Source of the DNA: Bacteroidota bacterium
GTDB lineage: Bacteria; Bacteroidota; Bacteroidia; Cytophagales; Cyclobacteriaceae
DNA length: 64,000 nucleotides
Reading direction: 5' to 3'
Assembly (NCBI GenBank): GCA_016191555.1
Contig: JACPVX010000018.1
Location: forward strand, 1 to 64,000
In this document: in pieces, positions 1-64,000 of the stretch
How positions within the stretch are numbered: position 1 is the stretch's first letter
How the letters are laid out: each line of letters starts with the position of its first letter
Program-made: the position numbers and the translations under genes
The notes under the pieces: generated by a model
The model's database searches: none
What the model was told of the DNA's origin: nothing
The model's input: the letters and a program-made list of their open reading frames with translations, nothing else

Positions 1-540
<540 letters not shown>

Positions 541-608
541 GAGTATTTACGATTTGCCCTGTGCAATCGCTTGTTTTTCTTCCGCTACATGCATGTCAAA
601 GACCTTGA

Positions 609-713
<105 letters not shown>

Positions 714-755
714 TTTTTTCATTTTAATACCCAATTTTTTCATTTTAATACCCAA
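714..755 (+). repeat. perfect 21-bp tandem duplication after 5S rRNA
   Basis: Two identical 21-base units (714-734 and 735-755), each a run of six T followed by CATTTTAATACCCAA, stand directly after the 5S gene and before the terminator. A recent slippage or processing-related duplication is the simplest reading. The T-runs may add a weak stop signal. Confidence 0.85.
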
Positions 756-758
756 ATC

Positions 759-785
759 AAAAAGCCCCAACAGGGCTTTTTGTGT
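759..785 (+). terminator. rho-independent terminator of the rRNA operon
   Basis: The inverted repeat AAAAAGCCC (759-767) / GGGCTTTTT (773-781) with a 5-base loop is followed by T-rich sequence. It fits an intrinsic terminator of the rRNA operon. Confidence 0.85.
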
Positions 786-834
786 TTTTAATCATATCGG
801 GGAAAATTGATATCAGATGAAAGGAAAGGAGTGT

Positions 835-1698
835 TTAAGCACCCTTTCCTTTTGTTTTTTCTAATTCATCCCATAATTCTGGGCTGATGCTTTCTAAATG
901 ACTGAACTCGCCACCATTTCTAAGCCACTCTCCTCCGTCAATTGTAATTACCTCACCATTAACATAACTTGAGTAATCTGACATTAAATAGGCAGCCAGA
1001 TTAGCCAACTCTTGATGTTCGCCAACTCTTTTAAGTGGTACGCGTTCGGCAGGATCAAATTTTTTGACAAGATCTCCGGGTAAAAGTCTGCTCCAGGCAC
1101 CTTCTGTGGGGAATGGTCCAGGTGCAATGGCATTGCTTCTGATTTTGTATTTAGCCCATTCTACAGCAAGTGAACGTGTTAGCGCTAATACTCCGGCTTT
1201 ACTGCAAGCAGAAGGAACCACATAGCCGGAGCCTGTCCATGCATAGGTAGTGACAATGTTCAGGAAAGTGCCGGGCTGTTTTTTGTTAATCCAATGCTTG
1301 CCGGCTGCCAATGTCATATAGTAGGTGCCTTTGAGTACAATATCTACAATGATGTCAAAAGCACGGTGAGATAAGCGCTCCGTGGGACTTATGAAATTAC
1401 CCGCTGCATTATTCAAAACACCATCGATTCGACCAAAATGACTCTCTGCTTCTTTTAAGACGTTTTCAATTTCATCGTATTTCCGCACATCGCACGAAAG
1501 TGCAAGCACCTTGCCGCCAGTTTCTTTTTCTAATTCACTCGCAGTTTTATCCAACACATCTTTTTTGCGACTGGTGATGACGAGATTGGCACCCAATTGC
1601 AACATGTATTTCCCCATTGATTTACCTAAGCCAGTTCCGCCACCGGTAATGATGATTGTTTTGCCTTTCAACGCATCGGGTTTAAGCATTCCATCCAT
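835..1698 (-). CDS. SDR oxidoreductase, 2,4-dienoyl-CoA reductase type
   Basis: A 287-residue short-chain dehydrogenase that should reduce 2,4-dienoyl-CoA with NADPH during unsaturated fatty acid beta-oxidation. The nucleotide-binding motif TGGGTGLG is at residues 18-25 and NNAAGN at 96-101. At the usual YxxxK site the tyrosine is replaced by Ser163, with Lys167 kept. This is what the eukaryotic DECR1 family shows: its catalytic Asn, Tyr, Ser and Lys have the same spacing as Asn101, Tyr152, Ser163 and Lys167 here. The C-terminal DGGEW segment and about 30 trailing residues also fit DECR. The gene stands alone, leftward, after the rRNA terminator. Family assignment is strong; the substrate is inferred. 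Confidence 0.85.
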   Translation of the reverse strand: MDGMLKPDALKGKTIIITGGGTGLGKSMGKYMLQLGANLVITSRKKDVLDKTASELEKETGGKVLALSCDVRKYDEIENVLKEAESHFGRIDGVLNNAAGNFISPTERLSHRAFDIIVDIVLKGTYYMTLAAGKHWINKKQPGTFLNIVTTYAWTGSGYVVPSACSKAGVLALTRSLAVEWAKYKIRSNAIAPGPFPTEGAWSRLLPGDLVKKFDPAERVPLKRVGEHQELANLAAYLMSDYSSYVNGEVITIDGGEWLRNGGEFSHLESISPELWDELEKTKGKGA

Positions 1699-1775
1699 AT
1701 CTTCATTGATTGTTGTTCATGTAAAGTAGCAATTGTATTTAATTTTAGATATTTGTTTGATCAATTTTTTAAACT

Positions 1776-2726
1776 ATGAAGATTACCTATTTTTTATTAG
1801 CTGCTTCGGCAGTTTTGTTTAGTTCATGCATCGTCTCGAAAAAGAAATTTGACGATGTGCTCGCGCAAAAAGTGAAAGTTGAAGGAGATTTAGCAGATCG
1901 CAATAAAGAACTCGAAGCCGCGAATGCATCCATCGCTTCGATGCAGGAGAATCTCAAAAAAATGCGTGCTGATTCTGCGTCACTGGATCAGACGTATAAA
2001 GCAAATCAGAAAAAGCTGGAAGTGTTGAATAAAGAGTTTGACCAGTTGAATACGAGTTATAAGAACTTACTTTCCAATAGCGGAAAACTGAATCGGGATG
2101 TGGCATTGCAGCGCGATCAGCTTCTGGCGATTCAAAACAATTTGGAGAAGACCAAGCGTGAAAATGATTCTTTAAGCAATAGTCTTGCCGAGCGCGAGAA
2201 AAAAGTGAAGGAGTTGGAGTTGGTGCTTTCTAATAAAGACAAGGCTGTTCAAAACTTAAAAAACAGAATCAGCAATGCACTTTTGAATTTTAAAGAAAAT
2301 GACTTGACTGTGAAAGTAAAGAATGGCAAGGTATACGTTTCGTTGGCGGAAGATTTGTTATTCAAATCGGGAAGCATTGATATTGACGCGAAGGGTGCCG
2401 GAGCCTTGCAACAATTAGCGAAGGCACTGAAAGATCAACGAGATATTCAGGTGATGATTGAAGGACATACCGACAATGTACCAATCTCAAAAAAGACAAC
2501 GTATTTGGAAGACAACTGGGATTTGAGTGTGTTGAGGGCTACGTCCATTTCCAAAATATTGATCGGTGCCGGTATGCTTCCCAAGCAAATTACCGCTGCC
2601 GGTAAGGGTGAGTTTTCTCCATTAGCGCCAAATGATAACGCTCAGAATAAACAAAAAAACAGACGTACGGAAATTATTGTAACTCCCAATCTGGATGAAC
2701 TATTCAAAATCCTGGAGGCGAATTAA
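1776..2726 (+). CDS. OmpA-family lipoprotein with coiled coil
   Basis: A 316-residue outer-membrane lipoprotein that probably ties the outer membrane to peptidoglycan. The N-terminus is a lipoprotein signal ending FSSC, with Cys18 as the lipidated residue. Residues about 25-170 are a long charged heptad region predicted as coiled coil. The C-terminal 120 residues form an OmpA-like peptidoglycan-binding domain, with the signature EGHTDNVPIS and the trailing NRRTEI motif. The gene converges with the FKBP gene at a shared hairpin. The specific role is unknown. Confidence 0.88.
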   Translation: MKITYFLLAASAVLFSSCIVSKKKFDDVLAQKVKVEGDLADRNKELEAANASIASMQENLKKMRADSASLDQTYKANQKKLEVLNKEFDQLNTSYKNLLSNSGKLNRDVALQRDQLLAIQNNLEKTKRENDSLSNSLAEREKKVKELELVLSNKDKAVQNLKNRISNALLNFKENDLTVKVKNGKVYVSLAEDLLFKSGSIDIDAKGAGALQQLAKALKDQRDIQVMIEGHTDNVPISKKTTYLEDNWDLSVLRATSISKILIGAGMLPKQITAAGKGEFSPLAPNDNAQNKQKNRRTEIIVTPNLDELFKILEAN

Positions 2727-2746
2727 GATTGAATAAATTCGGAAAG

Positions 2747-2785
2747 AAGGCTACCTGAAAGTGAAATCAGGTAGCCTTTTGTTTT
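2747..2785. terminator. bidirectional intrinsic terminator
   Basis: The perfect 12-bp stem AAGGCTACCTGA (2747-2758) / TCAGGTAGCCTT (2767-2778), with an 8-base loop and T-rich flanks, lies between the convergent OmpA and FKBP genes. It can serve both. Confidence 0.85.
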
Positions 2786-3254
2786 AGTGATGGTGTCCGC
2801 CAGGGCCATGTGCATGACCATGATCGAGCTCTTCTTGTGTGGCTAAACGAATATCTAAAACCTCGACATCAAAATTTAATTCTACACCGGCTAGTGGGTG
2901 GTTAGCATCAACGGTAACTTCTGATAATCCTACTTTAGTGACAGTAACAACTCCGCCTTGATTGGTTTGGAATTGCATGCCCACGCGAACATCTTGATCG
3001 CCAAAAGCAGAACGAGGCACACTTTGCTGCAAAGCTTCATCTTTCACACCGTAGCCTTTTTCTGGGCTCACTTTGATCTTTATTTTATCGCCCGTGCTTT
3101 TGCCCTCTAATCCTTCTTCCATTCCAGGAATGAGATTTCCAATGCCTTGAATGTAAACGAGCGGCTCACGCCCAGCGCTAGAATCAAGGACTTTTCCATC
3201 ATTATCCGTTAGGGTGTAGTGAATGGATGCTACTTTGTGTTTCGATATTTGCAT
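2784..3254 (-). CDS. FKBP-type peptidyl-prolyl isomerase, SlyD-like
   Basis: A 156-residue cytoplasmic peptidyl-prolyl cis-trans isomerase of the SlyD group, which also act as chaperones and often bind nickel. The short FKBP fold is interrupted by an insert-in-flap domain in the middle (PEKGYGVKDEAL to VDANHPLAG). The signature NHPLAG is at about residues 118-123. The tail is His-rich (HGHAHGPGGHHH), as in SlyD, suggesting metal binding. No signal peptide is seen. The gene is monocistronic and shares a terminator with the gene to its left. Confidence 0.9.
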   Translation of the reverse strand: MQISKHKVASIHYTLTDNDGKVLDSSAGREPLVYIQGIGNLIPGMEEGLEGKSTGDKIKIKVSPEKGYGVKDEALQQSVPRSAFGDQDVRVGMQFQTNQGGVVTVTKVGLSEVTVDANHPLAGVELNFDVEVLDIRLATQEELDHGHAHGPGGHHH

Positions 3255-3378
3255 GTTGATTTTGTTAGTGCCGCAAGTTGTGGTTTTTTTGAAAATAGTT
3301 GTGCTTTGCTGCCGTATTATTTATGACTCACCAGCCAATCAGCATGGATCGCCTTGATGAAAGAATTCCTTCGTGAGA

Positions 3379-3411
3379 TTTAGTCAAATTCCAAACTTTT
3401 AAACATATTTG
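3379..3411 (+). promoter_or_regulatory. probable tRNA-Leu promoter
   Basis: TTTA at 3379-3382 and CATATTTG at 3404-3411 are separated by 21 bases. They resemble the Bacteroidota TTTG / TAnnTTTG promoter elements and end 12 bases before the mature tRNA. The match is imperfect at both elements. Confidence 0.4.
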
Positions 3412-3423
3412 CACCCCATTTAT

Positions 3424-3505
3424 GCCTGAGTGGCGGAACTGGTAGACGCGCACGACTCAAAATCGTGTGCCTTCGGGCGTGCCGGTTCGATTCCGGCCTT
3501 AGGTA
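3424..3505 (+). tRNA. tRNA-Leu (anticodon CAA)
   Basis: An 82-base class II tRNA. The acceptor stem GCCTGAG / CTTAGGT pairs with G-U wobbles. The anticodon stem CACGA / TCGTG encloses the loop CTCAAAA, giving anticodon CAA for UUG codons. A long variable arm follows (TGCCTTCGGGCG), then T-stem GCCGG / CCGGC with loop TTCGATT. CCA is not encoded. Confidence 0.96.
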
Positions 3506-3511
3506 CATAAA

Positions 3512-3545
3512 AAAAGAGACTGTCTTAGACAGTCTCTTTTGGTTT
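3512..3545. terminator. bidirectional intrinsic terminator after tRNA-Leu
   Basis: The perfect 13-bp stem AAAAGAGACTGTC (3512-3524) / GACAGTCTCTTTT (3528-3540) has a 3-base loop and A/T runs on both sides. It lies between tRNA-Leu and the leftward GIN-domain gene, so it probably serves both. Confidence 0.88.
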
Positions 3546-3568
3546 AAGCTATTTTAATCTTTCTAAAA

Positions 3569-4378
3569 TTACATTTTGCGCACTTTGCCACTTCCGGAAG
3601 AGTGACCATTTACATGGCTTGGGTTTCCTTTATACGATACCGTGCCACTTCCGGTAATGTTAGCATCCAATTCACTTTTTACATTGATTTCCACATCACC
3701 AGACCCTGTAATGCGCACTTCGCATTTATCGACAGTGAGATTGGAGGCATACACTTTTCCAGACCCGCTGATGCTTGCCTTTATTTCGTTGGCCGTGCCA
3801 CTGGCTTCTAGTTTGCCAGAGCCGGAAATTTCTACGTCAACTTGATTTTGAACTGTTAATTCAGACACGATTTTTCCGGAGCCGCTAATGTCCGTATCTA
3901 AACTCTGACAGGAGCCTTTTACCTCAATTCGGCCGGAGCCGCTTACGTTTGCTTCCATTTCACCAGCAACGTTTGCATCGATTTGCAATGAGCCAGATCC
4001 GCTTACGCTTAGATCAAGCGTGCTTGTTTTTATTTTTCCTTCGGTGATTAAATCGCCTGAACCTGAAACGCTCACAGCGGTAATATCAGGCACAGTGACA
4101 TACACCATAATTCTACTTTCTTTGTCCCATCCCCAATTCCACTTGTCTTCATTACCGATTACCAATTTGTCGCCACGTACCTCCGTTTCGATTTTTGATA
4201 ATGTTTCTTTACTGCCCTCCAATTCAACTTTTTGAGGGCTGCCTTGGCGTAAAACCAACTTGCCAGGCACTCTAAATGATAGCTTCGAAAAGGAGCTAAC
4301 GCTTCGAACTTCTCTTGTTTGAGCAAAAGCGCTAACAGATATTGATGTAATTAATAGAACGGTAAATAAATTTTTCAT
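3569..4378 (-). CDS. secreted head-GIN domain (DUF2807) protein
   Basis: A 269-residue exported protein of the head-GIN (DUF2807, putative autotransporter adhesin) family. I chose the ATG at 4378 because it begins a clean signal peptide (MKNLFTVLLITSISVSAFAQ); an upstream in-frame ATG at 4426 would add 16 polar residues before it. The mature part has at least eight SGSG or TGSG motifs about 18-20 residues apart, each preceding a charged beta-strand, suggesting a regular beta-helix or beta-solenoid. Periplasmic or surface location is likely. The molecular function is unknown for the family. Confidence 0.85.
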   Translation of the reverse strand: MKNLFTVLLITSISVSAFAQTREVRSVSSFSKLSFRVPGKLVLRQGSPQKVELEGSKETLSKIETEVRGDKLVIGNEDKWNWGWDKESRIMVYVTVPDITAVSVSGSGDLITEGKIKTSTLDLSVSGSGSLQIDANVAGEMEANVSGSGRIEVKGSCQSLDTDISGSGKIVSELTVQNQVDVEISGSGKLEASGTANEIKASISGSGKVYASNLTVDKCEVRITGSGDVEINVKSELDANITGSGTVSYKGNPSHVNGHSSGSGKVRKM

Positions 4379-4544
4379 GATGTCTGTGGATTTGATCTTG
4401 TGTAGATAGACCTCATTTAACGGCAAAGGGTTGCATAGGATTCGTTTTTCTTTTTTCGGTCAGATTGATCAGATGGACGATTTGAATAATGTTGATTGTT
4501 ACAATTCATTTTTTTCAGTTCATTGGGACTAAATTCATTTTTCC

Positions 4545-5774
4545 ATGTCAAATTCCAGAACGCCTGCGCTGAGTTTTATTTTTATTACGATTCTGATCGA
4601 TTGTATTGGTTTTGGAGTCATTATTCCGGTAATGCCCGCTTTAATCATGGATTTGGGTGGGGTAACCAATAGTGAAGCATCTCGATTGGGTGGTTACTTG
4701 TTGTTTGCGTTTGCAGGCATGCAATTCTTATGCTCACCGATTATGGGTGGGTTAAGCGATCAATTTGGGCGCAGGCCGGTTTTGTTGGCATCTCTTTTTG
4801 GATTTGGTATGGATTATATTTTTCTGGCTTTCGCTCCAAGTCTCGGATGGCTTTTTGTTGGTCGACTCATAGCCGGAGCGATGGGGGCAAGCTTTACCAC
4901 AGCAGGAGCCTACATTGCCGACATTAGTGAGCCTGAAAAGCGTGCTCAGAATTTTGGAATGATTGGCGCAGCTTTTGGTTTAGGATTTATTATCGGCCCT
5001 GCTATTGGCGGATTTTTAGGCGGCTATGGTGCGAAGATTCCTTTCTTGGTGGCCGCAGGGTTGAGCTTGGTAAACTGGCTCTATGGATTTTTTATTTTAC
5101 CGGAATCTTTAAAACCTGAAAACAGAAGAACGTTTGATTGGAAACGGGCTAACCCGATCAGTTCGTTGCTTAATCTAAAGCGCTATCCAATTATTTTAGG
5201 ATTAGTGACATCGTTGATATTGATTTATGTGGCGGCACATGCGGTGCAAAGCAATTGGTCATTTTATGCAATTGAAAAATTTAAATGGTCGCCAGCGATG
5301 ATTGGCGCATCGCTTACTGCTGTGGGTGTACTTATTTCGATAGTGCAAGGCGGATTGATTCGTATCATTATTCCAAAACTTGGTCAAAAGAAATCCTTGT
5401 ATCTCGGTCTTGTGCTTTACAGTCTTGGCTTTCTTCTTTTTAGCCTTGCCACGGAAGGCTGGATGTTGTTTGTGTTTTTAATTCCTTATTGTCTTGGCGG
5501 GATTGCCGGACCGGCTCTACAAGGTATCATGTCATCGCAAGTGCCGCCCAACGAACAAGGTGAGTTGCAAGGTGCACTAACTGGTTTGATGAGTGCCACT
5601 TCAATTGTTGGGCCGCTTTTGATGACGCAGCTTTTCGGTTACTTTACAGCGAAAGATGCGCCTTTCTATTTTCCCGGAGCACCCATGTTGATGGGCGCTA
5701 TATTAACATTGTTAAGTTTATTCTTCGCGATGCGTGTTCTGGTAGGGTTTAAGCAGCCTTTGGCAAAATCCTAA
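4545..5774 (+). CDS. MFS transporter, TetA/TCR-like drug:H+ antiporter family
   Basis: A 409-residue major facilitator with about 12 hydrophobic segments. The N-terminus ([18 protein letters not shown]) and motif A ([14 protein letters not shown]) resemble Gram-negative TetA/Tet-type exporters. Motif C-like glycine-rich helices ([12 protein letters not shown]) follow. Many chromosomal members of this family do not confer tetracycline resistance, so the substrate is left open. The gene lies alone upstream of the Fnr-like regulator, separated by 45 bp that contain an FNR-type dyad. Confidence 0.85.
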
Positions 5775-5796
5775 AATTGAAGTCTTTGATTATGGT

Positions 5797-5810
5797 TTGA
5801 TTTTTATCAT
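5797..5810 (+). promoter_or_regulatory. FNR-type operator in front of the Crp/Fnr gene
   Basis: TTGATTTTTATCAT matches the FNR consensus TTGAT-N4-ATCAA at 9 of the 10 specified positions. It ends 9 bases before the ATG of the Crp/Fnr gene. Its position over the expected transcription or translation start suggests autorepression. Direct sequence observation; regulation is inferred. Confidence 0.6.
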
Positions 5811-5819
5811 CTTCGCACA

Positions 5820-6536
5820 ATGCAGAGAAAGGAATTTACGATTGATTGCCAACTTTGTATTCATTTGAAGGATTCTCTCTTCAATGGACTCTCGCCAGAA
5901 GATTTAAGTCGCATTAATAATCACAAGACCTGCATTCAATACAAAAAGGGTCAGAATATTTTTTATGAAGGCACACGCCCTACCGGTTTGTTTTGCATCA
6001 ATGGCGGTAAGGTGAAGGTTTTCAAGAATAATGTGCAAGGAAAAGAATTCATTTTATACATCGCAAAACCAGGCGACTTTCTGGGTTACCGCGCTTTGCT
6101 TAGTGAAGAATTCTACTGTGCTACCGCCACCGTGCTGGAAGACGCAAAAATCTGTTTCATTCAAAAGGAGAATTTCTTTGAAGTACTTCAAAAGAATCCC
6201 GTCTTTATGAAGAAAGTAGTGAAACAAGTTTGCCAGCAAATGGGCATCATGGAAGAGCGAATGGCTGAACTTGCTCACAAATCTGTACGCGAGCGCTTAG
6301 CAGGCAGTTTACTGATGCTCAAAGAAACCTATGGTATGGAAGGAGAAGAAAGCGTGTTGTTGGATATCGCTCTTTCGCGGGAAGACTGGGCCAGTTTAGT
6401 AGGCACAGCAACAGAAACCGTTATCCGTCTCTTATCGGATTTCAAGGCCGATGAACTTATTTCTTTTGAAGGAAAAAAAATCAGGGTGCTTGACCCAAAG
6501 CGTTTAGCAAAACAGGCTGACTTGATCGTAGCCTAA
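5820..6536 (+). CDS. Crp/Fnr-family transcriptional regulator
   Basis: A 238-residue regulator with an N-terminal cyclic-nucleotide-type beta-roll (about 20-140), a dimer helix (about 130-165) and a C-terminal winged helix (about 165-225). The recognition helix TATETVIRLLSDF keeps the Glu and Arg that read the TGA/TCA half-site in FNR and CRP. A CxxC pair (Cys10, Cys13) lies at the extreme N-terminus and further cysteines follow, so a redox or Fe-S sensor is possible but not shown. FNR-type dyads lie just before this gene and before the neighbouring usp-cco operon, so it probably controls itself and the low-oxygen operon. Confidence 0.88.
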   Translation: MQRKEFTIDCQLCIHLKDSLFNGLSPEDLSRINNHKTCIQYKKGQNIFYEGTRPTGLFCINGGKVKVFKNNVQGKEFILYIAKPGDFLGYRALLSEEFYCATATVLEDAKICFIQKENFFEVLQKNPVFMKKVVKQVCQQMGIMEERMAELAHKSVRERLAGSLLMLKETYGMEGEESVLLDIALSREDWASLVGTATETVIRLLSDFKADELISFEGKKIRVLDPKRLAKQADLIVA

Positions 6537-6621
6537 TTATTCAACTTTAGATTTGTTTACACAAGAAGGAATTTTTTACTTTTCTTCTGCCCTCCAACGT
6601 TTTAGTCGTTTTAGGCGATTT

Positions 6622-6635
6622 ATGACAAAAGTCAT
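6622..6635 (+). promoter_or_regulatory. perfect dyad ATGAC-N4-GTCAT, Crp/Fnr-type site
   Basis: ATGACAAAAGTCAT is a perfect 5+4+5 palindrome with the spacing of Crp/Fnr sites. Its centre is exactly 22 bp (about two helical turns) upstream of the centre of the FNR-like dyad at 6644-6657, so two dimers could sit on the same face. Confidence 0.5.
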
Positions 6636-6643
6636 GTTTTGCC

Positions 6644-6657
6644 TTGATACCTATCAT
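6644..6657 (+). promoter_or_regulatory. FNR-type operator upstream of the usp-cco operon
   Basis: TTGATACCTATCAT matches TTGAT-N4-ATCAA at 9 of the 10 specified positions. Its centre lies about 40 bp upstream of the start point predicted from the -7 element at 6680-6687, the usual location of a class II activator site. Confidence 0.65.
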
Positions 6658-6679
6658 TACCATTTTTTTCTGTTACAAC

Positions 6680-6687
6680 TACTTTTG
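6680..6687 (+). promoter_or_regulatory. -7 promoter element of the usp-cco operon
   Basis: TACTTTTG is a full match to the Bacteroidota -7 consensus TAnnTTTG. No TTTG -33 element is found about 19 bp upstream. An FNR-like dyad occupies that place, consistent with an activator-dependent promoter. Confidence 0.55.
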
Positions 6688-6751
6688 ATCAGGTAGTGCA
6701 TCGATTGTTTGCGGTGCTAAAGAAGTCGTTATCCACTTAAAATTTAGCTGT

Positions 6752-7591
6752 ATGAAAAAGATTTTGGTTCCGTGTGATTTTTCAGATCCTGCGGTGCAGG
6801 CTTTTAAGCTCGCGGTGGAAATTGCAAAGCAAAGTAAAGGCGAGGTTTTTCTTTTGCATGTTGTCGAAGTACCTGTCATGCATGATACCGTAATCATGCC
6901 TACACTTTATTTTGAACAATCATTTATGAATGATGTGAAGGCCAGTGCAGAAAAGAAGTTTTCGAAGTTGATTGGCAAATGGGCAAGTGAAGGACCAGTT
7001 GTAAATGGAATGGTTGAGTTCGGGCCAACGACCGCAACTATTCGGCAGTTTATTGAAGAAAAAGAAATTGACTTTGTGGTAATGGGAACGCATGGTGCGA
7101 GTGGAGCCAAGGAATTTCTGGTCGGATCGAATACCGAGAAAATTGTTCGGACATCGAATGTGCCAGTTCTGACAATTAAAAAGCAAACCAAACTTTCGTC
7201 CATTAAGAATATCGTATTTGCTAATGAATTGAATTTAGAGGCAGAGAAACTCACGCAAAAGGTAAAAGAACTTCAAGGTTTTTTGAAGGCAAAATTGCAC
7301 GTGTTGTATGTTAATACACCGGCATCATTCAAACGCGATAGCATAACGCACACACAGTTAAAAGCATTTGCGAAGCGCTTTATGTTGAAGGACTACACCC
7401 TTAATGTATACAATGAAATCGATCAGGAGAATGGCGTACGAAACTTTACGGAAAGTATCGGTGGAGATTTGGTAGTGATGGCAACCCATGGCAGGAAGGG
7501 GCTTAACCATATTTTATCTGGTAGCATTGCTGAAGACGTAGTTAACCATTTGGATTGCCCCATTTGGACATTCCGCTCAAATGAAGAATAG
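6752..7591 (+). CDS. universal stress protein, tandem UspA domains
   Basis: A 279-residue cytoplasmic protein with two UspA folds (about 1-145 and 150-279). Both carry the ATP-binding signature: GTHGASGAKEFLVGS in the first and ATHGRKGLNHILSGS in the second. UspA proteins accumulate under starvation or low oxygen and bind ATP. It is the first gene of a rightward operon with a second Usp-like gene, ccoI and ccoS, behind an FNR-type promoter, so a role in microaerobic adaptation is likely. Confidence 0.9.
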   Translation: MKKILVPCDFSDPAVQAFKLAVEIAKQSKGEVFLLHVVEVPVMHDTVIMPTLYFEQSFMNDVKASAEKKFSKLIGKWASEGPVVNGMVEFGPTTATIRQFIEEKEIDFVVMGTHGASGAKEFLVGSNTEKIVRTSNVPVLTIKKQTKLSSIKNIVFANELNLEAEKLTQKVKELQGFLKAKLHVLYVNTPASFKRDSITHTQLKAFAKRFMLKDYTLNVYNEIDQENGVRNFTESIGGDLVVMATHGRKGLNHILSGSIAEDVVNHLDCPIWTFRSNEE

Positions 7592-7597
7592 AAAAAA

Positions 7598-8365
7598 GTG
7601 ACTAAAGAAATTTTTTTTCCTGCTGATTTGGAGCCATCGCATGAGAGCATGAGCGGCTATGCTGATTTGTTTTCTCATTTGAATCCAAAAACATTTTCCG
7701 CATTTTTTATGCGCGATTTTGTAGAGTCAACTTTAACTAAAGCTACTTTACCCATGGATCGTACATGGGTCGTCAAAAAATTAGAAGACGAAGCTCGTTT
7801 GCTTAAACTGAGTGTCGATTTTTTTAATCCGGGTAGTTACACTGTCAAAGCATTAATTCATCGCAGCCGATTTGCCGATCTGGTATTGATTAATCCTTTG
7901 CCAATGGATGTGATCGACCAACTGCCGGAATCATTTATCACTAATTTTATTGAACCGCTGGCGTGTCCGGTGCTGCTTTCTTCGAAGGTGCCACTTTCTT
8001 ATGATGAAGTACTAATTGTATTTGATTCAGACGCCAGCTCGCTCACTGCGCTGAAGACGTTTCTTCATCTTTTTGGTGGCGTGGCCAGCGGCAAAACAGT
8101 AACCGTTTTGATGGTAAATGCCAGTGATAAGCCAGAGCTTTTTCTCGAGCATTATTTCATTCGATTTGTTAAGAACTCCTTTTCGAATGTAGGCATTGTG
8201 CCCATGAACGGGATCAATATGAATAAGGAATTGGTGAAGCTGGCATCGCATGCAAGGAACCCCTTGCTGATTATGGGTAAGAGTGCAATCGCCTTATTAC
8301 GGAGCAACGAAACCACCAAAGCACTTTTTAGTCAAGAAGCATCAATCTTTTATGCCAATGGATAG
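7598..8365 (+). CDS. UspA-like protein lacking the usual nucleotide signature
   Basis: A 255-residue protein starting at GTG, 6 bases after the preceding usp gene. Its size and fold pattern resemble two UspA domains (DVLIVFD-like strand and LLIMGKSAIALL near the C-terminus), but the glycine-rich ATP loop G-x2-G-x9-G is absent in both halves. It may be a non-nucleotide-binding partner of the upstream Usp. The 3' end overlaps the start of ccoI by 14 bases, implying coupled translation. Confidence 0.65.
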   Translation: MTKEIFFPADLEPSHESMSGYADLFSHLNPKTFSAFFMRDFVESTLTKATLPMDRTWVVKKLEDEARLLKLSVDFFNPGSYTVKALIHRSRFADLVLINPLPMDVIDQLPESFITNFIEPLACPVLLSSKVPLSYDEVLIVFDSDASSLTALKTFLHLFGGVASGKTVTVLMVNASDKPELFLEHYFIRFVKNSFSNVGIVPMNGINMNKELVKLASHARNPLLIMGKSAIALLRSNETTKALFSQEASIFYANG

Positions 8366-10739
8366 TATTGTTGTAGAGCAAGTGGAATGTTACCATTGCG
8401 GTCAGCCCTGCGAGGAAGAAGCCATCATTCAAGGCAACAAAAGTTTTTGTTGTCAAGGCTGCAAGATGGTATTCGAAATTTTAGATGATAACAATCTATG
8501 CGAGTACTATACTTTTACCGATAAGCCAGGTGTATCACTGCGCCACGTTCATGAGGAGAGTTATGCGTTTTTAGATGAACAGGCGGTAAAGAAAAAACTG
8601 CTTTTGTTTGATTCAATTAATTATAGTTCGGTGCAATTTTATGTTCCGTCTATTCATTGTATCTCGTGTATTTGGTTGTTAGAGAATTTGCAAAGACTCA
8701 ATCCGGGTGTGATTAAGTCTGAAGTAAATTTCGGGCGTAAGCAAGTAACGGTTCACTTCAATCCGGCCATTATTACATTAGGTGGGGTGGCCAGATTAAT
8801 GGCTGCTGTTGGATATGCTCCCTCAATTAGTTTAGAAGAAAGAACAAAGCCAGTCACCAACCGCGGTTTAATAGTTAAGCTGGCGATAGCAGGTTTTTGT
8901 TTTGGGAATATCATGTTGCTAAGTTTTCCTGAATACTTGGGCTTAGACGGCTCCGATCAATCATTAAAATTACTTTTCAGTTATCTCAATTTGGTGTTGG
9001 CGGTGCCCGTGGCGATTTATTCTGGCCAGGATTATTTTGTGAATGCGTGGAATAGCTTTAAGCAAAAGCAAATCAATATTGATGTGCCAATTGCGATTGG
9101 ATTAGCCGCATTGTTTTTGCGGAGTAGCTATGATATCATTACTCATACTGGTCCCGGTTATTTAGATTCCCTTTCCGGATTGGTTTTCTTTTTATTGATC
9201 GGCAGATGGTTTCAAGGGAAGACCTATGAAAGCCTGGCTTTCGATCGCGATTATAAATCATATTTTCCGCTGGCTGTTCAAAAATGGGTGGGCCTTGATT
9301 GGTCGCCAACCATTGTTTACGAATTGGAACCAGGCGATCAGATTCGGATTCGAAACTATGAGATTATTCCAACTGATAGCGTATTGTTGAGTGATGAAGC
9401 ATTTATAGATTATAGTTTTGTGACAGGAGAAGCAAAGCCAGTGCAAGTACACAAAGGTGAATTGATGTATGCGGGTGGGAGATTAGTTGGGTCTCCTGTT
9501 GAGATGACTGTGCAGAGAAAGACTTCCCAAAGCCATTTGACCGGGCTTTGGAATCGGGAGATTTTCCAAAAAGATAAGGAGAGTCGCTACAAAAAAATCA
9601 TTGACAATGCAGCACGCAATTTTACGTGGGTGGTGATGGCTTTGGCTTTGATGACCGCCCTCTATTGGTACTTTGTAAGTCCTACGCAAATGTGGTTGGT
9701 GCTTACTTCGGTGCTGATGGTAGCGTGCCCTTGTGCCCTGGCATTGGCGGCACCCTGTACGTATGGAAATATGCTTCGTGTGTTTGGGAACCATGGTTTT
9801 TATTTAAAGAATGCAGATGTGATCGAACGCCTCGCAAAAATTGATGCCGTAGTTTTTGATAAAACCGGAACGATTACTCATGGAGCTGCTGAAGTTACTT
9901 TTGTAGGCGTGCTCGATGATCAGGAATTGGGATGGGTTCGATTACTTACCGCTTCTTCTTCACATCCGTTGAGCAAGTTGATCACCCAATCAATACATAC
10001 GCAATCGCATTTACAAGTTTCACGATTTCTGGAGCGCACGGGAAAAGGAGTAGAAGGAATGGTGAGTGGTCACGCTATTCGTGTGGGCTCTGCATCATAC
10101 GTGGGCTTTAATGGAACCAATCCTTCAGTGTTGACCCGCGTATTTGTTTCTATAAACGATGAGGTGAGAGGTTACTTTCGGATGGAGACCGCGACACGAC
10201 CTCGTGTAAAAGAAGTCATTCAGTCCTTGGGTAAACGCTGTGTTGCTTTACTTTCGGGCGACCATAACAGCGAAGAATTGCGAATGCGTGAGCTATTTCC
10301 TGCACACGTGGCATTACGGTTTAACCAAAGCCCGCACGATAAAACTGATTTCATCTCTGATTTGCAAAAGAATCATCACTATGTAATGATGCTTGGCGAT
10401 GGACTAAATGATTCTGGGGCTTTGCGCCAAAGTGACGTGGGCATTGCGGTAACTGATGACACCGGAGTTTTTACGCCATCGTGTGACGGTATTTTGCGAG
10501 GCGATCAAGTTGGTAACCTGAATCGGTTTTTAGATTTAAGTAAGAAGGCAACTCTCGTTTTAAAAATAGCTTTCGGTATTTCTTTTTTCTACAATGTGAT
10601 TACGCTGAGTATTGCTGTCTCCGGTAACTTATCGCCCTTGGTAGCTGCAATTTTAATGCCCATCAGTAGCGTGAGTGTAGTTGGATTTAGCGCTTTAGGA
10701 ATACAATGGGTTTCACGTGGTTTGGAAAAATCAAAATAG
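8352..10739 (+). CDS. ccoI: copper-translocating P-type ATPase for cbb3 oxidase assembly
   Basis: A 795-residue P1B-type ATPase that exports Cu(I) across the inner membrane for insertion into cbb3-type cytochrome oxidase. The N-terminus has the cysteine-rich domain typical of CcoI/FixI (CYHCGQPC, CCQGC), then a heavy-metal domain with HCISC. The translocation motif CPC lies at about 459-461 and the phosphorylated Asp of DKTGT at about 503. GDGLNDS marks the hinge. I place the start at ATG 8352 (MPMDS); ATG 8358 is equally possible. Upstream in-frame codons fall inside the preceding gene. ccoS follows 5 bases later. Confidence 0.9.
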   Translation: MPMDSIVVEQVECYHCGQPCEEEAIIQGNKSFCCQGCKMVFEILDDNNLCEYYTFTDKPGVSLRHVHEESYAFLDEQAVKKKLLLFDSINYSSVQFYVPSIHCISCIWLLENLQRLNPGVIKSEVNFGRKQVTVHFNPAIITLGGVARLMAAVGYAPSISLEERTKPVTNRGLIVKLAIAGFCFGNIMLLSFPEYLGLDGSDQSLKLLFSYLNLVLAVPVAIYSGQDYFVNAWNSFKQKQINIDVPIAIGLAALFLRSSYDIITHTGPGYLDSLSGLVFFLLIGRWFQGKTYESLAFDRDYKSYFPLAVQKWVGLDWSPTIVYELEPGDQIRIRNYEIIPTDSVLLSDEAFIDYSFVTGEAKPVQVHKGELMYAGGRLVGSPVEMTVQRKTSQSHLTGLWNREIFQKDKESRYKKIIDNAARNFTWVVMALALMTALYWYFVSPTQMWLVLTSVLMVACPCALALAAPCTYGNMLRVFGNHGFYLKNADVIERLAKIDAVVFDKTGTITHGAAEVTFVGVLDDQELGWVRLLTASSSHPLSKLITQSIHTQSHLQVSRFLERTGKGVEGMVSGHAIRVGSASYVGFNGTNPSVLTRVFVSINDEVRGYFRMETATRPRVKEVIQSLGKRCVALLSGDHNSEELRMRELFPAHVALRFNQSPHDKTDFISDLQKNHHYVMMLGDGLNDSGALRQSDVGIAVTDDTGVFTPSCDGILRGDQVGNLNRFLDLSKKATLVLKIAFGISFFYNVITLSIAVSGNLSPLVAAILMPISSVSVVGFSALGIQWVSRGLEKSK

Positions 10740-10744
10740 AAGAT

Positions 10745-10909
10745 ATGGAGATAATTATTTTGTTAATTGCGATTTCACTTACAATTGCGCTGCTTTTCTT
10801 AGGTGCTTTTGTGTGGAATATGAAGTCCGGCCAGTATGATGATACTTATGGTCCATCTGTTAGGATGTTATTCGAGGACAAGAAGGGGACAACGAAAAAA
10901 GATGTTTAG
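10745..10909 (+). CDS. ccoS: cbb3-type cytochrome oxidase assembly protein CcoS
   Basis: A 54-residue membrane protein needed with CcoI for a mature cbb3 oxidase. One N-terminal transmembrane helix (about 2-24) is followed by the conserved FVWNMKSGQYDD segment and a charged tail. The start is the ATG at 10745, 5 bases after the ccoI stop. An earlier in-frame ATG lies inside ccoI. The oxidase genes ccoNOP that usually follow in Bacteroidota are absent; a convergent protease gene comes next. Confidence 0.85.
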   Translation: MEIIILLIAISLTIALLFLGAFVWNMKSGQYDDTYGPSVRMLFEDKKGTTKKDV

Positions 10910-10922
10910 TAAAGATTGGTTT

Positions 10923-13505
10923 TTATCGCTTTATAAAACGACCACTATCTAGTAGGGAACCTGAAGAACTGAGCAATTGATACACATACACACTGGTAGG
11001 GAGATTAACAACGTCTATTGCTTCTTCTATCTCTTGCAAATCAACTTCAGCTAATAGCTTTCCCATCATATCGAGTATCCGGAATTTTTTACCTCCGCCA
11101 GACGAAAGAATGTTTAGGTCTTCGCTGGAAGTTACCGGATTGGGATAAAGCAATAGTTTGTCTTTTTCCTCTACTCGCACTTCTGCTAAATCAGAGTTAA
11201 TTTTGCTGCCACTTTTTAATGTAATCTCCGCTTGATATTCTAATAAGCCCGACTCAAAGTCAGAATCGATTATAGCGAAATTTAATGAGGCGAAATTATT
11301 GAGCTTTTTCCATTGCGTGCGATAGCCGTTCACCGTACGATAGATATCAATAGACTGAATATCTAACAATGTGCTGAGGGAAAGTTGAATTTGAATAACG
11401 GATGCCGCTGCTCGCGTAGCACTAAAATAATTGAAGTAACAAAGAGTGCCCTGCAATGTATAGTCAATCAATTCACTTTTTAATCCAGCAAGTGTCGTTT
11501 TGACAGGCATAACAGCAAAGCGTGTATTGCTTCCTGCTGAAAAGGTAAAAACAGTATCGGATACTGAGCTAATCTTTTCAAGATATTGATTTTCTAATGT
11601 AAATACATCATATGAGGTTGCGTCACCGATTGGGTTCCACGAAAGTGCAACATCGTTGTCGCAGATGTAGGCGGTCTTTAGTTTGGGTAATGTTGAAATC
11701 GCAAATGATTCGCTCAAAAATTCCTGACCTTCAATCACCATTTTAAGCTTAGCTGTTGCAAATGCGCTAGGAGTTTTCCAATACAAAAATTGATTCAAAT
11801 CAATGCCCGATTGCACTAATTGCCAAGCGCCCTGATCAATCTGTAGAAATAGATCTCCGCGTTTGTCTTTAGCGCTTTCCCAAACGAGCAGATTTTTTTT
11901 CCCGCCTTCTACCAATTCATTCTTCTGCGGATAATCCCACGAGAAAGTTTGTTGACCTTTAAAAGTGTATGCAATGGATATTTTTTGTGCCCCACCGTTC
12001 AACGTGTTAGCTCGAATATGTAACGGTATAACTCCAGCAGCGGGATTTGAAATGGTGATTAACTCTACGTTATTCAGGTGATCTGGTTTTCGTTTGGCCG
12101 GAGCCAGAAGTGAATCGGTTTTAGGAAAATGACTGAGTACCCAAGGGTGGATTATAGTACCATTGTCAATCCATGAGTCAATATCGTTTACAAGTGCTGT
12201 TGTGGCGTTGACAGTTGCTGCTGCATCGGTCCATGCTATCGCTACTTTTAATTCTGAAGTGGCGGCTGGGGCTGTGATAGTAAAAGTAATTTCTTCATTA
12301 GATGAAATTGTCTTTGTGGCAAGCTGCTGATTCGTGATTACTTGCAAAGCATTGAATGCATTCACACTTCCATATCCGTATAAGAAGTCCGGGCCGGGAT
12401 TCCCCAGGTCGTCCGCGCTTGAAATTAAAATTGCTTTTACCAAAGAGGCCTCCGGTAGCTGCCCGTTTTCTTGTTTATATTTTTCATGTACTAATGCACT
12501 AACACCAGATACAATGGCTGCTGCATCAGAAGTGCCTCCTTGTCCGAAAGCTGTAAGCTCCGGTTTAATTCTTCCATCGTAAGCAGGGCCTCGTGAATTT
12601 AGTGCGTTGAGGGCAAGTGTCGAATCCACGGCATTGATCACCAGCACATTCTTAGCTTGCTTGAAATTGCCTGTAATGTTGGCGTAGCTTAGATTTTGAT
12701 ACGTACCCGTAGCAGGTTGAGACTTCCCATTATTTCCGGCAGAAAATATATGTAACAGTGTAGAGTTTTGCGAAACTTGTTGATCATACGCTACTGCCTC
12801 GTTTCCATAATAATTTTCAATGTCTACACCGTAACTATGATTTTGAATAGCAATACTATTCGATGTGAATAGTGTCGCTGCATCTGGAAATAGATTGGCA
12901 AAGTCTGACGAGGTCAGTAAAGCCTTCGGAACAACCCCTTGAGTTCGATAAGAAGAGTTACCCGCACCACCTATTAGAATAGCCATATTAGTAGCGTGTT
13001 GCGATACAGCAACAGGAGTGATGGATGTTGTAAAGCTACGATTAACTAGATCCGGATGACTGCTATCAAAACCCAGTTCTTTGATGGAGATTTTGGAATT
13101 TTTACCTTGATACTCGGGCATCAACAGGTGTGCTTTTGTTATTCGATTGAATGACGAATTGCTGAATTCAAAATCCGCTTCACTCTTTCGTGGGCGATGA
13201 TAATCAACAAAAGTGATATTCGGGTCGATTGCAAAATCTTCAAGCGTTTCAGGGTGTAATAGTGTGATTTCGAAACTACGATGTTCGGGATACTCTTTCT
13301 CAATTGAAATTTTTCCCTTATAGAAATTACGAAATTGATTCGATGAAATAACGGAGACAGATAAGATGGATTTGCCTGATTCGATTTGAATTTGTTTACT
13401 CTTTAATATGGGAGAGAAGTTTGATTGACCAAGGGCTGCAATGGCAGTTAACCAAATAAGTAGAATTAAATAATTGGGGGATTTCAATGCCATGCTTAGA
13501 AGCAA
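10923..13505 (-). CDS. subtilisin-family (S8) peptidase with T9SS C-terminal domain
   Basis: An 860-residue exported S8-like protein: signal peptide (ending AALGQS), peptidase domain (about 130-390), two or more beta-rich modules, and a C-terminal T9SS sorting domain (LLYPNP near 775, ending in RFIKR). His170 (HATNMA), oxyanion Asn258 (SAGNNG) and Ser326 (GTSDAAA) are present. At the catalytic Asp position the motif reads KELGFD, placing Glu143 where DTG is expected. This could mean low or changed activity. It is surface-exposed or released by the type IX system. Divergent from the M57 peptidase gene. Confidence 0.85.
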   Translation of the reverse strand: MLLSMALKSPNYLILLIWLTAIAALGQSNFSPILKSKQIQIESGKSILSVSVISSNQFRNFYKGKISIEKEYPEHRSFEITLLHPETLEDFAIDPNITFVDYHRPRKSEADFEFSNSSFNRITKAHLLMPEYQGKNSKISIKELGFDSSHPDLVNRSFTTSITPVAVSQHATNMAILIGGAGNSSYRTQGVVPKALLTSSDFANLFPDAATLFTSNSIAIQNHSYGVDIENYYGNEAVAYDQQVSQNSTLLHIFSAGNNGKSQPATGTYQNLSYANITGNFKQAKNVLVINAVDSTLALNALNSRGPAYDGRIKPELTAFGQGGTSDAAAIVSGVSALVHEKYKQENGQLPEASLVKAILISSADDLGNPGPDFLYGYGSVNAFNALQVITNQQLATKTISSNEEITFTITAPAATSELKVAIAWTDAAATVNATTALVNDIDSWIDNGTIIHPWVLSHFPKTDSLLAPAKRKPDHLNNVELITISNPAAGVIPLHIRANTLNGGAQKISIAYTFKGQQTFSWDYPQKNELVEGGKKNLLVWESAKDKRGDLFLQIDQGAWQLVQSGIDLNQFLYWKTPSAFATAKLKMVIEGQEFLSESFAISTLPKLKTAYICDNDVALSWNPIGDATSYDVFTLENQYLEKISSVSDTVFTFSAGSNTRFAVMPVKTTLAGLKSELIDYTLQGTLCYFNYFSATRAAASVIQIQLSLSTLLDIQSIDIYRTVNGYRTQWKKLNNFASLNFAIIDSDFESGLLEYQAEITLKSGSKINSDLAEVRVEEKDKLLLYPNPVTSSEDLNILSSGGGKKFRILDMMGKLLAEVDLQEIEEAIDVVNLPTSVYVYQLLSSSGSLLDSGRFIKR

Positions 13506-13700
13506 ATATCTGAAAACGGAACCAGAAAAACAGCCTTCTCCTAATTAGACTAGTAATTTCTGTTTCGTCTTTGGGCTATGAATGTTGGACACCCATAATT
13601 TCAGCTCAAAACGATACCCCATTTATGGGGGTAGTTCTTGACTTTAACAGATTATTTCATTTGTTTCAATATATAATTAACAACCTAATCCCTACAATCT

Positions 13701-14516
13701 ATGAAAAAACTTCTCACATTCTCACTCCTCGTTTTATTCGCTTCTGGCGTATTTTATTCATGCCAGTCTAATCAAGATGTTGACCCTTATGCAATTTCCA
13801 GCGATGTTAGAAATCAACTCATCAGCCTTGGCTTTGATGTAGTAAAGCATCCACCGATCAGTTTTGATGGCGGCTATTTGGTGGAGGGAGATATTTATCT
13901 TTCTTCTGCCGATTTAGCCACGATGGAAAACGGTAAGCGTATTCCAATGGTAGAACAGTATTCGACCAATCGCTTGGTGACTGGGTTGCCAAGAACCATT
14001 ACTGTTTACATGCCTACTACTTTCAGTGCAGCAAACTTCTCAGCAGTTGATGAAGCGATCAGAAGATTCAACGCAGAGAATTTGCAATTGAAGTTTCAAC
14101 GTGTGACTACCAGCTCAGCAAATATTGTGTTCAGCCGTTTAACAAAATCGCAGGAGCGCCAAGGAATTTTAGGTTCATCAGGTTTTCCTACAACTGCCGG
14201 AAATCCTTACGGAGTAATTAAAATGAGCGGAATCCTTGAGTCTACTTATGGATTGACTGTAAACGGAATAGCAACTATCATGGCGCATGAAATGGGTCAC
14301 TGTATTGGTTTCCGCCATACCGATTATTACAACAGAGCAATCAGCTGCGGTGGTGCTGTTTCTAACGAAGGTGCCGGCACTGATGGTGCTAACTTAATCC
14401 CAGGCACACCATCTACTGCTACTTTAGCTGCTCAATCTTGGATGTTGGCTTGTACAGATGGAAGCAACCGCTTCTTTAACGCGGACGATAAAACTGCTTT
14501 GAACTACTTGTATTAA
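13701..14516 (+). CDS. M57-like zinc metallopeptidase lipoprotein
   Basis: A 271-residue exported peptidase of the dual-action HEIGH / M57 type. The N-terminal lipoprotein signal ends in FYSC (Cys21). The extended metzincin zinc site HExxHxxGxxHxD is complete: His196, Glu197, His200, Gly203, His206, Asp208 (HEMGHCIGFRHTD). The C-terminal part is a short metzincin-like region with a few cysteines. It probably acts at the cell surface. Monocistronic, with its own terminator. Confidence 0.85.
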   Translation: MKKLLTFSLLVLFASGVFYSCQSNQDVDPYAISSDVRNQLISLGFDVVKHPPISFDGGYLVEGDIYLSSADLATMENGKRIPMVEQYSTNRLVTGLPRTITVYMPTTFSAANFSAVDEAIRRFNAENLQLKFQRVTTSSANIVFSRLTKSQERQGILGSSGFPTTAGNPYGVIKMSGILESTYGLTVNGIATIMAHEMGHCIGFRHTDYYNRAISCGGAVSNEGAGTDGANLIPGTPSTATLAAQSWMLACTDGSNRFFNADDKTALNYLY

Positions 14517-14533
14517 GAGCAGTCGGTTTTAAT

Positions 14534-14570
14534 AAAAAAATACCCCGCAACAGTACGGGGTATTTTTTTT
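14534..14570. terminator. bidirectional intrinsic terminator
   Basis: The stem AAAAAAATACCCCG / CGGGGTATTTTTTTT with an 8-base loop lies between the convergent M57 peptidase and FMN reductase genes. A and T runs on both sides allow function in both directions. Confidence 0.85.
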
Positions 14571-14574
14571 GATT

Positions 14575-15123
14575 TTACTTTGGTTGCGGATTAGGCCTTA
14601 ATTTCTTGATGAAGGCATCCATCATTTTATTGACTTCTTGTAGAGTCGCATTATCTGTAATGGTAGTTGCCTTTACTTTTGTTTTTACGTATGAGATCAA
14701 AAGCTGCAGCTCATCATTGGTATCAGCTTCAATTACTTTCAAGGTTTCTAACAGTGAGGCATGTCCTTTTTCGCCTAATGAAGATGCGGTGATTAATACG
14801 GTTGGTTTTTTGGAGAACTCCATCGAAGACACTGTCCAGTCAATTGCATTTTTCAACGTTCCTGGCACGCCCATGGCATATTCCGGAGTGGAGATGATGA
14901 TGCCATCGGCGCGCTTTAATTGATTACGAAAGTCAACCACGGCTTGCGGTGGGTGATCATTATCTAAATCCGGATTGAAGTGAGGAATTATTGATAGACC
15001 AGTTAGTAATTGAATGTTCAGCCTGGTGCCACATAGCTCAGTAATTGCTTTGATCAAATTTAGATTAGTAGAAGAGGCTCGCGTACTTCCACAAATGGCT
15101 ATCACGGTTGGAATTGAATTCAT
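14575..15123 (-). CDS. NAD(P)H-dependent FMN reductase-family flavoprotein
   Basis: A 182-residue flavodoxin-like NADPH-dependent FMN reductase (azoreductase/quinone reductase group). The FMN phosphate loop GSTRASSTN is at about 12-20 and the flavin-ring motif STPEYAMGVPGTLKNAIDW at about 79-97 is typical. It transfers electrons from NAD(P)H to flavin, quinone or azo substrates in the cytoplasm; the physiological substrate is unknown. Confidence 0.88.
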   Translation of the reverse strand: MNSIPTVIAICGSTRASSTNLNLIKAITELCGTRLNIQLLTGLSIIPHFNPDLDNDHPPQAVVDFRNQLKRADGIIISTPEYAMGVPGTLKNAIDWTVSSMEFSKKPTVLITASSLGEKGHASLLETLKVIEADTNDELQLLISYVKTKVKATTITDNATLQEVNKMMDAFIKKLRPNPQPK

Positions 15124-15191
15124 GTAATTGAATATGCTAACAAAGTTACGGTATTTCCACCGAGTACGTTTTCATTTACTAAGTATTGATT

Positions 15192-15608
15192 TTAGTTTAT
15201 TTTGATTTTTATACGATCCACAGTTGAATCTAACTTGAAGGATAGTTTTCTAAAATTCGGGAAACCGGAAAATAACGATAGCTTCCATTCATTAGAGAAT
15301 CCCATCGGTTCAGTCGGAAGACCAAATTTATGATCGAGCTGGCCATTTTCATTCAAGTCATGAAACACGATAGCGGCATAGCTGCCTGTTACTAATCCTT
15401 CCAAAGCAAAAGTAGCCTTCCCGTTGTGTATTGATGTCGTAGCGCGCATAAAAGCTTTTTGGGGAATTTCATCATTTTCCCTGTAGACATCAACCATTGC
15501 TACGCCTTTGTCGGTTTTGAAATTCTCTACCTCAATTCTTAAAGTAAGTTGACCATTGCAGATCATTGAATGGATGCCGAACAACCCCCACACAAAAAAT
15601 AGTTTCAT
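15192..15608 (-). CDS. secreted DUF2141 protein
   Basis: A 138-residue exported protein of the DUF2141 family, seen by FHDLNENGQLDHKFGLPTEP and the beta-strand-rich VxNFKTDKGVAMVDVY start. A signal peptide occupies about residues 1-20. It follows the ABC permease gene by 13 bases on the same strand, so it is probably co-transcribed with it. Function unknown. Confidence 0.8.
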   Translation of the reverse strand: MKLFFVWGLFGIHSMICNGQLTLRIEVENFKTDKGVAMVDVYRENDEIPQKAFMRATTSIHNGKATFALEGLVTGSYAAIVFHDLNENGQLDHKFGLPTEPMGFSNEWKLSLFSGFPNFRKLSFKLDSTVDRIKIKIN

Positions 15609-15621
15609 TTTTTTTATTGAG

Positions 15622-18021
15622 TTATTCGTAAGCCAATGCTTCCCGTGTCGTTATCCGATTAGCCCTTTTGGCCGGATACCATGTCGCGATATAACTGCCC
15701 ACCAAAATAATAGCAATCCAGATACCCATACCAGCGAAAGAAATTGTGAGTGAAAGTGGAGTGCGAAAGGCCAAGTGTCCAATTTTATTTCCCATATAAG
15801 ACGAAAGAGCCAACGATAATGCAAAAGCAATGATTAGGCTGAACGTACCTATAAACATCCCCTCCATGATAATCAATTTGTTGATAGTGGCAGGCGTAGC
15901 CCCGATGGCGCGCATCATTCCAATTTCTCTTGTTCGCTCCAAAATATTCATGCTCATGGTCGACATCAATCCGAGCGTTCCCACCAATGCCATCAACACC
16001 GCCATGGCTAGAAGTGAGTTTACCAACACTTTCATGTGGGCAGCGATGGCATTGTGCAGTAGCCAAACAGGAATGGTTGCATTTATTCCTGCCTGTTCTT
16101 TTTCAAGTAGCGATTCTACTTCTTTATTTTTTGCGTAAGCACTTTGTTTTGATCGATCAAAATAACCGATCCGCAGCATCTTTGATTTCTTGCGAAGCTT
16201 TGTGACCTCGCTAAAGGCATCGAATGAAACATATGCAAGCGCTGGCGAACCTACGTCTACGGTGAACCCTATTACTCTCCATGCAGTTGGTTTTCCATCG
16301 ATGGTTAGAGTTACAGAATCGCCAATTTGCAAATAGCCCCGCGATGATTGATTTAGAACTACTTCTCGTGCCATAGCAGATTGAAGCCATGTTCCTTCTA
16401 CTACCGATGGATTAAAAACCGTAGTACCGATGGGCACCGCCTGCATGCTAAAGCTTCCGTGTCCTTTGTCGGGGTAAGTACGAGTGATTTCAAACTCAGA
16501 ATTTTTGCTAAAGGAAGTTGAGGTGTAATTCCATGCCTCTACTCTGGCCACACCATCCAATTTTTTTAGCTTGGCTACAATCGAATCGGTATCGATCGGT
16601 TCGTTCAATCGCACTTCCAGGTCGTATAATCGCTGAACATATATAAGTTTCAGATTTTCATTCCAAGCTTCGGCTACATTCATCGCAGTCATAAACATGG
16701 CTCCGCCTGCGGCTAACAAACCCAAGGTCATGAGCAATCTTGCTTGTTGACGAAAGACATTTCGTATGGAAAGCCGGGTAACTTCGCTAAGGAAGGATAT
16801 CCGTGAGAGTTTGATTACCCATTGGTTTTTGTTAACCGAATTTGGATTGACTCCGGTATTGTCGAGTGCTGCCTTTACGGAGATGCGACTGCCGCGGACG
16901 ATCGGTAGGCTCGTGATCAGAAGTGGAATTAAAATACTTGCTGCGGTTTGTAGTGCTGGTACCCAATTCGGTATGAGTGAATTTCTGATTTCTAAGTTGA
17001 GTAATACTGCTAATTGGTTGGTGAATGAAGAGGCCGCCATTCTACTGAGCGGAACCGCTACCAGAAGTGCCATGGTGCTTACCATCACAATCATTAAAAA
17101 ATACAAAGTGGCAATTTGTGTGGAGTTGGCACCAATGGTTTTCATTACACCTATCTGCCGAATCTGTTTCACCATCAGTGTGGAGATCGAGGTTGCCACC
17201 AGAATGGAACCGAGAATCAGAATGAGAAAACTAAACACAATGAATATGCGCATCACGGTGGTCATCTGTCCCTGGTGTGGATGCTTGCCGGGTGGTGGCA
17301 CTTGAATTTCATGCACTTCGTATCCATTAGACTTCAGTAATTGGGCTGCCTTTTGTGCGCATTCTTGAATATGTGTTTCGGAGTCGTTGTGCTCACTTAC
17401 TAAAATTCGCAGTTGATCAAACCCTTGTGTTTCACCCAACGAGTGGAGAGTAAGAAGAGAAACGTATCCGTAGCCGGATTGCTCTTGCCATGCCGGAGCA
17501 AGACCAGCATCGTGTACAGTTCCCGCCAGTTTTACTTTTTGTGGATTGCCGTGCGCGGTTTTAATCAACAATTCATCGCCTTCTTTAGCCTGCATCATCC
17601 CATAGGCAGTTCGCTCCACCAATATGCTTCCTAATTCAGGATTGGTAACACCTGATATCCGTTCATATTTATTGGTTCTTTTGTTTTCGAAATCATCAAT
17701 CACAAATAAGAGAAGCGGATACCACTTTTCGCCTACTTTCATTCGTGCTACTACTGAAGCATTTCGTTCTGCTTCAGCAATTCCCGGAATGCTTTTGATT
17801 GAGTCAATTATTTCTTTGCTAATGGCACTATCAACTTCGATGGTTGCCGATGCAGGCACCGTGCCCATGTAGTTGTCTTTCATCTCGCGTTGAATGACAC
17901 TATAGCTGCCCAAAATGGTGCCGATGCCGAATATGCCCAGAGCAATGGAGAGAATGAGCATCAAACTTTTGGCCGAATCGGATGATAAATCGCGGAGTAC
18001 TTTATAAAAACGTGTTGACAT
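15622..18021 (-). CDS. ABC transporter permease, FtsX/MacB-like, duplicated
   Basis: A 799-residue inner-membrane permease with two FtsX-type units: a TM helix near residue 20, a periplasmic domain, a three-helix FtsX block (about 260-390), then a second TM/periplasmic region and a final FtsX block (about 660-799) containing ERTREIGMMRAIGATP. This architecture fits lipoprotein or peptide extrusion systems, not nutrient import. It lies 20 bases after the ATPase gene and would form the transporter with it. Substrate unknown. Confidence 0.88.
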   Translation of the reverse strand: MSTRFYKVLRDLSSDSAKSLMLILSIALGIFGIGTILGSYSVIQREMKDNYMGTVPASATIEVDSAISKEIIDSIKSIPGIAEAERNASVVARMKVGEKWYPLLLFVIDDFENKRTNKYERISGVTNPELGSILVERTAYGMMQAKEGDELLIKTAHGNPQKVKLAGTVHDAGLAPAWQEQSGYGYVSLLTLHSLGETQGFDQLRILVSEHNDSETHIQECAQKAAQLLKSNGYEVHEIQVPPPGKHPHQGQMTTVMRIFIVFSFLILILGSILVATSISTLMVKQIRQIGVMKTIGANSTQIATLYFLMIVMVSTMALLVAVPLSRMAASSFTNQLAVLLNLEIRNSLIPNWVPALQTAASILIPLLITSLPIVRGSRISVKAALDNTGVNPNSVNKNQWVIKLSRISFLSEVTRLSIRNVFRQQARLLMTLGLLAAGGAMFMTAMNVAEAWNENLKLIYVQRLYDLEVRLNEPIDTDSIVAKLKKLDGVARVEAWNYTSTSFSKNSEFEITRTYPDKGHGSFSMQAVPIGTTVFNPSVVEGTWLQSAMAREVVLNQSSRGYLQIGDSVTLTIDGKPTAWRVIGFTVDVGSPALAYVSFDAFSEVTKLRKKSKMLRIGYFDRSKQSAYAKNKEVESLLEKEQAGINATIPVWLLHNAIAAHMKVLVNSLLAMAVLMALVGTLGLMSTMSMNILERTREIGMMRAIGATPATINKLIIMEGMFIGTFSLIIAFALSLALSSYMGNKIGHLAFRTPLSLTISFAGMGIWIAIILVGSYIATWYPAKRANRITTREALAYE

Positions 18022-18041
18022 AAAAGATTGGTAAGAGTGGA

Positions 18042-18731
18042 TCAGTTCAGTATAACACCATCAGCAATGGCAATTACTTTTTCAAAGTATGCCGAAAAAT
18101 CTTTTTCGTGCGTAACGATGATAACCGTTTTGCCTGACTTAGTTAATGAGGCAAACAATTCGAAAATGGAAGTGGCTGTTTGCGAATCCAGATTGCCTGT
18201 AGGCTCATCGGCAATTATGATAGGAGGGTCGTTTGCCAAAGCACGTGCAATGGCCACGCGTTGTTGTTGACCTCCTGATAGCGTAGAAGGTAATTTATCG
18301 GCTTGCTCCCGAATGTTCACTAACTCTAATAGCGAAAGTGCTCTTTCTCTTCGGGTATTCTTGGGATAGCTATTGCAGAAATCCATCGGCAGCATCACAT
18401 TTTCCAGTATTGTTAGTGTTGGCAATAGTTGGAAGAACTGAAACACCACACCAATGTTTTTTCCACGCCAGGTAGCAAGGGCGCTCTCAGATAAATTCGC
18501 TACCTGCACTCCGTTTACCAACACAAGGCCATCGGTAGGCTTGTCAATTCCGGCAATCATATTAAGTAGAGTTGATTTGCCGCTTCCGGATTTGCCGGTG
18601 ATGGCAACAAGTTGCCCAGATGGAATGGTGAGATTAATTTCTTTCAGCGCTTGAAAAGATCCTGCCGGCAGCGCAAATGACTTGCTGACTTTTGTCAGCT
18701 CAATCATATTTTTAGTTTGAGGTGAGTTCAT
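18042..18731 (-). CDS. ABC transporter ATP-binding protein, LolD/MacB type
   Basis: A 229-residue ATPase partner of the adjacent permease. Walker A GKSGSGKSTLL is at about 43-53, the Q-loop FQFFQLLPTLT follows, the signature is LSGGQQQRVAIARAL, and Walker B is IIIADEPTGNLDS. These are typical of the LolD/MacB subfamily. A downstream permease and an AraC regulator upstream on the same strand suggest one transcription unit. Confidence 0.92.
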   Translation of the reverse strand: MNSPQTKNMIELTKVSKSFALPAGSFQALKEINLTIPSGQLVAITGKSGSGKSTLLNMIAGIDKPTDGLVLVNGVQVANLSESALATWRGKNIGVVFQFFQLLPTLTILENVMLPMDFCNSYPKNTRRERALSLLELVNIREQADKLPSTLSGGQQQRVAIARALANDPPIIIADEPTGNLDSQTATSIFELFASLTKSGKTVIIVTHEKDFSAYFEKVIAIADGVILN

Positions 18732-18792
18732 CGTATTGTGTTTTTTGATGCAACAATACGTAGATGAAAAGTACGTAGCGTCAATAGAAATC

Positions 18793-19953
18793 CTATTGGA
18801 CGTCTTCGATGGATCTGTTTTTGCGGTATTCGGTAGGCGTTAGGCCAGTAAACCGTTTAAAGATTAAGTTGAAGGTAGACTTCGACTTGAAACCTGCCTC
18901 AAGGGCAATTCCCAATAGGTTGTAGTTTTTTACAGCTGGGTCTACCATCAGGCGCTTAACTTCCTCAACTCTGTACTTATTGATAAAGTCGTAAAAGTTG
19001 TCGCCAATACCTTCGTTGATTAAAGCCGATAGCTGACTTCGGCTGATGTTTAAGTTTTTTGCCAGTTCGCTTAACGTCAATTCTGAATTCAAGAAAGGCT
19101 TGTGCCTATTCATGTATTCCAGTAGTTGATTGAGCAATTGGTGGTCTATAATAATTGGATTCTTCTCGGGGGAATTTTTTGTTTCTTCTTTCGGTGAAAC
19201 GTTTGAATGCAAAACCAATTCACGCTGTACGATTCCTTTGTAGCCGAGCGCAAAGACACATACTGAAAACAAAAAGGCAGTAGATAAAGGAAGCCACGAT
19301 CCGCCCGGCAAATGAATAGTGGCGAAAAGACTGAACAGAAAAAAGAGATTTAGCGCCAGAAATACCAGCATGAAAAATCGTACCCAAGAAACATCAACGT
19401 GATCTTGATTGGACACTTCTTGTTGTAAACGCTTTTGAAAGATCGCCCACTTTTGACGAATTAAAAATTGATACCATGAAAACTGCATCAGCAGGATAGT
19501 GCCAAAGGTAATATCAATTACACGGTATTGCTGATCAAGCTCAAATAGATGAGTAAGATTCAATCCGCTTGATTTAAGTGTGAGTGATAGGAAGATGACA
19601 ATTAAGAAAGGAGTAAAATGAGAAAGCAATTGGGCATTGATGTGTACCCGCTCGCCCATCAGTTCTTTGGCATACAACCAGAGCAAAGGCGATAACAGAA
19701 AATAAGTAGGATCGCCCAGCGTGAAAATGTTGGCTGAAAAGTGACTTAAAACCGATCCGGCAAAGAGAATGTGACCGATGCTGAAAGACAAGGATAGAAG
19801 TAAGATGGATAGAAAACGGGTAGCTCTACTTTTTCTTACAGATTGGTTGTTGATGACAAAAACGACAAATACACCGAGCACAATACCAGCGTAGGTGATT
19901 ACCACTATCAATTGTTGAATGAATGTAGCCAAGTCAATTGTTGATTCGTGCAA
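18793..19953 (-). CDS. membrane-anchored AraC-family regulator
   Basis: A 386-residue protein with about seven hydrophobic helices in residues 1-240 and an AraC-type double helix-turn-helix at about 275-380 (ELAKNLNISRSQLSALINEG and AGFKSKSTFNLIFKRFTGLTPTEYRK). Membrane-integrated AraC proteins of this kind are common in Bacteroidota; the signal is unknown. It lies 61 bp upstream of the ABC ATPase gene in the same direction and may regulate that cluster. Confidence 0.88.
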   Translation of the reverse strand: MHESTIDLATFIQQLIVVITYAGIVLGVFVVFVINNQSVRKSRATRFLSILLLSLSFSIGHILFAGSVLSHFSANIFTLGDPTYFLLSPLLWLYAKELMGERVHINAQLLSHFTPFLIVIFLSLTLKSSGLNLTHLFELDQQYRVIDITFGTILLMQFSWYQFLIRQKWAIFQKRLQQEVSNQDHVDVSWVRFFMLVFLALNLFFLFSLFATIHLPGGSWLPLSTAFLFSVCVFALGYKGIVQRELVLHSNVSPKEETKNSPEKNPIIIDHQLLNQLLEYMNRHKPFLNSELTLSELAKNLNISRSQLSALINEGIGDNFYDFINKYRVEEVKRLMVDPAVKNYNLLGIALEAGFKSKSTFNLIFKRFTGLTPTEYRKNRSIEDVQ

Positions 19954-20194
19954 AAGTACAGCTAATTAGTGTTTGAAGTTACGCTTTGGTCGTCCACGGG
20001 GATGTAAATGGACGGAATTGAGCCAGGTTTGCGGGTGTATACACATATTGCCTGATTGCCCTCACTACTGGAATGTGGTGTTGATTTTTGTAATTTAGAA
20101 TAGCGATTGAAGTTGTCTATATAGTGGCGATTAATGCAATCTTGAATTGAAATAAAGATAACGGTGTTCTGCTAGAATATGTACTTTTATAGAA

Positions 20195-22972
20195 ATGGTT
20201 AGGATCGCAGTAATAGTTTTTTTTGTAGGGATTGGCATGTTTGCGAATGAGTGCTTCGCCACGCATATTCGTGCCGGAGAAATCAAGGTTGAGCGGTTAG
20301 AATGCCCTAAGTTAAGATACCGAATTACGTTAATCGTTTATACCAATTCAGCAAGCCCATCACACCCGGGTGGATGGATTGGAGGAGGAACTCTCTCGTG
20401 GGGTGAAGGCTCCACGCAGTTGGGCCAAGTGACAGCTACCGTGGTGGATGCCTCGCTTAAAATTAGCCGGGCCATTTACATTCGGGAAGTCACGTTTTCA
20501 AGAGAAGGTACTTATAAAATTAGTTATGAAGAGGCGCATCGCAACGTTTCAATCCTCAATATTCCCAACTCAAGAGACGACATCAATTTTTATGTGGAGG
20601 ATCAAATCATGGTAAGCTCTACCTTCTGCGATTCATCACCTTCATTTTTAGTGCCACCCATTGATCAAGCGTGTATGGGAATGGCCTTCTACCACAATCC
20701 CGGTGCCACCGATGCGGATGGTGATAGCCTTTCATTTAGTTTCGCAGTGCCGAAAGGAAATGGGGGTGTCGTTATCTCTGGGTATGCCGATCCGAATAAT
20801 GTTAAATTTTATACGGGTCTTAATTATGCGTTGGCTAATATGGATCATACAGGGCCACCTTCCTTCAAGATTGAGGCAACGACCGGGTTAGTGACATGGG
20901 ACGCTCCCGGGTTATTAGGTACTTATAATATGGCGCTTAAAGTAACACAGTGGAAAAAAAATCCAGCCGATAGCACATGGATGGAATATGGCTACTCGAT
21001 ACGTGACATGCAAATTGAAGTGCAGGACTGTGCCAACCATCCGCCTGATCTCACTTCGAACCAAGACATTTGTTTGATTGCCGGTGAGAAAGTAAGCATT
21101 GATATTAAGGGGAAAGATCAGGATCATGATCAGGTGACGATGGAAGTGTTTTCCGACATCACTACATTTAGTGAAGCACCCGCTATTGTGAAATATGTCG
21201 GACAACTCCAATCAACACTTGCCGATACAGCGCATATTGTATTGACGTGGCAACCGAGTTGTCTTCGGGTGCGCGATCAGCCTTATTCTGTTGTTGTTAA
21301 AGTTACAGATCATCCGGTGGGTGGAGTAAGCCTCACGCGGTTCCGTTCATTTAACATCCGGGTGATTGGACCCGCTCCGATTATTTCACAAGTGAATGTC
21401 AATCCGGTAGTGAAGAAAGTAACGCTGCAATGGAATTCGTATGCTTGTCAAAACGCGCAGGCCATTCAAGTGTGGCGAAGAGTTGCCCAGCGAGCCTACA
21501 CACCGGCACATTGCGAAGTGGGAATGCCGAAGGTGTTGCAATACACACTTCTGAAAGAGTTGCCTGGAGCGGCTGTTTTATTTGAGGATACCGACTTGGC
21601 AATTGGCGCACAATATTGTTATCGAATTGTGGCCCGTTTTAAAGATGTAGCCAGTAAAATTTCGCAGGATATCTGCTTGATACCGCAGCCGGCCAAAGCT
21701 CCTGTGATTACACATGTTACCGTAAAAAATACAGATGTGCAGAATGGAGAGATTCGGGTTGCTTGGCGAGCGCCTTACGATATTGATGCGAGCCAATATC
21801 CACCGCCTTATCAATACATGGTGCAGCGTGGTAATAGTTTGGAAGGTGGCGCGTGGACAGATGTTTCCTCATCCAATTTAGCTGACACCACTTTTTTAGA
21901 CAAAACATTTTCAACACTGGACACCGCGTATCACTATCGTATCATTTTGTTTGTGCCTACCATTACCACTCTACCGGTCGATACATCTTCCGTAGCATCA
22001 TCGGTGCGATTGAAAGGAAAGTCGGGAACGCAAAACATTCATCTGACATGGGATGCAAAGGTGCCGTGGTCTCTTTTTCTTTCCTCCTATAAGTATCATT
22101 ATATCTATCGCAAAGAGCAGGGACCCGATACCTTTTTATTGATTGACAGTGTAGCTGTGAGCGAGGATGATTTGAAATATGTAGATGAAGGTAAATATAA
22201 AAGTCAATCACTCGATGCGCATAAAAACTATTTGTACTATGTGAAAACGATGGGGGGATACGGTAACCCGAAAATAGCGGAGCCACTGATTAATGATTCA
22301 CAGATCGTTACGCTTCATCTAATTGACGAAACCCCGCCTTGCCCACCGGTTGTTCGTGTGATTGATCCGGGCTGTGGTAAATTACCTTGTGCCAATTTGT
22401 ATAGCAATACGATCAAATGGTCTAATCCTAAAACAGTCGGTTGTCAGGATGATGTGGTTTCGTATGAGGTATATGTTGCCGATGAACTCACCGGCACATT
22501 TACCCTTTTAGGCAGCCCGCAAGATAGTGTGGTTGTACATGCAGGGTTGAATGATTTAGCAAAGTGCTATCGGGTGATTGCTGTGGATTGGGTAGGCAAT
22601 CGAAGTAAAATAAGTGAAACGGTTTGTGGTGAGAATTGTCCTGCTTTTGCAATGCCGAATGTGTTTACACCAGAAGCGAGTTCTGGTTACAATGATACAT
22701 TCCGTGCTTTTGGTTCCTTGGGAAATATAACCGATGAAGAATGCTCGCGTTTTGTAGATTATATGTCGTTGAAGGTAATTAACCGATGGGGGCAAGAAGT
22801 CTTTTCGTCAGCTTCAACTGATATGAACGAAGTGTTTTGGGATGGTAAGGACAAGAATGGAAATGAGATGGCTACCGGAGTTTATTATTTTGTGGCGGAG
22901 GCGTTGTTAAAATATTCCTCAGATAAAAAAGAAAATCGTCAAATTAAGGGTTGGGTCCAGTTGGTGAGGTAA
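20195..22972 (+). CDS. large secreted protein with gliding-motility-associated C-terminal domain
   Basis: A 925-residue surface protein. A signal peptide (about 1-22) precedes ATHIRAGEI, a common beginning of these Cytophagales proteins. The body is a series of beta-sandwich modules, including several fibronectin III-like repeats (about 385-770). The last 95 residues form the gliding-motility-associated (CHU_C) domain: PNVFTPE, NDTF, INRWGQEVF, WDGKDKNGNEMATGVYYF. This domain is a type B T9SS secretion signal. Probably an adhesin or cell-surface filament component. Single gene with 241 bp of upstream non-coding DNA. Confidence 0.88.
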   Translation: MVRIAVIVFFVGIGMFANECFATHIRAGEIKVERLECPKLRYRITLIVYTNSASPSHPGGWIGGGTLSWGEGSTQLGQVTATVVDASLKISRAIYIREVTFSREGTYKISYEEAHRNVSILNIPNSRDDINFYVEDQIMVSSTFCDSSPSFLVPPIDQACMGMAFYHNPGATDADGDSLSFSFAVPKGNGGVVISGYADPNNVKFYTGLNYALANMDHTGPPSFKIEATTGLVTWDAPGLLGTYNMALKVTQWKKNPADSTWMEYGYSIRDMQIEVQDCANHPPDLTSNQDICLIAGEKVSIDIKGKDQDHDQVTMEVFSDITTFSEAPAIVKYVGQLQSTLADTAHIVLTWQPSCLRVRDQPYSVVVKVTDHPVGGVSLTRFRSFNIRVIGPAPIISQVNVNPVVKKVTLQWNSYACQNAQAIQVWRRVAQRAYTPAHCEVGMPKVLQYTLLKELPGAAVLFEDTDLAIGAQYCYRIVARFKDVASKISQDICLIPQPAKAPVITHVTVKNTDVQNGEIRVAWRAPYDIDASQYPPPYQYMVQRGNSLEGGAWTDVSSSNLADTTFLDKTFSTLDTAYHYRIILFVPTITTLPVDTSSVASSVRLKGKSGTQNIHLTWDAKVPWSLFLSSYKYHYIYRKEQGPDTFLLIDSVAVSEDDLKYVDEGKYKSQSLDAHKNYLYYVKTMGGYGNPKIAEPLINDSQIVTLHLIDETPPCPPVVRVIDPGCGKLPCANLYSNTIKWSNPKTVGCQDDVVSYEVYVADELTGTFTLLGSPQDSVVVHAGLNDLAKCYRVIAVDWVGNRSKISETVCGENCPAFAMPNVFTPEASSGYNDTFRAFGSLGNITDEECSRFVDYMSLKVINRWGQEVFSSASTDMNEVFWDGKDKNGNEMATGVYYFVAEALLKYSSDKKENRQIKGWVQLVR

Positions 22973-23033
22973 TTTGTTTCGACTCAAAGCCTAGCCAATC
23001 AGTGTTCAAAGTTTATAAAATCGCCAATACTGT

Positions 23034-23963
23034 CTACTGACTTTGTCTCTTCACGATAAAGACAATTACAGCTAATAAGAGAATCATGGCAACGAAGGTT
23101 AAGACCATATTCCTATTCGAATTATTAACAGCTTTTGAATTCTCTTTATCCTGCAGAACTCCATATTCGTTGTCCATACCTTCATGCAAAGAGAGGAACT
23201 TTTTATATCGCTTGTCTAATACATCACCAGTGTAGCCGTATTCAATGGCTTTGTCGTAGACCCTTAACGATATGGTGATATCTGAAGTAATAGCGTAGGT
23301 ATTCCCTAGTTCAAATAGCAACAAAGCAACAATTTTGTCCTTAGGCTTAATAAAAGTCATTCTTTCATCTAACTGATACAATATTTGCCTGCTGAGTTTT
23401 TCTAGTTCTTCTCTCGTTTTTGAAGAAGTTGGAATTACATTATTTCCAAAATTAGTGTTCAATAAGAAATCTGCAGTTATGAATTCATCACCATTGATTT
23501 TAGCCTCGAGTATCTTAGCGTGGAGCCATTCAGAGCTGTTGTGAGATCTTGGATTTAGTTCAATAGCTCTACTAATCCACTTTAAGGCTAATTCATTTTT
23601 ACCCATTAACTCGTATAATGTACCAATGTTAGCAGCAGTAGCATATCGATTTGGTTCTATTTTCTCAATTTCTTCAAATACATTCTTAGCTTCCTGATAT
23701 CTGCCTAGGTAAATTAAAATTACCCCATAGTCTGAATATGAATCAATGTCTTTATTGCTTTGCCAGACACCCAGTAATTTCTTTAGTTTCTCATTGTAAC
23801 GCTTTGTGTTCTTGACTAAATCTTTTCCTTGCGGCACATAAAATTCGCCTTCACTGATTTCTGCTTTTTCTCCGGACAGAAGAACTCTCATTTCGTTTAT
23901 GCATCCCAGACTGTAAGTCGAAATAACTAAATTAATAAAGACCAACGCAAAACGAATCTTCAT
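23034..23963 (-). CDS. TPR protein with C-terminal membrane helix
   Basis: A 309-residue protein with an N-terminal signal (about 1-20), at least two tetratricopeptide repeats (about 75-150: DYGVILIYLGRYQEAKNVFE, ATAANIGTLYELMGKNELAL), a helical middle and a C-terminal transmembrane helix (about 284-304) followed by KRQSQ. It would expose the TPR region to the periplasm. Function unknown. Confidence 0.75.
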   Translation of the reverse strand: MKIRFALVFINLVISTYSLGCINEMRVLLSGEKAEISEGEFYVPQGKDLVKNTKRYNEKLKKLLGVWQSNKDIDSYSDYGVILIYLGRYQEAKNVFEEIEKIEPNRYATAANIGTLYELMGKNELALKWISRAIELNPRSHNSSEWLHAKILEAKINGDEFITADFLLNTNFGNNVIPTSSKTREELEKLSRQILYQLDERMTFIKPKDKIVALLLFELGNTYAITSDITISLRVYDKAIEYGYTGDVLDKRYKKFLSLHEGMDNEYGVLQDKENSKAVNNSNRNMVLTFVAMILLLAVIVFIVKRQSQ

Positions 23964-24025
23964 ATTTCAACTAGTAATGAGGTGCGTAAATTAGAAGAAG
24001 TAAATAACCTTATGCGTTAATCACT

Positions 24026-24595
24026 TTAGTCAAACACGAGCTCTCGAATTTCCTTTAAAACTAAATAGCTTTTAGCTTGGGGCGAATAACACTCCACTTC
24101 TTCGAATGCTATAGTTACTTTTTTGCCCTCCAGTTTTCCGTTATTTTCTAATAACTCCTCAGAGCCTTTAAAATACCTTAACCAAATAAGTTTTACCTCA
24201 CGTCCACTAGAATCTTTAATTAATAGGTAGTTGAATTCGCCTTCGATTAGTTTCTTAATGGTACCAACAATTTTTTTTGTTGCTTCGGCAGGGCTTCTCT
24301 CATCATCCAACAAATAAATAAAGACTTTTGGGCAAATGGTTGCCATTTTTGCCCCCACCTTTTCTCCAAGTTTTCTGCCAGCTTCAGCGTCAGTAGCATC
24401 AATATCATACTTCTGATTGCTCGCAGCTTCAATCATGCAAAGGCCTAATTTTGTTTCAATCTCATCTTTCGTAAGTTTTGGTAAATCATTTTTATTAATG
24501 CAAGCACATGTCTCCTGCGCCATTTTATCAAAGACATCTTGTGCAGATGAAAAAAGGAAAGAAAAAATGAATGCAACGCTGATGATGAATTTCAT
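24026..24595 (-). CDS. secreted protein of unknown function
   Basis: A 189-residue exported protein with a signal peptide (MKFIISVAFIFSFLFSSAQ). Four cysteines in the first half (CACIN, LGLCM, TICPK) could form disulfides. It resembles short secreted Bacteroidota proteins that begin with CxCINK-like motifs, but I do not recognise a named family. It lies between a TPR protein gene and pruA, all leftward. Confidence 0.7.
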   Translation of the reverse strand: MKFIISVAFIFSFLFSSAQDVFDKMAQETCACINKNDLPKLTKDEIETKLGLCMIEAASNQKYDIDATDAEAGRKLGEKVGAKMATICPKVFIYLLDDERSPAEATKKIVGTIKKLIEGEFNYLLIKDSSGREVKLIWLRYFKGSEELLENNGKLEGKKVTIAFEEVECYSPQAKSYLVLKEIRELVFD

Positions 24596-24622
24596 AAGTA
24601 ATTTTTTATTGATTTTGATAAT

Positions 24623-26254
24623 TTACTCCTTGTCCAAAAACGGATAACGATAATCCGTTGGGGTTACAAATGTTTCTTTGATGGTACGCATGGATACCCA
24701 GCGCAGTAGATTTACTTTGGCACCTGCCTTATCATTTGTGCCACTGCCTCTAGCTCCACCAAATGGCTGCTGACCTACCACAGCTCCGGTAGGTTTATCG
24801 TTGATATAAAAATTACCGGCTGAATTGCTCAATTTTTTCGTGGCCATTTCTACCGCATAGCGATCGCGCGCTAGAATAGAACCTGTCAAGGCGTAGGGAG
24901 AGGTTTGATCAACTAATTCTAGTGTCTGTTCAAAGTTTTCTTCGTGGTACACATAGATGGTTACTACCGGCCCGAAGATTTCTTCGCACATGGTGATTGA
25001 GCTGGCATCTTTGGTGAGCACTACTGTTGGCTCGATGAAGTAGCCTTTGCTCTTGTCGTATTTGCCGCCAGCGATGATTTCGTTCATCGGATTTTGACGC
25101 GCTTTTTCAATGTAGCCGGTGATGGACTTAAATGCTTTTTCGTCAATGACCGCATTGATGAAGTTTCCGAAATCTTCTGTTGGGCCCATTTTCATGCCGC
25201 TGAGGTCGGCCAGTAAATATTTTTTCACATCTTCCCATAAGTTGGATGGAATATAGCAACGTGAGGCAGCTGAGCATTTTTGCCCCTGATATTCGAATGC
25301 ACCGCGTGCGATGGCCGTAGCTACTTGTTTGGCATCGGCACTTTTGTGTACCATGATGAAATCTTTGCCGCCTGTTTCACCTACAATGCGCGGATAGGAT
25401 TTGTATTGATGAATATTTTGGCCGATGGTTTTCCAGATATTTTGAAACACACCAGTGCTGCCGGTGAAGTGAATGCCTGCAAAATCGCGATGACTGAAAA
25501 TGACATCGCCGGCATCGGGTCCGGTAACGTAGATTAAGTTGATGACGCCATCTGGCAATCCTGCTTCTTTCAATACTTGCATGATCACATTGGCTGCATA
25601 GATCTGTGTGTTGGCTGGTTTCCACACAACTGTGTTGCCCATCAGCGCTGCGCTGGTAGGCAAGTTGCCGGCAATGGCCGTGAAGTTGAAAGGTGTGAGT
25701 GCAAATACAAATCCTTCCAGCGGACGATATTCGATTCGATTCCAAACGCCCGGTGATGATTCGGGTTGATCGCGGTAAATTTCGCCCATGAAGTGCACGT
25801 TGAAGCGCAGGAAGTCGATCAATTCGCAAGCAGCATCAATCTCTGCCTGAAATGCATTTTTTGACTGCCCCAACATGGTGGCTGCATTGATTTTGTAACG
25901 ATAGGGACCGGCTAAAAGATCAGCAGCTTTGAGAAATATGCTTGCGCGATTTTCCCAGCTCAAACCCGCCCATAATTCTTTGGCAGCCATAGCAGCATTG
26001 ATGGCTTGTGTTACGTGTTGCTTATCGCCTTCGTGAAAATAACCGAGGAGATGTTGATGATCGTGAGGAGGATTAAGAGGTTTCTTATTTCCGCTGCGTA
26101 CTTCTTCGGCACCAATGTACATGGGAATGTCCAGCACTTGTGCGCGTGCTTCTTCCAGCGCTTTTTTTAAAGCTCCGCGTTCTTTGCTTCCGGGAGCATA
26201 CGATAAAACAGGTTCGTTTTTAGGATTGGGGATATTGAAAAATCCGGTTGACAT
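24623..26254 (-). CDS. pruA: L-glutamate gamma-semialdehyde (P5C) dehydrogenase
   Basis: A 543-residue aldehyde dehydrogenase that oxidises glutamate gamma-semialdehyde to glutamate with NAD+, the second step of proline degradation. The N-terminal extension and the block GETGGKDF (general-base Glu) and GQKCSAASRC (catalytic Cys) match group 4 P5C dehydrogenases. The C-terminal GARGSGTNDKAGA is also family-typical. Length is close to the eukaryote-like PruA standard. No proline dehydrogenase gene is adjacent in the window. Confidence 0.95.
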   Translation of the reverse strand: MSTGFFNIPNPKNEPVLSYAPGSKERGALKKALEEARAQVLDIPMYIGAEEVRSGNKKPLNPPHDHQHLLGYFHEGDKQHVTQAINAAMAAKELWAGLSWENRASIFLKAADLLAGPYRYKINAATMLGQSKNAFQAEIDAACELIDFLRFNVHFMGEIYRDQPESSPGVWNRIEYRPLEGFVFALTPFNFTAIAGNLPTSAALMGNTVVWKPANTQIYAANVIMQVLKEAGLPDGVINLIYVTGPDAGDVIFSHRDFAGIHFTGSTGVFQNIWKTIGQNIHQYKSYPRIVGETGGKDFIMVHKSADAKQVATAIARGAFEYQGQKCSAASRCYIPSNLWEDVKKYLLADLSGMKMGPTEDFGNFINAVIDEKAFKSITGYIEKARQNPMNEIIAGGKYDKSKGYFIEPTVVLTKDASSITMCEEIFGPVVTIYVYHEENFEQTLELVDQTSPYALTGSILARDRYAVEMATKKLSNSAGNFYINDKPTGAVVGQQPFGGARGSGTNDKAGAKVNLLRWVSMRTIKETFVTPTDYRYPFLDKE

Positions 26255-26328
26255 ATTTTAGAGTTTAGATATGAGACATGAGAATTGAGTAGTGCGATTT
26301 ATGCGATGCAAATTAACAATATGAATGC

Positions 26329-26433
26329 TATTATAATAGTTGTTTGATCGCGACTTGGAGCTAATCCTCCTAGGTCTTAATGCGGAAGTAGAAAGACCTA
26401 GGAGGATTAAATGTTATTATAATAGTTGTTTGA
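26329..26433. repeat. 17-bp perfect hairpin flanked by 19-bp direct repeats
   Basis: The direct repeat TATTATAATAGTTGTTTGA occurs at 26329-26347 and 26415-26433. Between the copies, the arms TAATCCTCCTAGGTCTT (26362-26378) and AAGACCTAGGAGGATTA (26393-26409) form a perfect 17-bp stem with a 14-base loop. The second direct-repeat copy overlaps the end of the YjjG coding sequence. The arrangement looks like insertion of a small hairpin element with target duplication. Confidence 0.7.
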
Positions 26434-27109
26434 GGTCAGCCAGGCTCTCGATTTCGTGGGTGAGTGGGGTTTGGTGCGCTACTTTTTCGGGGTTGAAATA
26501 GATGGTGTCGATTTGGGCGTTTTTTGCTCCGCCCATATCAGTGAGTAGATTATCGCCAATCATAGCTACTTGATGTGGTTGCAGATTGTTTTCGCGGAGG
26601 GCGAATTCGAAAATTTCTTTGGCGGGTTTTTTGTGCCCTGCTTTTTCGGAAGTAACAACGCTTTGGAAAAAATGATGGATGCCTCCGCTATTCATTTTGG
26701 TGCCTTGTATTTCGCTGAAGCCGTTGGTGATGATGTGCATGGGATAATGTGGATGAAGATACTCGAGCACTTCTTTGGCGTGCGGTAACAGGTTTTTCTT
26801 TTTAGGCGATTGGTTTACATAGTCGGCTGAGAATTGCAGCGATAGGTCATATTCATCCACATCGAATTCCTGAAATACGCGGTGGAAGCGCTGCAGGCGA
26901 ATGACATCTTGTTTGATTTGGCCGGTGTCGTAGAGGTGCCAGAGGCCGGTGTTTATTTTTTTGAAGGCAAGAAGAAACTCATGCACATCGATGCCGTGAT
27001 CTTCGAGGCGGTAATGTTGGTGTAACTCGGTGAGTGTTTCGCGCGAGTTGGTTTCAAAATCCCACAGGGTGTGATCAAGATCGAAGAAGAGGGCGGTGTA
27101 TTTTTTCAT
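26417..27109 (-). CDS. YjjG-family noncanonical pyrimidine nucleotidase (HAD)
   Basis: A 230-residue HAD-superfamily phosphatase. YjjG-type enzymes hydrolyse noncanonical pyrimidine nucleotides, limiting mutagenic incorporation. HAD motif I is FFDLDHTLWDF (about 9-19, nucleophile Asp and acid Asp). Motif II is IITNGF, motif III the Lys in KAGHKKP, and motif IV IGDNLLTDM. Its 3' end overlaps the 19-bp repeat downstream. Confidence 0.88.
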   Translation of the reverse strand: MKKYTALFFDLDHTLWDFETNSRETLTELHQHYRLEDHGIDVHEFLLAFKKINTGLWHLYDTGQIKQDVIRLQRFHRVFQEFDVDEYDLSLQFSADYVNQSPKKKNLLPHAKEVLEYLHPHYPMHIITNGFSEIQGTKMNSGGIHHFFQSVVTSEKAGHKKPAKEIFEFALRENNLQPHQVAMIGDNLLTDMGGAKNAQIDTIYFNPEKVAHQTPLTHEIESLADLKQLL

Positions 27110-27348
27110 TTAGAAGAGAAGTCAGATTTGAGATGTGAGATATGAGATTTGTGATGCGCTAGGTGCGGGAATCGGCCATGGGATAGAAGTGGAAATGCCA
27201 CCGGTGGTGTGCTTGTTTCGTTTGTTCTGAATTTCGATCGGTGGCATTGGAACGGATAGCCCGGTGACCTGTGGAGGCGCCTGGCTCGCCAGCGCCAACA
27301 TAGGGCAGGCCGCAAAAATTATTTGAACATTTCAAGGGGAAGGTATGG
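27110..27348. other. intergenic region with degenerate GAGAT repeats and two inverted repeats
   Basis: No gene is seen in these 239 bases. The left part (27115-27157) is a low-complexity series of TGAGAT-type words, similar to 26262-26290. AATGCCACCG (27194-27203) and CGGTGGCATT (27239-27248) are inverted. A GC-rich hairpin, about GGCGCCTGGC / GCCAGCGCC, lies near 27275-27296. It looks like repetitive or structured non-coding DNA. Confidence 0.5.
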
Positions 27349-27732
27349 CTAGAAGTTGAGCGGCTTTATTTTTAATTTGTTTAAAGAGAGCTCGCGGTTG
27401 CTGTACATGGTTTTGAATACCGTTTGGTCTTGTTGCATAACGGGGTCGCGGCTGACGAACTGTAGAATTTGTTTGATGATGTCGAACACTTCGTCTTTGA
27501 TTTGATAAAAAGCCCACTGGTTGATTTTGCGAGAGGTGAGGATGCCGGAATTTTTGAGGTAGAGAAGGTGGCGCGAGGTTTTGGTTTGCGTGAATTCGAG
27601 GATGCGCTCCAGATCGGTGATGCACATTTCGCCATTGGTTAAAATAAGGTTGAGGATGCGCAGGCGTGAGGTGTCTGAACTGGCCAGGAAAATCTGCGCA
27701 CCTAATTCGATATTAAAGTGTTTGAGGCGCAT
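27349..27732 (-). CDS. ArsR-family winged-helix regulator
   Basis: A 127-residue DNA-binding protein with an ArsR-like winged helix (about 15-95). The recognition helix reads LEFTQTKTSRHLLYLKNSGIL and the wing is SRKINQWAFYQI. No cysteine-type metal site (ELCVCDL) is seen, so a metal effector is not supported. Divergent from the gene at 27881. Confidence 0.85.
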   Translation of the reverse strand: MRLKHFNIELGAQIFLASSDTSRLRILNLILTNGEMCITDLERILEFTQTKTSRHLLYLKNSGILTSRKINQWAFYQIKDEVFDIIKQILQFVSRDPVMQQDQTVFKTMYSNRELSLNKLKIKPLNF

Positions 27733-27862
27733 GTAGAACTATTTTACAAACGGGGACATCATCAATCGGAAGTAGTATTTTTTGCCTGTTTTGCCACATT
27801 TTAGCCGATATGTTGAGCTAAAAGATGTTGCGAAGATAAGGCTAACATTCGATATGAATCTT

Positions 27863-27870
27863 TACCTTTG
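27863..27870 (+). promoter_or_regulatory. -7 promoter element
   Basis: TACCTTTG is a perfect match to the Bacteroidota TAnnTTTG element, 10 bases before the ATG at 27881. No clear TTTG lies 19-20 bp upstream. The transcript would have a very short leader. Confidence 0.45.
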
Positions 27871-27880
27871 CCCAGATATT

Positions 27881-28495
27881 ATGAAGGGAATTTTCAAAGT
27901 TTTAATATTTCTGGCGGCCTTCGGTTTTGCCAGTCCGCTGCTGGCGCAAAGCCAGAGACGTGTGATTCAGCTCTCGGGCTTTGTAACAGATACGGCCACG
28001 ATGGTGCTGCCGGGAGTGCACGTGTATGTGCCGAAGGCGGGACGCGGAACGCCCACGACCAACTCTGGTTTTTTTACGCTACCGGTGCTGGTGGGTGATA
28101 GCGTGGTGTTTAGTGCTGTTGGCTATAAAAGAGCTAGCTACAAGGTGCCTGATTTGCCGAAGGAGTCGTGGACGATTTTTGTGGAGTTGGCACCGGATAT
28201 TACGCTGTTGAATGAAACGGTGATTATGGGGATTCCTACCGAAGAGCTTTTTAAAGAGGCGGTGCTGGCCATGAACATTCCGTTGGATAACACAGTGGAT
28301 TCTAAAGCATTGAATGCTGAGATGCTGGCACTAATGGCTCGGACTACGCCTATGGATGGTGCGGGTAATTACCGGTATTATATTGACCAGTGGTCTAACT
28401 CGGCCGGAGATAAATTCAGGCCTATCTATAATCCATTCTTGAATCCGCTGAATTGGGCGCGGTTCATCAGGGATTTGAAGAAAAAGAAGAAATAG
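27881..28495 (+). CDS. carboxypeptidase-like regulatory domain secreted protein
   Basis: A 204-residue exported protein. The ATG at 27881 begins a clear signal peptide (MKGIFKVLIFLAAFGFASP); an upstream in-frame ATG at 27782 would add 33 unlikely residues. Residues about 30-120 form a CarboxypepD_reg-like beta-sandwich (LSGFVTDTATMVLPGVHVYV...), as on many Bacteroidota outer-membrane proteins. Here it stands alone with a helical C-terminal part ending KKKKK-like. Function unknown; probably periplasmic or outer-membrane associated. Confidence 0.8.
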   Translation: MKGIFKVLIFLAAFGFASPLLAQSQRRVIQLSGFVTDTATMVLPGVHVYVPKAGRGTPTTNSGFFTLPVLVGDSVVFSAVGYKRASYKVPDLPKESWTIFVELAPDITLLNETVIMGIPTEELFKEAVLAMNIPLDNTVDSKALNAEMLALMARTTPMDGAGNYRYYIDQWSNSAGDKFRPIYNPFLNPLNWARFIRDLKKKKK

Positions 28496-28502
28496 ACTTT
28501 CC

Positions 28503-28534
28503 ATTGAATTTTATTATTATTGCGACTCTTTTTG
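28503..28534 (+). promoter_or_regulatory. probable tRNA-Pro promoter
   Basis: ATTG (28503-28506) and TCTTTTTG (28527-28534) are separated by 20 bases, close to TTTG-N19-TAnnTTTG. The predicted start lies about 20 bases before the mature tRNA. Confidence 0.45.
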
Positions 28535-28560
28535 CGGGCGATGCTTGTGAAAAGATGTAT

Positions 28561-28635
28561 CGAGGTGTAGCGCAGCCCGGTTAGCGCATCACGTTAGGGA
28601 CGTGGAGGCCGGAGGTTCGAATCCTCTCACCTCGA
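28561..28635 (+). tRNA. tRNA-Pro (anticodon AGG)
   Basis: A 75-base tRNA. The acceptor stem CGAGGTG / CACCTCG is perfect and the D-stem is GCGC / GCGC. The anticodon stem TCACG / CGTGG encloses the loop TTAGGGA, so positions 34-36 are AGG. The T-stem GGAGG / CCTCT with loop TTCGAAT follows, with one mismatch or G-U at its end. The identity fits tRNA-Pro by its body (compare the GGAGGTTCGAATCC arm). CCA is not encoded. Confidence 0.93.
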
Positions 28636-28640
28636 CAGAA

Positions 28641-28669
28641 AAGCTTCTGAGTAGTCAGAAGCTTTTTTT
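28641..28669 (+). terminator. terminator after tRNA-Pro
   Basis: AAGCTTCTGA (28641-28650) and TCAGAAGCTT (28655-28664) form a perfect 10-bp stem with a 4-base loop, followed by a T-run. Confidence 0.88.
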
Positions 28670-28710
28670 GTTTTAGGGTGATTAAAAGCTAAGGCGCAAT
28701 ATTCGTTACT

Positions 28711-29487
28711 TCAAAACCCCATTAATTTTTGAAATTCACTCGCATCGATGGCTTTGATCAATTGCAAGGCGTTTTCACGTGAACCCGTAATTTTTAAAAC
28801 GATGTTTTGAATTTTATAGGTTTTCATCAGGGATTTATTCAACGCGAAGTTGAGTTGCCCGGTAACAGGAATTTGTTCTTTGTTTTCTTTTATAGTCGGG
28901 ATCACGCCCAACGAAAAGATGGAGACATCGGTTGATCCTTCCATTTGTTCGGAATCCAACAGGCACATGATAGGAGCAGAGCTGACATAATAGGAATTCC
29001 AACCATCGGGCGGTGTCAATTTTTCAAAACCATTTGTTTTGCAATATTCGAGTCCGGCCATTTCCTCGTAGTTCACACGAAATGTGATATCAAGTCGGGT
29101 GATGTTTTCTAATTTGCTCGTAGCGATCACCATCTTTTTTTGATAGTCAGGTGTGGAAGGTGTCAGCGATTGAATTTCTTTTTGAAGCGCGATATTCTCA
29201 TCGAACTTCACCATCGAGCCATCGTAAGTGGCGATCATCTCTTCGCTGCGAAAACAAGTAGTGCCTTCGCAAAAGCTGATTTGATTATCTAACGTAAATT
29301 CTGCTTTGGTTCGTTCGAGGATCGAAAAATCCCAATCTTTAAAATTGACAGGCATGGCGCGTTGAAATGACCGCTTGATATTATTGTGGAAATCCACATC
29401 TGCTTGTGTGACGGGTTTTCCATCTTGATCTTGCGCTATCAAAACTTTAGATATCAATACGAAAAGAATCAGGGCGTATGTTTTCAT
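28711..29487 (-). CDS. secreted protein of unknown function
   Basis: A 258-residue protein with a signal peptide (MKTYALILFVLISKVLIAQ). The body is mixed alpha/beta with two cysteine pairs and no motif I recognise. It starts 5 bases after the OmpA-family gene stop on the same strand, so the two are probably one operon and may work together at the outer membrane. Confidence 0.7.
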   Translation of the reverse strand: MKTYALILFVLISKVLIAQDQDGKPVTQADVDFHNNIKRSFQRAMPVNFKDWDFSILERTKAEFTLDNQISFCEGTTCFRSEEMIATYDGSMVKFDENIALQKEIQSLTPSTPDYQKKMVIATSKLENITRLDITFRVNYEEMAGLEYCKTNGFEKLTPPDGWNSYYVSSAPIMCLLDSEQMEGSTDVSIFSLGVIPTIKENKEQIPVTGQLNFALNKSLMKTYKIQNIVLKITGSRENALQLIKAIDASEFQKLMGF

Positions 29488-29492
29488 GTAGC

Positions 29493-30506
29493 TTATTTTT
29501 TGATGAACTCTACTCTACGGTTGTTGGCTTTGCCATCGGGAGTGGTGTTGGGGCTGATGGGTTTGGTTTCTCCGTAGCCCTGGATTGTCAGTTGCCCATC
29601 GGCTGCGCCAAAATCAATCAGAATTTTCTTCACGGCTTGTGCGCGCAATTCGGATAGTTTCAGGTTGGCGGCATCTTCCCCATCGCTATCGGTGTGCCCG
29701 CCCACTTCAAATTTGACAGCCGGGTTTGCTTTTAGATAGTCTGCTATTTGATGAATGAGTCCTAAACTTTCACTGCGTACTTCCGCTTTGTTCACATCAA
29801 AGCGAATGGCATGTGTAACTAATTTTCCTTGCGCCATTGCTTGGCTAACTACGTTTGTATTTTCGGCAAAGCGAAAATTCTTAAAATACATGGGCATGTT
29901 TCCACTGGCATTGCCGAGTATTTGGAATGAGGTAGCTATGAAATCGCATTGCGGAATATCGAGCACTTTGTGTTGATTGATATAGATGGCCATCTGATTG
30001 TTGCTATACGCAATGGCAATGTGATGCCACTTGTTGTAGAAATTTTCATTCAGAATATCCGCGGGGTTATCGCCCACCACATTTTCTCTGCTACTTCTAC
30101 CAAAGCTAGTATTGAGTTTATTGGGAGTCACATTCGCCACTTCGTCTCCGGCAGCATTGCGGAAGCTCACCATCACCCCGGGGTTGCCTTCATACCCTGC
30201 ATCCAGGTAATAATCCAATTCAATCGTGTAGGATTTTGGCAAGGCGCTGTTTTTTATTTTTGGCGCTAGCCCGGTGTAGTACTCAAGGATAGAGACGATT
30301 TTTTCGTTGTTATCCATTTTGACCACAGCTTTCCCGCCAGTCAACTTCCAGTTCGAAGGAGCGAGCCCTTCTTTGTCATCTTTGAAGATGTCTTCAAAAA
30401 TTGTTTTTTCACCTGGCACAAAATCGTAGATAGCGTATGCATTTAAATCCTGGCTTTGGGAAACGATCGAACTCAACAGCCCGAAGAGTAAGAAGAGGTG
30501 CTTCAT
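29493..30506 (-). CDS. OmpA-family protein with N-terminal beta-sandwich domain
   Basis: A 337-residue exported protein. After a signal peptide (about 1-18) comes a jelly-roll/LamG-like domain (about 35-215: WKLTGGKAVVKM, YTIELDYYLDAGYEG, WHHIAIAYSNNQMAIYINQ). An OmpA C-terminal peptidoglycan-binding domain follows (about 225-337, VGGHTDSDG and NNRRVEFIKK). It likely anchors a ligand-binding module to the cell wall. Co-directional with the gene at 28711. Confidence 0.85.
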   Translation of the reverse strand: MKHLFLLFGLLSSIVSQSQDLNAYAIYDFVPGEKTIFEDIFKDDKEGLAPSNWKLTGGKAVVKMDNNEKIVSILEYYTGLAPKIKNSALPKSYTIELDYYLDAGYEGNPGVMVSFRNAAGDEVANVTPNKLNTSFGRSSRENVVGDNPADILNENFYNKWHHIAIAYSNNQMAIYINQHKVLDIPQCDFIATSFQILGNASGNMPMYFKNFRFAENTNVVSQAMAQGKLVTHAIRFDVNKAEVRSESLGLIHQIADYLKANPAVKFEVGGHTDSDGEDAANLKLSELRAQAVKKILIDFGAADGQLTIQGYGETKPISPNTTPDGKANNRRVEFIKK

Positions 30507-30638
30507 GGGGAAGGTTTAAGAACTCAATTTACCATTTCTTTTAAAAAAAAGAATGGGTCTCGAAAATGGACTATGAAGCCTGTTGATGATTTTCAGGCAA
30601 AGGCACTAAGAAGTCGATCTATCGGAACTGTGTTAATT

Positions 30639-30995
30639 TTATCTCGAAGCCAGCACTTCTTCTAAACTATAAAATACTTTGAGGCCTCGTTCCTTGGCAA
30701 TGCGCACATCCTGATCGGCTCCGGTAGATGCGCCCGGTAACCGAAGTACGGCATCGCATTTGGTAAGTAATCGCTCAGCTACCGGATAAGCAATTTCATT
30801 GTAAGCGGCATCGCCCGGTTTTTTGGATCCGGCTTCGCGCATCAGCGGCATGGCTACCCATTCGCCAATCATTGGAATATGTCCGGCACGGAACAAAGGC
30901 AAAGACACGCTTTCCAAATAACGGAGGTTACGTTCCATCAACAGCGGGTCGTCATTCGTTCCGCTTCGGTAAGGGCCGGCAATTAATATGAGCAT
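30639..30995 (-). CDS. DUF4406 / nucleoside deoxyribosyltransferase-like protein
   Basis: A 118-residue cytoplasmic protein resembling the DUF4406 branch of the nucleoside 2-deoxyribosyltransferase-like fold. It begins ILIAGPYRSG (nucleotide-binding loop) and has CDAVLRLPGASTGADQDVRIAKERG near the C-terminus. Close relatives are mostly uncharacterised. Single gene, leftward. Confidence 0.75.
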   Translation of the reverse strand: MLILIAGPYRSGTNDDPLLMERNLRYLESVSLPLFRAGHIPMIGEWVAMPLMREAGSKKPGDAAYNEIAYPVAERLLTKCDAVLRLPGASTGADQDVRIAKERGLKVFYSLEEVLASR

Positions 30996-31059
30996 AATTG
31001 ATTCTTTTCTGCAAAGAAAAACAAACTAGTGTGCCCAACACTTAATCTACCTTAAGAAA

Positions 31060-31638
31060 TCAGGCGTTGGACTTTTTTCGTAAGCTGCTGAGAAACTCAG
31101 GCGTGATACCCAGATAAGATGCAATTTGTTTCTGTGTGATGCGCTCAGCAAACTGCGGGTATTTTGTAAGAAATTGCCGATAGCGTTCCTCGGCAGGCAT
31201 TGATAAATTTTGGATGATCCGCGATTGCTCGCGCACGTACGCATTTTGCATGAGGATTCGAAAAAATCGCTCAAAGGCAGGCACTTTCAGAAATAGGAAT
31301 TCGAGATTGGTTTTGCTCAACGAATAAACCACCGAATCTTCCAGCGCATCGATGGTGAGTTGCGCGGGATTTCCGGTACTGAAACTGTACATATCGGTAA
31401 TCCACCAATCGTTCATGGCAAACATGACGATATTTTGATCGCCTTCCCGATCGGTGAAATAAGCACGAAGTACGCCTTCTGAAACAAAATGAATTTCGGT
31501 GGCCACTTTACCTGTCTCGAGCAGCACTTCCTTTTTTGGTACTCTTTGCAGCACCAGCAACGATTCAATCAACTCTTTTTCTGGCTGACTTACCGAAATG
31601 TGTTTTTGAATGTTATCCAGAATCTGAGCTGGTTGCAC
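31060..31638 (-). CDS. Crp/Fnr-family transcriptional regulator
   Basis: A 192-residue regulator with an N-terminal cNMP-binding-like domain (about 15-125) and a short C-terminal winged helix (about 145-190: ITQKQIASYLGITPEFLSSLRKK). This is the common Bacteroidota form of Crp/Fnr that lacks the FNR cysteines. It is divergent from the WG-repeat protein gene at 31707. Target genes unknown. Confidence 0.88.
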   Translation of the reverse strand: MQPAQILDNIQKHISVSQPEKELIESLLVLQRVPKKEVLLETGKVATEIHFVSEGVLRAYFTDREGDQNIVMFAMNDWWITDMYSFSTGNPAQLTIDALEDSVVYSLSKTNLEFLFLKVPAFERFFRILMQNAYVREQSRIIQNLSMPAEERYRQFLTKYPQFAERITQKQIASYLGITPEFLSSLRKKSNA

Positions 31639-31706
31639 TTGTTTGATTTTTAGTAGAACACGTGTTAATCGGTGCTGAGTTGTTAATTTTACAGTCCGTT
31701 GATTGT

Positions 31707-34292
31707 ATGCGAAGTAAACAAATATTTTTTACACTCTTGTTACTGAGTTGTTGCGAGCTGGCAGCGCAAGATAGTTGGGTGCGACAAGCGCAGTCGAAGA
31801 TGCAAGACGGTAAGTGGTCGGCTGCGAAAGAGCTTTTAACTCGTGCCATTCAGAAAGACAGCATGCATGTGGAGGCGAAGCTCACTCTGGCACAATGGTT
31901 TTTTGCTACCTCAAATCCTTCGGCTCAGATTGATTCTTCGTATCGGTCGATTCGATTGGCACAATCGGCTTTCCATCGCGCCACACTCAAGCAGCGCGAG
32001 CGTTTGGCGAAAGATAAAATTGATGATGCACTATTGCTAAAGTTTAAGACGCAGGTGGACAGTGCCGCTTTCGAGCGCGCCAAAAAAATCAATACGGAAG
32101 CGTCTTATCAGTTTTTTATAACTCATTATTCTCAGGCCTCGCAAAAACCAGTTGCCATCGAGTTGCGCGATGAAGTGAGTTATCTGGATGCGTTGAAGAA
32201 AAATACTTGGCAAGCTTTCGCTGAATATGTTGAGCGCTATCCTTCTTCCTCAAGGGTTGAGGAAGCACAAAAGAAATATCATACTTTACTATTTCAAGAG
32301 AAAACCCGCGATCATAAAATTGAAAGCTATCGATCTTTTGTGCGTGAGTTTCCTTCAAGTCCTTATCTCAAACAAGCCAATCGCCAAGTTTTTGAAATCA
32401 GCACAGCCGATGGATCGATAGAATCTTTCAATAACTATTTTCAGCAAGGAGGTGATTATGAAAACAAGAAGATAGCTCGGAATATTTCATTGCATTTATT
32501 ATTGTCACAAGAGCGCCCAATACCTCGATCATTTTTGAATGATTCGATACAACACGTCTTGGATGCCAACCGGGGATTTTGGATTTCCTTTCTTCAGAAT
32601 GACCGCTATGGATTTTTAGATTCCTTAGGCAAAGAAGTAGTAGCTCCTCAGTTTACTTCCATCGATGAAGATATTCGATGCACTAGTATTCACGAAGACG
32701 TTCTGATTACCAGCGCGGGTTTGTTAAATCGAACCGGGCGATTGATCAGTTCATTTCATCCTTACACAAAAGATATAGGCAGTGGCTTTTGGCTGGTTGG
32801 CGATTCATTGTGCCGCAAGGTGATTCACAAATCCGGTCAGGTGATCATCGCAGACTGTCTGCAAGATGCGCGGATAACAGGATCTTTTCTCACGGTAAAA
32901 GTAAAAGGCGCATGGGCTATCTATACACTTACGGGCAGACAATTGGTGCCTCCTAGTTTTGACGCAGTCGAATACTTGGAAGGAGTCTATGCCCTTACAC
33001 ACCTTGGGAAGAAGACATTGGTTACAGCATCTGAATTGGCGTCCATAGCTAATGGCCAACCGCTGAAACAAGAGCGAGTATTTGACGAGGTGAAGATGTT
33101 GTCAAAAGATCGTTTACTCGTGCGCATGGGAGCGTTGGAAGGAATTTTGAATGACGAACTCCAATTTTTAGTGCCACTGGCTCGACAAAGTATGACGCTC
33201 GCAAATTACGGAGTGGTGCGGAAAGTAAATGAAAAGTATAGCATCTCAGGGGTGGCATCCAATCTGGATAATCAATTGTGGGATAAGATTACACAGTATC
33301 AAAAATGGTTGGTGTTGCAGGCGCCCGGACAATTGAAAATTTATGATTTGAATGCCAAATCCATTCGGTCGACTTCAGCCGATAGTATTTGGTTCAAAGG
33401 TGGATTATTGTTTTTGCGTGAACGCGATTCGGTGCGCGTGTTAAGTAGCGCTAGTCAATCGCTGGCACTGCCGCTGGATCATCGCATTCATTTTATTCCT
33501 TCGAAGGATTCGGTGTCTTATTTTTTTACGGAATCCAAAGCGAAGAAAACAGTCTACGACTTAGCGCATGGAAAGAAATTATTCGTGCTTGAATTCTCGA
33601 AAATTGAATCGGTGGGAAAGAATTTATTTTTGATTAATCGCAAAGCCAAAACAGGTTTGGCCAATCTGGAAGGCAAGTTGATTTTACCGGTGGAATATGA
33701 CGCAGTCGTGCCAACCGCTGCAGGCTTTTTTTCGCTTTGGAAGGACAAGAAATTTGGATTGTTTGATGCTTCTGCTAACAAGATTCTCAAACCGCAATTT
33801 GATCGTAATGTACAGGTGATTGATCAGCAACGCTGCATTGCCTACAAAGCTGGCCGCTACGCGATAATCGATTGGCAAGCGAAGCCGCTTACTCCTTTTG
33901 AGTTTGAGGAGGTGCAAGTGGTGAATGAAAAGCTGGTCTGGGCAAAGAAAGCAAATCAGTGGACTTTACTCGATTTGACAACGTACCAAAAACGAATCGA
34001 TTTGGTCGATCAGTTTCGAGTAATCGGTCGAATCCAAGATGAGATCGTATTTTCGGTTTCCAAAAATAAGGAAGAAGGTGTTTATTCGACCAAAAATGGT
34101 TTAGTGGTGCCGATTCGTTTCTCGTATGTGGCCAATGTAGGCAAAGAGGATTTCCCCATCTATCTCACCGATAAGGAGGTGCGTGAGGCGAATGTTCATG
34201 TAGTTATTTATTACGATCAATCTGGTCATTTTCTGCGCAAGCAAGTGTACGAAGAGGCTGAATTTGAGCGATTGATTTGTGAGGATAATTGA
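31707..34292 (+). CDS. secreted WG-repeat protein with TPR-like N-terminus
   Basis: An 861-residue exported protein. The ATG at 31707 starts a signal peptide (MRSKQIFFTLLLLSCCELAAQ). Residues about 25-250 are helical with TPR-like segments. The remainder carries many WG repeats (about 30-40 residues each), e.g. RYGFLDSLGKEVVAPQF, KTGLANLEGKLILPVEYD and KFGLFDASANKILKPQFD, that should form a beta-propeller or solenoid. Surface or periplasmic role unknown. Confidence 0.82.
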   Translation: MRSKQIFFTLLLLSCCELAAQDSWVRQAQSKMQDGKWSAAKELLTRAIQKDSMHVEAKLTLAQWFFATSNPSAQIDSSYRSIRLAQSAFHRATLKQRERLAKDKIDDALLLKFKTQVDSAAFERAKKINTEASYQFFITHYSQASQKPVAIELRDEVSYLDALKKNTWQAFAEYVERYPSSSRVEEAQKKYHTLLFQEKTRDHKIESYRSFVREFPSSPYLKQANRQVFEISTADGSIESFNNYFQQGGDYENKKIARNISLHLLLSQERPIPRSFLNDSIQHVLDANRGFWISFLQNDRYGFLDSLGKEVVAPQFTSIDEDIRCTSIHEDVLITSAGLLNRTGRLISSFHPYTKDIGSGFWLVGDSLCRKVIHKSGQVIIADCLQDARITGSFLTVKVKGAWAIYTLTGRQLVPPSFDAVEYLEGVYALTHLGKKTLVTASELASIANGQPLKQERVFDEVKMLSKDRLLVRMGALEGILNDELQFLVPLARQSMTLANYGVVRKVNEKYSISGVASNLDNQLWDKITQYQKWLVLQAPGQLKIYDLNAKSIRSTSADSIWFKGGLLFLRERDSVRVLSSASQSLALPLDHRIHFIPSKDSVSYFFTESKAKKTVYDLAHGKKLFVLEFSKIESVGKNLFLINRKAKTGLANLEGKLILPVEYDAVVPTAAGFFSLWKDKKFGLFDASANKILKPQFDRNVQVIDQQRCIAYKAGRYAIIDWQAKPLTPFEFEEVQVVNEKLVWAKKANQWTLLDLTTYQKRIDLVDQFRVIGRIQDEIVFSVSKNKEEGVYSTKNGLVVPIRFSYVANVGKEDFPIYLTDKEVREANVHVVIYYDQSGHFLRKQVYEEAEFERLICEDN

Positions 34293-34361
34293 AGGAATTC
34301 ATTCGCTAAAACTTAACTTTGAGATAAATCCCAAGTCGGATTATTGTTAGATACTTGCACT

Positions 34362-35996
34362 ATGAAGAAAATTGTTGCGATCCTTTTTTTGGCGATGCTA
34401 TCAGCCAACTCCTATTCCCAGCAGAAACCCAAACTCGTGGTTGGTATTGTGGTTGACCAAATGCGTCAGGAATATCTCTATCGTTTTGATAGTAAGTTCA
34501 GCGAAGGCGGATTCAAACGACTAGTCGGCAGCGGCTACATGCTCAAGAATGCGCACTACAATTATGTGCCGACTTATACGGGGCCGGGACATGCTTCAAT
34601 TTACTCAGGCACCACACCGGCTGTACATGGCATCATTGGCAATGACTGGTGGGATAAGAATGCGAAGAAATCGGTGAATTGTGTGGAAGACGAACGCTAC
34701 AAAGCAGTGGGCAACCCGGAAGGCAATGGCGATGTTTCTCCTTGGAGATTGCTATCAACTACCATTACAGACGAACTGAAATTATTCACTCAAAAGAGAG
34801 CCAAGGTTATTGGCATTTCCATGAAAGATCGGGGTGCTGTATTGCCCGCAGGCCACATGGCCAATGCTGCGTACTGGTACGATAGTAAGACAGGCAAATT
34901 TATCAGCAGCACCTATTATCTTAACGCATTACCAAGTTGGGTTGATTCATTTAATTCACAAAAACTGGCGGATAACTATTTGAACCAAACATGGAATACA
35001 CTTTTGCCCATTGCTCAATACACCGAAAGCGGTCCTGACGAATCACCCTACGAACGCAAACTGCAAGGTGCAAAGGCAGTGTTTCCATACAACCTGAAAG
35101 ATCTGCGCAAAGCAAATGGCGATTATGAGTTGTTGGTGAATTCTGCGATGGGCGATGATTTGCTGACTGAGTTTGCGAAGGCAACTCTAAACGGTGAGCA
35201 GTTAGGCAAAGACAATGACACAGACTTTCTCACGATTTCGTACTCCACTCCGGATTATATTGGCCATGGCACCGGCCCCAACTCAGTCGAGGTTGAAGAC
35301 ACATATTTACGTCTGGACAGAAACATAGAGGACTTATTAAAAAAATTAGATCAGGAAGTAGGAAAGGGTGAGTATGTGGTTTTTCTCACAGCAGATCATG
35401 CAGTTGCTGACGTTCCTCAGTCGTTGAAAGACATTAAAATTCCTGCAGGCAATTTTCCGGTGGCGAATGTCGAGGCAGGATTGAACGATCACTTACAAAA
35501 ATATTTTCCCGGCAAAAAAGTGATTGAGCGTATGAGCAACGATCAGGTGTTTTTGAATCAGGAATTGTTTGCCGGAGATCCTAAATCTTCCGGAATCGAT
35601 TTGCTGATCGCTACGGAGTTAATCACTAACTATCTACAAGCCACGGACGGTGTGGCTCAAGTTTATCCAAAAGCCATTGTGAAACAAGGCAGCTATTCTG
35701 AAGGAGGAACCAAAGGAATGATAATCCGTGGATATAATTTTAAGCGCAGTGGCGACATCATTTACCAATTAGAGCCAGGCTGGATTACCGGAGGAAGCCC
35801 ACAGGGAACCACACACGGGTCATCGTATACTTATGACACGCATGTTCCGATTTTATTTTATGGTGCTGGAATCAAGAAAGGAAGTTCATCGCAATATCAC
35901 ACCATTACTGATATTGCGCCTACGCTGTCGGTTTTGTTACAGATCAAATTCCCGAGCGGCTGCACCGGTCAACCGGTTAGTGAGATGTTGGATTGA
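34362..35996 (+). CDS. pafA: PafA-type alkaline phosphatase
   Basis: A 544-residue exported phosphomonoesterase that releases phosphate independently of phosphate supply in Bacteroidota. The ATG at 34362 starts a signal peptide (MKKIVAILFLAMLSANSYS). The nucleophile is a Thr, residue 73 in TYTGPGHAS, and a KDRGAV motif supplies the Lys and Arg typical of PafA. Metal ligands are in VGIVVDQMRQ, TADHAV and THGSSYTYDTHVP. The signature is complete. Monocistronic. Confidence 0.92.
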   Translation: MKKIVAILFLAMLSANSYSQQKPKLVVGIVVDQMRQEYLYRFDSKFSEGGFKRLVGSGYMLKNAHYNYVPTYTGPGHASIYSGTTPAVHGIIGNDWWDKNAKKSVNCVEDERYKAVGNPEGNGDVSPWRLLSTTITDELKLFTQKRAKVIGISMKDRGAVLPAGHMANAAYWYDSKTGKFISSTYYLNALPSWVDSFNSQKLADNYLNQTWNTLLPIAQYTESGPDESPYERKLQGAKAVFPYNLKDLRKANGDYELLVNSAMGDDLLTEFAKATLNGEQLGKDNDTDFLTISYSTPDYIGHGTGPNSVEVEDTYLRLDRNIEDLLKKLDQEVGKGEYVVFLTADHAVADVPQSLKDIKIPAGNFPVANVEAGLNDHLQKYFPGKKVIERMSNDQVFLNQELFAGDPKSSGIDLLIATELITNYLQATDGVAQVYPKAIVKQGSYSEGGTKGMIIRGYNFKRSGDIIYQLEPGWITGGSPQGTTHGSSYTYDTHVPILFYGAGIKKGSSSQYHTITDIAPTLSVLLQIKFPSGCTGQPVSEMLD

Positions 35997-36025
35997 GTTA
36001 GAGTTCTGGTATAAGGAAAGATTTC

Positions 36026-37396
36026 TTACCCAAACACTCCAAACATATTCAAAATCACCATCCCGATTATAATGGGGCACACAAAGCGCACCATGAAGAG
36101 CCACAGCTTATAAGGTGCAATACCCAAAATGCTTCCGGTTTTGAAGGAGGGCATGCCTTGTTCGATTTCATCGACTAGCAAGTCTGTTTTGAAAAACCAG
36201 CCTGTATATAAACAAGTAGATAAAACGACAAGCATCATAAATAGACTTCCAAACAAATAATCAAAGATGTCCATGAATCCGGTTTTCACCACGCCCAGAA
36301 AATCCACTTGCATGGTTGATAAACTGCCTACTGCTCCGGTAGAAAGAGCCGAAGGAATTCCAACTAAGAATGCTACAATGGCCACTGTCCACGCAGCTTT
36401 CTTACGATTCCATTTTTTCTGATCCATAAAGTAAGCCGAAGGTGCTTCCAACATCGAAATAGTGGAAGTGATGGCGGCAAAGAATAACAACAAGAAGAAT
36501 AAAGCTCCGGCTATATTTCCCAACGGCATTTGTTGGAAGATATTCGCCAGCACGTTGAATACAAGAGTTGGTCCTTCTGCCGGAGATTGATTGAATGCAA
36601 ACACCGCAGGAAACACCATGAAGCCAGCCAGCAATGCTACCGAAGTATCCATCGCACCAACCCACAAACTGGAGGAAACAATGTTCTGACTTTTAGGTAA
36701 ATACGATCCATACGTAATCATCATACCCCAACCAACACCCAGCGAGAAGAATGCCTGTGTAAGTGCGGCTAATACAACGCGTCCGTTAATCTTCGAAAAA
36801 TCAGGCACTAAATAATACTCAACACCTTTTCCTGCTCCGGGAAGTGTAATGCTCCTAAAGATTACAACAATCAACAGCACGAAAAGCATAGGCATTAGAA
36901 TTTTTGTGGCCTTCTCAATTCCACCTGAAACACCACCCAAAACAATCCAAGCTGTAACTAAGATCACAAATCCACCTAGCGGAATAACATAACTCGGATT
37001 TGCGATAAACTCTGCGAATGGCATGTTGATGGTGAAGAGTGAAGTGAAAATATATCCAACAGTCCATCCGGCAATGGTACTATAATAACTCAGCACAACA
37101 AAAGTGACGATCAAAGGCAAGAAACCTACCAACGCTACCCACAGTTTGCTTCCACCTAATTGTTGAATGGCACCCACCGGGTTTTTGGCCGTCAGGCGAC
37201 CTAAGGCAATTTCATTGATAAGCATTGGGACTGCGACCAGCACCACGCAGAAAATATACACCAGAACAAACGCAGCACCACCGTTTTCACCGGTGAGGTA
37301 TGGAAACCGCCAAATGTTACCGAGGCCGACAGCCGAACCGGCCGCTGCCATGATGAAACCAAATTTAGAACCCCATTGTCCGCGATTTTCTGCCAT
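36026..37396 (-). CDS. sodium-dependent transporter, NSS/SNF family
   Basis: A 456-residue transporter of the neurotransmitter:sodium symporter family (LeuT-like), importing amino acids or related solutes with Na+. The start at ATG 37396 gives MAENRGQWGSKFGFIMAAAGSAVGLGNIWRFPYL, the family's N-terminal hallmark; an upstream in-frame ATG at 37447 adds 17 residues. About 11-12 transmembrane segments follow. The substrate cannot be told. Divergent from the TetR regulator at 37570, which may control it. Confidence 0.9.
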   Translation of the reverse strand: MAENRGQWGSKFGFIMAAAGSAVGLGNIWRFPYLTGENGGAAFVLVYIFCVVLVAVPMLINEIALGRLTAKNPVGAIQQLGGSKLWVALVGFLPLIVTFVVLSYYSTIAGWTVGYIFTSLFTINMPFAEFIANPSYVIPLGGFVILVTAWIVLGGVSGGIEKATKILMPMLFVLLIVVIFRSITLPGAGKGVEYYLVPDFSKINGRVVLAALTQAFFSLGVGWGMMITYGSYLPKSQNIVSSSLWVGAMDTSVALLAGFMVFPAVFAFNQSPAEGPTLVFNVLANIFQQMPLGNIAGALFFLLLFFAAITSTISMLEAPSAYFMDQKKWNRKKAAWTVAIVAFLVGIPSALSTGAVGSLSTMQVDFLGVVKTGFMDIFDYLFGSLFMMLVVLSTCLYTGWFFKTDLLVDEIEQGMPSFKTGSILGIAPYKLWLFMVRFVCPIIIGMVILNMFGVFG

Positions 37397-37417
37397 AGTT
37401 ACTGATTTTAAGTTTGT

Positions 37418-37448
37418 GAAGATTAGAAGAATTGCCGTAAGTAACAAA
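37418..37448 (-). promoter_or_regulatory. probable promoter of the NSS transporter
   Basis: On the minus strand TTTG (37445-37448) and TAATCTTC (37418-37425) are separated by exactly 19 bases, matching the Bacteroidota -33 / -7 spacing with two mismatches in the -7 element. Confidence 0.4.
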
Positions 37449-37521
37449 TGAAAAAATGTGGGTGGAAAAACGTCAACAAGGAATTGCGTTCATAGCAAAG
37501 AAAAAAATAAAGTTAATAAAA

Positions 37522-37537
37522 TATACCGATCGGTATA
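37522..37537. promoter_or_regulatory. perfect 16-bp palindrome, likely TetR operator
   Basis: TATACCGATCGGTATA is a perfect palindrome with the ACCGATCGGT core typical of TetR-family operators. It lies 32 bp before the TetR start codon and about 125 bp before the divergent NSS transporter, so it could serve both. Confidence 0.65.
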
Positions 37538-37569
37538 ATTTATTCCTTACTATTACTGAAAAATTGGAA

Positions 37570-38163
37570 ATGGCTACCAAAGCAGACCGAACCAGACAAT
37601 ATATAGTCGAGCAGACAGCTTCTGTCTTTAATGTGAAAGGATTTACGGGAACCTCGCTCACCGATATGATGGAAGTTACTGGGTTAACGAAAGGGAGTAT
37701 TTATGGCAACTTTCGAAACAAAGATGAGGTGGCAGTGGCTGCCTTTGAGCATAATTTTCAACAAGTGTCGAATTACATCAGAGGCAAAATGGACGAGCGC
37801 CAATCAATAATAGAGAAGTTATTGGTCTATCCAGAAACCTATCGCAATTTTTCAAAGCTGTCTTTTTTGAGCAACGGCTGCCCGATAGCCAATACATCAA
37901 CAGAAGCGGATGATACGCATCCCCGATTAAAAGAAAAAGCCAATGAGGCGCTCACATACTGGAGAAATTCAGTAGAAAAACTGTTGAAAGCTGGCATCAA
38001 GAATGACGAGATAAAACCTGAAATCAATGCTTTAGAGTTTACATCCATTCTCACCGCTTTAATTCAAGGGGCGATGTTGCACGCGAAATCTTCGGGTAAA
38101 ATGAATTACCTGAACGCGTCTATGAATTATCTGGAGTCCATGATACGCGATTTGAAAAAATAA
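37570..38163 (+). CDS. TetR/AcrR-family repressor
   Basis: A 197-residue regulator. The ATG at 37570 gives MATKADRTRQYIVEQT, the standard TetR N-terminus; an earlier in-frame ATG at 37456 would add 38 residues across the operator. The DNA-binding HTH is at about 14-55 (VKGFTGTSLTDMMEVTGLTKGSIYGNF). The C-terminal domain holds the inducer pocket; ligand unknown. It is 9 bp upstream of the DinB gene and followed by fatty-acid-type genes. Confidence 0.9.
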   Translation: MATKADRTRQYIVEQTASVFNVKGFTGTSLTDMMEVTGLTKGSIYGNFRNKDEVAVAAFEHNFQQVSNYIRGKMDERQSIIEKLLVYPETYRNFSKLSFLSNGCPIANTSTEADDTHPRLKEKANEALTYWRNSVEKLLKAGIKNDEIKPEINALEFTSILTALIQGAMLHAKSSGKMNYLNASMNYLESMIRDLKK

Positions 38164-38172
38164 ACTAACACT

Positions 38173-38679
38173 ATGGAAATTACCACAATTGAAAGTTTTC
38201 TTGAATTCTATGAGCGTACCCGCGAAGGCACGTTGCGAATTTTAAAGGTCGTGCCGCCAGATAAAATGGATTGGGCATATCTTCCGGGTAAGTTTACCAT
38301 TGGCGATTTGATACGTCACATCGCAGCCATCGAACGGAATTTATTTGCCGAAGTAGTGCTGGGCAATAAAATGAATTATCTCGGCTGTGGCAAAGAGTTA
38401 GCGGATGGATATGAAAATGTCATACGTTACTTTAATGAGATGCATGCACAGTCGGTGGAGATATTTGGAAGATTGACCGAAGCGGATTTATCCAAAACAA
38501 TAATGACAGCCAGCGGCAAGCCCACCACACTTCGCAATTTTTTGCGTGCGCTGATCATTCATGAGTCACATCATCGCGGAGCGTTGTGCATTTACCTCAA
38601 TTTGTTGGGTGTACACACTCCACCTATTTATGGAGTTTCTTCTGAGGATATCATCCAATTAAGTAAGGCAAATGCATAA
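38173..38679 (+). CDS. DinB-superfamily protein
   Basis: A 168-residue four-helix-bundle protein of the DinB/YfiT superfamily. The metal-binding histidines are in the LIRHIAAIER helix and in HESHHRGAL near residue 135. Members include bacillithiol transferases and stress proteins; the substrate is unknown. Its stop lies beyond the thiolase start (8-bp overlap), so the two are probably translationally coupled. Confidence 0.85.
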   Translation: MEITTIESFLEFYERTREGTLRILKVVPPDKMDWAYLPGKFTIGDLIRHIAAIERNLFAEVVLGNKMNYLGCGKELADGYENVIRYFNEMHAQSVEIFGRLTEADLSKTIMTASGKPTTLRNFLRALIIHESHHRGALCIYLNLLGVHTPPIYGVSSEDIIQLSKANA

Positions 38680-39850
38680 CGAAGTATTTATTGTAGCAGC
38701 GAAACGAACTGCCATCGGAGGTTTCATGGGCAGCTTGTCCGGCTTTACAGCACCTCAATTAGGTGCCCTGGTTATTCGCGAGGCGTATCAATCAGTCGGG
38801 CTTTTGCCGGAACAAATCTCTTCTGTCTATTTGGGAAATGTGTTGTCAGCAAATGTAGGACAATCGCCTGCGCGACAAGCTTCCATATTGGCCGGAGTGC
38901 CGGACCAGGTGGATTGCACTACCGTAAACAAAGTGTGCGCTGCCGGTATGAAGGCAATGATCCTTGGCGCTCAGCAAATTGAGTTGGGTTTGGAAGAAAT
39001 AGTGATGACTGGAGGAATGGAAAGCATGAGCAACACACCTCATTATGCCATGCTTCGACAAGGAAAGAAATTTGGTGATGAGACTTTTGTAGATGGCTTA
39101 CTGAAAGATGGCTTGACGGATGCATACAACCAAATTCACATGGGCAATATTGCTGAGTTGAGTGTAGCGAAATTTGAAATTACCCGCGAAGACCAAGATG
39201 CATATGCGTTGACTTCCTATGCGCGAGCTAATGAAGCAACACGACTCGATAAGTTTAAAAATGAGATAGCACCAATTATATTAAAAACAAAGGGCGGTGA
39301 AAGTCACTTTCAGGAAGATGAAGACATTACCAAGATTATTCCCGAAAAGGTGGCTAATCTTAAACCGTCTTTTATTAGCAATGGCACCATTACTGCAGCG
39401 AATGCCAGCAACTTAAATGATGGAGCGGCAGCGCTCTTGTTGGCGTCTAAGGATGCACTTCAGCAATATCAGGTGAAGCCACTCGCTCGCGTCATCTCGT
39501 ATGCAGATGCTGCCGTCAATCCTAAAGAATATGCAGAAGCGCCTGCACACGCTATAACGCTAGCCCTTCGAAGGGCTGGACTTTCTTTACAAGACATGAA
39601 TTTTATTGAAATCAATGAAGCGTATGCGGCTGTCGTATTGGTCAATCAGAAGATACTTGGTTTTGATTTGGCTAAGACGAATGTGCATGGCGGGGCAGTC
39701 GCGATGGGGCATCCATTAGGTGCATCGGGTGCACGAATTATTTGCACACTGATTTCGGTTTTGAAACAAGAAAAAGGAAAGTATGGTCTGGCGGCCATTT
39801 GCAATGGAGGTGGTGGAGCCACTGCGGTGATCGTTGAAAATATCGGATAA
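38672..39850 (+). CDS. acetyl-CoA C-acetyltransferase (thiolase)
   Basis: A 392-residue thiolase catalysing reversible thiolytic cleavage or Claisen condensation of acyl-CoAs. The nucleophile Cys is in NKVCAAGMKA (about residue 90). NEAYAAV carries the active-site Asn-Glu, GHPLGASGAR the His, and ICNGGGGAT the second Cys. Start chosen at ATG 38672 although it overlaps DinB by 8 bp; the family's N-terminus begins here. Biosynthetic versus degradative role is open. Confidence 0.93.
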   Translation: MHNEVFIVAAKRTAIGGFMGSLSGFTAPQLGALVIREAYQSVGLLPEQISSVYLGNVLSANVGQSPARQASILAGVPDQVDCTTVNKVCAAGMKAMILGAQQIELGLEEIVMTGGMESMSNTPHYAMLRQGKKFGDETFVDGLLKDGLTDAYNQIHMGNIAELSVAKFEITREDQDAYALTSYARANEATRLDKFKNEIAPIILKTKGGESHFQEDEDITKIIPEKVANLKPSFISNGTITAANASNLNDGAAALLLASKDALQQYQVKPLARVISYADAAVNPKEYAEAPAHAITLALRRAGLSLQDMNFIEINEAYAAVVLVNQKILGFDLAKTNVHGGAVAMGHPLGASGARIICTLISVLKQEKGKYGLAAICNGGGGATAVIVENIG

Positions 39851-39873
39851 GTACGAAATCAATTTAACAAGCG

Positions 39874-40815
39874 ATGGAAAAGACTATTTACATCATCGGT
39901 GCGGGGGCCATAGGAAAGACATTGGCAGTGATTTTGAAATTGAAAGGCCGAAATGTGCTTCTAGTCCGTGGAAGCGTTGATCATGGAATTACTTCGCACG
40001 AAAAAATTAAAGTCGAGCTTCCCAATCAATTGGCATTAGAAGCAACCATCGAAGTGACATCCTTAAGTCAATTACAGTTGTTTGATGGAATTGTGGTGCT
40101 GACGACTAAATCGTTTGGTAATGAAGACTTGGCGAAAGCACTTTATCCAAAAATAGGTAAGTCGCCACTGGTGGTGATGCAAAATGGATTAGAGGTAGAG
40201 CAACCATTTTTGCAACACGGCTTTCTCGAAATTTATCGCTGTGTGCTTTTCGCGACCAGTCAATCGATATCCGAAAGTGTGATCCGTTATAAGCCGGTAG
40301 CTGTTTCGCAGATTGGTATCATAAAAGGAAATAACAGTCACTTACAAGAAATAGTAGCGCATCTTGAAAATGATCATTTCAAATTTGCAGACTCTTCAAA
40401 TATTCAATCAATCATTTGGAAAAAAGTAATTGCGAACAGTGTGTTTAATTCGGTTTGCCCGCTGTTGGAAATTGATAATGGATTATTTCACCGAAATGAT
40501 AAAGCTAAAGAAATAGCTACCCGAATTGTTAAAGAGTGTGTTTCTATTGCGAATGAGGTAGGTGTAACGCTCGAAGTCTCTGAGGTGATGAATAGTTTAT
40601 TAATGATCAGTAAAAACTCGGATGGTCAATTGATCTCAACGCTGCAAGACATAAATATGAAACGCAGAACGGAAATTGAAACGCTCAATTTTTCGATTGT
40701 CAACATTGCCCGTCAATTGAACAAAGAGAGTTGGGTAACTGAAGCAAAATTGTTGGGCGAATTGACGAAACTGAAATCAGACTTAACGTTAACTGAAAAA
40801 CCAGCAAAACCTTAA
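39874..40815 (+). CDS. ketopantoate reductase-family NADPH oxidoreductase
   Basis: A 313-residue enzyme of the 2-dehydropantoate 2-reductase family. It opens with the Rossmann loop IIGAGAIGKTLA (about 6-17), contains KKVIANSVFNSVCPL (family Lys/Asn), and KRRTEIETLN near the C-terminus (usually the Glu-rich substrate site). Many genomes have paralogs that are not the pantothenate enzyme, so panE is not asserted. 24 bp after the thiolase gene. Confidence 0.82.
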   Translation: MEKTIYIIGAGAIGKTLAVILKLKGRNVLLVRGSVDHGITSHEKIKVELPNQLALEATIEVTSLSQLQLFDGIVVLTTKSFGNEDLAKALYPKIGKSPLVVMQNGLEVEQPFLQHGFLEIYRCVLFATSQSISESVIRYKPVAVSQIGIIKGNNSHLQEIVAHLENDHFKFADSSNIQSIIWKKVIANSVFNSVCPLLEIDNGLFHRNDKAKEIATRIVKECVSIANEVGVTLEVSEVMNSLLMISKNSDGQLISTLQDINMKRRTEIETLNFSIVNIARQLNKESWVTEAKLLGELTKLKSDLTLTEKPAKP

Positions 40816-40840
40816 ATTTGAGTATACGTTTAGGATTGAA

Positions 40841-41650
40841 ATGACCTACCATCAATATGCTCCTCCGGATTTACTAAAACCCTATGTTCGGTATTTTTGG
40901 AGTTTTGATTCATATCAATCCAATGAGAAACTTCTCCAAATTAAAAGTTTTGCTGATCGCTTTCCCCGATTTATTTTTCAGAATATAGAGCGGTTTGAGA
41001 CTATTCGTAAGCCAGATGGTGAAAAGATGCCAGCTTGCTATTTAAGCGGAATCGATACGAAGAGTACTGTTGCCTTGATGACTGGAACCTTTTCTCATTT
41101 TGGAATCAGTTTTCATTCGCATGCACTTCCTGTTTTCTTTGGCGTAGAAGCACAAGAGTTGGTGAATACCACGCCAGATATTAGTCAGTTTTGTCATTCA
41201 GATATCGATAGCAAGCTTGCACTTGCAAATTCTCATCACGAACGTGTGATCATTTCCTGTAAATATTTGACAGAGAAAATGGCAACACGTAACAGAATCG
41301 ATACGCTCGTGAATCAGATCATCCATACACAACAGTTCGATGAATCAGCAAACGTATGGAGTGTAGCTCGTAACAATAAGATTTCAGAGCGAAGCCTTGA
41401 ACGAAGATTCAAAATTACAATTGGTATATCGCCAAAGAAATTACAACGAATAGCCCGATTTGAGAAGGCCTTACAATTGCTCGAACAAGCAAAATATTCG
41501 CAGTTGGTAGAAATCGCCTATGGTTTAGATTACACCGATCAGTCTCATTTCATCAATGACTTCCGTCAATTTTCAGATATGACTCCGTATGATTTTGTAA
41601 ATAAAAAATGCTTGGGGTCGGACAGCTCTTCATTTATTTGCCCTGCCTAA
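40841..41650 (+). CDS. AraC-family transcriptional regulator
   Basis: A 269-residue regulator with an N-terminal sensing domain of the DUF6597 kind (YFWSFDSY..., about 1-150) and a C-terminal AraC double HTH (about 160-255: NNKISERSLERRFKITIGISPK and GLDYTDQSHFINDFRQFS). It lies 25 bp after the preceding gene, same strand. The effector is unknown; DoxX downstream may be a target. Confidence 0.85.
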   Translation: MTYHQYAPPDLLKPYVRYFWSFDSYQSNEKLLQIKSFADRFPRFIFQNIERFETIRKPDGEKMPACYLSGIDTKSTVALMTGTFSHFGISFHSHALPVFFGVEAQELVNTTPDISQFCHSDIDSKLALANSHHERVIISCKYLTEKMATRNRIDTLVNQIIHTQQFDESANVWSVARNNKISERSLERRFKITIGISPKKLQRIARFEKALQLLEQAKYSQLVEIAYGLDYTDQSHFINDFRQFSDMTPYDFVNKKCLGSDSSSFICPA

Positions 41651-41749
41651 CTTGGCTGTCGGATTTTTACAATTTTGAGTAATTGCAAGTAACTACTTTT
41701 AAAGTATGATTGGATTACTCTTATTTCTTCATATTAAATTTTGAAAACA

Positions 41750-42136
41750 ATGAATTTTAATAGTACTTTTTTACTTCGCATAGCGGTCGCTATTATTTTA
41801 TTGGTGCATAGCGTGCCGGGTATGTTCAATGGTGGTATCAACGCATTTGGAAATCTTTATCTTGATGCTGTCGGATTTGCACCATTCGGTTTGTATTTAG
41901 CATGGCTGATAAAATTATCTCATGTAGCGGCAGCTGTCTGCCTAATTTTTGAGCGGTTTTTAAAATGGGCAGTAGGCATTACCATTGCCGTACTCGTGGC
42001 TGGCATTGTCATGATTCATGGACGTGAAGGCTGGTTTGTAGTAGGCGGAGGCAGAAATGGAATGGAATTTAACTTTCTATTGATCGTTGCCTTATTGACT
42101 ATCCTATTTCCGAAAGGCTGGGTAAAGAACGATTAG
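41750..42136 (+). CDS. DoxX-family membrane protein
   Basis: A 128-residue inner-membrane protein with about four transmembrane helices, DoxX type. I chose the ATG at 41750 (MNFNSTFLLRIAV); a TTG three codons earlier is less likely. DoxX-like proteins are linked to redox homeostasis but rarely have a known reaction. Confidence 0.8.
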   Translation: MNFNSTFLLRIAVAIILLVHSVPGMFNGGINAFGNLYLDAVGFAPFGLYLAWLIKLSHVAAAVCLIFERFLKWAVGITIAVLVAGIVMIHGREGWFVVGGGRNGMEFNFLLIVALLTILFPKGWVKND

Positions 42137-42186
42137 AACGTTCCAACCATTGAAGGCGAGGGCGTGTCGAACGAAAAAAAAGTAGC

Positions 42187-42603
42187 ATGAAAACCACGCC
42201 ATTTTCCTCTTTAAGTTTTTCGAAGAAGCTAGCATTTGTGCTAACTGTGTTCGTGATGGGTTTCACTTCTTGCAGAGATTCTAAAGAAGTTGAACTGTCT
42301 GGTAAATGTGTTAAAGTAAAGTTAGTATCCGTTTTATGCGGACAAGCCGTTTTGCACATCGAAGATCAGGCCGCTTACTCTCTCGGAGAAACTTGGAATA
42401 ATCAAGCCAATGTTTTTTTTGCGGTCTTTGATTGCTCTGTCAATGAACAAGCGATCGCCAATACGACTTTTTATGTAGAGCTTCAAACGAATCCATTCCA
42501 GAATGATACTTGCTATCGGTGTATGGCGGCTATAGACTACACAGGAGAAAAGAAATATTATGTACGTGTCTCAACCAAATGCGGAGGAGGTTCAACCGAG
42601 TAA
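42187..42603 (+). CDS. small lipoprotein of unknown function
   Basis: A 138-residue lipoprotein: signal peptide with lipobox GFTSC at about residue 29, then a short beta-rich domain with several cysteines (CVKVK, LCGQ, FDCSV, CYRCMA, TKCGGG), probably disulfide-bonded. No family recognised. The last 12 bases overlap the 3' end of the convergent sugar reductase gene. Confidence 0.75.
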   Translation: MKTTPFSSLSFSKKLAFVLTVFVMGFTSCRDSKEVELSGKCVKVKLVSVLCGQAVLHIEDQAAYSLGETWNNQANVFFAVFDCSVNEQAIANTTFYVELQTNPFQNDTCYRCMAAIDYTGEKKYYVRVSTKCGGGSTE

Positions 42604-43482
42604 TTGCTGAACAATCTTCAGGCCTTCTGTAAAACTTCGTGGTTGATAACCCAAGTCATTTTTCGCTTTCGCGATGATGAATCCTGTTTTTGGAGGGCGC
42701 GCAGCGGGTTGTTTGAATTGACTGGAATCTGTTTTTTTGATAAGCGATGCATCGAGCTTGAAAAACTCCGCAGTCGCCAAAGCAATATCATACGGAGTCA
42801 TCATCGTTTCTCCGGAAATATTATAAATGCCTTTCGCTTTCTTCGTAGCTGCCAGATAACAACCCATTGCTAAATCTTCGGCAAGTGTAGGCGTCCGCCA
42901 CTGATCATTCACCACCTGAATGGTTTTTCCTTCTTCGAGGCTTTTCTTTACCCACAGTACAATGTTCGACCGACTCATGTCTTTCGTAACTCCAAATACT
43001 AATACAGTACGCAGTATCGCCCAATCAATCTTACTTTTTTGAATAACCTCTTCTGCCGCCAGTTTACTTTTGCCATAGTACGAAAGTGGATTTGGTTTTT
43101 CAGTTTCGTCAAGCGGACCGTGCGTGCCATCGAATATAAAATCGGTGGACAGATGAATCAGTCGAACGGAAAACTTTTCACAAGCCTTCACCAGATTTTC
43201 TACCGCCTGCACATTGTTGAGCCAACATTTTTCTTGTTCCGTTTCGCACTGATCTACCTGAGTCATTGCAGCCGTGTGAATAATCACATCGGGTTTACTT
43301 TGTGCGAATACCCTTTCGATGGATACCGTATCGGTTACATCCAAAGAATGAAATTCACCTTTGGGTAAGTCGATAACCAATGATGATTTCGCGGTAGCAA
43401 TTAAATAATCATTGCCGGATGAAATCAGTTCAACCAGTTTTTGACCAAGTAGTCCGTTCGATCCGGTAACGAGAATTCTCAT
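42592..43482 (-). CDS. dTDP-4-dehydrorhamnose reductase-like SDR
   Basis: A 296-residue sugar nucleotide-binding extended SDR of the RmlD family: Rossmann motif GSNGLLGQKLVEL at about 7-19, LSTDFIFDG, and catalytic YYGKSK (Tyr-xxx-Lys). RmlD reduces dTDP-4-dehydrorhamnose; many such single genes reduce other sugars, so rmlD is not asserted. It overlaps the cyclophilin gene by 4 bp (ATGA), showing coupled translation. Confidence 0.82.
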   Translation of the reverse strand: MRILVTGSNGLLGQKLVELISSGNDYLIATAKSSLVIDLPKGEFHSLDVTDTVSIERVFAQSKPDVIIHTAAMTQVDQCETEQEKCWLNNVQAVENLVKACEKFSVRLIHLSTDFIFDGTHGPLDETEKPNPLSYYGKSKLAAEEVIQKSKIDWAILRTVLVFGVTKDMSRSNIVLWVKKSLEEGKTIQVVNDQWRTPTLAEDLAMGCYLAATKKAKGIYNISGETMMTPYDIALATAEFFKLDASLIKKTDSSQFKQPAARPPKTGFIIAKAKNDLGYQPRSFTEGLKIVQQLLG

Positions 43483-44363
43483 TTTTTTACTTCCGGATAC
43501 ACGTATCCGTAAAGTTTGGTGATTTTCTTTTTGGATAATTCTTCTACGGTTACGAACATGCGAATGTCCTCTACAGGTCTGTCGCCTCCATCTTTTTGTA
43601 CCGCAGCGATTTTATCAATCACCTCCAGACCTTTGATCACTTTGCCAAACACAGTGTACTCACCATCTAAGTGTGGTGCACCCCCATTTGTGGTATAAGC
43701 CTTTATCTTTTCGGCAGATACATCTCTCATGATCTTGGTATTGGTTTCTTTTTCGATACGAGGCACGATGGCGAAAAGTTTTTTCTTGTAGGCTTCCATG
43801 TCGCCTGTCATGTATACTTGATTAAGAGAATCGATCATTGGCTTGTTTGCCGGGTTTTGCATGAATTGACGAAAAGCCATGCCCAATTTCATCTGATCAA
43901 TTTTTAACTCTTCCATGTTCGACTCTGGAATGATCGTGCCTTGCACGATATAGAACTGGCTGCCGCTGGAAGCCTTGGTAGGATTTTGTCCATCGCCCAA
44001 ACGTGCAGCCGACAGCGCTCCTTTTTCGTGGAAAAATTTAGGATTGAATTCGGCATCTACCGTGTAACCGGGTCCGCCCATTCCCAATGCTTCCCCTGGT
44101 TTTGCTTTTTTAGAATTCGGATCACCGCCCTGAATCATGAAGCCAGCAATTACGCGGTGAAACAAAATGCTATCGAAATAATGTTCTTTGGCAAGCTTCA
44201 CAAAATTGGCTTTATGCTTGGGCGTTTCGTCATAGAGAATAGCCACCATGTCGCCATAGCTTGTTTTGATAGTAACTACATAATCGGATTTGGAGGACTT
44301 TTGTGCGCAGCTAGATATTAACGTAAAAAAGCTAAGCGCAAGAATGGTGATGAGTCGGTTCAT
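43479..44363 (-). CDS. cyclophilin-type peptidyl-prolyl isomerase lipoprotein
   Basis: A 294-residue exported cyclophilin that helps fold envelope proteins. ATG 44363 begins a lipoprotein signal (MNRLITILALSFFTLISSC); an upstream ATG at 44393 adds 10 residues. FHRVIAGFMIQGGDPN and SQFYIVQGT carry the cyclophilin core. An about 70-residue helical insert splits the domain before GEYTVFGKVIKG, as is usual in Bacteroidota. Second gene from the 3' end of a leftward run. Confidence 0.9.
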   Translation of the reverse strand: MNRLITILALSFFTLISSCAQKSSKSDYVVTIKTSYGDMVAILYDETPKHKANFVKLAKEHYFDSILFHRVIAGFMIQGGDPNSKKAKPGEALGMGGPGYTVDAEFNPKFFHEKGALSAARLGDGQNPTKASSGSQFYIVQGTIIPESNMEELKIDQMKLGMAFRQFMQNPANKPMIDSLNQVYMTGDMEAYKKKLFAIVPRIEKETNTKIMRDVSAEKIKAYTTNGGAPHLDGEYTVFGKVIKGLEVIDKIAAVQKDGGDRPVEDIRMFVTVEELSKKKITKLYGYVYPEVKK

Positions 44364-44409
44364 AGTTGTACAATCGAAAAATTTAACGGGCAAAAATAAG
44401 AATTTTAAT

Positions 44410-45531
44410 TTAGGGATTAAGTACTTGTCCCAATTGCAGCGATAAGTCGAGGAAAATCATCTTCGGGCTTCCATTGCGTTCTAAATGATAAGCGGCATCC
44501 GAAATTAACTCATTTATTTTTTCGGCTTTAGTGACGGTCACTACTTTGCTGAAGTCCTGCACAAATTTGACTTCACTTCCTTTTACTCTACTGATGGCGG
44601 AGGCTCCGGAAAACTGAAGAGCCGTTTCGCGAATCATTCCCAAACTATAGGCAAGAAAATTTCGCTGATCCAGTTTGTCCAATTCATGAAATTCTTCGGT
44701 CATGGCTACCATTTTACCATAATCTCTTTTGAAGCACGTGCGCATCCAGCCCGAAAATTTTTCCTGATATTGATCTTGTTCGGAGTCGATCAGCTTGATG
44801 GCGGTGTTCAAACTTCCATCCGCCAGCGATAAGATTTCGGTAAGCCTTGATTCGCTCAATCCTTTTTGTTGCAGGTGTAGTTGAATATCTTCATCCGAAA
44901 GTAAAGGCACTTGCACTATTTGCGTACGCGATAGAATCGTAGGCAACAATCGCTCAATGGCGTTTGTCACGAGAATAAAAAAAGTATTGGCAGGTGGTTC
45001 TTCCAGAATTTTCAAAATCCCGTTGGCTGCGGATGGGTGCATCAATTCCGGTTGCCAAATGATCATTACTTTAAACGGACTTTCAAATGGTTTTAATGAA
45101 AGCGTTTTGATAATCTCTCGGCTTTCTTCGCGCGAGATCAGCGCTTGCTTGTCTTCGCCACCATAAAAACTAATCCAGTCGTTCAGGTCGCCATAGGGTT
45201 GCTCCAGCAGAAAGCTTCTCCAGTTTTTGAGAATATCGGCCTTGAAGCGGTCTTCATCTTTGTCGCCTTTTACATTGCCGAGTGGAAAAACAAAACTGGA
45301 GTCAGGGTGAATGTACTTAGCACTTTTGCTACAAGCAGCGCAGGTGCCACAAGAATCTTTATCACCTTTGTTTTGACAATGTAAATAATTGGCATACGCC
45401 AATGCCAGCGGCAGATTCAACGAACCGGGTTTGCCAGCGAAAAGTTGAGCGTGCGCAATGTGATTGCCCTTCACCGCTTCAATCAACTTCGATTTTATTT
45501 CCGTCAGTCCGGGTAAATTGGTAAAATTCAT
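44410..45531 (-). CDS. holB: DNA polymerase III delta' subunit
   Basis: A 373-residue clamp-loader delta' subunit. ATG 45531 gives MNFTNLPGLTEIK; an in-frame ATG at 45582 adds 17 residues inside the GlmU-like gene. A zinc-binding cysteine cluster (HCQNKGDKDSCGTCAAC) lies near 60. The P-loop is degenerate (GKPGSLNLPLAL), as expected for delta' which does not hydrolyse ATP. ILEEPPANTFFILVT and SRTQIV (SRC-like) follow. 32 bp after the upstream gene. Confidence 0.88.
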   Translation of the reverse strand: MNFTNLPGLTEIKSKLIEAVKGNHIAHAQLFAGKPGSLNLPLALAYANYLHCQNKGDKDSCGTCAACSKSAKYIHPDSSFVFPLGNVKGDKDEDRFKADILKNWRSFLLEQPYGDLNDWISFYGGEDKQALISREESREIIKTLSLKPFESPFKVMIIWQPELMHPSAANGILKILEEPPANTFFILVTNAIERLLPTILSRTQIVQVPLLSDEDIQLHLQQKGLSESRLTEILSLADGSLNTAIKLIDSEQDQYQEKFSGWMRTCFKRDYGKMVAMTEEFHELDKLDQRNFLAYSLGMIRETALQFSGASAISRVKGSEVKFVQDFSKVVTVTKAEKINELISDAAYHLERNGSPKMIFLDLSLQLGQVLNP

Positions 45532-45563
45532 AACTGTCCTTAGTCGTAAACGTGGTGTGATCC

Positions 45564-46757
45564 TTACTTCGTTTTTTCCCACACTCGTTCGCGGGCACTC
45601 ATCTCAAAAAGTGTTTTATAAATTTCTCTATCTACTTCTGTCAATGCAAGGCCTCTGCGTTCCATGGCTTTCGCTGCGGTGGCCATTGCTTTTTCAAATT
45701 GATACGTGCTGAAACCGGAGGCTCCGCCCCAGGCAAATGAAGGAATGTAGTTGCGCGGAAACCCATCCCCAAAAATATTGGAGCTCACGCCCGTCACCGT
45801 TCCGGTGTTGAACATGGTGTTGATACCACACTTCGTATGATCGGCCATCATCAGTCCGCAAAACATTAGTCCGGTGCTTACAAATCCCCCCTTGGCATAG
45901 TTCCAAAGCTTAACGTCCTCGTAGTTGTTCTTCAAATTCGAAGTGTTGCTATCGGCACCGAAGTTGCACCATTCGCCCACCACCGAGCATCCGAGAAAAC
46001 CATCATGCGCTTTATTGCTGTAGCCGAAGAAGACCGTAGTACTCACTTCGCCACCCACTTTGCAACCAGGACCGATGGATACATCACCGCGCATTTTGGC
46101 GGCCATGTTGATCACTGAATTTTCACCCAACGCAAACGGACCACGAATCACTGTACCCTCTTGCACTTCGGCATTTTTGCCAATGTAAATCGGGCCAGTA
46201 GAAGCATTTAAAACCGAAGCATACACTTTGGCTCCTGCTTCAATGAAAATATTTTCTTCCGCGTAAGCGCGTGTGTAAGGATCTTGAATGCCAATCGAGC
46301 GACTAGTTTTGGTAAGGAGTTGAAAGTCACTTCGTATCTGTGCGCCATTGTATTGAAAAATTTTCCACACCTGATCGATGATGGTGACGGGTGCAGTATA
46401 ATTAGTGACCTTTCCAGTGATTACTTCGGGTACTTCATCATCGGGTGTGCGCACGGCCAAAATCATGGAATCTTTTACGATTGCATCGCCCGGGTTCAGT
46501 TGATGAATGGCGGCTACTAATTCAGCATCCGGACAAACTGCACCGTTGACCCACAGATTGTCGGTGGTGATGGTGACGGGAAATTTTTTAGTCAGATACA
46601 CTTCCGTGGAAGAGGAGGGTGCTACCTTAAGGTACTTTTCCCACTTTTCGGCAATGGTAAAAATACCACAGCGGATTTGTGCCACTGGTCGTGTGAACGT
46701 AAACGGCAACAGGTTTTGACGAATTGTGGGGTTATCGAAAAGTATGAGATTCAACAC
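45564..46757 (-). CDS. GlmU-family protein with left-handed beta-helix
   Basis: A 397-residue protein of the Bacteroidota GlmU-family type: an N-terminal nucleotidyltransferase-like domain (LILFDNPTIRQNLLPFTFTRPVAQIRCG) and a C-terminal left-handed beta-helix with hexapeptide repeats (about 175-330: GKNAEVQEGTVIRGPF...). The N-terminal catalytic Lys/Arg/Gly loop of canonical GlmU is not clearly present, so UDP-GlcNAc synthesis is not asserted. First gene of the leftward run. Confidence 0.82.
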   Translation of the reverse strand: MLNLILFDNPTIRQNLLPFTFTRPVAQIRCGIFTIAEKWEKYLKVAPSSSTEVYLTKKFPVTITTDNLWVNGAVCPDAELVAAIHQLNPGDAIVKDSMILAVRTPDDEVPEVITGKVTNYTAPVTIIDQVWKIFQYNGAQIRSDFQLLTKTSRSIGIQDPYTRAYAEENIFIEAGAKVYASVLNASTGPIYIGKNAEVQEGTVIRGPFALGENSVINMAAKMRGDVSIGPGCKVGGEVSTTVFFGYSNKAHDGFLGCSVVGEWCNFGADSNTSNLKNNYEDVKLWNYAKGGFVSTGLMFCGLMMADHTKCGINTMFNTGTVTGVSSNIFGDGFPRNYIPSFAWGGASGFSTYQFEKAMATAAKAMERRGLALTEVDREIYKTLFEMSARERVWEKTK

Positions 46758-46773
46758 GGGGCGTTTATAAAAT

Positions 46774-47079
46774 TTACAAATTTAGTTTTTTAGGATCCTG
46801 TCGGGCATCAAATACCCTGTTTACAAAAACACGATTGCCTTCTTCTCTGAAAATAATTAGATGGTTTTCTAAAATTAATTTTTGATAGTTGATTTGAGGA
46901 GCGATTTGGCTAATGTATCGGGTGCCTCCGGAAATTTTATTTGATAGAGCATCGGTCTTAGTTACGATTTGCTTAATCAACTGGAAGGCCTTCTCTTCTC
47001 CCATCACCAAACTATTGAAATTATAAATTTGCTGAAGGTCTTCTTTAGCCCGAATAGTCCAAATTATTTCTTTCTCCAA
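46774..47079 (-). CDS. RelE/ParE-family toxin
   Basis: A 101-residue toxin of the RelE/ParE type: IIWTIRAKEDLQQIYNF at the start and a strongly basic NRVFVNRVFDARQDP end. Such proteins cleave mRNA at the ribosome or poison gyrase; which is unclear here. It overlaps its antitoxin gene by 16 bp, the typical coupled arrangement. Confidence 0.85.
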   Translation of the reverse strand: MEKEIIWTIRAKEDLQQIYNFNSLVMGEEKAFQLIKQIVTKTDALSNKISGGTRYISQIAPQINYQKLILENHLIIFREEGNRVFVNRVFDARQDPKKLNL

Positions 47080-47315
47080 TTACTTATTTCTTCTTTTAGT
47101 TCTTGGTGTTTGATTAATCGGCCTGCAGAAATATCTTCTTCAGAATCTTGAAGCATTTTGTCGACATCATACTTTGTCAGGCCTTTGCCATCTGCGCTAT
47201 GAGCTACAATGTCTACTTGCGATTTCAGCAGCGTATGAATGGCATTTAAGACTTCGGTATCCTTCACCCGATCGATGAACTGATGTAATTCAAATTGCAG
47301 TTGTGAATTGCTCAT
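47064..47315 (-). CDS. antitoxin of a RelE/ParE pair
   Basis: An 83-residue acidic helical protein directly upstream of, and overlapping, the toxin gene. It has a helical N-terminal region and a C-terminal GRLIKHQELKEEISNW-like toxin-binding segment, as in many Bacteroidota antitoxins. It would neutralise the toxin and repress the operon. No specific DNA-binding domain is recognised. Confidence 0.8.
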   Translation of the reverse strand: MSNSQLQFELHQFIDRVKDTEVLNAIHTLLKSQVDIVAHSADGKGLTKYDVDKMLQDSEEDISAGRLIKHQELKEEISNWRKK

Positions 47316-47381
47316 AAAAATGGCATAAAGTCTACTTCAAAGGTACGCATTCAGATCAGGTTACGCGCTCCTTTTTTCCAT

Positions 47382-47409
47382 AAAAAAAGCCCCAAAAAGG
47401 GGCTCTTTA
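47382..47409 (-). terminator. intrinsic terminator of rpmE2
   Basis: On the minus strand AAAGAGCCCC and GGGGCTTTTTTT flank a short A/T loop (47383-47408), followed by a T-run. It lies between the L31 gene and the toxin-antitoxin pair. Confidence 0.75.
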
Positions 47410-47430
47410 TAATTGCTATGGTCAAACAAA

Positions 47431-47676
47431 TTATTTCTTGCCGTATTTCTTCTGGAATTTCTCCACGCGACCTGCGGTATCCACAAACATTTTCTTACCG
47501 GTGAAGAAAGGATGTGATGCAGAGCTCACCTCGACCTTTATAACTGGGTAATCTTTTCCGTCCGTCCATTTGATGGTTTCTTTTGGAATGGAGGTAGAGC
47601 GCGATAAAAATTTAACATCGCTGGAAGTATCCCAAAAAATCACTTCTTTATACTCTGGGTGAATGCTTTTTTTCAT
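47431..47676 (-). CDS. rpmE2: 50S ribosomal protein L31 type B
   Basis: An 81-residue L31 of the zinc-free type B (C- form): it starts [20 protein letters not shown] from ATG 47676 and has [34 protein letters not shown]. The upstream in-frame ATG at 47763 would give an unlikely 29-residue extension. No CxxC motifs, so it is not the zinc form. Confidence 0.95.
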
Positions 47677-47833
47677 GTTATTCTCTAGTTTTTGTTGCCC
47701 GCATGGAATGTGCCATGCATTTTTTAGGGATTGCAAAAATAGATAACCCCAACTGATTTGCAAAGGGAGGATTTAGAATTTGTTTAAAACAGGTAATTTG
47801 CCCATAATTTTCGCGATTAGCCTACCTCTAGTT

Positions 47834-49513
47834 ATGATGAAAAAGCCGTTTTTAGCCATTTTAGCCCTTATCCTCACCTTTCAGGCAGAGGCTCAAAGTA
47901 CCAATATTCCTTTGAATGACGATGTGTACCACTGGCTTTCGCGGTATGAAATCAAAACCGGGCGTATTGCCCCGGAGTGGTTTACAGCCGTGCGAACCAT
48001 CAAACGCGATCAGGCGATTACTTACCTCGACTCATTGCAGGCACGCGATCAGGTTTTTGGCAGTCAGGCCGATCAATTTAACTACGCCTATTTTCAAAAT
48101 GACAGTTGGGAGTGGAGCAAAGCAGAATCCAGCAACAGCAAGAAGCCTTTTCTGAAACGATTGTATCGCAAAAAGGCGGATATGGCCTATGTTGATGAGC
48201 CTGCTTTCGATTTGCACATCAGCCCGGTTCTGAATGTCGGGGCTGGAAAAGATTCCCGTCTGGACGAAACGCTTACCATCAACACTCGTGGAGTCGAAAT
48301 CCGGGGTATGATCGATAAGAAAATTGGGTTTTATACCTTCGTCACCGACAATCAATTGATTTTGCCCTCCTATGTGAAAGAGAATTATTTCAGTGTGCCA
48401 CACGAGGGTTTTGTGAAAGACTATAAAACTACCGGATTCGATTTCTTTCAGGCACGTGCTTACATCGATTTTAACATCACCAAGCATATCTATTTTCAAT
48501 TTGGACATGACCGCACATTTATTGGCAACGGCTATCGGTCGCTTATCTTTTCTGACAACTCGCCACCGAATTTGTTTTTGCGCGTGAATGCCAAAGTGTG
48601 GAAGATTAATTACCTGTTTCAATTAAACCGACTCACGGCCAACGACCCTGTCGCATTGGCCGGCACCACAAAAGGACAACGCTACTTAGATCGCTACATG
48701 GCATTCCATCATGCCAGCATCAACATTGGTAAAAAATTTAACTTAGGCATTTTTGAATCCATTGTGTTCACGCCAGACGATCCGGTGAATCGCGGTACGT
48801 TTGATTTAAGTTATCTGAATCCCGTTATTTTTTATCGCGCCATCGAACAACAATTTGGCAGCAGCGACAATGCGTTACTCGGATTGGATTTCAAGTGGAA
48901 TGCGTTCAAAGGCATTTCCTTTTATGGACAGGCATTGTTGGACGAGTTTGTGATTGCCGAAATTAAAGCCGGCAAAGGCTGGTGGGGAAATAAATACGCC
49001 TTTCAATTGGGAGGAAAATACATTGACGTAGCCGGCATTTCTAATCTCGATCTACAACTAGAATTTAACACGGTTCGACCCTACACTTATTCACATAATA
49101 CCGGCAGCAGTTACAGCAACTACAGCCAACCACTGGCGCACCCACTCGGCTCTAATTTTAATGAATTGGTAGCTATTGTGCGCTACCAGCCGCTTCCCAA
49201 ACTTAACCTGACCGCCAAGATGATTATGGCCACGGTGGGCAGAGATGGCACGAACGAAAACTACGGAAGCAATGTGTTAAAAGATTATACCACGCGAAAA
49301 GCAGATTACGGAAACTTTATCGGTCAGGGCCATAAGAATGACATTACTTTTCTGGATGCATCCGCCTCTTATATGCTGAAGCATAATGTGTTTTTGGAGT
49401 TGCGCCAAACCATCCGCAAGAGCGAATGTGATTTAGCCTTTTACAATACAAACACCTCGCTTACGTCTCTAGGCTTGCGGTGGAATATTCCGTCACGTAC
49501 GTACGAATTTTAA
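47834..49513 (+). CDS. Wzi-like outer-membrane beta-barrel (capsule assembly family)
   Basis: A 559-residue exported beta-barrel. The ATG at 47834 (or 47837) begins a signal peptide (MMKKPFLAILALILTFQAEA). The N-terminal NDDVYHWLSRYEIKTG is typical of the capsule-assembly Wzi family found in Bacteroidota. The core carries FGHDRTFIGNGYRSLIFSD and amphipathic strands to a C-terminal aromatic TYEF. Probably involved in surface polysaccharide or lipid handling, near an MsbA-like exporter and GmhA. Confidence 0.8.
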   Translation: MMKKPFLAILALILTFQAEAQSTNIPLNDDVYHWLSRYEIKTGRIAPEWFTAVRTIKRDQAITYLDSLQARDQVFGSQADQFNYAYFQNDSWEWSKAESSNSKKPFLKRLYRKKADMAYVDEPAFDLHISPVLNVGAGKDSRLDETLTINTRGVEIRGMIDKKIGFYTFVTDNQLILPSYVKENYFSVPHEGFVKDYKTTGFDFFQARAYIDFNITKHIYFQFGHDRTFIGNGYRSLIFSDNSPPNLFLRVNAKVWKINYLFQLNRLTANDPVALAGTTKGQRYLDRYMAFHHASINIGKKFNLGIFESIVFTPDDPVNRGTFDLSYLNPVIFYRAIEQQFGSSDNALLGLDFKWNAFKGISFYGQALLDEFVIAEIKAGKGWWGNKYAFQLGGKYIDVAGISNLDLQLEFNTVRPYTYSHNTGSSYSNYSQPLAHPLGSNFNELVAIVRYQPLPKLNLTAKMIMATVGRDGTNENYGSNVLKDYTTRKADYGNFIGQGHKNDITFLDASASYMLKHNVFLELRQTIRKSECDLAFYNTNTSLTSLGLRWNIPSRTYEF

Positions 49514-49522
49514 CTCATTGCA

Positions 49523-51352
49523 ATGAAGGTATTCTTTCGGGTTCTTAACTATGCCAATCGCCTTCCGCGCAGGTTGGCGTTTTTCTTTTTGTATTCGATT
49601 ATCGGGATATTTTTTACTACCATGAACATCACATTGGCAAAGCCAATGTTGGATGTACTTTTTAATAAAACAGAAAAGACAGTAACCATTTCACCCAAAC
49701 CGGATTTTCAAGTTTCAGTGTCCTACATCACAGAAACATTTAGGCATTATTTTTCTAAAATTGTGGTTGAACAGGGCGCCTTTGCATCGTTGTATTTCAT
49801 TTGTGTATTGATTTGTGCTACCATGCTACTCGGCAATACCTTTCGCTACCTCGAGCGCGTTATTGCAACTAAAATTCGAGCCGATCTGGTCAAGAATATG
49901 CGGATGGATTTTTTCTCCAAGATTACCCAAATGCATATTGGCTATTTCAACAACTCCAGAAAGGGAGATTTGATTTCGCGATTTACAAATGACGTGGCTG
50001 AGATTGAAAACGCGGTGATGAATAGCCTGAAGTCGGTTCTGCGAGAACCTTTAATGATCATTGCCTATTTTATCATTTTGTTTACCATCTCAGTAAAGCT
50101 TACGCTATTTACCATGATCGTTCTTCCGTTGACGGGAGGTGTATTGGCAGAAATTATCAAACGATTAAAAAAGCAGGCAACGGGAAGTCAGGAATCGCTG
50201 GGACGAATTGTAAATATTTTGGATGAAACTTTTGGAGGCATGCGTGTTGTCAATGCTTTCAACGCCCGTAATTTTATCATATCCCGATTAGACAAGGAAA
50301 GCTCTCTGTATCGCACATTATCAAAGGCGGTCGCTTATAAAAACGAGTTGGCTTCTCCTGTTTCAGAAATATTAGGCACTTTTATTATGGCGGGAATCAT
50401 CATCATTGGAGGCACCATGGTGTTGGGAGAAAATCCATCCATAGACGCATCATCTTTTATGTTGTTTTTAGCGGTTTACGCCATGATCATCCAACCCGCC
50501 AAAAACTTCTCAAACGGAATTACTTCGTTGCAACGCGGCACAGCCTCGGCCACACGCATTTTTTCCATCATCGATCAGCAACCGCTCATCAAAAGCAAAC
50601 CCGATGCGATCGAGTTAAAATCTTTTGAAAAATCCATCGAATTCAAAAACGTTTCTTTTGCTTACGATGCGCACAACGTTTTGGAAAACATCAACCTTAC
50701 CATCGAAAAGGGAAAAACACTGGCTTTAGTAGGCCCATCGGGTGGAGGTAAATCGACACTCGCTGATTTGGTACCGCGCTTTTATGATCCCGTGAAGGGT
50801 GAGGTATTACTGGACGGAGTTTCGCTAGTAGATTATGAGTTGGAATCGCTGCGCAAGCAGATGGGCGTAGTCACGCAAGAATCCATCTTATTCAACGACA
50901 CGATTTATAACAACATCGCGTTTGGAATGCCACACGTAAGCGAAGAAGATGTAATCCGTGCCGCTAAAATTGCCAATGCACACGACTTCATTACGCAGAC
51001 AGAAGAAGGCTATCAAACTTATATTGGCGAGCGCGGCTCCAAGCTTTCCGGTGGCCAGCGTCAGCGGCTCAGCATCGCTCGTGCTGTGTTAAAAAATCCG
51101 CCCATTCTTATTTTGGATGAAGCCACTTCGGCCCTCGATTCAGAATCTGAAAAGCTGGTGCAAGAGGCCTTATTCAACCTGATGAAGAATCGTACCTCCA
51201 TCGTAATTGCGCACCGTCTCAGCACCATTCAGCATGCCGATGAAATTGTGGTGATTCAGGAAGGACGTATTGCCGAGCGCGGAAGCCACGAACAACTGAG
51301 CGCACACAACGGCATCTACCGCAAATTGATTGATATTCAAAAAACGGTGTAA
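49523..51352 (+). CDS. MsbA-like ABC exporter (permease-ATPase fusion)
   Basis: A 609-residue half-transporter: six-helix membrane domain (about 15-320) then ATPase (about 360-600). Walker A GPSGGGKSTL, signature LSGGQRQRL and Walker B ILILDEATSALD are complete. It resembles the lipid flippase MsbA and could move lipid A precursors or lipids; substrate not proven. Ten bases after the Wzi-like gene; gmhA nearby supports an envelope role. Confidence 0.9.
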   Translation: MKVFFRVLNYANRLPRRLAFFFLYSIIGIFFTTMNITLAKPMLDVLFNKTEKTVTISPKPDFQVSVSYITETFRHYFSKIVVEQGAFASLYFICVLICATMLLGNTFRYLERVIATKIRADLVKNMRMDFFSKITQMHIGYFNNSRKGDLISRFTNDVAEIENAVMNSLKSVLREPLMIIAYFIILFTISVKLTLFTMIVLPLTGGVLAEIIKRLKKQATGSQESLGRIVNILDETFGGMRVVNAFNARNFIISRLDKESSLYRTLSKAVAYKNELASPVSEILGTFIMAGIIIIGGTMVLGENPSIDASSFMLFLAVYAMIIQPAKNFSNGITSLQRGTASATRIFSIIDQQPLIKSKPDAIELKSFEKSIEFKNVSFAYDAHNVLENINLTIEKGKTLALVGPSGGGKSTLADLVPRFYDPVKGEVLLDGVSLVDYELESLRKQMGVVTQESILFNDTIYNNIAFGMPHVSEEDVIRAAKIANAHDFITQTEEGYQTYIGERGSKLSGGQRQRLSIARAVLKNPPILILDEATSALDSESEKLVQEALFNLMKNRTSIVIAHRLSTIQHADEIVVIQEGRIAERGSHEQLSAHNGIYRKLIDIQKTV

Positions 51353-51422
51353 ATAAATGGCTGCCCGCGAATCTTTTTGTGATTGACAGGCTGGTTCGCG
51401 TAAGGTTTTCTTATAATTTTCA

Positions 51423-51453
51423 TTTTAGAGTGATTGTAAAAAGGGTAAGTTTG
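51423..51453 (+). promoter_or_regulatory. promoter of the small membrane protein / gmhA
   Basis: TAAGTTTG (51446-51453) is a perfect -7 match, with a TTTT(A) -33-like element at 51423-51426 spaced 19 bases. Transcription would begin about 30 bases before the ATG at 51487. Confidence 0.5.
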
Positions 51454-51486
51454 TAGACTTAATTTCGCTACATAAACAGTTGACCA

Positions 51487-51783
51487 ATGAATAAACGCAG
51501 GCTCATATTCCTTTTGATCTTCGGTATCTATCATCTCGCTGCGCTTATCTTCACCGTTTACATGGATTTTAATCAGTCCATTTTGTTTAGCCTACTCGAT
51601 AAGATTGGCCTCTTCAAATGGGGTGCTTTGTTCGGAATAGTATTGTTTGGCATCGAGGCCTTTTGGAGCTGGCGCGATGTGAAAAATGCTGAGCTTGAGC
51701 GCGAAGCCATGCGCCTCGAAAACAACACACTCAAAGCCAAAGTTTACGATTTAACCGAGGCTGCAAAAAGACCTAAGCAATAG
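51487..51783 (+). CDS. small membrane protein with C-terminal coiled coil
   Basis: A 98-residue protein with two hydrophobic helices (about 4-25 and 30-57) and a charged, probably coiled-coil, C-terminus (about 60-95: [17 protein letters not shown]). It is 4 bp upstream of gmhA and is likely co-expressed with it. Function unknown. Confidence 0.7.
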
Positions 51784-51787
51784 GTTT

Positions 51788-52366
51788 ATGAACGTTCAAT
51801 CCATCATTTCTGCCGAGCTGCAACAAGCAGCCGAAGTACTTCAAAAATTTATTAGCGACCCTGCCAATCTGCAACAGATTGAAAAGGCTGGCAATGCCAT
51901 TGCTGATTCGATTCGTCAAGGTGGAAAAGTAATATCATGTGGTAATGGCGGATCACACTGCGATGCCATGCACTTTGCGGAAGAACTCACCGGCAAGTAC
52001 CGCGAACCACGCAAAGCCATTCCGGCCATTTGTATTTCCGATCCCAGTCACATCTCCTGCGTGAGCAATGATTACGGTTACGAATTTGTTTTTTCGCGTT
52101 ACCTCGAAGCATTGGGTAATAAAGGCGATGTGTTGCTCGGCATTAGCACCAGCGGCAATTCCGCCAACATCATTCGCGCGGCAGAAACAGCTCGTGACAA
52201 AGGAATGAAGGTGATTATCCTTTCCGGAAAAGATGGTGGTAAGCTGGCACCCTTGGCCGATATTGAATTACGAGTTCCCCACTTTGGCTATGCCGATCGC
52301 ATTCAGGAAGTGCACATCAAAATTATTCACATCCTGATGTTGCTGATTGAAAAGCAACTAGCCTGA
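51788..52366 (+). CDS. gmhA: D-sedoheptulose-7-phosphate isomerase
   Basis: A 192-residue SIS-domain enzyme that converts sedoheptulose-7-phosphate to D-glycero-D-manno-heptose-7-phosphate for lipopolysaccharide core heptose. [18 protein letters not shown] and [13 protein letters not shown] are hallmark GmhA motifs with the phosphate-binding Ser/Thr residues. Length is standard. Context is envelope biogenesis. Confidence 0.93.
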
Positions 52367-52395
52367 TTTCATATTAATTTCCCCGTTGATTAACT

Positions 52396-52428
52396 TTTGC
52401 TTGAAAAGCAGAGTTCGCGTAAACTTTG
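52396..52428 (+). promoter_or_regulatory. promoter of comM
   Basis: TTTG (52396-52399) is followed after 20 bases by TAAACTTTG (52420-52428), close to the Bacteroidota -33/-7 consensus with one extra base in the -7 element. It lies 19 bases before the comM ATG. It could also drive the first genes of the inserted element. Confidence 0.45.
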
Positions 52429-52446
52429 GAGACGATTTATTAATAC

Positions 52447-52704
52447 ATGGTAGCAAAAACATTTGGCAGCGCGGTGCATGGCGTAGATGCAAAGACCATT
52501 GCGGTGGAAGTAGATATCAGTCAGGGACAGAAATTTTTCCTGACCGGTTTGCCTGATAATGCCATCAAAGAAAGTCAGCATCGCGTAGAGTCGGCTATTA
52601 AAAGTTTGGGATATAATTTTCCACGAATCAAAGTGGTGGTAAACTTGGCACCTGCCGATATCCGCAAAGAAGGTTCCGCCTACGATTTGCCCATTGCCCT
52701 GTGA
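52447..52704 (+). pseudogene. comM: comM (YifB) N-terminal fragment, truncated by insertion
   Basis: These 85 codons encode the N-terminal Lon-protease-like domain of the ComM/YifB Mg-chelatase-like AAA ATPase: MVAKTFGSAVHGVDA, FFLTGLPDNAIKES, RIKVVVNLAPADIRKEG and SAYDLPIAL. Intact ComM is about 500 residues and continues DLPIA-x-GILAA. Here the frame meets a TGA just after DLPIAL, where Tn7-like element sequence begins. ComM is a hexameric helicase for natural transformation, so the host probably lost that function here. Its 3' part should lie at the element's far end, outside the window. Confidence 0.9.
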
Positions 52705-52709
52705 ATGCC

Positions 52710-52744
52710 ATCAAATAATGAGAATTATTATCAAATAATGAGAA
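52710..52744 (+). repeat. two 15-bp direct repeats at the element's left end
   Basis: ATCAAATAATGAGAA occurs at 52710-52724 and 52730-52744, exactly 20 bp apart start to start, immediately inside the comM junction. This spacing and location match TnsB-type binding sites at Tn7-family ends. The next gene begins 3 bases after the second copy. Confidence 0.8.
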
Positions 52745-52747
52745 AGA

Positions 52748-53134
52748 ATGTGGCCACCTAAGATTAGCCTGGAGGAGTTGAAAGGGATGGTTGAGAAATC
52801 GATTAGCCACCTTGATATTCGTGATTTTTGGATGGTCACTTGGATAGACAAAGTAGGTGTTGATGGTGACGGTACACCTTATTTTAGGGCATCAGTACAT
52901 CGACTCAAATCAAGTGATCTAAGCAAATTTAGAGTTGAAAGTTTAGACTTACGAAATCCGCGATGGGTAACTCTACCCCTACGAGTATTACGGATTTTTC
53001 CAGTAGGAACACTACTCAAAGGAGGAATAGTATTTTTTAAAAATCATCACAGTTTTCTATCTGACTTTACAATTGATTTGAATACGGAATCTGGCCATGA
53101 GAATACAACCATTGGCAAGTGGAAGCATGGGTAA
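52748..53134 (+). CDS. unknown protein at Tn7-like left end
   Basis: A 128-residue protein without a recognised domain; mixed alpha/beta, e.g. DFWMVTWIDKVGVDGDG and PRWVTLPLRVLRIFP. ATG 52748 overlaps the end-repeat region by spacing of 3 bases; ATG 52787 is a plausible alternative. It is followed 15 bp later by the TnsE-like gene and may be its partner or, if an ancestral fusion was split, its N-terminal half. Could be co-transcribed from the comM promoter upstream. Confidence 0.6.
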   Translation: MWPPKISLEELKGMVEKSISHLDIRDFWMVTWIDKVGVDGDGTPYFRASVHRLKSSDLSKFRVESLDLRNPRWVTLPLRVLRIFPVGTLLKGGIVFFKNHHSFLSDFTIDLNTESGHENTTIGKWKHG

Positions 53135-53149
53135 GAGTTAATCAGATTT

Positions 53150-54616
53150 ATGTCGTGGAGTAAACTTGATTCCGGTTTTCCGAGAGTGGATAGCAAACGT
53201 TTTGCTTTTAACAGTAAAATTTTGGTTTATCCGAGTCTATTCCGACAGTCATCTCCTTACGATTATATTATTTTTCCTAAAACTGAACTAGGTAGATTTT
53301 ATTGGTTTCCATCCACTAGACTTTTTCGTGCACTGATGGATGGAAAAACTTCAAGCGAACTTAACAACACACTTTATGTTCCGCAATCAGCTGTCAAAAA
53401 ATCGGATGAAGACGGAGAATATCATGAAATATTAATTCATGATTCAATGCATCTCACAGATGTTAAGTTCATAGCAAGGCTAGCCTTCAGCTCAGATGCA
53501 TTACGTTCGGCCAACACCATTTATCAATCCGTCATCAATGCAAAACTGGAAAATGGTAATAAGGGGATATTGCATTTGGATAGTGATTTTCCATTCAAAG
53601 ATGACACATCGTTGAAAGTAAAGGGTTACACTATTAAGTTAGATTCCGTCACGGTTTTAATCGTCACAGAGCTAATGGAATGCTATGGGCCGTGGCCGTT
53701 CAGAAGGCTAGCTTATGACAGAGAGACTCCACGCGCAATAGTCGATGAAACGTTGGAAAAGAAAGGAACGAAGCCGGTGCCTTCAGAAAAAAAGGATGAT
53801 ACTGATGGTAGTGATGACGATGATGATAATGATGAAGAAGACGATTTTGAAGAATTTATTTTAAAAAGATATCCTATCGTTAAGCCTGGTAGAACATTCG
53901 ATCACAATCAGAAAAATAACAATCGTACTATAAATATCGAAATTGCCGTCAAAGGTTCTCAGTTTCCAAATATTCCGAAAGAAAAATGGAGATTAAACCG
54001 AACAACAATAGTTCCACCAAAGGAGAAGCGCGAGGGTAAACCTATTACAATAGACAATATTTCTACTAACGAGAATACTAAATCAGTAGGTGACAGTACT
54101 AACTTAGAAATTGTTAATAAAGAAGATGAGGTTAAGCGAAAGGAAGTTCCTTTGCCTACTTTTATTGAAAAACTAGCAAAACAATTTAAAGATAAAGGTG
54201 CCCAAGCGGACTTTGTGGTAACACTAGATGAGAAGCCGGAAGATTCTAAATGGTATCAGGCAGAGGAAATCCCGATGATTATTCCACTATCGGATAGAAT
54301 TGATGTACTAGTTTATTTGATTTATATACGCTTAGCTGAAAAGCAGTATATACTCTGCGAGATGGAGCGCGATACTTCCACTAAAATTGTACTTAAAAAA
54401 ACACTCGATAATGAGACCGGAATAGTTTCTTTTAAAGCTGATGATGTTGCCTTCATTGTTACGGCAATTAAAGACAACTATAGAACGATGGGTAAATTGA
54501 ACGAGAAAAAAAGCGGATTCAAAGTAATCAGGCTGTATCATATGGGTGACACGACCAAGGAGCTGTGCAATCGAATAGTTTCTAAAATAGCACTTGAAGG
54601 ATATGAAGATGATTAG
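53150..54616 (+). CDS. tentative TnsE-like Tn7-family accessory protein
   Basis: A 488-residue protein. An N-terminal region contains YDYIIFPKTELGRFYWF and the SSELNNTLYVP segment. A strongly acidic linker (about residues 215-237) and a basic stretch follow. The C-terminal half (about 340-488) has FIEKLAKQFKDKG, IDVLVYLIYIRLAEKQYILCEMERD and ends with RIVSKIALEG. This pattern and its position beside tniQ recall TnsE, the Tn7 protein that directs insertion into replicating, often plasmid, DNA. The identity is inferred, not certain. It converges with tniQ (4-bp overlap). Confidence 0.5.
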   Translation: MSWSKLDSGFPRVDSKRFAFNSKILVYPSLFRQSSPYDYIIFPKTELGRFYWFPSTRLFRALMDGKTSSELNNTLYVPQSAVKKSDEDGEYHEILIHDSMHLTDVKFIARLAFSSDALRSANTIYQSVINAKLENGNKGILHLDSDFPFKDDTSLKVKGYTIKLDSVTVLIVTELMECYGPWPFRRLAYDRETPRAIVDETLEKKGTKPVPSEKKDDTDGSDDDDDNDEEDDFEEFILKRYPIVKPGRTFDHNQKNNNRTINIEIAVKGSQFPNIPKEKWRLNRTTIVPPKEKREGKPITIDNISTNENTKSVGDSTNLEIVNKEDEVKRKEVPLPTFIEKLAKQFKDKGAQADFVVTLDEKPEDSKWYQAEEIPMIIPLSDRIDVLVYLIYIRLAEKQYILCEMERDTSTKIVLKKTLDNETGIVSFKADDVAFIVTAIKDNYRTMGKLNEKKSGFKVIRLYHMGDTTKELCNRIVSKIALEGYEDD

Positions 54617-55788
54617 TGCCGTCCGCGCTTTAAGTTAGGATCTTTAGCTTGGTGTATTTTCGAAACACGCCAGAAGGCAAATTCTTTAAAGCTTCCGTAT
54701 GAAAAGTCCGGGTAATGCTTACGCCATTTAGCATATACAATTCTGTTGTTGATAATTTCGGACTTAAACCAATAGGGAATTTCTTGAAAATCATCTGTGA
54801 ATAGTTTACTCTTTAAACCAGCTTTGGTTGTAAGTTCTCGGAAGCGATTGGGCCAATCGCCCAAAAGCCAGTAGGCCTTGAAAAGCAGATTTCTTCTTTT
54901 CTCAATACTCATCATTTCGAAAGGATTTTCCCGGCCATTTGAGGGCGTAATAAAATCAAGATTAGTTGCGCTGCAGATTAGTTCATGTAGTTTTTGTAGT
55001 TGCTGATTTTTTGCTTTGTTAAGTAGACTTAAAATTTTCTTCAGTACGGAGAAATATAAGTGTGAATAGTGAAGGCTATGTGAGATATCGTAGCCTAACT
55101 CTAAAGTTGTGTTCATAAATCCCTGCATATTGAGCAATTCTTCTGTAGGTCTTATCGACTGATGATTCTTTAGATCATACAGACATTTCCAGCAATATGT
55201 AATCGGGAAAATAGACATTTGGTTTTTACGCCCTCTTTCTGAAATAAGGTGGTTTATAGGCACGCCACAACTCGGGCATCTGTCAATCATATCGCATCGG
55301 CAATTTTCACAAATTGTTTGAATCGAAAGACGCCAATTCTTTCTAAAGTATGGTTGATCTTCATCCTTGTTTAGGCACGAAGGACATATTGATAAAGTTG
55401 TGCTATGTTTTGCACCGTATTTATGGCTGTAAACACTAAAAGGGGTAAACCATGGATTCCGACTGCTCAAATCACCGATGTACAGGTTGGGATAAAAGGA
55501 CGAAAGCAACATTTGGTTAATTTCTTCGATTTTCAATATGCTTTTATTGACAACAATATCCTTGATGCCTTCTGGTAGGAATTTATCGAGATCTCTATCC
55601 CAGAACTCGATTCCTTCGAAGTAGGATGAGCAAAATGAATAATACCTTAACAAATGACTTCTAGACATCCTAAGTAGCCAGCTGGAGAACAATTCATTAA
55701 GCTGAGGTTTTACAAAAGAAGGCCATGGTGGGCACTTAAAGCCACCAAACACAGTGTTGCTTAAGGTCTCCTTTTTCAATATATTCAA
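54613..55788 (-). CDS. tniQ: TniQ/TnsD-family transposition target-selection protein
   Basis: A 391-residue TniQ-domain protein. It starts with the family's PPWPSFVKPQLNELFSSWLLR segment (residues 20-40) and carries zinc-ribbon cysteines Cys135/Cys138, Cys160/Cys163/Cys165 and Cys171/Cys174, with YCWKC about 25-30 residues further on. TniQ/TnsD binds the attachment site and recruits TnsC/TnsB. Here it presumably targets comM. The helical C-terminal part (about 210-391) may supply DNA specificity. Longer than CRISPR-associated TniQ, shorter than Tn7 TnsD (508). Confidence 0.88.
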   Translation of the reverse strand: MNILKKETLSNTVFGGFKCPPWPSFVKPQLNELFSSWLLRMSRSHLLRYYSFCSSYFEGIEFWDRDLDKFLPEGIKDIVVNKSILKIEEINQMLLSSFYPNLYIGDLSSRNPWFTPFSVYSHKYGAKHSTTLSICPSCLNKDEDQPYFRKNWRLSIQTICENCRCDMIDRCPSCGVPINHLISERGRKNQMSIFPITYCWKCLYDLKNHQSIRPTEELLNMQGFMNTTLELGYDISHSLHYSHLYFSVLKKILSLLNKAKNQQLQKLHELICSATNLDFITPSNGRENPFEMMSIEKRRNLLFKAYWLLGDWPNRFRELTTKAGLKSKLFTDDFQEIPYWFKSEIINNRIVYAKWRKHYPDFSYGSFKEFAFWRVSKIHQAKDPNLKRGRH

Positions 55789-55915
55789 CTGTTATCTTTG
55801 AACCGAGATTAGTTATTATAAATGTCTTCATTTCTTGTGATCGGCCGGTTAACATGTAGGTATAAAAATCAGCTAGCTATCAATATTTCTTTAACCTTAA
55901 ATCAACAGATCTATC

Positions 55916-56140
55916 GTGAAGATTATTAAAGATTTTGTTCGTCTTATGATTGGATTTAGTAAAGTTTGCGATGAAATAACTTTAGCAGAATGGGAGGCCA
56001 TTTTGATTTCTGTTGGAAAGAATCATGGAGAATTAGCAGCCCTTAAAACTAAATATGAAATTTTCAGTCTATATCACGCTAAGGAGACGTCTATCCAAAA
56101 GATAATATCAAAAATAATGAAGCGAGTTAATTTACAATAG
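55916..56140 (+). CDS. small hypothetical protein
   Basis: A 74-residue helical protein starting at GTG, divergent from tniQ. No family recognised; low-complexity, charged, e.g. EWEAILISVGKNHGELAALK. Its existence is uncertain: coding potential is plausible but support is limited to an open frame and a neat C-terminus. Confidence 0.4.
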   Translation: MKIIKDFVRLMIGFSKVCDEITLAEWEAILISVGKNHGELAALKTKYEIFSLYHAKETSIQKIISKIMKRVNLQ

Positions 56141-56304
56141 CTCCTTAACTGCATATTGAGTGATTTAGCTTTGAAATAAGTTTAGCGCTGCCAATCTCTG
56201 CGAAATTCTTAGTGCAGTATCCTTGGCTTGCATAAGTCAATAATGCCAAAATGAATCATGTCGGGTATCAGGCAAAAAAAATTAATTCACTAAAAGGAAG
56301 AATA

Positions 56305-56520
56305 TTAGTCTTTTAGAAAATCGTGCAAAGTGATATCGAAGTATAAGCAAATATGGTTCAGGGTGACAATGGTGATGTTGATTTGGCCTCTTTCCACCCT
56401 TCCAATATGAATATTTGTTTCGTTATAGAATTGCTCCTGGGTGATACCGGCTTCAAGGCGAAGTGCCTTTATTTTAGCAGCTATTTTTTTGAGTAAGAGT
56501 TTATCTTTTCGCTGTCCCAT
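56305..56520 (-). CDS. small Xre-family regulator
   Basis: A 71-residue single-domain HTH_XRE repressor: KIKALRLEAGITQEQFYNETNIHIGRVERGQ with the recognition helix IHIGRVERG. Such small Cro/C1-like proteins regulate mobile elements. A palindrome lies just upstream of its start. Single gene, leftward. Confidence 0.85.
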   Translation of the reverse strand: MGQRKDKLLLKKIAAKIKALRLEAGITQEQFYNETNIHIGRVERGQINITIVTLNHICLYFDITLHDFLKD

Positions 56521-56857
56521 AATGTCAATGACATATTTATCATTGAGTAAAGCTAAACATTATTTGCTTTATGTGGGAAACTCCATTTTGGGTCTGCTAT
56601 TCATTCACTGCTTGGAACGCATCTCCGATTTCAGAACTTGGATAGGTGACCATATTATTCTTCAATGCTGGTAATTTGAGCCCTCCTTTTTCAATGGATT
56701 GACCAGTTATTGCAGGACTCTAAATTTTGGTTCATTACATGACTAATGAAAGTTAACGGTTGTTTTAATTGCACGCAACCGAACAGATGATACAATCTGT
56801 ACGTTTTGTCATTTAATTGAATAGAATAAATTATATTTATAGTAACGGTAAATCAAG
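56521..56857. other. non-coding region between Xre and the histidine kinase
   Basis: No gene is seen in these 337 AT-rich bases. It holds the palindrome ATGTCAATGACAT (56522-56534) next to the Xre start and the inverted repeat ACAGAT-N6-ATCTGT (56783-56800) before the kinase. The TTTG at 56805-56808 and TATATTTA at 56832-56839 could be a weak promoter (spacing 23, long). CATTATTTG at 56558 resembles the element-end repeat only by chance. Confidence 0.55.
56522..56534. promoter_or_regulatory. palindrome at the Xre start, likely operator
   Basis: ATGTCAATGACAT (6+1+6 palindrome) begins 2 bases upstream of the Xre start codon (minus strand). Such positions often allow Xre autorepression. Confidence 0.5.
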
Positions 56858-59800
56858 ATGAAGTCGTTGACCCTTAGATATCTTGTTTTCATTACTTCTG
56901 TTGTCTTAACTATTGTAGTTTCGCAGCTCTTTATTCAGTATGACCTCAATGAACAAAATTCAGAGGCGAAGCTGATAAATCTGGCGGGTAGGCAGCGAAT
57001 GCTGAGTCAACGTATTTCAAAACTCACATTATTTCTTCAGTATAACCATGTAAATAGAATAGACTCATCTTTCTATCGACTCGATACTCTGGAAAAGTTA
57101 GTAAGTGAATGGGAAGGAGTTCATTTTCAACTTATCCGACAAAATGAGTTGTCTTCTAAAAGCATAGCAATCGATTCGTTGCTTAAGAATAACACCCCCA
57201 ACCTTCAACAAATAGCCTTGTCTTGTCGGCAGATATTGAAGAGCCATGACTCATCAACAATAAGACAGGCGATACGCGTTATAGCAAAGTGTGAATCACC
57301 ATTTCTGTTGCGAATGGACAGGACTGTACAAACCTACCAAAGAGAAGCAGAACAGAAGTTGCAATTCCTAAAGATACTTGAGCTCGTGCTTTCAAGTGTA
57401 GCTATTGTTATCCTTGTTTCTGGATTCGTGTTTATAGTTATGCCTGGCTCAAGTCAACTTCAGGTTATGAATCAACAATTGGTCCGGCGCAATAGTGAGC
57501 TCGTTGCTTCACAAGAGAGAATTAAAAGTAGCATGGAACAAATCAAAGCTCTACAGTCCGAGTTGGAAGTAAAGCAGAGACAGTATGAAGGCTTAATTGA
57601 CGGGGCTTCAGACTTTATTTATGAGCTTGATCAAGATGGGAAGTTCTCTTTTATCAATCCACTGATGGAAGCAAAGACAGGTTTTTCTAAAGAGGAATTA
57701 GTAGGAAAGTTTTACTCAGAATTGATATATGAGGACGATGTTAAGACAGTCGTAGATTTTTACGACATTCAAAGAAGGGCGCAGCGGGCGGTATCATATT
57801 TGGAATTCAGAATACGGACTAGAAATGGGTCGCCATTGTGGGTAGGTCAAAATGTTCGGATGTTTTTTAGTGAAAGTAAACCATACAAGGTCAGCGTTGT
57901 AGCAAGAGATATAAATCGAGTTAAGGAATCACAAGCAGCACTTTCATTAGAGAAGATATTAGTGCGCACTATTATCGATAATATTCCAGTTAACATTTAT
58001 GCCAAGAACCTTAAATCAGAAAAGATTTTGGTTAATCTGACAGAGTGTAAATATCTAGGTGTCCAATCAGAAGAGTATTTAATTGGAAAAAGTGATTATG
58101 ACCTTTACCCGGAGGAGACTGCAAAAATTTCTATCGAAGAAGACTTGCGCATATTTGATGGGGAAGTTATTTTAAATCGTGAGACATTGAACAGACGGTG
58201 GGATGGGTCTGAGACATGGTTTTTAAGTTCCAAGGTTCCTTTGCGAAATGGCAGTCAAGAGATAATTGGTCTTGTCGGTATTAGTATAGATATCTCCTCT
58301 CAGAAGAAAGCAAAGGAAGAACTGGAACGTAGTGAAAAACTCTACCGGTTGCTAGCTGAAAATTCGCAGGATGTAATAAGCTTGCACAAATTAGATGGCA
58401 TGTTTGAGTATATCTCACCTTCCAGTATTAATCTTCATGGATATTATCCACACGAACTTATCGGGAGAAATGGAATCGATTTTGTGCTTCAAGAGGATGC
58501 TGAAATACTGCGGTCAGAGGCACCTTCGATCTTAGAGCGAATGAATAGGAATGAATCTCTAGAACCTAGTCAATTTCGTATCGTAACTAAAAATCGAGGT
58601 ATCGTCTGGGTAGAGAACCTAATCAAGCCATTATTCGAAAAAGGTGCGTTATCAGGATTTCAGTCTACCGTTAGGGATATTTCTGCCAGAAAGGCCTACG
58701 AGATAGCTTTGGAAAAAGCAAAGCAGGGAGCCGAGGCCGCGACTTTGGCTAAGAGCCAATTCTTAAGTATGATGAGTCACGAAATAAGGACTCCAATGAA
58801 CGGTATAATGGGGATTACTAATATCTTATTGTCTGAAAGCCCCCGCCCCGATCAGTCAGAGAACCTTGAGTTACTTCAGTTTTCTTGTAAGAATTTGCTT
58901 ACGATAATAAATGACATCCTTGACTTTAGTAAGGTTGAAGCTGGCAAAATGGAGCTAGAAAAAGTATCATTTAATTTGAAGGATATTCTTCTGCATTACA
59001 AGAAACTTCATGATCATTTGGCAAGTCAAAAAGGGATAGCATTAAAGTTGATTGCCGATGAAAAAATACCTGCAACGCTATTAGGCGATCCAGTGCGAAT
59101 AGGCCAAGTGTTGAACAACCTATTAAGTAATGCAATTAAGTTTACCGAGGCAGGTTCAGTGGAACTAATGGTTACTCATCATGGGATTAAAGATGATTTA
59201 CACCAGGTAAAATTTTCAATTAAAGACACCGGCATTGGCATAGCTGGAGAAAAGATCAATTCCGTGTCTGAAGGATTCAATCAGGCGTCAAGTGACATTA
59301 CCAGAAAGTTTGGTGGAACGGGATTAGGGCTGGCCATCTCAAAGCGATTTTTAGCTTTGATGAACAGTAGTATTCAGGTTGAAAGCCAATTAGGTGTCGG
59401 TTCGCAATTTTCTTTTACACTGAATCTCCCTGAAGGGATTGAAATACTCTCCGTTGATTATGAGTCGAATCAAGCATTTTTGGAGCAAGCGACAGAAGTT
59501 CTGTTAGTTGAGGACAATAAGGTAAATCAACTAGTCGCAAAAAGAATACTTGAGACGTGGGGATTTATAGTTACGGTGGCCGAGAACGGATTCGAAGCAA
59601 TTGACGAAATTGAATCAATGAAATTTCATTTAGTTCTAATGGACATCCATATGCCAGGAATGACAGGCTACGAGGCTACCAGAATTATTCGATCTAAGGT
59701 TGGTGAATATTTTAAAAACATTCCGATTATAGCTCTTACAGCAGATGTTTCAAGGGAAATAAAGGAAAAATCGATAGCCTCCGGAATGAACGACTTGATG

Positions 59801-60226
59801 GCTAAACCGTTCAATCCAACAGAACTAAAAGTCTTAATTCAAAAGCACGTTTCAAATCAATCGACAGGAAAAAATAAAAATTCAAGCTCAACCTATGTTT
59901 TTCCGAAACTTCGACTTTTTGCAGAAGGAGATCTTAAATTTGAATCGGAGCTAAAGATTCTATTGGTAAAGAGTTTAAGGGAGCTTGAAGGTGTTGTAAA
60001 GTCAGCATTGCTGGGGAATTCAAGTTCTATCGACTTAGACAATATTCTACATAAAACGGGAACCACTTTAAATTTGATTAACGATCAAAGGATTAATGAC
60101 TTGATAGTGGAAGTAAATAAATATATTTCTAGTGTTGCGAGTTCAGAGGGGAAAAATCAGCATTTAATTTTTGATTTTGAATCTGCCGTTAGTGATACAG
60201 TGAAAAAACTAGAAATATCGAGTTAG
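56858..60226 (+). CDS. PilJ/NarX-like multi-PAS hybrid histidine kinase
   Basis: A 1122-residue membrane sensor kinase. Two TM helices (about 8-28 and about 170-195) flank a PilJ/NarX-like periplasmic four-helix domain with the P-box-like NLAGRQRMLSQRI (about 40-52). A coiled coil and three PAS domains follow (about 235-355, 360-480, 487-610). HisKA has His641 in MSHEIRTPMNG. HATPase has NLLSNAIKFTEAG and GTGLGLAI. The receiver has VEDNKVNQ and phosphorylatable Asp929 (LMDIHMP). The C-terminal 110 residues (about 1010-1122) are helical, HPt-sized, without a clear HPt His. Periplasmic nitrate-type ligands are a guess only. Confidence 0.85.
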   Translation: MKSLTLRYLVFITSVVLTIVVSQLFIQYDLNEQNSEAKLINLAGRQRMLSQRISKLTLFLQYNHVNRIDSSFYRLDTLEKLVSEWEGVHFQLIRQNELSSKSIAIDSLLKNNTPNLQQIALSCRQILKSHDSSTIRQAIRVIAKCESPFLLRMDRTVQTYQREAEQKLQFLKILELVLSSVAIVILVSGFVFIVMPGSSQLQVMNQQLVRRNSELVASQERIKSSMEQIKALQSELEVKQRQYEGLIDGASDFIYELDQDGKFSFINPLMEAKTGFSKEELVGKFYSELIYEDDVKTVVDFYDIQRRAQRAVSYLEFRIRTRNGSPLWVGQNVRMFFSESKPYKVSVVARDINRVKESQAALSLEKILVRTIIDNIPVNIYAKNLKSEKILVNLTECKYLGVQSEEYLIGKSDYDLYPEETAKISIEEDLRIFDGEVILNRETLNRRWDGSETWFLSSKVPLRNGSQEIIGLVGISIDISSQKKAKEELERSEKLYRLLAENSQDVISLHKLDGMFEYISPSSINLHGYYPHELIGRNGIDFVLQEDAEILRSEAPSILERMNRNESLEPSQFRIVTKNRGIVWVENLIKPLFEKGALSGFQSTVRDISARKAYEIALEKAKQGAEAATLAKSQFLSMMSHEIRTPMNGIMGITNILLSESPRPDQSENLELLQFSCKNLLTIINDILDFSKVEAGKMELEKVSFNLKDILLHYKKLHDHLASQKGIALKLIADEKIPATLLGDPVRIGQVLNNLLSNAIKFTEAGSVELMVTHHGIKDDLHQVKFSIKDTGIGIAGEKINSVSEGFNQASSDITRKFGGTGLGLAISKRFLALMNSSIQVESQLGVGSQFSFTLNLPEGIEILSVDYESNQAFLEQATEVLLVEDNKVNQLVAKRILETWGFIVTVAENGFEAIDEIESMKFHLVLMDIHMPGMTGYEATRIIRSKVGEYFKNIPIIALTADVSREIKEKSIASGMNDLMAKPFNPTELKVLIQKHVSNQSTGKNKNSSSTYVFPKLRLFAEGDLKFESELKILLVKSLRELEGVVKSALLGNSSSIDLDNILHKTGTTLNLINDQRINDLIVEVNKYISSVASSEGKNQHLIFDFESAVSDTVKKLEISS

Positions 60227-60235
60227 CAAGAGCGA

Positions 60236-60844
60236 CTACTTTTTCCTAGCTTTTATTTTTTTCAGCTTTATGAAACTTTTTACTGTAAGTCGATCTACAT
60301 CCAACCTTCTCCCAATACCACTATAACCAATACCATCTTCTAAGTATTCACGAATTATTTCCTCCTTACCTGATAGCTTCGTTATCCGTGATTTACGCCC
60401 CTTCGGTCTGCCTAGTGGGATTCCGGAATTCTTTCGCTTCAGAAGGCCACGTCCAGCCCGTTGGGTGACAATGAATTGTTCGATTGTTTTTGAAATGACC
60501 AAAGCATCTAGAAAAGTCTGTGAATTTAGCATCCGTGGGTGAAGGATTAAAGGTTCCTTCGCACTCAGTATTTCTACATTCTTTTTCAAAAGCTTTGTTA
60601 TTACGTCAATGACCGTTGAGAAAGACGGCCCTAACGCAGAGATTTCCGGAATAACGAGGATGTCTTTTGCGTTTAGCTTTTTAGCAACCTCATTATTAAG
60701 GCTTATGTACTTTGGATTTGCTGAAAGATCTTGTTTGATTTCCCCTTCAATCTGTAGCCGTTTCTTTTTAGCAAAATATTTCACCGCCTCAGCATGATGG
60801 TTATAGTCTTCCCCTGATCTTGTTCTGATGAGCTGTAAAATCAC
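60236..60844 (-). CDS. serine-recombinase-like protein, degenerate active site
   Basis: A 202-residue resolvase/invertase-like protein: catalytic-like N-terminal fold (about 1-115), then the family's basic linker (LKRKNSGIPLGRPKGRKS, about 140-157) and a C-terminal HTH (IGYSGIGRRLDVDRLTVKSF). A Ser survives at the usual nucleophile place (IRTRSGEDY), but DRLGRS, which holds the catalytic Arg pair, reads SALGPS. The canonical catalytic arginines are therefore missing, so strand exchange is doubtful. It could be a DNA-binding regulator or a divergent resolvase of the Tn7-like element. Confidence 0.65.
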   Translation of the reverse strand: MILQLIRTRSGEDYNHHAEAVKYFAKKKRLQIEGEIKQDLSANPKYISLNNEVAKKLNAKDILVIPEISALGPSFSTVIDVITKLLKKNVEILSAKEPLILHPRMLNSQTFLDALVISKTIEQFIVTQRAGRGLLKRKNSGIPLGRPKGRKSRITKLSGKEEIIREYLEDGIGYSGIGRRLDVDRLTVKSFIKLKKIKARKK

Positions 60845-60973
60845 TTGGTGAAATCTGTGTTAAATAATTTAAAAAGGTTATAAAAATATACATAAATTGT
60901 ATATAATATATAAATTATTTATTTATATTGTCGAATCGATTCAAGACATGTTAGTAATTCAAATTTTAATCAG

Positions 60974-62383
60974 ATGAAAACAACAGAATGGAAAAAGGAT
61001 GACATCGATGTTCAAAATCTTTTATTAGACCCTGATAATTTTAGGCTTCCTCCTAATATGAAGGGGTTGCTTCAACCGCACTTACTAAATGCCCTAATTG
61101 ATTCTTATAATGTAGCTGAAATTGCTCGGTCTATTTCAGAAAACAAGTTTTATCCGCACGAATCTTTGATTGTCATACTGGAAAATAAAAAGTACATAGT
61201 CTTAGAAGGTAACAGGCGATTAGCAGCATGTAAGGCTTTATGGCATCCTCAAAACCTTCCGGATAAGCATCGAAAAAAATTTACTCAACTCGCTTCTATA
61301 GCAGATTTAGAATCGATTCGTAAACTTCCTGTAGTTATAGCTCCAACACGAGAGGCTGCTATTGATTTAATTGAAAGTCTTCACACAGCACCGGGTAGGA
61401 TGAAGTGGGATTCATTGTCCAAAGCAAGGTTCGATAAAGAAAATCGAAGTGATGATAAGTCAAAGCTAACAGAGGCGAATAAGGTTCTTGACATGTATGC
61501 CGTTGCTTCATCACTTAATCTACCTTCTGATGTCGAAGAAATCGTTAAAAACGAGAGTCTGTTTAATGTTACTAACTTACTCAGAATCTTTAACGATGAC
61601 CATTGTAAAAAATATTTAGGCTATGAATTTGCAAAGGATGGGCACCTATACATTAAATCAAAACCGCAGGAATTCGAAGCGGGTTGCATTCTTTTAGTTT
61701 CAGATGTTGCACACATGAAAAGTTTCTCACGTCTTACAGATAAGGCTGCTGATCGAAAAAAATACATTGATGAAAAGCGGAAAGCATATAATCCAGATAC
61801 TTCAGGTGGCGTAAGGCTTTCTACTGGTGATTTTATTAAAGAATTGACTAAGAACCGCACTCCTATAGAAAAGAAGGAACCGAGTAATAAACCAATTAGA
61901 AAAAAAACGCCATCTTCTTTAAATGTCATTCCTCATCACTTCAAATGTACTATCTCACACAATCGGATAAACAGAGTTTTCGATGAGATATCTAAACTAC
62001 CTCTTGAAAAATACCCTAATGCGACCGCAGTAATGTTGCGCTTGTTACTAGAACTTTCTTTGTTTCAATTTTTGGAATCGCTGGGTGAGATAAAAAAGAT
62101 GAGAGCAAAAGCTGTAGCTGATCTTAAGCCGGGTCAGCAATTGCGTTCACATTGGACACCTGAATTAAAGGAAATGTTAAGGTGGACTGCAAAGGCTAAT
62201 CTCGTAAACGGTCATATAGAGAGGAAAATCAACACTATCATTGAAAAGAATAGTAATGACCCTGTTTTGTATACAATGAATCAGTTTGTTCACAGTACAG
62301 AGGAACTTCCAGATCCTCAGGGGCTTCTAAAAACCTGGTCAAGTTTAGAAGGTTTATTAAACATTACACTCAACCCACAATAG
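60974..62383 (+). CDS. ParB/Srx-domain protein with C-terminal helical domain
   Basis: A 469-residue cytoplasmic protein. The N-terminal ParB/Srx-type fold (about 10-130) has EGNRRLAA at residues 78-85, corresponding to the nucleotide-binding GERRxxA motif of ParB. The middle (about 130-320) is charged and unrecognised. The C-terminus (about 325-469) is all-helical, with RLLLELSLFQFLES and NQFVHSTEELPDPQ (His440), recalling HEPN-type domains without the standard Rx4-6H. It is 4 bp upstream of an adenine methyltransferase and likely forms one two-gene operon with it. Function unknown; defence or element maintenance is plausible. Confidence 0.75.
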   Translation: MKTTEWKKDDIDVQNLLLDPDNFRLPPNMKGLLQPHLLNALIDSYNVAEIARSISENKFYPHESLIVILENKKYIVLEGNRRLAACKALWHPQNLPDKHRKKFTQLASIADLESIRKLPVVIAPTREAAIDLIESLHTAPGRMKWDSLSKARFDKENRSDDKSKLTEANKVLDMYAVASSLNLPSDVEEIVKNESLFNVTNLLRIFNDDHCKKYLGYEFAKDGHLYIKSKPQEFEAGCILLVSDVAHMKSFSRLTDKAADRKKYIDEKRKAYNPDTSGGVRLSTGDFIKELTKNRTPIEKKEPSNKPIRKKTPSSLNVIPHHFKCTISHNRINRVFDEISKLPLEKYPNATAVMLRLLLELSLFQFLESLGEIKKMRAKAVADLKPGQQLRSHWTPELKEMLRWTAKANLVNGHIERKINTIIEKNSNDPVLYTMNQFVHSTEELPDPQGLLKTWSSLEGLLNITLNPQ

Positions 62384-62387
62384 CCTG

Positions 62388-63308
62388 ATGTCGCAAAATC
62401 ATAATTTCGTAAGTCCTTTGAGGTATCCTGGTGGTAAAGCTGGAATTAAGGATTTTTTGATAAAGATTATCGTTGAAAACAATATCGGCGGTGGCACACA
62501 TGTTGAGCCTTATGCTGGCGGTGCGGGTGCGGCCTTGTCGCTCATGATGCAAGACTATATCTACCAGATATACTTAAATGATAAAGATCGCTTTATTTAT
62601 TCGTTCTGGTATTCCGTTATTCATGATACCGATCGACTATGTCAGGCAATTCATTCCAAACGCGCAAGTGTAGCTGAATGGAAACGACAGCATAAGTTAT
62701 TAAATGATAAGTATTATGAGCAAAATGGTGACCCGCTTGATGTTGGACTGACTGGGTTTTATCTCAATAGAACTACCCGTTCAGGTATTCTCAATTCAGG
62801 TCCGATCGGCGGTCTAAAACAAACAGGAAACTATAAAGTAGGAGCACGATTCAATAAAGCTGACCTAATCAAACGAATAGAGAATATAGCCTTGTTCAAA
62901 AGTCGGATTATGCTTTACAACATGGATGCCGTAGACTTTCTAAAAAAGTTATTTGACGATTTTATTCTAAATGACCAGAGACTTTTGGTTTATCTTGATC
63001 CTCCTTATGACATTGTTGGAAAGGATATCTACAGGCATTTTTATGTTAAGAAGGACCATGAAGACCTTTCCAATTTTCTTAAATCAGCAACAAACTTCAA
63101 GTGGTTATTGTCTTATGATGACACGAAATTAATCAAGGAATTATACGGTAATAGAGAGATTGGACTTCTTAAGAAGAATTACTTTATTAACAAAGCAAAA
63201 GTGGGAAAGGAACTCTTCATATCTTCCGATAACCTAGTTCTTCCAGACGAGTTCCGGATGTCAGAAAACCAGTCTTACAAATTTAATAAAGTACGAGTGA
63301 GCTTGTAA
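62388..63308 (+). CDS. D12-class N6-adenine DNA methyltransferase
   Basis: A 306-residue Dam-like D12-class MTase that transfers methyl from SAM to adenine N6 in DNA. SAM-binding motif LRYPGGKAG is at about 11-19 and EPYAGGAGAAL at about 44-54. The catalytic DPPY is at Asp204-Tyr207. FYLNRTTRSGI is a conserved D12 segment. Recognition sequence unknown. Partnered with the ParB-like gene 4 bp upstream; no cognate restriction endonuclease is recognised nearby. Confidence 0.9.
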   Translation: MSQNHNFVSPLRYPGGKAGIKDFLIKIIVENNIGGGTHVEPYAGGAGAALSLMMQDYIYQIYLNDKDRFIYSFWYSVIHDTDRLCQAIHSKRASVAEWKRQHKLLNDKYYEQNGDPLDVGLTGFYLNRTTRSGILNSGPIGGLKQTGNYKVGARFNKADLIKRIENIALFKSRIMLYNMDAVDFLKKLFDDFILNDQRLLVYLDPPYDIVGKDIYRHFYVKKDHEDLSNFLKSATNFKWLLSYDDTKLIKELYGNREIGLLKKNYFINKAKVGKELFISSDNLVLPDEFRMSENQSYKFNKVRVSL

Positions 63309-63609
63309 ATTATTCTCAGGTCTCCCAAGGACTTACAGCTTTCTAATAAAGATCAGGCTAGATCGAGCATCGATCGTTCGATTAAAGGCCAGTAAAGGCG
63401 ACACACGAGCAACTTTCATCCAGGTATTATAGATGCTTCAAAAATTAGAGTTATTTGAACCATTTACCAGTGGCATCTGAGTTATCACCAATTGAGATTT
63501 ATAGACTCCAGCAAAAAATTATTAAGAAGAGAAAGACGAGGTTAGGCACACGAAGAATAGTCTGGATGATGGTGACAACAATGATCGACTATAGACAGAT
63601 TGTTCAGTT
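63309..63609. other. non-coding region between methyltransferase and LuxR-type gene
   Basis: About 300 AT-rich bases with no convincing gene. A short palindromic patch with GATCGAGCATCGATCGTTCGAT is near 63361-63382 and may be an operator or stop structure. A 51-codon GTG-start frame at 63470-63625 overlaps the next gene and was judged unconvincing. Confidence 0.5.
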
Positions 63610-64000
63610 TCAAATCTTACGGTAAATGCCCGACAACAGCATAAGCCTAGTTAATGCTGCTGTATTGGCACAACTAGTTTTCTTTAGAATCGATTTCCTA
63701 TTACTATTTACAGTTTGAGCTGACAAGCTTAGATCGATTCCAATGTCATCGGAATTAAGTCCTTTCACCAATAACCTTGCTACATCCAGTTCTCGAGCCG
63801 TTAATTCAAAATTTGCAATAGGTGATCCGTTCTTAAGAGTATGTTTTTTTAAAGTTTCTTCAGCTGTGCTATTATAGTAATGACCAATCGTGAGAACTGC
63901 ATTAATGGCTGTCTCTAACTCTTTCGGATCACATTCTTTCAACAAAAATCCTTCCGCTCCAATTTGAGCCAACAGTACGATTAGCGAGGGTTCGTCAAAT
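63610..64000 (-). CDS. LuxR-type response regulator, C-terminal part (cut by window)
   Basis: The visible 130 codons encode the end of a receiver domain (AQIGAEGFLLKECDPKELETAI) and a LuxR/FixJ helix-turn-helix (LTARELDVARLLVKGLNSDDIG...). The frame is open to the window edge, so the N-terminal receiver is outside. NarL-type regulator, with a dimerising HTH. It could be the partner of a sensor kinase on the element, or a separate host gene. Confidence 0.85.
   Translation of the reverse strand, partial: FDEPSLIVLLAQIGAEGFLLKECDPKELETAINAVLTIGHYYNSTAEETLKKHTLKNGSPIANFELTARELDVARLLVKGLNSDDIGIDLSLSAQTVNSNRKSILKKTSCANTAALTRLMLLSGIYRKI

Follow-up and report, generated by a model that had tools for sequence, protein, structure and literature searches.

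The window, a stretch of 64,000 nucleotides (64 kb), comprises bases 1-64,000 of contig C83 (270,368 bp) in a draft MAG (G000; 4.12 Mb, 91 contigs, 76.7% complete). ComM acts in the recombination of DNA taken up by bacteria. A search of the genome with the TIGR00368 model located comM in three pieces, all on one strand of this single 270-kb contig. They are separated by two Tn7-like elements, A and B, at sites A and B, respectively. The features of the window and the related parts of the contig are as follows:

52447..52699, plus strand: 5' piece of comM with 84 codons and one further base, encoding part of the ChlI domain (Pfam ChlI, 6.5e-26)
52695..52699, strand not applicable: left target duplication of A, TGCCC (right copy at contig 85,716-85,720)
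52700..52744, plus strand: left end of A, TGTGAATGCC, then two 15-bp direct repeats ATCAAATAATGAGAA at 52,710 and 52,730
52748..54616, plus strand: TnsE-like gene of A; an in-frame stop divides it into 52,748-53,134 and 53,150-54,616
54613..55788, minus strand: TniQ of A, 391 aa (Pfam TniQ, 4.5e-13), with conserved cysteine pairs in alignments
55916..64000, strand not applicable: first cargo part of A; the element continues beyond the window to contig 85,715
56,858-60,226: PAS histidine kinase (cargo of A)
60,236-60,844, minus strand: Mpi-type serine recombinase (cargo of A; match to NF009949 at 1e-29, under the cut-off of that model) that may be a DNA invertase
62,388-63,308: D12-class DNA adenine methylase (cargo of A)
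63,610-64,254, minus strand: LuxR-type regulator (cargo of A)
contig C83 82,131-85,654, minus strand: tnsC, tnsB and tnsA at the right end of A, reading inward
contig C83 85,711-86,331, same strand as the 5' piece: middle piece of comM (TIGR00368 model 79-284)
contig C83 129,931-130,593, same strand as the 5' piece: third piece of comM (TIGR00368 model 279-499)

An earlier note on the window had described comM as broken after 85 codons at the left end of a Tn7-like element, outside Proteobacteria. The junction, the element ends and the TnsABC/TniQ set confirm such an element. The break is real, but comM itself extends over only 84 codons and one base; the transposon end supplies part of both codon 85 and the TGA at 52,702-52,704. 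The range given for the feature reached 52,748, where the TnsE-like frame begins, outside the break. The end repeats and the TniQ/TnsE-like genes do start at once, with repeats at 52,710 and 52,730 followed by both genes. Instead of the single break supposed, there are two breaks and three pieces, since the second element lay beyond the window. The right end that the note proposed to look for was found at contig 85,715 with an inverted end sequence and the 5-bp duplication TGCCC, and the comM continuation expected within 200 kb was present 33 kb and 77 kb downstream. Nor was an uninterrupted comM found elsewhere in the 76.7% of the genome present in the MAG: the other 10 of the 13 TIGR00368 matches had E values of 6.8e-8 or worse and lay in open frames of 260-818 aa.

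Removal of both elements together with one copy of each duplication restored a single open comM frame of 512 codons. This frame is interrupted by A after nt 253 (codon 84) and by B after nt 857 (codon 285), and the sites are 604 bp apart. Both elements were AT-richer than the gene, with a GC content of 0.39 for A and 0.375 for B against 0.517 for comM.

Element A occupied positions 52,700-85,715 of C83 (33,016 bp; 33.0 kb) and was flanked on both sides by TGCCC. Its terminal sequences were TGTGAATGCC.../TGTGAATATT..., and the right end, reverse-complemented, read TGTGAATATTATAAAATTGTGAGAA. By analogy, the 15-bp repeats are probably TnsB sites. The TnsE-like gene and tniQ were convergent at the left end and tnsABC lay at the right end, with the domains TnsA-N (4.3e-19), Mu-transpos_C (7.2e-8, for the 331 aa of TnsB submitted) and TniB (2.7e-46). 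The TnsE-like gene, interrupted here, was unbroken in G060 of the same genus (622 aa), and a long unbroken copy was also present in G394. It was matched by TnsE-like profile searches, while its protein had no match in Pfam, NCBIfam or PDB sequences. The structure model of the intact copy was weak (mean pLDDT 56.7) and had no PDB match passing E 0.001; PriB/SSB folds were recurrent among the weak matches of this low-confidence model. Close copies of the LuxR-type regulator were found in element B and in G060. A second PAS histidine kinase of A, in two frames, was located at contig 72,373-75,698 and was 74% identical to the first over the shared part.

Element B occupied positions 86,325-129,936 of C83 (43,612 bp; 43.6 kb), was flanked by GGTGG and had the terminal sequences TGACAGAAAC.../TGTTAAAAAC.... 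The genes tnsA-tnsB-tnsC-tniQ were placed at its left end, with a TnsE-like gene facing tniQ. Its TniQ was 342 aa long (Pfam TniQ, 2.4e-22), and TnsA-N (2.3e-20), Mu-transpos_C (1.4e-7) and TniB (2.3e-66) domains were identified. Thus A and B both carry TnsA, TnsB and TnsC, TniQ, a 5-bp duplication, TG-type ends and repeated subterminal sites, all expected of Tn7-like elements. Identities between A and B were 39% for TnsA, 42% for TnsB, 32% for TnsC and 30% for TniQ, and the tnsA ends of both elements point at the 604-bp middle piece of comM. The cargo of B included an operon of ubiquitin-like, JAB-protease and E2/E1-type genes (DUF2604, BilC-like, BilD-like) at contig C83 93,446-98,195 (L011); seven genes of this ubiquitin-like conjugation operon were common to the B elements of G000 and G394, which belong to two genera. 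At 98,379-100,335 of the same contig (L011), also within B, a pair of A-type left-end repeats spaced by 20 bp preceded a broken second TnsE-like gene, which may be what is left of an A-type element. A third Tn7-like TnsA/TnsB locus was present in the same genome on contig C16 (36,523-37,155; L080, L093); neither comM nor this TniQ or TnsE class was found in the 20 kb examined around it.

Among relatives, comM was detected above the TIGR00368 cut-off in 170 of 194. Re-examination of genomes with weak, split or missing comM revealed pieces in 17 of 22, several of them merely contig-end breaks. G045, of the same genus and rated 100% complete, had no comM match at E 1e-9. A search of 390 genomes of the family with TnsA of A gave 26 places in 19 genomes, and a comM piece adjoined 16 of the 26, in 14 genomes; these counts are not prevalence because the query favours relatives of A's TnsA. 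TniQ of A, searched class-wide in 395 genomes, was found only in G000 and G202, in a draw evidently without G060 and G394. Site A was occupied in G000, G060, G050, G394 and G202, and the site B region in G000, G394, G005, G095, G115, G299, G283, G240, G285, G388 and G404. The insertion positions, read by eye, were as follows:

Site A, nt 253: G000, G060, G050
Site A, nt 257: G202 (one end only)
Site A, nt 259: G394 (CTGTA)
Site B, nt 851: G240 (one end)
Site B, nt 857: G000, G095; G283 (one end)
Site B, nt 858: G005 (GCGGT); G285 (one end)
Site B, nt 860: G115 (GGAGG), G849 (GGTGG)
Site B, nt 861: G299 (GAGGA)
Site B, nt 865: G394 (4-bp match only)

In G000, G060 and G050, A was inserted at the identical nucleotide (253) with the duplications TGCCC, CGCAC and TGCAT, respectively; the junctions of G060 and G050 were read by eye, those of G050 being spread over two contigs. 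The left and right copies are equal in each genome and differ between genomes, so these insertions are separate; a single inherited insertion would not give this pattern, and at least three insertion events have occurred at site A. Between G000 and G060, DNA identities of the A genes were 97% for TnsA, 95% for TnsB, 94% for TniQ and the TnsE-like gene and 87% for TnsC, compared with 85-87% for comM and 90% for a neighbouring gene in the same pair. A alone, with site B empty, was present in G060 and G202, and B alone in G005, G095, G115 and G299. B-type elements occurred in both orientations and were spread over nt 851-865, a looser placement than that of classical Tn7.

Both comM sites were also filled in G394, a member of another genus, all on one 1.2-Mb contig. 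Along this contig, the 5' piece of comM was followed by a 33,061-bp A-type element, the middle comM piece, a 25,280-bp B-type element and finally the remainder of the gene; the duplications were CTGTA for the A-type element and an imperfect GGTA for the B-type element. The A-type TniQ of G394 was 60% identical to that of the window, while its B element belonged to a different lineage and lay in the opposite orientation from B of G000. G050 was considered as a third double: its middle comM piece is interrupted at site B, but the sequence that follows is an unrelated gene and no Tn7 end was seen there, so G050 was left out of the double-occupancy count.

Two further comM sites were read by eye at both ends. 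In Hymenobacter (L113/G847), the insertion was at about nt 1098 with the duplication TGTGC, the ends lying on two contigs; in a "Deltaproteobacteria" MAG (L168/G848), it was at about nt 224 with AAGGA, and the ends of the G848 element resemble each other but are not of the TG type. A matched 5-bp duplication was present in 12 of the 15 elements read at both ends, a count that leaves out other two-piece comM loci such as L102 and L117. The exceptions were B of G394, with 4 bp, and G846 and L175, where no duplication was found and part of comM was missing. In G846 (Hymenobacter metallilatus; L103), the two comM pieces stop at codons 241 and 289, and no duplication is present. Codon 241 as a further site, with a double insertion, was rejected because this genome has a single TnsB match; together with the missing duplication, this leads us to read the locus as a single element beside which part of comM was deleted. 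Both G846 (L231, L232) and Marinifilum L175 (codon 195) lack about 140-260 bp of comM next to the left end, and L175 is read in the same way.

When 13 TniQs were placed in one tree, those of site A formed a single clade (100/100). The TnsB tree separated the comM elements from five non-comM elements (100/99), and in it the B-type elements whose tnsA faces the 5' side of comM formed one clade (100/100). TniQ trees did not support this 5'-facing clade, with 60/84 in the 13-TniQ tree and three changes rather than one group in a tree of 85 rows.

For a wider sample, GTDB contigs were scanned with the TniQ alignment and the best 80 of 254 relatives were kept. Among these 80, a comM piece was present in the flank examined in 40 at E 1e-4 and in 41 at 1e-3, the 41st (L171) being a weak match away from tnsA and probably not a split comM; an entry without comM means none in the flank examined, with L100, whose genome has comM split at site B, as a known miss. 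In 34 of the 41, comM was within 900 bases of tnsA. In 29 of these 34, tnsA faced the 3' part of comM, with the first matched residue at 238-290, the site B region; these assignments rest mostly on matched residues, not on base-by-base junctions. The other five faced the 5' part (L110, L176), lay near the N-terminal site (L099, L168) or lay further on (L113, residue 360).

The 85-row TniQ tree contained a 31-row Bacteroidota clade (100/92) in which, seed rows included, a comM piece lay beside 27 of 31: 18 at site B facing 3', 3 facing 5', 4 at site A, L113 and L103. Within it, a single clade (100/99) united the site-A rows, inside a group mostly using site B. L113 grouped with further Hymenobacter rows, of which three were at site B. 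L168, titled Deltaproteobacteria and assigned to Myxococcota by the tree tool, was far from the Bacteroidota clade, so its N-terminal insertion represents a second origin. In a separate 32-row proteobacterial TniQ clade (100/100), a comM piece was found beside none of the 32. Many members of this clade (e.g., L120, L141, L158) had a TnsE-like gene.

These data are best explained by two related Tn7-like transposons, each precisely inserted once in one comM; we regard this as highly probable, with TniQ as the likely selector of the sites. The explanation builds on the ends, the 5-bp duplications, the tnsABC and tniQ sets, the joined frame, the repeated separate use of the sites and the double occupancy in a second genus. 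Genes shared by the elements were compared using frames of 50 aa and more. All nine complete elements encoded TniQ, TnsA, TnsB and TnsC, and eight of the nine had the TnsE-like family by BLAST; the ninth, G115, carried a similarly placed 605-aa gene, itself part of the TnsE-like profile. The next-commonest family was a kinase/response-regulator cargo (4/9). Hence, no family beyond these five core genes, and no TnsF-like one, occurred in more than four of the nine, a result that concerns shared families rather than a strongly diverged TnsF in single elements. No common same-strand partner followed tniQ in the 78 of 80 loci with a tniQ frame: same-strand frames of at least 100 aa directly after it fell into clusters of at most 5 members. 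A plasmid search with TniQ of B yielded, in the 40 listed of 296 records, distant TniQs (24.5-28.2%), with no Acinetobacter among the matches listed.

Guide-length matches to comM were absent. In exact-match lengths, the longest element-comM match in nine elements was 12-16 nt, and codon-shuffled comM, used as a control with five shuffles each, gave 12-15 nt; the G060 element was compared with comM of G000 rather than its own. For element A, the longest match was 15 nt (controls 12-15). Only B of G299 exceeded its own controls (16 nt against 12-13 in five), which is short for a guide. The left end of A and comM shared an 18/21 repeat. The comM DNA beside the sites showed no unusual conservation in 30 intact genes, of 48 matched. 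The structure model of TniQ from A (mean pLDDT 84.6) had as its best PDB matches the TniQ of a type I-B CAST (E 3.5e-5) and TnsD of Tn7 (8v32; E 1.9e-4); the matches were partial, with a query TM-score of 0.38 for these two and 0.28-0.41 overall. The lack of a shared partner and of a guide-length match, together with the fold and clade of TniQ, makes TniQ the best candidate selector, and most likely it is TniQ that picks the comM site.

That a partner other than TniQ selects the site, either the TnsE-like protein or a TnsF-like one diverged beyond recognition, we consider unlikely, though it is the strongest of the alternatives. The TniQs of comM-inserted Bacteroidota elements are short (326-403 aa), and a small TniQ is described in the available text of PMC10293859 as a hallmark of elements using an additional selector, so that a partner not recognised here may take part; according to the same text, Tn6022 needs TniQ plus TnsF (PMC10293859). 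The TnsE-like gene is frequent enough in the complete elements that it could itself be the selector. Against this, 20 of the 27 loci with a long TnsE-like frame showed no comM piece in the flank examined, which means that TnsE does not track comM, and neither the family comparison nor the frames after tniQ offered another recurrent candidate.

A single ancestral insertion, later split or rearranged into one composite island, is very improbable: A and B do share cargo genes (the regulator at 79%, a small protein at 63%), and B holds the buried A-type left-end repeats and the broken second TnsE-like gene, but the two complete tnsABC-tniQ sets are only 30-42% identical, the duplications and end types differ, and relatives with A alone or B alone largely refute it. 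An assembly or binning artefact is more improbable still, since the draft state of the MAG is outweighed by base-exact duplications, the 512-codon joined frame and the same sites filled on the 1.2-Mb contig of G394 (both) and on a 3.25-Mb contig of G095 (site B).

If two transposons were each placed by their own TniQ, this protein would recognise a stretch of the comM coding sequence and, via TnsC, call the TnsAB transposase to a nearby spot without TnsF or a guide RNA. TnsD of Tn7 directs insertion near its recognised sequence at glmS. The site-A lineage probably arose from a site-B lineage through a changed TniQ specificity, and the TnsE-like protein would probably provide a second, plasmid-directed route. 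Tn7 shows target immunity; as A and B have diverged in TnsB and ends, the immunity of one would not exclude the other. For the host, the effect is a broken comM, a defect that reduces natural transformation in other bacteria.

Compared with Tn7 (TnsD, glmS), the elements are alike in TnsA, TnsB, TnsC, a TniQ-family selector, a TnsE-like gene and the partial fold match of TniQ from A to TnsD; they differ in that the site lies inside a gene and breaks it, TniQ is short, and tniQ of A is at the opposite end from tnsABC. With Tn6022/AbaR of Acinetobacter they share the Tn7-like core, comM as the chromosomal target and the 5-bp duplication; in A, the TnsE-like gene near the left end, with the weak model noted above, is a candidate counterpart of the TnsE there. 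The accessible parts of PMC10293859 describe remote TnsE genes near the left end, with PriB/SSB-type folds for TnsE, and report that TnsF binding overlaps 10 bp of comM in its Walker B part, the same stretch being used by Tsy. In contrast to Tn6022/AbaR, no TnsF-like family was found here and two elements occupy one gene. Site A lies about 600 bp upstream of the Tn6022/AbaR site, in the ChlI domain, so that A at nt 253 is not inserted near Walker B, while B at nt 857, 16-21 codons before VLFLDE (our own reading of Walker B), is in this neighbourhood. The Tn6022-type targeting that the earlier note had proposed by analogy therefore fails for A and finds its counterpart only in the surroundings of B. 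With its different site and no TnsF found, A is a comM-homing Tn7-like element but not Tn6022. In the part of PMC3691203 available, the AbaR25 duplication is accgc, the reverse complement of GCGGT at site B of G005; we infer that the Acinetobacter comM site is identical with site B.

Tsy, a tyrosine-recombinase element of Zoogloea, is likewise inserted in comM, but as far as the text of PMC10293859 goes, it is not Tn7-like, having active tyrosine recombinases and no TnsABC. Of its 100-bp target, the 30 nt printed for the upstream edge finish with CACTGGTCGGTGG. This sequence corresponds to site B, so that Tsy is inserted about 20 bp beyond site B (PMC10293859). The type I-B1 CAST is also a Tn7-like element homing to comM, listed together with Tn6022 as comM-targeting in the available part of PMC11406308; it uses a crRNA guide, whereas the nine elements here had no guide-length exact match to comM.

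Targeting of comM is thus already known, on the basis of these partial texts, for Acinetobacter (TnsF), Zoogloea (Tsy) and the crRNA-guided CAST (PMC10293859, PMC11406308). In the open-access literature, subscription papers being mostly outside its scope, the matches listed included neither comM-homing elements in Bacteroidota nor two Tn7-like elements in one comM, and the word comM is absent from the main text of PMC8649781, as far as it was available. The view of the earlier note that comM is not a known general site in Bacteroidota agrees with this literature; the genomes speak otherwise, with comM beside 27 of the 31 clade rows. What is new is the double occupancy of one comM in two genera and the use of several comM sites, with duplications at four places in the gene across the TniQ family.

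A Bacteroidota lineage in which no TnsF was found, together with a second site of apparently single origin, represents a natural series of site-choice change in one gene, so that how a short TniQ chooses its site can be tested by a TniQ-A/TniQ-B swap. Relatives were hit independently at both spots; related mobile elements can therefore find several landing sites in one gene, which bears on why comM is hit so often. A bolder reading, offered tentatively and rather doubtful at present, is that comM is a multi-site platform on which TniQ specificity has repeatedly re-evolved (nt 224, 253-259, 851-865, 1098), in both orientations and without TnsF or a guide. If so, selection would favour breaking comM itself rather than one convenient DNA sequence, ComM could help transformation to cure the element, and distinct sites would let different elements stack in one gene. 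In Riemerella (Bacteroidota), transformation fell from 5.5e-5 to 1.3-3.6e-7 in three YifB/ComM mutants, as given in the available part of PMC8459023. In Acinetobacter, comM loss accompanies low transformability, and comM absence was proposed to hinder the removal of mobile elements, according to the accessible text of PMC11472951.

A Tn7-like element in comM was also observed in L123 (CAMCYL010000045.1), a record titled Akkermansia muciniphila MAG. The first gene after its tniQ (5,931-7,445) is a complete comM homologue of 504 aa with 77% identity to the broken remnant next to tnsA, as though it stood in for the gene that its element destroyed.
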